A DNA stretch of 22,216 bases, from IMG/VR virus record IMGVR_UViG_3300018017_000016, positions 1-22,216 of that record. One strand, given 5' to 3'. This DNA comes from a virus. Below, piece after piece: positions 1 to 22,216 of the stretch. The notes under the pieces were generated by a model that ran no database searches, was not told the DNA's origin, and saw only the letters and a list, made by a program, of their open reading frames with translations. Numbering within the stretch: the first letter of the stretch is position 1; each line of letters opens with the position of its first letter. A program made the position numbers and the translations under genes.

Positions 1-1616
1 CTGTAAATACTGCATTAAGAAATATATATAGCGCAGTGCCATCTCCAGTTAGCTATCCAATCTCTTTAGCGAACGGTGGAACGAACGCTACTTTAGCAGC
101 GTCTAACGGTGGGATATTCTATAGTACGGCATCTACTGGTGCTGTCTTGGCAGGTACTGTAACGGCCGATCAAGTTTTATTATCCGGTTCTTCCACTACG
201 CCAGCATGGTCTACTGCAACTTATCCTGCATCTACAACTATAAATCAGTTGTTATATTCTTCTGCTGCCAATACTATTGGTGGCCTAACTACTGCTAACA
301 GCGCAGTATTAGTAACAAACGGCACTGGCGTTCCTTCTCTTAGCACCACGTTACCTGCAGTAACAGCAGGCGCAGTATTAGTAACTGATCCAACCACGTC
401 TACAGTTGATTCTATAAATACAGCATTATCGAACATAAATAGCGCAATACCATCACCAGTGAGTTATCCTACGACCATCGCTCACGGAGGTACTGGCCAG
501 ATTACCCAACAACTGGCGATTAATGCACTGGCGGGTGCTGTGACAAGCGCTGAATATCTACGTGGAAATGGTACTAATGTAGTGATGAGTGCGATTCAGG
601 CTGCAGATGTTCCAACGTTGAATCAAAGCACGAACGGTACATCAAGTAATGTAACAGGCATTGTAGCATTAGCAAATGGCGGAACAAACGCTAATTTAAC
701 GGCATCTAACGGCGGTATATTTTATAGCACCGCATCAGCGGGAGCTGTTCTATCTGGAACCGCCACGGCATATCAAGTTTTGTTGTCTGGAGCTTCAACT
801 ACACCAGCGTGGTCTACAGCAACCTATCCAGCAACTACAACCGCCAATCAATTGCTATATTCATCAGCCGCTAATGCTGTTGGTGGGCTTACGAGTGCCG
901 ATAGTTCAGTATTAGTTACTAACACAAGCGGTGTTCCTTCTTTGTCATCTACACTGCCTTCTGCGGTACAAGGAAATATTACCTCAGTGGGAGCATTATC
1001 ATCTGGTTCGCTAACAACAGGATTTACTGCAGTAACTGTTCCTTTGGGAGGTACGGGTGTTTCTAGTACTACTGCTTATGGTGTTTTGTGTGGTGGTACA
1101 AGCACAACATCAGCATTTCAAAATGCAGGCGCTGGGTCTCTTAATCAAGTTTTAACTAGTAATGGTGCTAGTTCCTTACCAACGTGGCAAGCACCTACAG
1201 CAGGAGCTATAACTAACTATAGTAACTATTCTACTAGCTCTCAAATAATGACAGTTAACACAACACCGCAAGCAGTTACATCAACAAATATTACAATAGC
1301 AGCAGGAACATACCTTATAATATATAATCTTTCTTGTGCAGTTACTCCTGGCAATTATGCCAGTGAGGGACTTAATGTAATGTCTGAATTATATAATGTA
1401 ACATCCTCAGCTTTAGTAACAGGAACAAAAGCTTATCCAGTTAGTTGGGTAATTACGAATAATAATTATACTATGGGAGGCTCTGCAGCGGTAAGCGCGA
1501 TTGTTACTGTTGCTGGCTCAACCCAATATCAGATATATGTAACCTTATCTAGTTCAGCATATACATCTAGTTGGAGCGTTCCTTTTGCGAGTATCACGGC
1601 CATAAAAATAGGGTAA
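1..1616 (+). CDS. Repeat-built tail-fibre/adhesin-like protein, 5' end outside window
   Basis: The reading frame is open from the first bases. The first in-frame start-like codon is a GTG at 36, but the codons before it match an internal repeat of the same protein, so the gene begins upstream and is partial. Numbering from that GTG, residues about 11-110 and 212-311 are two copies of a roughly 100-residue unit (LANGGTNA, SNGGIFYSTAS, TTPAWSTATYPA, NQLLYSSAAN), separated by a linker with GGTG turns. The last ~130 residues are a different, beta-rich domain, possibly a receptor-binding knob. Composition is Ser/Thr/Ala/Gly-rich with almost no charge, as in phage tail fibres and trimeric beta-helical adhesins. 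It lies upstream of a nuclease and the lysis genes, which fits the end of a tail module. Family membership is inferred from repeat style only. Confidence 0.65.
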   Translation, partial: VNTALRNIYSAVPSPVSYPISLANGGTNATLAASNGGIFYSTASTGAVLAGTVTADQVLLSGSSTTPAWSTATYPASTTINQLLYSSAANTIGGLTTANSAVLVTNGTGVPSLSTTLPAVTAGAVLVTDPTTSTVDSINTALSNINSAIPSPVSYPTTIAHGGTGQITQQLAINALAGAVTSAEYLRGNGTNVVMSAIQAADVPTLNQSTNGTSSNVTGIVALANGGTNANLTASNGGIFYSTASAGAVLSGTATAYQVLLSGASTTPAWSTATYPATTTANQLLYSSAANAVGGLTSADSSVLVTNTSGVPSLSSTLPSAVQGNITSVGALSSGSLTTGFTAVTVPLGGTGVSSTTAYGVLCGGTSTTSAFQNAGAGSLNQVLTSNGASSLPTWQAPTAGAITNYSNYSTSSQIMTVNTTPQAVTSTNITIAAGTYLIIYNLSCAVTPGNYASEGLNVMSELYNVTSSALVTGTKAYPVSWVITNNNYTMGGSAAVSAIVTVAGSTQYQIYVTLSSSAYTSSWSVPFASITAIKIG

Positions 1617-1644
1617 GTTTATTATTAATTTTGGAGAAATGAAA

Positions 1645-1776
1645 ATGCCTTTTAAAAGTCAAGCGCAACGTAAATTTATGTATGCAAAACATCCTGAGTT
1701 AGCTAAAGAATTTGAAGAGGCAACCCCCAAAGGTAAAAAACTTCCTCAACATGTAAAGAAGAAAAAGAAAAAATGA
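1645..1776 (+). CDS. Small conserved phage protein, MPFKSQAQ type
   Basis: A 43-residue protein beginning MPFKSQAQRKFMYAKHPE and ending in a run of lysines. This resembles a family of tiny phage proteins with the motif KSxAQ-(R/W)-xFM-(Y/F)-A-(K/N)-HPE-x-A. Their role is not known to me; the strongly basic tail suggests nucleic-acid binding. I chose the ATG at 1645 because a GGAG ribosome site lies 8 bases upstream; another ATG at 1639 is too close to it. Its stop overlaps the ATG of the following nuclease gene (ATGA), so the two are probably translationally coupled. Confidence 0.75.
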   Translation: MPFKSQAQRKFMYAKHPELAKEFEEATPKGKKLPQHVKKKKKK

Positions 1777-2087
1777 TTCCGAGTTATTTTAATAAAGTTT
1801 GCCATTCTATGGGGATGCCTTGTGTAGATGAATATAAATTCCTACCTGATCGCAAGTTTCGCATAGATCATGCCATTATTGATGGGAATATTAAAATTGC
1901 AATAGAAGAAGAAGGCGGAATTTTTACCCAAGGAAGGCACACAAGACCTATGGGGTTTTTAGGCGATCTCGAGAAATACAATTTATTAACTGAGGCTGGT
2001 TATTACCTATTGCGTTATCCTCCCAAGAAGATCAACTACCAGCAAATCAAGAAAGTTTACGATGGATTGAAAAATAGGTTGACTTAA
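1773..2087 (+). CDS. PD-(D/E)XK-type phage endonuclease
   Basis: A 104-residue protein with the compact arrangement of small phage nucleases. FRID (Asp32) is followed by KIAIEEEGG (Glu45 and Glu47), then GRHTR and GFLGDLEKYN, and finally a beta strand YYLLRY. This matches the pattern FDFA...LAVEVEGG...GRHTR...GF..D.EKYN...GW.VLR seen in phage VRR-NUC/Holliday-resolvase-like proteins. The Asp and the E-x-E pair would bind the metal. A role in processing branched or packaged DNA is likely but inferred. It overlaps the preceding gene by ATGA and converges on a minus-strand toxin remnant, with stops overlapping at 2084-2087. Confidence 0.75.
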   Translation: MIPSYFNKVCHSMGMPCVDEYKFLPDRKFRIDHAIIDGNIKIAIEEEGGIFTQGRHTRPMGFLGDLEKYNLLTEAGYYLLRYPPKKINYQQIKKVYDGLKNRLT

Positions 2088-2281
2088 TAATGTTCCCAAG
2101 CAGAAATAATATCTACAAGTAATTTATCATCATACACCCTATAAACAATCCTATGTTGATCGTTCAATCGGCGGCTGTATGTGTTTTTAAAACATTTTAG
2201 TTTTTCGAAATCACATGCTTTTGCATATGGATTGATCTTGATGATGTTTATTATTTTTTTAAACTTAGGGTATAACGTAGA
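2084..2281 (-). pseudogene. Txe/YoeB-like toxin C-terminal part without its own start codon
   Basis: In the frame shifted by one base from the antitoxin, an open stretch encodes about 65 residues ending NTYSRRLNDQHRIVYRVYDD...SAWEHY. This is the C-terminal two-thirds of a Txe/YoeB RNase (SRRI...HRLVY...W.HY). The SRR, HR and terminal HY residues characteristic of the family are present. The usual first ~20 residues and a start codon are missing. The frame runs back only to a TGA inside the antitoxin gene. The open frame meets the antitoxin frame at a run of nine A (minus strand, plus positions 2282-2290), where loss of one A would fuse antitoxin to toxin. It is either a decayed toxin or one made by slippage. 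Confidence 0.6.
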
Positions 2282-2510
2282 TTTTTTTTTCTGATAAAGG
2301 ATGCTTCATAGCGTATAGAATATCTTTGCGCGTTGATGGATTGGTCATTAAATAAATTGTTTCATTCATGTCTCTCCATTCTTGTTCTGATAATAAAACA
2401 CAGTCTCCTTTTTTAGAATGTATTAATTGTGGGTCACCATCGTCAGCGGCAATGTCTTCTAATAGTTTAAATAAATTAGCTCGAGCATATGAAGCAGTAA
2501 TTTTTTCCAT
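2265..2510 (-). CDS. YefM/Phd-family antitoxin
   Basis: An 81-residue protein with the Phd/YefM N-terminal fold: ITASYARANLFKLLEDIA, then a strand-turn-strand with KKGDCVLLSEQEW and ETIYLMTNP. The ETxYL(M/L)xxP block is typical of YefM. These antitoxins bind promoter DNA through the N-terminal dimer and neutralise YoeB with the C-terminal tail. Here the tail ends at KKIYVIP, directly before and partly overlapping the toxin remnant in another frame. Upstream are GTAC palindromes (2535-2558) overlapping a TATAGT -10 element, as expected for autoregulation. The ribosome site is weak (AAGAGAAA). Confidence 0.8.
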   Translation of the reverse strand: MEKITASYARANLFKLLEDIAADDGDPQLIHSKKGDCVLLSEQEWRDMNETIYLMTNPSTRKDILYAMKHPLSEKKIYVIP

Positions 2511-2534
2511 TAGATTTCTCTTTATGTTTTAGTC

Positions 2535-2558
2535 GTACTATAGTACCACATTTGGTAC
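2535..2558 (-). promoter_or_regulatory. Antitoxin promoter/operator with GTAC palindromes
   Basis: The sequence holds two nested dyads: GTACTATAGTAC (2535-2546) and GTACCA-CATT-TGGTAC (2543-2558). The first contains TATAGT, a good -10 element for the minus-strand antitoxin whose start is at 2510. YefM-type antitoxins are known to repress at palindromes with TGTACA-like cores, so this is a likely autoregulatory site. Binding itself is inferred. Confidence 0.6.
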
Positions 2559-2640
2559 GTAAAGTAAAGAGTGATTATAGGGGGCGAAATTAGCTAAAAG
2601 GGGATAAAAAAGAGGGTTAACAAAAGGCCAAGATTTTTTT

Positions 2641-2660
2641 CCAGTAAGAGAAATTACTGG
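2641..2660. other. Perfect hairpin, 7-bp stem
   Basis: CCAGTAA and TTACTGG pair around a 6-base loop. There is a T-run before it on the plus strand but none after the stem on either strand, so it is not a standard intrinsic terminator. It lies in the gap between the antitoxin promoter and the DUF1640-like gene. The rest of that gap (2559-2682) shows only G-rich AT-biased sequence and no gene. Confidence 0.4.
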
Positions 2661-2682
2661 AATTAGACGGTTTTTCTTTGCT

Positions 2683-2970
2683 TCAATTTTTTAAAAAGTA
2701 ACCGAGCCATGGGAGCCCTATTACAATTAAACAACAGGTAAAATATCCAAGCCTATTTAAAGCGGAAATATCTTTCCGTGTTAATGCGATATCTGCTCGT
2801 ACCAATTCAACATCATGCTTGGTTGCAAGACTGTCATCAATAACTTTACTAATTTCTTCGTTTCTTTTTTTAGTGCGGAAAACTTCTGTTTTTATTTGGA
2901 GTTCTGTATATCCTGCCTTTTTTAAAAGCTCAGCGTCTTCAAAACTATCATATGGAATTGCATGCGTCAT
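2683..2970 (-). CDS. DUF1640-like coiled-coil membrane protein A
   Basis: 95 residues with the layout of DUF1640/CCDC90-like proteins. There is an N-terminal helical head (YDSFEDAELLKKAGYTELQ), then the hallmark LATKHDVELVRADIALTRKD coiled-coil and a C-terminal membrane helix (residues about 73-91). No biochemical role is established for bacterial members; a membrane-anchored coiled-coil scaffold is inferred. The start is supported by GAGGA upstream in an ATGAGGA context. It is one of four full-length paralogues in this window, all on the minus strand. Confidence 0.75.
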   Translation of the reverse strand: MTHAIPYDSFEDAELLKKAGYTELQIKTEVFRTKKRNEEISKVIDDSLATKHDVELVRADIALTRKDISALNRLGYFTCCLIVIGLPWLGYFLKN

Positions 2971-3034
2971 AATCTATCCTCATTTTTAGATTAGTGTTAC
3001 TATATAGTATTAGCATAGTTTAGGGAGAAGGGCA

Positions 3035-3559
3035 ATGAGTTCAAGTTTTGACGCTGCTATACCTACGGTTTTTTTGTGGGAAGGAACTACTTACGAAAAC
3101 GATCCGAACGATAAAGGAGGTGAAACTTGTTGCGGCATTGTATGGACCGATCTAAATAGCGCTATTTCTCATGGGATTGTTCCTGCTGGCACCACGATTC
3201 TAACTTTATCAAAATCTCAAGCGGCAGATATTTATAAGGCCTTTTATTGGAATGCCCTAAATTTATCGCGCATACTTACGCAATCGATAGCGACTAAAAT
3301 TTTAGACGTAAGCGTAAATGTAGGTTTACACTGGGGAGTAGTATTGTTACAACGGGCCGTGCGAGCGTCAACTGAATATACTTTAGATGAGGATGGAGAG
3401 TTAGGAGAGAAAACTATACATGCGGTTAATGAGGCTATTCCTGGGTGTCTATTAGCTGCATATAGAAGCGAAGCAGCCGCATATCATCGCGCTATTGTAA
3501 TTAACCACCCCAATCAAGAAGAGTTTTTGGATGGTTGGCTTATAAGAAGTTACGCTTAA
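3035..3559 (+). CDS. Endolysin, glycoside hydrolase family 108
   Basis: 174 residues. The N-terminal block FLWEGTTYENDPNDKGGETC matches GH108 (HEGGYVNDPxDxGGxT). Glu16 of WEG is the presumed catalytic acid of this N-acetylmuramidase-type fold. The C-terminal half (KILDVSVNVGLHWGVVLLQRA...DGELGEKT) matches the peptidoglycan-binding domain usually attached to GH108. Length is normal for phage lysozymes of this type. No signal peptide is evident, so export would rely on the holin encoded next. It opens the lysis cassette, with a good AGGGAGAAGGG ribosome site before ATG 3035. Confidence 0.85.
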   Translation: MSSSFDAAIPTVFLWEGTTYENDPNDKGGETCCGIVWTDLNSAISHGIVPAGTTILTLSKSQAADIYKAFYWNALNLSRILTQSIATKILDVSVNVGLHWGVVLLQRAVRASTEYTLDEDGELGEKTIHAVNEAIPGCLLAAYRSEAAAYHRAIVINHPNQEEFLDGWLIRSYA

Positions 3560-3572
3560 TAGGTAACGCTAA

Positions 3573-3875
3573 ATGGATAACATAGATACAAACATAGAAG
3601 CTAAAAACGTTACAGAAATCGGCAATGTTAATTTACAGCAGAATTCTTATTTTCAAGACTCTGCTGGCAATCCATGTTTGCGTCGAAAACTTGGAACGAT
3701 CCTTGTCGGAATGGGATTGGCTATGGGTCTTGTGCTTTTCGGATGGGGGCTTCATGAACCTGGAAAAGATTTTGAAACTTCTTATCAGGTCTTTACTTCT
3801 TTTCTTCTTGCAGGTGGAAGTTTAGTTGGAATTAATGTGGTCGAGAATATAAAAGGGCTTTTAGGAAGAAAATGA
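3573..3875 (+). CDS. Holin-like protein, two membrane helices
   Basis: 100 residues: a polar N-terminus of about 37 residues, then two hydrophobic helices (about 42-60, GTILVGMGLAMGLVLFGWG, and about 72-88) and a short basic tail GLLGRK. Position directly after the endolysin and before spanin-like genes, together with size and topology, suggest a holin, although no family motif is recognisable. The ribosome site is weak (AGGTAAC). Its stop overlaps the ATG of the next small membrane peptide. Confidence 0.6.
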   Translation: MDNIDTNIEAKNVTEIGNVNLQQNSYFQDSAGNPCLRRKLGTILVGMGLAMGLVLFGWGLHEPGKDFETSYQVFTSFLLAGGSLVGINVVENIKGLLGRK

Positions 3876-3964
3876 AAACAAAGATATTTTACACGATCCT
3901 GTTAGGCCTGTTATGTATAGCCGTGCTAGCGCTATATTTAATATTTTTCTATTGCTATATATAA
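3872..3964 (+). CDS. 30-residue single-pass membrane peptide in lysis cassette
   Basis: A tiny open frame starting MKTKIFYTILLGLLC and hydrophobic almost to its end. It overlaps the holin-like gene by ATGA and has AGGAAG just upstream, which supports real translation. Such peptides in lysis cassettes can act as holin partners or antiholins, but nothing in the sequence shows which. Confidence 0.55.
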   Translation: MKTKIFYTILLGLLCIAVLALYLIFFYCYI

Positions 3965-4009
3965 AATAAGTGTAAAATAGCTGCTTCAGCGGTAACCAAA
4001 GGAGGAAAT

Positions 4010-4207
4010 ATGCTACATATTATTTTGGCATTATTTTTATTGGTTATTTTTTTGTGGCTTATAAAGATTGTAAAGTCTGCTATAAAAAAAGCAGAAGCAC
4101 AAAAACATATTGATGCGACAATAAACCAGAAGATTTGGAAATCTGACCTGTATCATCGACATGCTAAATATATAAATAATAATTGTTATCGGAGTAGTAG
4201 GTGTTAA
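4010..4207 (+). CDS. Small membrane protein of lysis cassette
   Basis: 65 residues: an N-terminal membrane helix (HIILALFLLVIFLWLIKIV) followed by a basic, polar segment ending NNNCYRSSRC. It has the strongest ribosome site of the cassette (AAAGGAGGAAAT before the ATG). It overlaps the following i-spanin-like gene by 7 bases. It may be a second holin or accessory lysis protein; no homologous family is recognised. Confidence 0.6.
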   Translation: MLHIILALFLLVIFLWLIKIVKSAIKKAEAQKHIDATINQKIWKSDLYHRHAKYINNNCYRSSRC

Positions 4208-4434
4208 TCTATTTAATTGCATTCGGCGTCATAATAATGCTTTTTGGCAGCATTTATGTTTTAGCCAGGATGGGTGGTCAAAAAGCACAGCAGACCAAAG
4301 ACTTACAGGCTACAGTTGATTCTGTTTCTAAGGCTGCAGCTATAGAACGAAAAGCGGTATCTACTCCTACAGATGAAATATATAAAGAAATGACTAAGAA
4401 GTTTACTCGTGATGAAAATGTATCTACTCAATAG
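4201..4434 (+). CDS. Rz-like inner-membrane spanin candidate
   Basis: 77 residues from a GTG start (GGAG six bases upstream). One N-terminal membrane helix (LIAFGVIIMLFGSIYVLARM) is followed by a short polar helical region with an E-RKAVSTPTDEIYKEM segment. This resembles compact i-spanins encoded next to Rz1-like lipoproteins. It overlaps the o-spanin candidate by 23 bases in another frame, the classic Rz/Rz1 nested or overlapping arrangement. In lysis, the pair would fuse inner and outer membranes. The assignment rests on topology and context. Confidence 0.6.
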   Translation: MLIYLIAFGVIIMLFGSIYVLARMGGQKAQQTKDLQATVDSVSKAAAIERKAVSTPTDEIYKEMTKKFTRDENVSTQ

Positions 4435-4621
4435 ATTGGCCACGGCAATAGTATTGTTTTTGGTTGGCTATGCATTATTTGGCTGTGTTAAGGCGCCAAT
4501 TGACTCGTGTTGTCTAATATTTAAACCTATTATGATTTCCAAAGACGATAAATTTACTGCTGGTACAATAGACCAAATATACCAGCACGATAAAGTCATT
4601 ACTGAGATGTGCGACAAGTAA
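4412..4621 (+). CDS. Rz1-like outer-membrane spanin lipoprotein
   Basis: 69 residues with a lipoprotein signal: hydrophobic stretch AIVLFLVGYALFG followed by Cys in a LFGC lipobox. The mature part (CCLIFKPIMIS...TAGTIDQIYQHDKVITEMC) fits the small Rz1-like family with C.I.KPI..S..D..T..QI..H......C. The lysine just after the lipobox cysteine does not block outer-membrane sorting, which is normally governed by Asp at +2. Start codons at 4409 (GTG), 4412 or 4418 are all possible; I chose the first ATG. Confidence 0.7.
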   Translation: MKMYLLNRLATAIVLFLVGYALFGCVKAPIDSCCLIFKPIMISKDDKFTAGTIDQIYQHDKVITEMCDK

Positions 4622-4634
4622 TAGTTAGAATTTC

Positions 4635-4898
4635 TTAATCTGGTACCCAATCAAGATCAACTGTATATTTCTTCCCTATATAATTCTTATAGGTAGCTGC
4701 AATAAGAACAGGAGCAGCGACAATAATAATCGGGGCTGCCACAGTAGATATTCCTACCGTTATAAAAACTGATGCAGAAAAAAGTCCTGTAGCTGCAGCA
4801 CCAAATAATAGCGCATCAAATGCCCCATAGACGCGCTCCTCTAATCTAATGCCGCCGAAGCACTCAGAAACTTCTGTTGCTGATAGTTCTTTTATCAT
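4635..4898 (-). CDS. Double-glycine leader peptide, hydrophobic class II bacteriocin-like
   Basis: 87 residues beginning [16 protein letters not shown], a 16-residue leader matching the LSxxEVxxxxGG consensus cut by C39-peptidase ABC exporters. The predicted mature part is mostly one long Ala/Gly/Ile/Val-rich membrane-active stretch ([14 protein letters not shown], then [20 protein letters not shown]) and ends [10 protein letters not shown]. This is the look of class II bacteriocins or microcins, or of a related secreted peptide. It is the last gene of the csrA operon, overlapping csrA by ATGA, and its ribosome site CGGAGG lies inside csrA. No exporter or immunity gene is recognisable nearby. 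Confidence 0.75.
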
Positions 4899-5125
4899 AA
4901 AGCCTCCGTTTTATTAGGTTTTAATTTTAATTGTCGTTTTAAAGATGGTTGACCAGTTCTCTTCTCTTCTTGTATTATATTATATATCTCTTCGCGATGT
5001 ACTGAAATTTCATTTGGCGCCTCGATACCTAAACGTACTTGATGCCCATTTACACCTGTTACAGTAATTTTTATATAATCTCCGATAACTATTGCTTCTG
5101 AAACTCGACGCGTTAAAATTAACAT
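4895..5125 (-). CDS. csrA: CsrA-family RNA-binding translational regulator
   Basis: 76 residues starting [16 protein letters not shown] and containing [14 protein letters not shown] and ISVHREEIY, an unmistakable CsrA. The RNA-contact residues known from Escherichia coli CsrA are present (Leu4, Arg6, Arg7, Val42, Arg44, Ile47). It is longer than the usual ~61 residues, with a basic C-terminal tail [14 protein letters not shown], as in some paralogues on mobile elements. CsrA dimers bind GGA motifs, often over ribosome sites, and repress or activate translation. Here it may tune host metabolism or the phage's own GAGGA-type leaders. It has a strong AGGAGG ribosome site and is co-transcribed with secreted-type peptides on both sides. 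Confidence 0.95.
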
Positions 5126-5152
5126 TTTCCCTTCCTCCTTTTCCTGATTTTG

Positions 5153-5371
5153 TTATTCTGTTATAAAAGTATTAGATGATTTTTTAGGACATCTCATTGC
5201 TTCTTGTTGGTTCCATTTCCAATAATCAAGCATTAAAACATTGCAACATATATCCCTACATTCGAATTGATTTAGTAATATTAGTCCTACGCTCTGACCA
5301 TTTGCCTCGCGTAGGCAATGGCATCTAGCGGCGGATACGGTTTTAACTTCTATATAGCTTAGTGGTATCAT
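5153..5371 (-). CDS. Six-cysteine peptide with AA in place of the GG leader end
   Basis: 72 residues. The N-terminus MIPLSYIEVKTVSAA lines up position by position with the GG leaders encoded elsewhere here (Leu4, Ser5, Glu8, hydrophobic 12), but has Ala-Ala where they have Gly-Gly. The rest has cysteines in the order C-x-C ... C-RDI-CC ... 17 residues ... C, the same signature as the peptides at 14951 and 20671, including a conserved Y/W-x-W before the last cysteine. I infer an exported disulphide-rich peptide or a diverged relative that is no longer exported. It starts one base after the preceding DUF1640-like gene stops and has no clear ribosome site, so translation is probably coupled. Confidence 0.6.
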   Translation of the reverse strand: MIPLSYIEVKTVSAARCHCLREANGQSVGLILLNQFECRDICCNVLMLDYWKWNQQEAMRCPKKSSNTFITE

Positions 5372-5372
5372 T

Positions 5373-5651
5373 TTATCGATGCAATGCTATTGTTAAAGCA
5401 AGAATAGAAATTGAAACGGCGATAATTGTAAATCCAATGCCAACTATCCATTTTAAATTTACTATGCCTTCTTTTAAAAGCTCTATATCTTTGCGTATTA
5501 ATGTAACGTCGCTTTTCGTGGCCACGCTATTGTCAATATAATCACGCTGAATATTAGCAAAACTCGCGTGAACATCTATTATTTCTTCTTTTTCACCTGC
5601 TTTTTTTAAGTTTTGCGTGTACTGAAATATGTCATATGTTGTTGCTGTCAT
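5373..5651 (-). CDS. DUF1640-like coiled-coil membrane protein B
   Basis: 92 residues: N-terminal helical head (YDIFQYTQNLKKAGEKEE), the family signature VATKSDVTLIRKDIELLKEG, and a C-terminal membrane helix (WIVGIGFTIIAVSISILAL). It follows the GCAAC-repeat region and is the first of four closely packed genes (this, the six-cysteine peptide, csrA and a GG peptide), which suggests one operon. Function is unknown; a membrane-tethered coiled-coil is what the sequence shows. Confidence 0.75.
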   Translation of the reverse strand: MTATTYDIFQYTQNLKKAGEKEEIIDVHASFANIQRDYIDNSVATKSDVTLIRKDIELLKEGIVNLKWIVGIGFTIIAVSISILALTIALHR

Positions 5652-5691
5652 TTTTTATTTCCTTTTGTATTTAATGATGTACCGTTATAAA

Positions 5692-5874
5692 GTTGCGTAG
5701 TTGCATTAGCTATACTATGCAACTGCGCAACTCTATGGCCAAAATATGCAACACCACGCGCAACCTTAATGCAACCGTTTCCCTAAAATCCTTTCTAGAA
5801 AGGGTTTTGCAATGCAACAGTCAACGCAACTTAAACGCAACCAATATAGAAAACTCAAACAACCCCAAAGCAAC
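5692..5874. repeat. GCAAC repeat array with hairpin and palindrome
   Basis: GCAAC occurs at 5719, 5727, 5748, 5760, 5771, 5814, 5826, 5837 and 5870, and inverted (GTTGC) at 5692 and 5700. Two triplets (5748/5760/5771 and 5814/5826/5837) have identical 12- then 11-base spacing and lie 66 bases apart, so the sites fall on one face of the helix. The first four pair as a 15-bp hairpin (5692-5706 with 5717-5731, one G-T pair). No credible gene lies in 5652-5854. The pattern fits a multi-site protein-binding region such as an operator, partition site or origin. Which of these cannot be told from sequence. Confidence 0.65.
5785..5808. terminator. 24-bp palindrome, possible bidirectional terminator or operator
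   Basis: AAAATCCTTT-CTAG-AAAGGGTTTT forms a ten-pair stem (one T-G pair) with a four-base loop and ends in T4 on both strands. It sits exactly between the two GCAAC triplets and downstream of the 5855-6118 gene. It could stop transcription in either direction, or be the centre of the binding region. Confidence 0.4.
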
Positions 5875-6118
5875 TTAAGATCCCAAGCAATGCAATAGCC
5901 AGCATAATCATCCAGCCCCATTTATTGGTGTTTTTTTCTGAGTTTACAATGCGCTCTTCAATTATCTTTATATCGTGTTTGGTCGCCAATAAACGATCGA
6001 ATTCATCTGTTTGGTTTTTCATTAAGCGCGTTTGTGTTTTCGCCTGATCTTTACTAAAACCACCGCTTAATAATTCTTCTGTACATTGTGACGTATCAAA
6101 CGTTATCGTGTGTATCAT
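5855..6118 (-). CDS. DUF1640-like coiled-coil membrane protein C
   Basis: 87 residues: helical head (FDTSQCTEELLSGGFSKDQAK), signature LLATKHDIKIIEERIVNSEK, and a C-terminal membrane helix (WGWMIMLAIALLGILSCFGV). It is a paralogue of the neighbouring 5373 and 6131 genes. The GGFSKDQ segment also recurs in the longer protein at 21134. It starts 12 bases after the end of the upstream paralogue. Confidence 0.75.
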   Translation of the reverse strand: MIHTITFDTSQCTEELLSGGFSKDQAKTQTRLMKNQTDEFDRLLATKHDIKIIEERIVNSEKNTNKWGWMIMLAIALLGILSCFGVV

Positions 6119-6130
6119 TTTATTTCCTAA

Positions 6131-6373
6131 TTAGTGTTTTAATATATATCCCAATATTGACAATCCAATTGTCAGCAAAACGGCAACTATGCTGCCAAGT
6201 TTAATTACTAATTTATTCGCTAGCTCTTCTAAATCTCTTTTTGTGGCTAGTTGATTAGTAATAGTTTCTGCCATAAGCTGAGCTTGTCTCTCTGCTTGTG
6301 CAGAAGGTACGCCAACCTCTTTTAAACTGTTGGCGAAGTATAATGTATCAAATGGTATCGCTGGGCAGCTCAT
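6131..6373 (-). CDS. DUF1640-like coiled-coil membrane protein D
   Basis: 80 residues from MSCPAIPFDTLYFANSLKE, with the signature LATKRDLEELANKLVIKLG and a C-terminal membrane helix (IVAVLLTIGLSILGYILKH). I chose the ATG whose codon ends at 6373 because GAGGA (in ATGAGGAAACC) lies about eight bases upstream; the frame continues further upstream but only through the tail of the regulator gene. It overlaps the regulator gene by 26 bases, so it is probably translated from the same message. Confidence 0.75.
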   Translation of the reverse strand: MSCPAIPFDTLYFANSLKEVGVPSAQAERQAQLMAETITNQLATKRDLEELANKLVIKLGSIVAVLLTIGLSILGYILKH

Positions 6374-6659
6374 TTTTGGTTTCCTCATTTTGTTTTTGGA
6401 TGCGCTTTTTAATTGTCTTTCTTTTGTTTTTTCCCTGTCTTCTTTTGGTGCTGAGAATATCATCTATAGTAATCTCTATAGAATGTTCTTTGGCTAAGTC
6501 TACAAGTTTTCTTAATACTTTATTTGTGGGCGCCTGCTGTCCCAATTCCCAAAGGCATATCTGCGATTGACTTAGGCCGAGCAGTTTTGCAAACGCCGTT
6601 TGCGACAGGTTCATTGTTAGGCGCAGCGTTGTAATTTTCGTTTTTAGTGTGTTTCTCAT
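6348..6659 (-). CDS. Xre/Cro-family helix-turn-helix regulator
   Basis: 103 residues. Residues about 17-55 (NLSQTAFAKLLGLSQSQICLWELGQ...) form an HTH of the Cro/CI/Xre or HigA type. The C-terminal third is a highly basic tail (TKRRQGKNKRKTIKKRIQ). There is no peptidase domain like that of CI. It lies at the head of the minus-strand operon, facing the replication operon across divergent promoters. By analogy with lambdoid phages I infer a repressor or Cro-like switch protein. The start codon has little ribosome site and follows its promoter by about 28 bases. Confidence 0.8.
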   Translation of the reverse strand: MRNTLKTKITTLRLTMNLSQTAFAKLLGLSQSQICLWELGQQAPTNKVLRKLVDLAKEHSIEITIDDILSTKRRQGKNKRKTIKKRIQKQNEETKNELPSDTI

Positions 6660-6665
6660 ATGTGG

Positions 6666-6769
6666 ATTTGATTGTTATTTTTATTTACTATAGCATAGAT
6701 TCTTTACCCTCGCAATAATAATATTTGCAAAGTCAGTTTTGATGTGCTATAGTAATTGTGTAATCAAAT
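6666..6769. promoter_or_regulatory. Divergent promoter region with ATTTGATT inverted repeat
   Basis: Minus strand: TTGCGA (6710-6715), 17 bases, TATAGT (6687-6692) for the regulator operon. Plus strand: TTGCAA (6725-6730), 17 bases, TATAGT (6748-6753) for the replication operon. Both have TGC directly before the -10, an extended -10 feature. ATTTGATT (6666-6673) is repeated inverted as AATCAAAT (6762-6769), one site just downstream of each promoter, as expected for a repressor acting on both. Confidence 0.65.
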
Positions 6770-6793
6770 GAAATGCCAATGAGGGGCACTAAA

Positions 6794-6958
6794 ATGAATA
6801 ACACAAATGAAGTTACTGCAGTAAAGATAAATATGTACAATATTACTATTTTTAAAGCCTTATTTCCACAACTTATGGCTGAGGCATTTTGGAGAAATGA
6901 AGAAAAAAAACTGGAATGGTCGAATGATTGTTTTGGCGAATCAGCGGAGATTCAATGA
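6794..6958 (+). CDS. Small protein, first gene of early operon
   Basis: 54 residues (MNNTNEVTAVKINMYN...). I do not recognise it. It is mixed in charge with a central amphipathic/hydrophobic segment (FKALFPQLMAEAFW). The ATG at 6794 is favoured because GAGGGG lies eight bases upstream. It is the first gene after the rightward promoter at 6725-6753 and overlaps the next gene by ATGA. Confidence 0.6.
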   Translation: MNNTNEVTAVKINMYNITIFKALFPQLMAEAFWRNEEKKLEWSNDCFGESAEIQ

Positions 6959-7059
6959 TAAAGAATCTAAAGTTTTTTTATTATAAGAGCGAAACTGTTG
7001 TTTTATGTTTAGCTCTATTTGTGGTGGTATACTTTTGTTTAACAATTATAACAAATTGA
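6955..7059 (+). CDS. 34-residue membrane peptide
   Basis: A short frame (MIKNLKFFYYKSETVV...) with one hydrophobic helix (VVLCLALFVVVYFCLTII) after a basic N-terminus, so the inside end should be N-terminal. The ATGA overlap with the preceding gene supports translation. No function is recognised. Confidence 0.5.
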   Translation: MIKNLKFFYYKSETVVLCLALFVVVYFCLTIITN

Positions 7060-7072
7060 CGGGGGAAAAAAC

Positions 7073-7912
7073 ATGTCAAGTATCTTAATAGTTGGTGAGA
7101 GTGGTTCGGGCAAAAGCACTTCTTTGCGTAATTTAAATGGCAAAGAAACTGTTCTAATTAATGCTTTAAATAAGCCGTTGCCATTTCGTGGCGGAGCAAA
7201 GAAATTTGGCACTAATGCAATCTTTACCGATAATTCCAGGATCATTGTACAGAAAATCCAGGAAGCGGAAAAAAACAAAAACATAAAACTAATTGTGGTC
7301 GATGATTTTCAAGCAATCATGACGAACGCTTATATGAGTACGATTGAAAACAAGGGTTACGAAAAGTTTACAAAGATTGGTAAAAGCATTTGGGACATTG
7401 TCAATGCAGCAAACGGATGTAGAGGAGATTTAAAAGTGGTATTGTTAGCCCATGCCGAAACTGATGTTAATGGTAAAATCAAATGTAAAACCGTAGGTAA
7501 ATTGGTAGACGAAAAAATATCACTCGAAGGTATGTGTACAGTCGTTTTGCATTCTAAGGTTGCAAACGGTAAATATACGTTTCTGACGCAGAATGATGGA
7601 ACAAGCATAGCTAAAAGCCCGATGGGCATGTTCCAAACAATTGAGATTGATAACGATTTGGTCGAGGTTGTAAAGGCTATTGACTCCTACTATGATGAAG
7701 AAGATATAAAACCAATGGAAGCCGTTTCTGCACCTAAACTTCGCCTAGACTTCGTCCAACAAATTAATGCGTGTAAAGATGTTGACGCTTTGAATCTGAA
7801 GTATAAAGAGTTAATAGAATTTTCGATGACGGAAGAGCAAAAGCAGAAGCTAATAAAAGCATGTTCTATAAGAAAACAAAACTTAATCTCGGAAGACGAT
7901 ATTCCACAATGA
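7073..7912 (+). CDS. RecA-like phage ATPase, Sak4 type
   Basis: 279 residues. Walker A GESGSGKST lies at residues 8-16, Walker B IKLIVVDDF near residue 80, and a LLAHAE strand follows around residue 125. This is the core of phage nucleotide-binding proteins of the Sak4 single-strand annealing/recombination group. The C-terminal ~60 residues are helical and end SEDDIPQ, an acidic tip. Such proteins work with a phage SSB, and an SSB-like protein is encoded two genes on. It is preceded by GGGGGAAAA and overlaps the next gene by ATGA. Confidence 0.75.
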   Translation: MSSILIVGESGSGKSTSLRNLNGKETVLINALNKPLPFRGGAKKFGTNAIFTDNSRIIVQKIQEAEKNKNIKLIVVDDFQAIMTNAYMSTIENKGYEKFTKIGKSIWDIVNAANGCRGDLKVVLLAHAETDVNGKIKCKTVGKLVDEKISLEGMCTVVLHSKVANGKYTFLTQNDGTSIAKSPMGMFQTIEIDNDLVEVVKAIDSYYDEEDIKPMEAVSAPKLRLDFVQQINACKDVDALNLKYKELIEFSMTEEQKQKLIKACSIRKQNLISEDDIPQ

Positions 7913-8181
7913 GTATAACAATGGATCACGAAGAATCACTAAGTTTTATAACAGCGCAAAAAATGATCGACAAGCTTTTGCTATGCGAAAGAATAGAAAA
8001 AGATATAATCGACTATAAGGCTGAACCATACAATAAACAGCAGCTTTCTAAAAAACTGTTTCTATCAACAAAGCAACTTGGTGAGTTTGGCGATGAGGAT
8101 TTCTATAAAAGATATTCAAGAAAGATTTCTTTGCCTTTAATTAAATTGTTTTGTGCTACTAAATTTTACGAGGACTATTAA
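7909..8181 (+). CDS. Small helical protein between ATPase and SSB-like genes
   Basis: 90 residues (MSITMDHEESLSF...), rich in Lys, Leu and Asp/Glu and predicted mostly helical. It has no motif I recognise. It is locked between the ATPase (ATGA overlap) and the SSB-like gene (TAATG overlap), so its product probably serves the same recombination/replication step. A second in-frame ATG at 7921 is possible. Confidence 0.65.
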   Translation: MSITMDHEESLSFITAQKMIDKLLLCERIEKDIIDYKAEPYNKQQLSKKLFLSTKQLGEFGDEDFYKRYSRKISLPLIKLFCATKFYEDY

Positions 8182-8660
8182 TGAACGCAATACTTAAGCC
8201 TGGGAAATATACTTTCCAGATTTGCAACTGTGATGCTGCTTATATTGGAAAAACATCGGGAAAAGAATCTATTAGAATTATATGTAAAATAAACTCAGGA
8301 GGCGAAGAGACTAAAATATTTGAGTACTTCTCGAAGTCTATTGATCCAAAAACCGGGAAGCCCTGGGCGTTTATTACAGAACGGCTAAATGATTTAGTTA
8401 CTTCTATTGGCAAACCATATCTTATAGGAACAGAAATAAAAGCCGATGATTTATTAGATGGCGTAGGTTATGCAATTATCCATACTGAGAAGTCAGAGCA
8501 GTATGGAGACAAAAGCCGAATAGCAAAATTCTTGCCGCCTACGGATACACAACCGCTTGCTGAGGTTACGGTTGAGGCTCCGGTTGCTCCAGTACAGACA
8601 AGATTACCATTAGAAGAAGATGGGATAAATAAGGATATAGACATGGATTTGCCTTTTTAA
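8181..8660 (+). CDS. SSB-like single-strand DNA-binding protein (DUF669-like)
   Basis: 159 residues. The N-terminal ~110 residues are beta-rich (LKPGKYTFQICNCDAAYIGK, RIICKI, KIFEYFS, GVGYAIIHTE), as in DUF669-type phage proteins, a group of OB-like single-strand binders. The C-terminus is a disordered Pro/Glu/Val linker ending DIDMDLPF. That acidic tip with a terminal Phe is like the DDDIPF tail through which SSB recruits partner proteins. It has GAGGA upstream and overlaps the previous stop (TAATG). Confidence 0.7.
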   Translation: MNAILKPGKYTFQICNCDAAYIGKTSGKESIRIICKINSGGEETKIFEYFSKSIDPKTGKPWAFITERLNDLVTSIGKPYLIGTEIKADDLLDGVGYAIIHTEKSEQYGDKSRIAKFLPPTDTQPLAEVTVEAPVAPVQTRLPLEEDGINKDIDMDLPF

Positions 8661-8667
8661 AAACAAT

Positions 8668-8697
8668 TTGCGTTCTTTAATAATTATGTGCTATAAT
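8668..8697 (+). promoter_or_regulatory. Promoter for 8727-9863 gene group
   Basis: TTGCGT (8668-8673), 18 bases, TATAAT (8692-8697), with TGC directly before the -10. It lies in the only gap of this early region and precedes the 8727 gene. Confidence 0.6.
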
Positions 8698-8726
8698 CAT
8701 AATATAACAACATGAGGAAAGAACAA

Positions 8727-8951
8727 ATGACACTATATACTCCAACATCTAATAAGCTTTATAAGTTCTTCTTGGACACAAACCGAGAAGACGATATACC
8801 GCTTAAGTGGATTCATCAGAACAAACCTTTTATAATGAACAATTACCCAAAGGCCTTTGAAAAACTATTTCCTGATGAAGACGAAGAACTTGAAAGCGAA
8901 GCAGCAGACGAACATAATTATTTAAATTCAACAATAGGAAGAGGAAAATAA
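8727..8951 (+). CDS. Small acidic protein
   Basis: 74 residues (MTLYTPTSNKLYKFFLDTN...) with a strongly acidic C-terminal part (FPDEDEELESEAADEH). No family is recognised. I use the second ATG (8727), since GAGGA inside ATGAGGAAAG (8712-8721) is its ribosome site. Acidic early phage proteins sometimes mimic DNA, but nothing here proves that. Confidence 0.6.
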   Translation: MTLYTPTSNKLYKFFLDTNREDDIPLKWIHQNKPFIMNNYPKAFEKLFPDEDEELESEAADEHNYLNSTIGRGK

Positions 8952-8952
8952 T

Positions 8953-9156
8953 ATGAACTTATTTAAAGATTATTGTAATCAAACCACGAAAAAAGATTTA
9001 TATGATATGGCAGTAAATATCGTTATATACAATGGAATGCCTAAGAAAGATGCTGTGAAATATATTGAAGAAGCCAAAGGGCTGCCGTTATATGATCTTT
9101 GTTATGTTTTAAATAAATTAATCATCGAAATAAAAAAACTACAGGGGAAAAAATGA
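8953..9156 (+). CDS. Small helical protein
   Basis: 67 residues (MNLFKDYCNQTTKKDLYDMA...), all-helical in appearance and ending in a lysine-rich tail. The ribosome site AGGAAGAGGAAA is strong. It is one base after the previous stop and overlaps the next start by ATGA. Unknown function. Confidence 0.6.
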   Translation: MNLFKDYCNQTTKKDLYDMAVNIVIYNGMPKKDAVKYIEEAKGLPLYDLCYVLNKLIIEIKKLQGKK

Positions 9157-9215
9157 AAGACGAATCTGAAGATGAAGCACAATATCTTTTAAATGTTCTA
9201 GGTAGAGATAAATGA
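9153..9215 (+). CDS. 20-residue acidic micro-ORF
   Basis: MKDESEDEAQYLLNVLGRDK, linked by ATGA overlaps to the genes on both sides and preceded by AGGGGAAAAA. Part of it (DE...E..YL) resembles the C-terminal region of the acidic protein at 8727 (DEHNYLNSTIGRGK), so it may be a duplicated tail. Translation is plausible because of the tight coupling. Confidence 0.45.
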   Translation: MKDESEDEAQYLLNVLGRDK

Positions 9216-9391
9216 AAAACGAAAATATGAAACTTACAGAATCGTTTGCAAATTTAATAGACCATTTTAATAAATGCGACCCAGAGAGAAAGCCGGAACT
9301 AATGGGTTGCTTAATTTCATCCGCTCTTGCTACAATAAAAACTCTTGAAGAGCAATTAGAAATGGCGAACGCACTCATCAAAATCTTATAA
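9212..9391 (+). CDS. Small helical protein
   Basis: 59 residues (MKNENMKLTESFANLIDHF...), predicted as two helices with a coiled-coil-like second half (LATIKTLEEQLEMANALIKIL). It overlaps the preceding micro-ORF by ATGA. No family is recognised. Confidence 0.6.
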   Translation: MKNENMKLTESFANLIDHFNKCDPERKPELMGCLISSALATIKTLEEQLEMANALIKIL

Positions 9392-9407
9392 ACGGAGAAT
9401 GTGTAAT

Positions 9408-9674
9408 ATGATGACCAATGATGAAGCAAAAAAATTAGTAGAAGAGTTCACAGAAAAATTATCAGCTTTTATTCAAAAAGAAAACCCGCCCATGGGAATT
9501 GTTCTTTTTTCTACCTTAATCATAGCAGGTTATTCTGCCTCTTTAGTTTTGCATGAGGTGAGAGAAGCAACCAAAAATATGCCCAATATGTCAGATGCAG
9601 ATAAAGAAAACGGCAAAGAATATGCTAGAAAACTAGAGGATTTAAATACCTCTATAAAGCAGCTGCTGGGATAA
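9408..9674 (+). CDS. Small membrane-associated protein
   Basis: 88 residues: charged helical N-terminus, a hydrophobic segment (PMGIVLFSTLIIAGYSASLVL) and a charged helical C-terminus ending NTSIKQLLG. Probably one membrane helix. ATG 9408 is chosen over 9399 because CGGAGA is too close to the latter. It is followed after three bases by another membrane protein. Confidence 0.55.
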   Translation: MMTNDEAKKLVEEFTEKLSAFIQKENPPMGIVLFSTLIIAGYSASLVLHEVREATKNMPNMSDADKENGKEYARKLEDLNTSIKQLLG

Positions 9675-9677
9675 AAT

Positions 9678-9863
9678 ATGTTTAACAATAAGAAATTTTG
9701 GTTTTTAATTATTACCGGCGGGATGATTTCGTTAGGAATTAATTTGTTAATTCAGTACTACGCAAACACTTCTGTTTGGCTTCATTGCTTACTTATAGTT
9801 GGCGTTGCTTTTTGTATAATCTATACATTATTAGAGCTATTTAGTGATTGGTGGCAGGAATAA
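9678..9863 (+). CDS. Two-helix membrane protein
   Basis: 61 residues with two hydrophobic helices (FWFLIITGGMISLGINLLIQ and LHCLLIVGVAFCIIYTLL) and a C-terminal SDWWQE. It is the last gene before a hairpin terminator. Its size and topology resemble small superinfection-exclusion or holin-like proteins, but no family match is visible. Confidence 0.6.
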   Translation: MFNNKKFWFLIITGGMISLGINLLIQYYANTSVWLHCLLIVGVAFCIIYTLLELFSDWWQE

Positions 9864-9865
9864 AA

Positions 9866-9890
9866 AAGGGCGTGATGAGGTCACGCCCTT
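9866..9890. terminator. Strong hairpin terminator
   Basis: AAGGGCGTGA and TCACGCCCTT pair perfectly around TGAGG. The run of A before the stem makes it a textbook intrinsic terminator for minus-strand transcripts (stem then T6). For the plus strand only TT follows, so termination of the 8727-9863 operon may be weaker. Confidence 0.7.
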
Positions 9891-9926
9891 CAAACAAGCA
9901 CATATAAAAAACTAAGGAGACATAAT

Positions 9927-9962
9927 ATGCAAGAAACAAAAATTGTTACTGCGGAGTTATAA
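9927..9962 (+). CDS. Possible 11-residue leader peptide
   Basis: ATG at 9927 follows a good ribosome site (AAGGAGA, 9913-9919) and encodes MQETKIVTAEL before TAA. The stop lies five bases before the nuclease start, and the nuclease ribosome site (GGAG, 9953-9956) is inside the leader. Translation of the leader would therefore control access to the nuclease start. No pause codons are obvious. Confidence 0.4.
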   Translation: MQETKIVTAEL

Positions 9963-9966
9963 TAAC

Positions 9967-10515
9967 ATGTTAAGAAAAATAAATCTATTATTGTTTGTTC
10001 TATTCTTTTTCTGCTCTTCCTTCGCTAGTGCCGCTAAATTTTCGTCTGATGCAGAATATCAACTGATTTTCACTCCTGGAGAAGATGATTGTGCAAAACA
10101 GATTGTCCAAGTAATTAATAACGCTAAACACCAGGTTCTTGTTCAAGCTTATAGTTTTACTGATTGGGATATTGCACATGCTTTATTACAAGCAAAAAGA
10201 CGAGGAGTGCAAGTGAGCGTTCTTTTAGATAGGAGCCAAAAAGATAAGGAAATTATGCGGTTTTTATTGTTTTATAAAATTGATTGCAGTATTGATTCTG
10301 CTAACTCTATCTCAATAGCGCACAATAAAATTATAATTGTTGATCGCAAAATAGTTGTTGGAGGCAGTTATAATTATAGTAAAAACGCAGCTCATAGAAA
10401 TGCAGAAAATATTACGATAATAAAAGATCGTGCTTTTGCAGCGGCTTTTTATGCTAATTGGAAAGCAAGAAAAGAAATGAATAAAACAAGAAAATCACAG
10501 AACTGCGCATTATAA
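9967..10515 (+). CDS. Secreted phospholipase-D-family nuclease (Nuc/EndA type)
   Basis: 182 residues. The Sec signal peptide is MLRKINLLLFVLFFFC...ASA, cut near AAKF. The domain has a single HKD motif: HNKIIIVDRK followed by GGSYNYSKNA and NAEN, as in the dimeric Nuc family of plasmid-encoded periplasmic endonucleases. The upstream YQLIFTPGEDD and AYSFTDWDIAHAL blocks also fit. Two chains would form one active site degrading DNA in the periplasm. In a phage this could destroy incoming DNA of competitors or salvage nucleotides. A TTG start upstream (9943) is open, but ATG 9967 puts the signal peptide first. Confidence 0.85.
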   Translation: MLRKINLLLFVLFFFCSSFASAAKFSSDAEYQLIFTPGEDDCAKQIVQVINNAKHQVLVQAYSFTDWDIAHALLQAKRRGVQVSVLLDRSQKDKEIMRFLLFYKIDCSIDSANSISIAHNKIIIVDRKIVVGGSYNYSKNAAHRNAENITIIKDRAFAAAFYANWKARKEMNKTRKSQNCAL

Positions 10516-10572
10516 TCTTATCCTATAATTTGTAAAATTTAATATTTCCTTAAGGTTGGCTATTATTTGTTG

Positions 10573-10647
10573 ACAGCAGGCGTAGAATGCGGGTTTTTAA
10601 GGGAGCACATGAGCGAATTTTTGCTTGCTTTTTACGCCTGTTGCTGT
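10573..10647 (+). ncRNA. First stem-loop of the replication-gene leader
   Basis: CAGGCGTAGAA (10577-10587) pairs with the stretch at 10630-10640 (11 pairs, one G-U). An outer ACAG/CTGT closes beyond a 3-base bulge. A third small stem (TGAGC/GCTCA, 10671-10686) follows. No open reading frame with a credible start lies in 10516-10831, so this 316-base gap is best read as structured leader RNA. Confidence 0.5.
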
Positions 10648-10708
10648 ATAAAAGGAAGTGAATTCATTCGTGAGCGTGAAAGCTCAAAACATTAACTGTT
10701 TTACATTG

Positions 10709-10812
10709 CGAACAATTTGCCATGTCGATCGACTAGCTACCGATTCGTCCAGGCACCAAGCCATACAGTTGCGGTAACTTTCACCTAGTTGGTTGACATG
10801 GCAAATTGTTCG
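10709..10812 (+). ncRNA. Large structured element: 28-bp uninterrupted stem before the replication gene
   Basis: Bases 10709-10726 are the exact reverse complement of 10795-10812 (18 pairs). The helix continues inward with ten more pairs (10727-10736 with 10785-10794), three of them G-U on the plus strand. Inside are TACCG/CGGTA (10738-10742 with 10772-10776) and GGC/GCC stems. G-U pairs on the plus strand only would be A-C mismatches on the other strand, which points to RNA on this strand rather than a DNA cruciform. The stem ends 8 bases before the AAGGA ribosome site of the replication gene. A regulatory leader, antisense target or free small RNA are all possible. Confidence 0.65.
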
Positions 10813-10831
10813 AGATGTATAAGGACTCAAG

Positions 10832-11878
10832 ATGAACAATACACCTGGAAATTTTATTATATCAAATACTGATGAGATGAAATCTATTAGATGTGCTCAA
10901 GCCCAAATAGTTTTCTATTGGCTTTGTAAATTCAGAAATCACACAACAGGATTATGTTTTCCTACTTATGATAAGCTTTCTGAATGTTGTTGTTTAAGTG
11001 AAAGCTCAATAAGAAGAGCGATTAAATATTTGATTTCTATAAAGAAAATAAAAATAAAAGAAAACTCCGGTCGGTCTAATCATTATATAATTTTAAATAA
11101 AGGATACCCCTGTCAGATAGAACAGGGTATTGGAATTAATCTAATGGAACGGACAGAAACTAACGCGTTAATGTCCAATGCCATTGTGGACTTAGAGGGA
11201 ACCCCTGTCACACAGACACCCCTGTCTAATAGACACCCCTGTCTAATAGACACCCCTGTCACACAGACACCCACCCCTGTCACAGGGAACACTCTGAGTG
11301 TTCCCTGTGAACAGCTAAATAGATTAATTAAAAAGAACATTAATAAAAAAGACAACAACAACCCCCTTACCCCCTTGTCAGGGGGAGATGCCGAGGTTCC
11401 AAAAACGGAATCGAAAAAAAGTAGTGGTAGTTCTTTTTTAAATTCTCAAAAGCTAGAAGCAAAAAAATCTCGGCTTGATAAAATAGCAGAGTGGAAAAAG
11501 TTTGTTGATATTGAGCCTTTAAAAAAATATGGATTCGATCCCATAAATTTATTTCAAATAATTGACAAAACAAAATTAACCAAGGAGGAAGTTAACGAAT
11601 CAATAAAAAATTGTGCTGAAACTTTAAACCAACCGGGAAAACTTGAAAGCATCACCTCAACACCATTGCTTTATTTTTTGGGACACACATTTAAAAATGA
11701 AGTGTTTTCCCCAATTGGAAAGACCGGCAAGGAAATCGTTGCCGAAGAGAAAGCAAAACAAAAAGAAAAGTGGGAGTTGCAAAAAAAAGAAATTGACGAA
11801 GTCAGTTTGAAAAATGCGAACAAAAGATTTGAAGATTTTAAGCAAGATAAATTAATTAACCAAGCGAGGGCAATATGA
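10832..11878 (+). CDS. Replication initiator-like protein, HTH domain, origin inside gene
   Basis: 348 residues. Residues about 10-95 form a winged helix-turn-helix (FYWLCKFRN...CFPTYDKLSECCCLSESSIRRAIKYLISIKKI...) of the type in phage lambda-O-like and plasmid replication proteins. Residues about 115-180 are a Pro/Thr-rich linker encoded by 17-bp DNA repeats (11201-11281). The C-terminal half is charged and helical (EAKKSRLDKIAEWKKF...) with a terminal coiled-coil that may recruit helicase loader or helicase. An initiator whose own gene carries iterons followed by AT-rich DNA is the lambda O/ori plan. AAGGA at 10821 sets the start. Confidence 0.75.
   Translation: MNNTPGNFIISNTDEMKSIRCAQAQIVFYWLCKFRNHTTGLCFPTYDKLSECCCLSESSIRRAIKYLISIKKIKIKENSGRSNHYIILNKGYPCQIEQGIGINLMERTETNALMSNAIVDLEGTPVTQTPLSNRHPCLIDTPVTQTPTPVTGNTLSVPCEQLNRLIKKNINKKDNNNPLTPLSGGDAEVPKTESKKSSGSSFLNSQKLEAKKSRLDKIAEWKKFVDIEPLKKYGFDPINLFQIIDKTKLTKEEVNESIKNCAETLNQPGKLESITSTPLLYFLGHTFKNEVFSPIGKTGKEIVAEEKAKQKEKWELQKKEIDEVSLKNANKRFEDFKQDKLINQARAI
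11201..11281 (+). repeat. 17-bp iterons, candidate replication origin
   Basis: ACCCCTGTC occurs at 11201, 11218, 11235, 11252 and 11273, spaced 17, 17, 17 and 21 bases, with an outlying copy at 11106. The repeats between 11211 and 11260 extend to AGACACCCCTGTC, itself a near-dyad. They lie within the initiator-like gene in its linker. Iterons in this place are the known arrangement of lambdoid origins; use as an origin here is inference. Confidence 0.7.
11281..11309. repeat. Perfect 13-bp inverted repeat after the iterons
   Basis: CACAGGGAACACT and AGTGTTCCCTGTG flank CTG. It immediately follows the last iteron and precedes an AT-rich stretch (11310-11360) suitable for strand opening. A second small dyad (CCCCCT-TGTC-AGGGGG, 11370-11385) lies beyond it. 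Confidence 0.6.
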
Positions 11879-12090
11879 ACGATCTTTTTTCAAAAAATGT
11901 TGAATTAAAAACTCAGCAATTAGCTGATAGCATAAGCCTATCTTCTTTGGATTTTTTACCAGAAACATGTACGCTTAATTTTACTATAACCGTGGAAGTG
12001 GAAGGAGTTATAAAACACGTGCTTAGACATGTTGAAACAAAACATCCAGACCTTGAAAAACAGATCATTACGATAACACCAGAACACTAA
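11875..12090 (+). CDS. Small protein after replication gene
   Basis: 71 residues (MNDLFSKNVELKTQQLADSI...). The second half looks like beta strands and a helix (TLNFTITVEVEGVIKHVLRHV). It overlaps the initiator gene by ATGA, so it is co-translated. No family is recognised; a helicase-loader-like partner would be expected here in lambda, but this protein is much too short. Confidence 0.6.
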   Translation: MNDLFSKNVELKTQQLADSISLSSLDFLPETCTLNFTITVEVEGVIKHVLRHVETKHPDLEKQIITITPEH

Positions 12091-12095
12091 AACTC

Positions 12096-12365
12096 ATGAG
12101 CGAATACAAATATCACCACGACGAAGACGAAGGCAGTTGGGGACGATCAAAACCCAAGATAGGCTATAAAAAGCCTGTAAAACCCATACAGCCGATTGAA
12201 TCACCAGACGACTGGGTAATCATCCAAACATCGGAAGGAAGCCTAAAAACAAAGCGTTGCGCGCATGTTGAATACGGTGATCGGTGTCATAATCCTGGAA
12301 CGATGTCGCATCCTGGTGGCGACAAGTCGCAATGGTTTTGCAAAACGCATTTTCATCAGTATTGA
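12096..12365 (+). CDS. Small zinc-binding-type protein
   Basis: 89 residues. A basic/acidic disordered N-terminus (HHDEDEGSWGRSKPKIG) is followed by RCAHVEYGDRCHNPG...WFCKTH, a C-x8-C...C-x2-H arrangement that could hold one zinc ion in a treble-clef-like knuckle. It starts five bases after the previous gene. The role is unknown; nucleic-acid or protein binding is likely for such knuckles. Confidence 0.6.
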   Translation: MSEYKYHHDEDEGSWGRSKPKIGYKKPVKPIQPIESPDDWVIIQTSEGSLKTKRCAHVEYGDRCHNPGTMSHPGGDKSQWFCKTHFHQY

Positions 12366-12451
12366 GCTAAGTCATTGATTTTTGGTAAACTGGAAAATCT
12401 TAATAAAAATACATGATATTATAAAAAATTAAGCAGGGGGTATAAAACTAT

Positions 12452-12523
12452 ATGGCAAAAGATTTTATCTTCAAAAAAGTTAAGTTTTTATTAAGAAAAA
12501 AAACATTGCGTGGGCATTGCTAA
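12452..12523 (+). CDS. Possible cationic 23-residue micropeptide
   Basis: ATG 12452 after GCAGGGGG encodes MAKDFIFKKVKFLLRKKTLR and three more residues, basic and amphipathic. The ribosome site is rather far away (about 13 bases) and nothing else supports it. It lies in the otherwise empty gap 12366-12576. Confidence 0.2.
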   Translation: MAKDFIFKKVKFLLRKKTLRGHC

Positions 12524-12530
12524 TGATATT

Positions 12531-12559
12531 TTGAAATGCCATGCTCCGTTTTCTATAAT
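12531..12559 (+). promoter_or_regulatory. Promoter for 12577 gene
   Basis: TTGAAA (12531-12536), 17 bases, TATAAT (12554-12559), the best consensus promoter in the window. ATGAGGA (ribosome site) follows at 12561-12567 and the ATG at 12577, so the leader is very short. Confidence 0.7.
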
Positions 12560-12576
12560 AATGAGGAAAATGTTTT

Positions 12577-13041
12577 ATGAAAAAAGACAAGTCTTTCAAC
12601 AAAAATGCAATCTTAACTGATGATGATAAATCGTGCAATGAATATATGGAAACTTTTGAAGGAAGATATGTTTTAACAAAAATTGAAGAAAACGAAACGG
12701 TAATAAAAGGAAAATGGGGCTTTATAGCTCCTTATGATTTGAAAAATAAAACACTCGGAATATGGACTAATATCAATTTGACAACGAATCGCAGAAATTT
12801 ATTACTTGCACATATTAAGCCTTATATTATATCTGTTTTTCAAGATTGTGATGATTCCTTCGGAGCTAATTTTAATGTGGAAAACTTAGACAATGTTTGC
12901 GCTATAATTAAAGCAAAAATAAAAAAAGAAAAAAAACAACTTACACCAGAACAGCTTCAAGTATTGCGCGAACGTATGAATATTGCTAGAGCAAGCAGAA
13001 TAATTAAACAAAAAAACGCCCCGCGTAGCCAAGCTTGTTAG
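12577..13041 (+). CDS. Uncharacterised 154-residue protein with its own promoter
   Basis: MKKDKSFNKNAILTDDD... No family is recognised. The middle (GKWGFIAPYDLKNKTLGIWT) looks beta-rich. The C-terminal ~55 residues are a basic helix-turn-helix-like segment (KKEKKQLTPEQLQVLRERMN and ARASRIIKQK), where the TPEQ-x-LRERM motif suggests a DNA-contacting or coiled helix. It is expressed alone from a near-consensus promoter and ends before a convergent minus-strand cluster, so it may be a regulator or delayed-early protein. Confidence 0.65.
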   Translation: MKKDKSFNKNAILTDDDKSCNEYMETFEGRYVLTKIEENETVIKGKWGFIAPYDLKNKTLGIWTNINLTTNRRNLLLAHIKPYIISVFQDCDDSFGANFNVENLDNVCAIIKAKIKKEKKQLTPEQLQVLRERMNIARASRIIKQKNAPRSQAC

Positions 13042-13126
13042 AATGCGTAATTTGCCTAAACTACGTGGGACAGTGTTAATTGAATTAACAAATCAATTAT
13101 AACTTATAAAGTCTAATTTACAATAA

Positions 13127-13432
13127 TTATTTTCCTCCATCTGATTCAGTACATGGCTCAGATGAAGCTGATACTGAAGATAATACCATAGAAGCTACAT
13201 TCAACGAAAACCCTACTACTGCCGATGTAATGCCCCAAACCCTTAAATTTACGAGTGGCGCATCTGCTCCGGTTGCAGTAGCGGGAGCATTGACATGTAA
13301 TGCTTGACCAAGCGCACCCATAGAAGTACCGATTGCTACACATATAGAAGAGGCTGTAGCCAAAGCTGTTTTTACACACATTCCTCCACCGCTCACTTCA
13401 GAAACTTCTGAACAAGTTAAATTTTGTAACAT
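13127..13432 (-). CDS. Double-glycine leader peptide, hydrophobic bacteriocin-like
   Basis: 101 residues starting MLQNLTCSEVSEVSGG, a leader very similar to that at 4635 ([12 protein letters not shown]). The mature part is Ala/Gly/Ser/Val-rich with two hydrophobic segments (TALATASSICVAIGTSMGALG, in which GTSMG is a GxxxG helix-packing motif, and WGITSAVVGFSLNVASMVL) and two outer cysteines. This is typical of class II bacteriocins or other C39-exported peptides. CGGAGA supplies the ribosome site. It is the last gene of a minus-strand cluster; no immunity gene is recognisable. Confidence 0.75.
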   Translation of the reverse strand: MLQNLTCSEVSEVSGGGMCVKTALATASSICVAIGTSMGALGQALHVNAPATATGADAPLVNLRVWGITSAVVGFSLNVASMVLSSVSASSEPCTESDGGK

Positions 13433-13477
13433 GATTTTATTCTCCGATAATTGAAAAATAAATTATATCACATTTTG

Positions 13478-13629
13478 ATTGTCAACTTTATTAAAAAACA
13501 AAAGTCGACAATCTTTTTTTGTGCTCATGCGCAAGTACAAACCATTGTCGACTTTCTAATGACTCGACAGTCGACAATTAAAATACGCCCAAAGTTGTCC
13601 ACAGAATTTGTGAGTAACTCTGTGGATAG
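13478..13629. repeat. GTCGAC inverted repeats and DnaA-box-like sites
   Basis: ATTGTCAACTTT (13478-13489), AAAGTCGACAAT (13501-13512), ATTGTCGACTTT (13544-13555) and AGTCGACAAT (13569-13578) are four copies of one site in alternating orientation. They are followed by TTGTCCACA (13595-13603) and, inverted, CTATCCACA (13621-13629), each one base from the DnaA box TTATCCACA. No credible gene occupies 13433-13689. The region could be an origin, a resolution site or a multi-operator. Confidence 0.5.
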
Positions 13630-13689
13630 ATTTTTTCTAGTCATGCTTGATGTGGGCAAAGTTAGATTGAGCAGAAAAAATACAATTAA

Positions 13690-13812
13690 TTAATCGTTAA
13701 GAAGTGAATATAAAAAAAGAAGTAAATATAAAAAACAAACCACACCAAATATTGGGAACGTGCAACCTACCGCTGCGCCAATTATTAAAGCCAACAAATA
13801 TATTATCATCAT
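13690..13812 (-). CDS. 40-residue hydrophobic membrane protein
   Basis: MMIIYLLALIIGAAVGCTFP... is hydrophobic from end to end and would form one long helix or a hairpin with a central Gly/Cys/Pro turn, ending YSLLND. A good ribosome site (AGGGGAATATAAA) precedes two adjacent ATG codons. It follows the coiled-coil gene at 13831 in the same direction. AVGC could be read as a weak lipobox, but there is no basic N-region. Confidence 0.55.
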   Translation of the reverse strand: MMIIYLLALIIGAAVGCTFPIFGVVCFLYLLLFLYSLLND

Positions 13813-13830
13813 TTTATATTCCCCTCATTA

Positions 13831-14043
13831 TTAATTTGTATTAAATAGTTCTTGTTGAATTTTCAATAATTGGTTTTGAAATAGTATTATATTGGTTTCT
13901 TCCAACTGTATCTTTCTTCTTAATTCTTGTATTTCGCTTTTTGTTTTAGCTATTTGGCAGTTGCCTTCTTTAATGTCGGCTTCTATTTCCATGGCTCGAT
14001 CGTGTAAGTCTTCTCTATACACCTGCGTTTGTTCGTTGCTCAT
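13831..14043 (-). CDS. Small coiled-coil protein
   Basis: 70 residues, almost entirely heptad-like helix (EIEADIKEGNCQIAKTKSEI, then LRRKIQLEETNIILFQNQLL), no membrane segment. GAGGA in an AATGAGGA context lies just upstream. Its leader shares an exact 28-base repeat with the gene at 14162. It may be a structural partner of the neighbouring membrane peptides. Confidence 0.65.
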   Translation of the reverse strand: MSNEQTQVYREDLHDRAMEIEADIKEGNCQIAKTKSEIQELRRKIQLEETNIILFQNQLLKIQQELFNTN

Positions 14044-14050
14044 TTCTTAA

Positions 14051-14078
14051 TCCTCATTATTAAGTTGTTGTTGTTTGT
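14051..14078 (-). repeat. 28-bp leader repeat, copy 1
   Basis: This stretch is identical to 14542-14569. On the minus strand it reads from an ACAACAACAAC tract to AATGAGGA and forms the 5' leader and ribosome site of the 13831 coiled-coil gene. The 14085-14160 gap beside it contains only a start-less 27-codon frame. Confidence 0.7.
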
Positions 14079-14161
14079 GAAATGTTAATACCAGTTTAAT
14101 TCTTTATCCTCATCAGCATGAAGCCAATATGCGTCGCCATATTTTTCTTTCAATTTCTCTT

Positions 14162-14533
14162 TTATTTTAGTGTATCATGCACGCCGTAGCAATACGCAGA
14201 TATTTGTAATAGTTGTGCTCTCGCTTCTATCGGGTTAGTAATTGCTACATCTCTTAACCAAGAGAAATACGAAGGCCGGTAAGTCAAATATACCAAGACC
14301 ATTGCACAGTTACCTAATGAATTAAGCATCGGTATTAAGGGATGATCTACGTTTAATGTTCCGATTGTTTTGCTCAGGTCTTCAGCAAACGTTTTGCTTT
14401 CTAAAGATTCAAGGTTTATTATTTTTGCAATAAGAGCGTCGGCATAAACATTGTGATATGTTCTGTTCGCAAACACATTTGTCTGTATTAATATTAAAGA
14501 AAGTAACGCGCCAATTAATATTTTTGTTTTCAT
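14162..14533 (-). CDS. Exported protein with signal peptide
   Basis: 123 residues. The signal peptide MKTKILIGALLSLILIQTNV-FA is followed by a helical mature domain with three cysteine or tyrosine-rich patches (NCAMVLVYLTYRPSYFSW, AYCYGVHDTLK) and two cysteines that could pair. I chose the second ATG, since GAGGA in ATGAGGAAAC is its ribosome site and lies within the longer frame. No family is recognised. A periplasmic protein in this position might be an immunity or superinfection-exclusion factor; that is inference. Confidence 0.65.
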   Translation of the reverse strand: MKTKILIGALLSLILIQTNVFANRTYHNVYADALIAKIINLESLESKTFAEDLSKTIGTLNVDHPLIPMLNSLGNCAMVLVYLTYRPSYFSWLRDVAITNPIEARAQLLQISAYCYGVHDTLK

Positions 14534-14541
14534 TTTTTGTT

Positions 14542-14569
14542 TCCTCATTATTAAGTTGTTGTTGTTTGT
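14542..14569 (-). repeat. 28-bp leader repeat, copy 2
   Basis: Second exact copy of the leader repeat at 14051-14078, here just upstream of the exported-protein gene. Both copies place AATGAGGA at the same distance from the start codon region. Confidence 0.7.
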
Positions 14570-14663
14570 AATGTCGTTTGTTCTTCATTACACTAATGAC
14601 TATAGCACATAATTTAAATAAAACAGATTTATTTAAAAATAAATTTAATATCCCAAAAAACAC

Positions 14664-14691
14664 TTGCAGGCTCAGGCATTTAGAGTAAAAT
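14664..14691 (+). promoter_or_regulatory. Promoter for the late/packaging genes, with palindrome
   Basis: TTGCAG (14664-14669), 16 bases, TAAAAT (14686-14691). It is followed by the perfect palindrome GCTAATATTAGC (14700-14711), which would overlap the transcription start and may be an operator. It precedes the His-rich gene at 14734. Confidence 0.5.
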
Positions 14692-14733
14692 TTAATATCG
14701 CTAATATTAGCAATTACACATCGGAGCATTACA

Positions 14734-14892
14734 ATGGAACACAAAATAGAAAAACATGATCACCATGTGCCAGAGCATCATCAAAAGCACATGGATCACA
14801 ATACGCCGGCTCATCATAAAGCGCATAAGCATGTAGGTTCTTCACATCATAAAACACATGAACACGCTATGGGTAAAAGTCATAAAAAGTAA
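14734..14892 (+). CDS. Histidine-rich 52-residue protein
   Basis: MEHKIEKHDHHVPEHHQKHM... contains 17 histidines in 52 residues, plus many lysines and no long hydrophobic segment. Such sequences bind nickel, zinc or copper or act as pH-sensitive linkers. A GGAG ribosome site lies nine bases upstream. The HMDH tetrapeptide also occurs in the histidine-rich C-terminus of the portal protein (18303-20453), suggesting a shared role in the capsid vertex. Function is otherwise unknown. Confidence 0.65.
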   Translation: MEHKIEKHDHHVPEHHQKHMDHNTPAHHKAHKHVGSSHHKTHEHAMGKSHKK

Positions 14893-14907
14893 TGTGTTTT
14901 GGTATAA

Positions 14908-14931
14908 AGCCCGATGCTTGCGTGTCGGGCT
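14908..14931 (+). terminator. Hairpin terminator after the His-rich gene
   Basis: AGCCCGA and TCGGGCT form a seven-pair stem with a ten-base loop, followed by AATTATT. The T-run is poor, so it may only attenuate transcription into the next gene. Confidence 0.45.
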
Positions 14932-14950
14932 AATTATTAGGAACATAATA

Positions 14951-15136
14951 ATGTTACAACTAAATAATGTAGAGATTGGCAAGATTGCTGGTGGTGATTC
15001 TGTCTGCAAGTGTTTTCCTAACAAAGATGAAGCGATGGTAGTAGTAAATGAAGATGCTTGTTATTTTCTGTGTTGTGGAGATTACACTTCGTTAGGATAT
15101 TTTTTTGAAGACAAAGTGGAATATTGTCGTGATTAG
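14951..15136 (+). CDS. Double-glycine leader, six-cysteine peptide
   Basis: 61 residues. The leader MLQLNNVEIGKIAGG is followed by a 46-residue acidic core with cysteines as C-K-C ... C-YFL-CC ... 16 residues ... C. The spacing and the aromatic/acidic pattern before the last cysteine (GYFFEDKVEYC) match the peptide at 20671 (AYQWKDEIDQQC). Three disulphides are possible. AGGA lies upstream of the ATG. It is the only peptide of this set on the plus strand, directly before terS, so it may be expressed with packaging genes. Function is unknown; secreted toxin or signal is inferred. Confidence 0.7.
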   Translation: MLQLNNVEIGKIAGGDSVCKCFPNKDEAMVVVNEDACYFLCCGDYTSLGYFFEDKVEYCRD

Positions 15137-15145
15137 ATAATACCC

Positions 15146-15670
15146 ATGCACAAATGTAAGAATAGATACCTGTCGAAAAAAGATTATGATCCGCTAAATT
15201 CTAAGCAACGTGCATTTTGCGACGCTTATTTAATAAGTGGCGATGAGAAACAAGCAGCATTAGAAGTAGGATATTCACCGAAAGCTGATGGTTGCGGTAG
15301 AATGCTGAAGATGCCAAAGATTGTTAAATATTTAAAGACAAAGAGAAGTATGCTAGACGAGAAACTAGAGAAAGGCTTTAAATGGAAGATCGACCGACTT
15401 ACTAATATAATAGACCGTATATTAGGAGAATCTCCAGACTCTATTGATAAGCAATTTGTTAATTCTGCTATATCTGCTATTGCAGAACACAACAAGATGT
15501 GTGGTCATTATGCTCCATCAACAACAATCCAAGTAAACTTAAATGATGATCCAAGTATTAAACGGCTTAAGGAAGTAACCAATCAAATACTAGAGGAGAA
15601 ACGAAATGCTAGACAGATTGAACAATCCATTGGGAAGACAGACGCAAAGAAAGATGGAAACATTACATAG
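15146..15670 (+). CDS. terS: Terminase small subunit
   Basis: 174 residues. LNSKQRAFCDAYLISGDEKQ followed by AALEVGYSPKADGCGRMLK and PKIVKYL is the DNA-binding N-terminal domain of Terminase_2-type small subunits (LTxKQxxFvxxYLxxxNaxqAAixAGYS). The C-terminal half is helical, for oligomer formation and contact with the large subunit. It selects the packaging site on phage DNA. The next gene starts 65 bases before its end. Confidence 0.85.
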   Translation: MHKCKNRYLSKKDYDPLNSKQRAFCDAYLISGDEKQAALEVGYSPKADGCGRMLKMPKIVKYLKTKRSMLDEKLEKGFKWKIDRLTNIIDRILGESPDSIDKQFVNSAISAIAEHNKMCGHYAPSTTIQVNLNDDPSIKRLKEVTNQILEEKRNARQIEQSIGKTDAKKDGNIT

Positions 15671-15986
15671 AACGTGTTCTTTATGCAGTGGTAGAGGAAT
15701 GGTAAATACTACTAACGGAACAAGCATTAAATGCCCCGTTTGTAGTGATGTGCGATTAACACCACCAGACCTATACAAGTTAGCGGCTGAAGAGATGGCT
15801 AAGGCAAGTGAAGTTATTGTGCCTGATGAATCTATTAAAGTTATTCCAGATGGTGACAAAATGACACCTACTGAAATAGAGCCAACAAGTGCAAATATTG
15901 CACCAGTTAATGACAAAACGTCACGGACTGAAAAGCCATTGGGCCCAAAGATCATACGAAGAAGACCTCGTGCAACGAAGAAATAA
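15606..15986 (+). CDS. Zinc-ribbon protein 1 in the packaging operon
   Basis: 126 residues. CSLCSGRGMVN...IKCPVC (residues about 24-46) is a DnaJ-type C-x2-C-x-G-x-G / C-P-x-C zinc knuckle. The rest is a Pro/Glu/Lys-rich, probably disordered tail ending in RRRPRATKK. GAGGAG seven bases upstream supports the ATG at 15606 despite the overlap with terS; a second ATG at 15654 is possible. The basic tail suggests DNA contact. Position between terS and terL suggests a packaging accessory. Confidence 0.65.
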   Translation: MLDRLNNPLGRQTQRKMETLHRTCSLCSGRGMVNTTNGTSIKCPVCSDVRLTPPDLYKLAAEEMAKASEVIVPDESIKVIPDGDKMTPTEIEPTSANIAPVNDKTSRTEKPLGPKIIRRRPRATKK

Positions 15987-15987
15987 C

Positions 15988-16272
15988 ATGCCATTTCAAA
16001 CATTCCCAGCGTGCTCTATTTGTGAAGGTAGGGGCTTTGTTAATTATCAGAACGTGCTTAAGTTTGATTGTCCAGCGTGTCATTATGAAAGTTGGGATGC
16101 CAAAGATTCAGTACAACTCATAGTTAGCGAACACAATGCAAAGCGTTTAAGAATAGGTTATCCCACGCAAACACCGTATATACCGAAAATATTTTGGAAA
16201 AGGACACAAGAAGAATGGAAAATGAAAACGCAACAGTTGATGAAAGAATCATCAGAGAAACAGCCGAAGTAA
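15988..16272 (+). CDS. Zinc-ribbon protein 2 in the packaging operon
   Basis: 94 residues with CSICEGRGFVNYQNVLKFDC followed by PAC, the same zinc knuckle as the preceding protein (C-x2-C-x-G-R-G...C-P-x-C). The remainder differs, with a conserved-looking YPTQTPYIPKIFWKRTQEEWK segment. The two genes are probably an old tandem duplication of the knuckle. It begins one base after its neighbour ends and overlaps terL by 58 bases. Confidence 0.7.
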   Translation: MPFQTFPACSICEGRGFVNYQNVLKFDCPACHYESWDAKDSVQLIVSEHNAKRLRIGYPTQTPYIPKIFWKRTQEEWKMKTQQLMKESSEKQPK

Positions 16273-17768
16273 AAGCCAGTTTGCTTGATGATCTGCTTTT
16301 GTTTACACAGACATTTTATAAGCTACGTACGGGAAGAGATTTTAAAATAACCTGGCCGATTAGCCGTGAGTCGCATTATCTAGTTATCGGTCGAGCTCTT
16401 GACCGAGTATTCGAAGGTAAATGCACCAATCTATTAATTAATGTTCCACCACGTTATGGCAAGTCATCCTTACTTATTAACTGGGTTGCTTGGTGTATGG
16501 CCAGATATCCTGACAGCAACTTCTTGTATGTTAGTGTTAGCGCAGAGCTAGCAACTAAGGCAACTGCTGAAATTAGGGAGATAATGACAACCCCATATTA
16601 TCGAAACATGTTTCATGTGGAGCTACGCGGTGATTCTCAAGCTAAAGATAACTTCACTACGACAGCTGGCGGTACGGTTTTAGGTTTAGGTTCAGGCGCT
16701 ACAATTGTAGGATCAGGAGCAGGACTTCGCGGCGTAGAGCGCTTTGGCGGAGCAATTGTGCTTGACGATCTAATGAAACCTTCAGAGGCTACTAGTCAGA
16801 CTATTAGAGAGGGCATACAGGATTGGTATTATAATACACTTATCAGTAGGAAAAATGGCGGAGTTAAAACTCCTACGGTTTTCCTTGGTCAGCGACTACA
16901 TGAGTATGATCTAGCCGCTCATTTATTGGCAGAGCCAGAATGGGAGAGTGTAGTTTTAAAGGCAATAGATGATTCTGGTAATGCTCTTTGTCCAGCTTTA
17001 CATACAATACAAGACTTAAGAAGACTGCAGGAACAACAACCTTATGTATTCAATGCGCAATTTCAACAGTCACCAAGCGGAGAAGGTTCTAGCTTGTTCA
17101 AGGCCGAAAATTTCCCAATATTAGATACCGAACCCAATCTATTGATGACGTTTCTAACTGTCGATACTGCTGAGACGATAAAGCAGATAAACGACGCTAC
17201 AGTATTTAGCTTGTGGGGAGTTTACGAGATCATTCATTTTGATAAGCCAACTGGTAGATATGCTTTGCACTGGTTAAACTGCGTGGAGATATTTGTAGAA
17301 CCAAAAGATTTACAAGCTGAGTTCATGCAGTTTTATGCTGCTGCCTGTAAGTTTAAACTACCGTCTTTTGCTGCTATAGAAAAAAAGAGCACTGGTGTAA
17401 CGTTAGTAAGTGTGTTGAGTACAATACAAGGGTTAAACATTATATCAGTAGATCGCACATCAAAATCAGGGTCAAAGACGGATAGGCATTTATCTATGCA
17501 GCAATACATTACTCAAAAATTAATTACCTTTCCTTATGGAGCGCAGCATGTGCGAATGTGTATAGATCATATGACCAAGATAAATGCAGCAGGTACGCAA
17601 AGGCGATCGGATATATGTGATAGTTGCTTTGACGCGGTGCGTATGGTGTATCAAGACAAGACGGCTTTGCATTTTATTGCTAATACTAAAGTAAGCCAAG
17701 AACAATCTAAGAGTATTATGCGCAATCAATTGCTGCAAAACACACAACGCGCAGAAAGGTGGGATTAA
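16215..17768 (+). CDS. terL: Terminase large subunit
   Basis: 517 residues from ATG 16215; a TTG at 16194 would add seven. The ATPase domain has Walker A VPPRYGKSS (about 16443-16470), Walker B GAIVLDDL (about 16750-16770) with the adaptor GLRGVERFGG, and a coupling motif region TVFLGQRLHE. The nuclease domain begins LTVDTAE (first acidic residue), followed by AAIEKKSTG and RTSKSGSKTDRHL. This is the order of TerL of the psiM2/HK97-like group, the motor that cuts concatemers and fills the procapsid. Its end overlaps a minus-strand peptide gene by four bases. Confidence 0.92.
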   Translation: MENENATVDERIIRETAEVKASLLDDLLLFTQTFYKLRTGRDFKITWPISRESHYLVIGRALDRVFEGKCTNLLINVPPRYGKSSLLINWVAWCMARYPDSNFLYVSVSAELATKATAEIREIMTTPYYRNMFHVELRGDSQAKDNFTTTAGGTVLGLGSGATIVGSGAGLRGVERFGGAIVLDDLMKPSEATSQTIREGIQDWYYNTLISRKNGGVKTPTVFLGQRLHEYDLAAHLLAEPEWESVVLKAIDDSGNALCPALHTIQDLRRLQEQQPYVFNAQFQQSPSGEGSSLFKAENFPILDTEPNLLMTFLTVDTAETIKQINDATVFSLWGVYEIIHFDKPTGRYALHWLNCVEIFVEPKDLQAEFMQFYAAACKFKLPSFAAIEKKSTGVTLVSVLSTIQGLNIISVDRTSKSGSKTDRHLSMQQYITQKLITFPYGAQHVRMCIDHMTKINAAGTQRRSDICDSCFDAVRMVYQDKTALHFIANTKVSQEQSKSIMRNQLLQNTQRAERWD

Positions 17769-18004
17769 TTATTAGGCTTCGTTGTATTTTGTGTAAACTC
17801 TTTATACTTTTCTTTTATAAAATATCCAGTTGTTTTGGCTGTAAGAAAACATGTTAATCCGCCTAAAGATATTCCACCGCCGGAAGCGGCTGGAAACATT
17901 TGTTTGCACTTTTCATAAACAACATAATACGAAACCCATTCTATCACGCAGGAGGTGTATCCGCCTGTGACAATGGTTATTTCTTTTTGTGATAGAGATT
18001 TCAC
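17765..18004 (-). CDS. Double-glycine leader peptide inserted between terL and portal
   Basis: 79 residues from a GTG start: MKSLSQKEITIVTGG leader, then a core with hydrophobic/aromatic stretch (CVIEWVSYYVVYEKC), a glycine-rich turn (AASGGGISLGGL), CFLTAKTTGYFI and a basic tail. Three cysteines are in the core. It resembles class II bacteriocins (leader LSxxEIxxVxGG, GxxxG-like turns). The ribosome site is poor (AAAGAG). It lies antisense between two morphogenesis genes, so it must have its own leftward promoter or be read with the 18017 gene. Confidence 0.7.
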   Translation of the reverse strand: MKSLSQKEITIVTGGYTSCVIEWVSYYVVYEKCKQMFPAASGGGISLGGLTCFLTAKTTGYFIKEKYKEFTQNTTKPNN

Positions 18005-18016
18005 AGAGCTCTTTAA

Positions 18017-18169
18017 TTAATTATGGCTTTCTTTTATATCTTCTAGTCTGTTTAGCGTATATAACCAGACGTCTTTATATAATTCAACGATTACCTCTGC
18101 TTGTTGTTCAGTAAATCCAGCTGTTGTTAAGAGTTTGTAATATCTTAAGCCGTCAAATATATGCATCAT
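18017..18169 (-). CDS. Mini DUF1640-like head protein
   Basis: 50 residues (MMHIFDGLRYYKLLTTAGFT...). It matches only the N-terminal head of the DUF1640-like proteins encoded elsewhere here (F-D-x3-Y/F...L-x-x-A-G-(F/Y)-x-x-x-Q-A). It lacks the LATK coiled-coil and the membrane helix. A strong AAGGGGAAAT ribosome site and correct stop argue that it is expressed. It precedes the GG peptide gene by 12 bases, so the two form a small operon. 18170-18302 holds no gene. Confidence 0.6.
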   Translation of the reverse strand: MMHIFDGLRYYKLLTTAGFTEQQAEVIVELYKDVWLYTLNRLEDIKESHN

Positions 18170-18302
18170 ATTTCCCCTTAATCGATGAGTGTGTCATAAC
18201 TCAACCCTAGCATGCTGCCCTAAAAACATCAATTGCAATACCCCAAAAACAGGAGGAGAATAATATTCAACCTTAACACAACCTTAAATCTACAGGTAAC
18301 AT

Positions 18303-20453
18303 ATGGATCATACATCTAAAAAAGATGAAAAAGATTTGATCAGGATTAATAAGAATATAACAAGAAGCATGCAGAATTTCTGGCCTAATATGCTTAGAGC
18401 CAATATACACCGAGAATTTATATTTAAGTCTACGTTGTCCACCAAGAATCAAAACTCTTTAAATGCGCTTAACATGCCGGTATTGGAATTTAATATATCT
18501 GAAGCATTTCTCAGCCGCCTACGCGGCGAGTTTGCTGAGAACGAACCAGCCATAAGCGTATCAATTCAAGACGGCGTTAACGTCACACCAGAACTTGAAC
18601 AAGTGCGAGAACTTGTAGAAGGGCATGTAAGGTTTATCTTTAACGAACAAAAGAGGAGCGGTGTACAGACCGCAATTTTTGATGAAGTTATAAGTGGCGG
18701 ATATAGTGTCGCCAAGGTCTATCCAAAATATGATGAAGGTAAAACTTTTAACCAAAAGATTGTATTTGAAAAGTGTTATGATTCTACACTTGCGGGTTTT
18801 GATGTGCTTGCTAGAAACCCGAGCAAAAGTGATAGCGATTATAGTTTTGAATTATTTCCATATCCAAAAGAACGCTTTGAAGAAGTATTTGGTATTAAAA
18901 TTGACGAACTTAATTTTAGCCATGCGCAAGAAAAATTTAGCTGGTTCTATAAAGTAGAAGATCAAGAAATAGTAGTGGTTGCAGATTATTACGAAAAACA
19001 ACGAGAAAAATTGAAGATCGTACAGCTTTCTACGGGCGAGACTATCGACAAGAAAGACTACAACAAACTCATAGAAGAACTACAGTTAGTCTCATTAGAA
19101 GTACCGCCCGTAGTCGTACAAGAAAGAGAAATGGAAGTAGAAAAGATAATACGTTATCAACTTATTGGAGATACGATTTTAGAGCAAGAAGAAGTTAAAA
19201 ATACTGATTTATTGCAGCACGTATTTTTTGATGGTAATAGCGCTGTATTGAATGAAGGAGGCTCTAGAACGCATCAAATGACTAGACCCTACTTGATTAA
19301 CTGTTTGGGTGCGCAGAAGCTTTATAATAACCTAGGTATAGCATTGGCCGATGAGTGCCAATCACTCAGTAAACATAAGATTTTGATAGCCGAAGAGTCT
19401 ATATCCCCTAACTACGAAGAACATATAACAAAACCCCAGCAATACGATATTTTGGTATATCGGGGATTTTACAATAACGATCCTAGCAAACCAAACCAGC
19501 TACCGACACAGATGCAGAGAAGCGCTTTTCCTCCTGAGATGTTCGCTCTGTTCCAATATATTCCTACTATTTTCCAAAATATATTGGGTTCATATGATGC
19601 GAGTTTAGGAATAAATAACAATCAAATATCTGGAGTAGCGTTGCTACAGGGAGCTATACACTCGAGTTATACAGCCAAACCATTTATAAATAAATATATT
19701 CTTTCGTTGAACCAAGTTGCTAAGATCATATTGCATCTAATACCTAAAGTTTATAAGGGTGAAATGTCGCTGCCTACTATCAACAAAGAAGGTGAAACGC
19801 AATATCATGGTGTTAATGGAGAGGGACAGCCGTCGCTCGAATATGAACCTACAGAATTAAACATTAAGGTAGAAGCTGGAGCGGGATTTGCTGCACAGAA
19901 ATCACAAGCAATGATGCAGTTAATACAATTATCGCAAGCTATGCCTATATTTGCGCAGTTTATGAATACCAAAGGATTAAAGATACTCGTAGACAATATA
20001 GATATTAAAGGCGCTGACTTATTAAAACTAATGGCAGATCAGTTTATGCAAGAACTTGAACAGCAAAAGCAAATGGCCATGCAACAGCAACAAACTATGG
20101 CTGGACAGCCTAATCCGTTGGCTTTACGTGAAAAAAACAAAGAGATGGAAAATCAAATAAACGCGCAGAGATATAATACACAAGCACAGATTGATTCTGC
20201 AGAAATAAATCTACGCGAACAAGAATTGAAACTCAAAGAAATGGAATTAGCAGGAAAAATGCAGACAGAGGAGCAATATGTTTCGCTCGAGCAAGAGAAA
20301 ATTGAAGCAGAAAAGGCAAGCAAAGTTGTAGAACATGCTACGAAGTCGATAGATCAAATGCACCGGCATCATATGGATCACAAGCAGCATTACCTAAAAG
20401 AGCGTGAACTACATCATAGAGTTACTGGAAATCCTCATTTTTCAGGAGAATAG
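18303..20453 (+). CDS. Portal protein, P22-like
   Basis: 716 residues, the size of P22-type portals. The N-terminal and central parts (QNFWPNMLRANIHREFIFKS, FDEVISGGYSVAKVYPKYDE, LADECQSLSKHKILIAEESI, NNQISGVALLQGAIHSSYTA) fit the P22_portal family. From about residue 570 there is a long Gln/Glu-rich coiled-coil (QQKQMAMQQQQTMAGQ...), the barrel-like extension of such portals, ending in an unusual His-rich tail (HRHHMDHKQHY). Twelve copies would form the DNA gate at the capsid vertex and dock TerL. The ribosome site (AGGTAAC) is weak. Confidence 0.85.
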   Translation: MDHTSKKDEKDLIRINKNITRSMQNFWPNMLRANIHREFIFKSTLSTKNQNSLNALNMPVLEFNISEAFLSRLRGEFAENEPAISVSIQDGVNVTPELEQVRELVEGHVRFIFNEQKRSGVQTAIFDEVISGGYSVAKVYPKYDEGKTFNQKIVFEKCYDSTLAGFDVLARNPSKSDSDYSFELFPYPKERFEEVFGIKIDELNFSHAQEKFSWFYKVEDQEIVVVADYYEKQREKLKIVQLSTGETIDKKDYNKLIEELQLVSLEVPPVVVQEREMEVEKIIRYQLIGDTILEQEEVKNTDLLQHVFFDGNSAVLNEGGSRTHQMTRPYLINCLGAQKLYNNLGIALADECQSLSKHKILIAEESISPNYEEHITKPQQYDILVYRGFYNNDPSKPNQLPTQMQRSAFPPEMFALFQYIPTIFQNILGSYDASLGINNNQISGVALLQGAIHSSYTAKPFINKYILSLNQVAKIILHLIPKVYKGEMSLPTINKEGETQYHGVNGEGQPSLEYEPTELNIKVEAGAGFAAQKSQAMMQLIQLSQAMPIFAQFMNTKGLKILVDNIDIKGADLLKLMADQFMQELEQQKQMAMQQQQTMAGQPNPLALREKNKEMENQINAQRYNTQAQIDSAEINLREQELKLKEMELAGKMQTEEQYVSLEQEKIEAEKASKVVEHATKSIDQMHRHHMDHKQHYLKERELHHRVTGNPHFSGE

Positions 20454-20481
20454 ATCAATAAACACAATCGGAGAATATAAA

Positions 20482-20670
20482 ATGGTTAAGAAGTGGATAC
20501 AGGCAGCACACATAAAAAAAGGCGCGTTACACAAAGAATTGGGTGTCCCAGCAGGAAAGAAAATTCCAGAGAAGAAACTGAAAGCAGCAGCACACAGCAA
20601 AAACCCTGTAGAACGCAAAAGAGCTGTGTTGGCTGAGACTTTTGCTAAGATGCGTCACAAGAAAAAATAA
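20482..20670 (+). CDS. Small basic phage protein downstream of portal
   Basis: 62 residues: MVKKWIQAAHIKKGALHKEL, GVPAGKKIPEKKLKAAAHSK, ending in a lysine-rich tail. This matches a widespread tiny phage protein with the pattern KKGALHKxLGVPxGKKIPxKKL, often next to portal or scaffold genes, with no known role. CGGAGA lies nine bases upstream. Strong positive charge suggests DNA or capsid-interior binding. Confidence 0.75.
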   Translation: MVKKWIQAAHIKKGALHKELGVPAGKKIPEKKLKAAAHSKNPVERKRAVLAETFAKMRHKKK

Positions 20671-20913
20671 TTAGCATTGCTGATCAATTTCATCTTTCCA
20701 CTGATAAGCGGTAGCGTGCATTCTTATGCAACACTCGTTTCTGCATTCAGCCTCATTTTCTTCATAATGAAATGTGAACACTTCGTGGCCAAGGTATACT
20801 GGTGTTTTAATGCCGTTGATCGTAACTGGAGGTGGAGCATGGTTCTTACATACGCAGGTACCATAGACACCTCCGGTGATTAGTTTTGCTTCTTGAGTGT
20901 TAAGTTGTTTCAT
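20671..20913 (-). CDS. Double-glycine leader, six-cysteine peptide
   Basis: 80 residues. Leader MKQLNTQEAKLITGG, then a core with cysteines C-V-C ... C-RNE-CC ... 17 residues ... C. Between the first and second groups is a Pro/Gly-rich strand region (APPPVTINGIKTPVYLG). The C-terminal motif AYQWKDEIDQQC parallels the peptides at 14951 and 5153. Overlap by ATGA with the upstream coiled-coil gene points to co-translation. I infer export by a C39-type transporter and disulphide folding outside the cytoplasm. Confidence 0.7.
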   Translation of the reverse strand: MKQLNTQEAKLITGGVYGTCVCKNHAPPPVTINGIKTPVYLGHEVFTFHYEENEAECRNECCIRMHATAYQWKDEIDQQC

Positions 20914-21131
20914 TTTTTATTCTTTATTTTTTTTGTTGCTTTGATTTTCTTGTTGATCTTATCTCTTATAATTTTTTGTCGTTCCTTTTCTTCAAATTCA
21001 ATTCGCTGTCGTACTTTTAACGCCTCATTACTTAATTCTCCAAGATGATATTGCACGCTTTTTAAAGAATGAAACAAGCAGTTTATGTGTTCTTCTACTT
21101 TTGCAATTGTCTCGTGTAATATAGGGGTCAT
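20910..21131 (-). CDS. Small basic coiled-coil protein
   Basis: 73 residues, helical throughout (ETIAKVEEHINCLFHSLKSV, then ALKVRQRIEFEEKERQKII) with a very basic C-terminus (KKIKATKKIKNKK). No membrane segment. It is sandwiched between the DUF1640-like gene at 21134 (two bases apart) and the six-cysteine peptide (ATGA overlap). Possible immunity or chaperone partner of that peptide; this is inference from operon structure. Confidence 0.6.
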   Translation of the reverse strand: MTPILHETIAKVEEHINCLFHSLKSVQYHLGELSNEALKVRQRIEFEEKERQKIIRDKINKKIKATKKIKNKK

Positions 21132-21133
21132 TT

Positions 21134-21538
21134 TTAATCTCTCTTGTTTGTTTTATTTAATGCGGTAATGCCTATCAATCTCTTTATAAGTAATATTTGT
21201 TCTTTGGTTTTGTGGATTTCTTTATATACCGATGAAAACATACTAGCCAAATCTTTACATTGGTCCTTAGAAAAGCCGCCTTCCAATCCTTCGTCGTCTG
21301 AAAACTCCATTAATTCCTTGTATATTTCCTCATGTTTTTCTGCTGGTATATACTCTGGTTCTTGCCTGTTGGCTTTTATTGTTTTTAATTTATCAAAAAA
21401 CAAATCTAAATTATTGCCCAACACAAGTGAAGCGGAAAAACAACCAACCAACGCTTGTGCTTGATCTAGTTTAAAGCCCGCCTCTTCTACCAATCTATCT
21501 ATTAGAGTTGCGTCTAATGTTTTGTATATGATGTTCAT
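21134..21538 (-). CDS. DUF1640-related soluble protein with two head-like units
   Basis: 134 residues. It contains two segments resembling the head of the DUF1640-like proteins: LVEEAGFKLDQAQALVGCF near the N-terminus and LEGGFSKDQCKDLASMFSSV near residue 90 (compare SGGFSKDQAKTQTRLM in the 5855 protein). A charged linker separates them (EPEYIPAEKHEE). There is no C-terminal membrane helix. It appears to be a duplicated-head, soluble member of the group. AAAGGA precedes the ATG. Confidence 0.6.
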   Translation of the reverse strand: MNIIYKTLDATLIDRLVEEAGFKLDQAQALVGCFSASLVLGNNLDLFFDKLKTIKANRQEPEYIPAEKHEEIYKELMEFSDDEGLEGGFSKDQCKDLASMFSSVYKEIHKTKEQILLIKRLIGITALNKTNKRD

Positions 21539-21552
21539 GTTTTATCCTTTGT

Positions 21553-21834
21553 TTATATCCTGTTTTTTAAGTCTCGATAAAAATTTTCGTGTGTACCAAG
21601 AAACAGTAGCAACCTTTCTTTTGGAAACCATTTGTAAGCTAGTAGCATTTTCAAATGGTGCATTTGGAATTTGTATACATAAATTCCAGCTAAGTTACCT
21701 TTTTTTATTTGCCCTATTTTTGGATTATTAATAACATCATTGATGGCTATATCAACTATTTCTTTTTGATTATCATGCAGCCGTCTATATGATTTATTAA
21801 AGGCTGGTTCTTGAGTGATTGTTATGTTTTTCAT
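21553..21834 (-). CDS. RelE/ParE-family toxin
   Basis: 93 residues from MKNITITQEPAFNKSYRRLH. The order is N-terminal strand and helix (AFNKSYRRLHDNQKEIVDIA), IGQIKKGNLAGIYVYKFQ, LLAYKW and the ending LLLFLGTHENFYRDLKNR. This is the core of RelE/ParE toxins; the H-E-N-F-Y-R-D-L-K ending is common in the family. Such toxins cleave mRNA at the ribosome or poison gyrase; which one cannot be told. A TTG start six codons upstream is possible. It overlaps the antitoxin gene by 38 bases. Confidence 0.8.
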   Translation of the reverse strand: MKNITITQEPAFNKSYRRLHDNQKEIVDIAINDVINNPKIGQIKKGNLAGIYVYKFQMHHLKMLLAYKWFPKERLLLFLGTHENFYRDLKNRI

Positions 21835-22048
21835 GTTTTTGATCGAATTCAAAAGGAATTGGAGTTTCTGCTAATGCTTCAAAAATGCCTTCTATAAAAT
21901 CACCAGGCAAGTCTGGATTGTCAATTGCTGTTCTTCCGATCTTTGCCCAGTATAAAATCTGATTAGGAATAGAGCGAAATTGGGATTCTGCCACTGGTTT
22001 TGTTTCATTGTAAAAATCTTTATCTATTCTTATTGCTATGCTGCTCAT
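21797..22048 (-). CDS. ParD-like ribbon-helix-helix antitoxin
   Basis: 83 residues. SIAIRIDKDFYNETKPVAES followed by RSIPNQILYWAKIGRTAIDN and PDLPGDFI matches the ParD-like antitoxin family that partners RelE/ParE toxins: a ribbon (IAIRID) plus two helices for DNA binding. The C-terminal PIPFEFDQKHEK would bind the toxin. It is first in the operon, as is usual for autoregulated modules. The ribosome site is poor (TAGGCAAC). Confidence 0.8.
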   Translation of the reverse strand: MSSIAIRIDKDFYNETKPVAESQFRSIPNQILYWAKIGRTAIDNPDLPGDFIEGIFEALAETPIPFEFDQKHEKHNNHSRTSL

Positions 22049-22078
22049 GTTGCCTACATAATTAGTTATTGTGTAACA

Positions 22079-22118
22079 AGTGTAGCTTAAGTGCGTTGAT
22101 AATGCAACTATTTGTTGC
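22079..22118 (-). promoter_or_regulatory. Toxin-antitoxin promoter with GCAAC dyad
   Basis: On the minus strand TTGCAT (22102-22107), 17 bases, TACACT (22079-22084). The -35 is overlapped by GCAAC (22104-22108) with an inverted partner GTTGC (22114-22118), the same pentamer as the array at 5692-5874. A further dyad GCAGA-CGCA-TCTGC lies at 22126-22139. Confidence 0.45.
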
Positions 22119-22158
22119 TAATTTAGCAGACGCATCTGCCAAATACATTTATATTGTC

Positions 22159-22216
22159 AAACGTATAGTGTCGCCAGGAAAACGTATAGTGTCGCCAGGA
22201 AAACGTATAGTGTCGC
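22159..22216 (+). repeat. 21-bp tandem direct repeats running off the window
   Basis: The unit ACGTATAGTGTCGCCAGGAAA-like (20+1 bases) starts at 22161, 22182 and 22203, the last cut by the window end. The copies seen are identical. Exact 21-bp periodicity is two helical turns, as in plasmid iterons or partition sites, but a longer array of another kind cannot be excluded because it continues beyond the window. Confidence 0.7.

Follow-up and report, generated by a model that had tools for sequence, protein, structure and literature searches.

What does a hairpin of 28 uninterrupted pairs do directly in front of the replication gene of a phage, and does it act there as RNA or as DNA? The question is raised by a 22,216-bp record from a viral collection, here called the window (the whole stretch of DNA that was analysed), which encodes, besides a replication initiator, a Sak4-like annealing protein, terminase subunits, a P22-type portal, a GH108 lysin, CsrA and a PLD-family protein. 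The hairpin stands in the 316-nt gap that forms the leader between the PLD-family gene (9943-10515) and the initiator gene. The features discussed below are the following (positions in the window, strand, description).

10539..10566, +, weak promoter-like site TTAATA-16-TATTAT (9/12 matches; such sites are no commoner than chance)
about 10574..10643, +, second leader hairpin, 14 + 6 pairs (-31.9 kcal/mol, z -5.1)
10609..10695, +, possible 28-codon leader ORF with ATG and AAGGGAG upstream (could be chance)
10658..10777, +, candidate GTG ORF of 39 codons, crossing the 5' arm and ending in the loop (could be chance)
10671..10686, +, small hairpin TGAGC-GTGAAA-GCTCA, paired in the whole-leader fold
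10701..10819, +, outer stem extension, 5-6 pairs past a short internal mismatch, up to the ribosome site
10709..10812, +, main hairpin, 28-pair stem and 48-nt loop (z -10.9)
10738..10776, +, inner helix TACCG/CGGTA and a small GGC/GCC, within the 48-nt loop
10821..10825, +, Shine-Dalgarno-like AAGGA of the initiator gene
10832..11878, +, replication initiator gene, O-like, HTH_36 (348 aa; PF13730, phrog_345)
11201..11285, +, tandem 17-bp iterons ACCCCTGTC.... inside the initiator gene, with a further copy near 11106-11121
11280..11310, no strand assigned, perfect 15-bp palindrome adjoining the iterons, inside the initiator gene

An exceptionally long hairpin

The main hairpin is an exceptionally long, real RNA-type hairpin directly before the replication-initiator gene, 19 nt from the initiator ATG. 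Its arms, CGAACAATTTGCCATGTCGATCGACTAG (10709-10736) and CTAGTTGGTTGACATGGCAAATTGTTCG (10785-10812), form 28 unbroken pairs on the + strand (25 Watson-Crick and three G-U), with 18 Watson-Crick pairs followed by ten that include the three G-U. The original prediction had described this very stem, and its coordinates and pairing turned out to be exact on refolding; the further fold that it proposed within the loop was recovered as the TACCG/CGGTA helix, and the two extra stem-loops that it placed upstream (our second and small hairpins) are both present.

The minimum free energy of the main hairpin is -52.0 kcal/mol, against -21.5 +/- 2.8 in dinucleotide shuffles. In 100 simulated sequences with the dinucleotide composition of the window, the longest stem to arise by chance had 20 pairs, and usually 13-16, and the main hairpin is by far the best inverted repeat in the window. 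When both strands were scanned for composition-corrected energy (2944 scan windows of 150 nt; those of 130 nt miss the stem of the relative L044 described below, which nearly fills them), the lowest value was that of the initiator leader. Folding of a whole leader of 325 nt retains the main hairpin and extends it outwards by further pairs (about 10701-10706 with 10814-10819) that reach the border of the Shine-Dalgarno, which lies outside the main stem and is about half accessible in this fold.

The hairpin had been said to match no known riboswitch or tRNA, in agreement with our Rfam search, which gave no match at gathering or relaxed thresholds. A search for similar DNA produced one chance 28-nt match in phages and none in plasmids.

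The initiator gene and its probable origin

The gene that follows the hairpin had been called initiator-like from its sequence, an assignment borne out by its matches to PF13730 and phrog_345. Iterons and a palindrome within the initiator gene are the layout of a lambda O-type origin, and those at 11201-11310 are probably such an origin. No iterons were found in the leader, all of them being located at 11106-11285 in the initiator gene. Since both iterons and palindrome lie inside the gene, the hairpin is not the binding (iteron) site of the initiator. Shorter in-gene repeats also occur in the initiators of three relatives (L030, L044 and L047). The lambda O replicon resembles that of the window in having an HTH initiator whose gene contains 17-bp iterons and a palindrome, but differs from it in that a long leader hairpin is, to our knowledge, not part of lambda O.

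Relatives and a second long stem

The phage is present as near-identical contigs in several metagenomes, which we take from their IMG numbers to be probably peat. The 701 nt around the hairpin are identical in every near-identical contig that spans it, so that no covariation can be counted within the species. Elsewhere in the genome, about 460 bp with a small gene (14078-14542) are missing from two near-identical contigs (IMGVR 3300025506_000007 and 3300018022_000159).

Distant relatives were reached via the terminase, and four of them have a homologous initiator (L030, L037, L044 and L047). One, L044, is a 40.6-kb contig from a bin that bears the label Saccharibacteria, perhaps through faulty binning, with a terminase 70% identical and an initiator 34% identical to those of the window. 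Its initiator leader also contains 28 unbroken pairs on the sense strand (24 Watson-Crick and four G-U; z -5.8), closing a multibranched loop. This stem is the longest in 40 kb of the contig, where the next one has 16 pairs, and stems in simulated sequences reach 19 at most; by composition-corrected energy, this hairpin ranks second in L044, not first. In 409 kb of related phage DNA, the only stems of more than 22 pairs are the leader stems of the window and of L044. The arms of the two have no clear common sequence and neither have their loops, which measure 48 nt in the window and 67 nt in L044, and the distance to the gene is 19 nt in one case and about 180 nt in the other; because sequence, loop and distance all differ, common descent of the two stems is not established. 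Aligned in register they keep their pairs, as any two hairpins so aligned would (n=2).

A long stem is absent from the initiator leaders of L030, L037 and L047, that is, from three of the five leaders of the group, and the hairpin is therefore not essential to this replicon type. We found no comparable leader hairpins before more distant HTH_36 initiators, and no initiator homologues beyond L044 either in other terminase relatives or among the 93 genomes of the family to which the L044 bin belongs; a small gene common to the window (8181-8660) and L044, used as bait, returned the same phage only. Judging from these sequences, such a leader hairpin recurs in one distant relative and is neither universal nor demonstrably one family. 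As a separate observation, L047 has a strong hairpin (2159-2288, +, z about -9) directly before its small terminase gene.

Several candidate relatives were rejected. The pattern of the L044 arms had four matches in viral contigs, all of them unrelated and AT-rich. Long hairpins of 21-22 pairs in Sak4-related contigs (L018, L020, L023 and L025) stand in other gene contexts, and no HTH_36 gene was found in L018 and L020, the two of them that were searched for one. The exact arm pattern of the main hairpin was found in viral contigs in the same phage and in the leaders of transposase genes (L039-L041) which, from their protein sequence, we take to be IS1380-like. These leaders resemble that of the window in 11 of the 28 bases of each arm and in the placing of a hairpin where a gene begins, but loop, spacing and gene are others. 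We regard the match as most likely a coincidence, because loop and spacing differ and because the transposase start codon lies inside that stem; the estimated chance expectation for such an 11-bp arm match in the collection is about 0.1. The start-codon hairpins of the transposase genes themselves (L039 422-496, L040 366-440, L041 1998-2072) look as if they block translation in read-through transcripts.

RNA or DNA?

The three G-U pairs of the main stem are G-U only on the + strand, and on the - strand the unbroken stem is reduced to 18 pairs. More generally, the differences between the arms in the window (three) and in L044 (four) are without exception transitions that appear as G-U on the sense strand of the initiator, as do two transitions in the second leader hairpin, and all of them would read A-C on the opposite strand. 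The bias speaks for a structure in sense-strand RNA, because drift of a DNA element would send about half of the transitions the other way, with the qualification that the stem finder tolerates G-U, so that the bias is partly ascertained. The idea of a structured leader element acting in the RNA sense is sustained by the initiator gene that follows, the lack of an Rfam match, the sense-only G-U pairs and the L044 stem. The roles first suggested for it (copy-number control, protein binding, an excised small RNA) are conjectural, and three leaders out of five have no such stem.

What could the hairpin do?

In our view the hairpin probably serves to control or process the initiator mRNA. More specifically, and tentatively, the explanation that we favour is a cis-acting RNA in the 5' leader of this mRNA, which probably serves its processing, of the RNase III type, or its stability. 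RNase III targets are known among the RNAs of lambda, T7 and T3 (PMC5371410, PMC8708148), and a passage of PMC5725501 cites a modulation of the lambda N leader by RNase III that is coupled to translation. If the minimum target is taken as about 22 nt of double-stranded RNA (PMC5371410), the 28 unbroken pairs on the sense strand of the gene exceed it, and they are placed before a phage gene as part of its 5' leader, provided that the leader is transcribed as we suppose. The phage hairpins processed by RNase III (lambda N leader, T7/T3 early sites) are similar in having a long leader stem on the sense strand, shortly before the ribosome site of a gene that is early or of replication type, whereas the stem of the window is unusually long and unbroken, is unrelated in sequence and precedes an initiator. 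As to the lambda N leader, inspection by eye showed a boxA-like TGCTTTTTA at about 10627 and the small hairpin at 10671-10686, at an unusual spacing, but no convincing nut site (boxA/boxB), and no N-like gene or protein was identified.

In the mechanism that we infer, from transcription of the hairpin through its cleavage by RNase III to the direction of the effect, the host enzyme would cut the stem and release a piece of about 70-100 nt. The mRNA would be left with a short, trimmed 5' end just upstream of the ribosome site of the initiator, and this end would determine how stable the initiator mRNA is or how well it is translated, hence the timing or dose of replication. Such processing or stabilisation is likelier than direct occlusion, because the Shine-Dalgarno is not buried in the main stem. 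The RNase III reading gains support from a stem that is far beyond chance, is 19 nt from the ATG and is matched in L044, and it is weakened by the absence of promoters above chance (sites are no more frequent than in shuffles, the best with 9/12 matches), by the three of five leaders without the stem and by the partly ascertained G-U bias. Transcription from the promoter-like site at 10539..10566 would begin close to the second hairpin.

The hairpin could also belong to a leader RNA that controls the translation of the initiator for copy number or timing, as in plasmids R1 or pMV158, with the stem as target of an antisense RNA or opened by a ribosome on a leader ORF. The leaders of R1 (CopA/CopT) and pMV158 (RNAII) likewise have hairpins before an initiator gene; here there are three of them, in front of an initiator of the iteron type, the 28-codon candidate ORF ends 14 nt before the stem while the other crosses the 5' arm, and a weak promoter-like site exists on the opposite strand (10865-10836). 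Two relatives encode ParA-like partition genes (L030 5138-6073, L044 5482-6429; none was seen in the window), which suggests phage-plasmids, a way of life that the group may share. Against this, the promoter-like sites are at shuffle frequency and no terminator-like site was found on the antisense path through the leader, so that an antisense transcript is unsupported here; the short ORFs have the length expected by chance, and the near-identical contigs are invariant. The origin of the window is of the in-gene iteron type, contrary to these plasmids, and iteron replicons usually control their copy number via the iterons. We therefore find this explanation rather doubtful. That the hairpin works in DNA, for instance as a site for a primosome or for single-strand initiation, by forming a cruciform or as a dyad that a repressor binds, we consider unlikely: the arms do make a strong dyad in DNA as well (DNA fold z -8.4), next to a replicon, with 18 bp of each perfectly palindromic, but in two unrelated stems every difference between the arms gives G-U on the sense strand, about 400 bp separate the hairpin from the origin-like iterons and palindrome within the initiator gene, and repressor dyads do not usually have a spacer of 48 nt.

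The discrete and stable 104-nt fold has the size of a small RNA and contains a duplex of RNase III size, and one could imagine that it is excised as a free-standing RNA acting in trans on host RNA or protein. This seems quite improbable to us, as neither a promoter nor a terminator of its own was detected, Rfam has no match, searches of phages, plasmids and other viral contigs gave no further copy, and the loop of L044 is different. Finally, the inverted-repeat architecture and the 11-bp arm matches to the IS1380-like leaders might evoke an insertion (a small palindromic MITE or IS fragment) without function for the phage. Yet no target-site duplication is seen in the flanks of the hairpin, no second copy exists in the window or in unrelated viral contigs, the IS match has the limits and the chance expectation given above, and L044 has an unrelated stem at the same place, all of which makes an insertion very improbable.

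Other observations in these genomes

The phage encodes CsrA (4895-5125, - strand), and so do the relatives L030 (179-403) and L044 (about 954-1118). Searches with its terminase, CsrA and portal pointed to no particular host. The loop of the L044 leader hairpin (within 8772-8894, - strand) contains GTGGAAAGGATTCCAC, a small hairpin with AGGA near its loop, an arrangement that resembles CsrA sites; GGA is absent from the main loop of the window. Four small proteins scattered through the phage genome (4635-4898, 13127-13432, 17765-18004 and 20671-20913, - strand) have double-glycine leader-like starts, e.g. LNTQEAKLITGG, and resemble secreted peptide precursors; none of the three that were searched had a Pfam match. 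A repeated family of small proteins on the - strand (2683-2970, 5373-5651, 5855-6118 and 6131-6463) has a motif like LATK(H/R)D and a C-terminal hydrophobic stretch. The same strand encodes a Phd/YefM-type antitoxin without obvious partner (2265-2510) and a ParE-like toxin adjoining a probable antitoxin (21553-22048).

Conclusion

The leader hairpin is real, strong and unclassified, and its placement recurs in one distant relative. If the leader sets the dose of the initiator via RNA processing, as in the cis-acting explanation that we favour, an RNA layer would be added to lambda-type, iteron-based replication control. One may speculate further, with little confidence, that the two stems belong to a new class of leaders in uncultured phages or phage-plasmids, in which a stem of about 28 pairs is selected as structure while its sequence turns over completely, and which would serve as a processing switch coupling initiator dose to host RNase III or to another double-stranded-RNA-binding factor. 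If this were true, it would be a case of a leader in which the structure and not the sequence is maintained, a kind that homology searches and Rfam miss.
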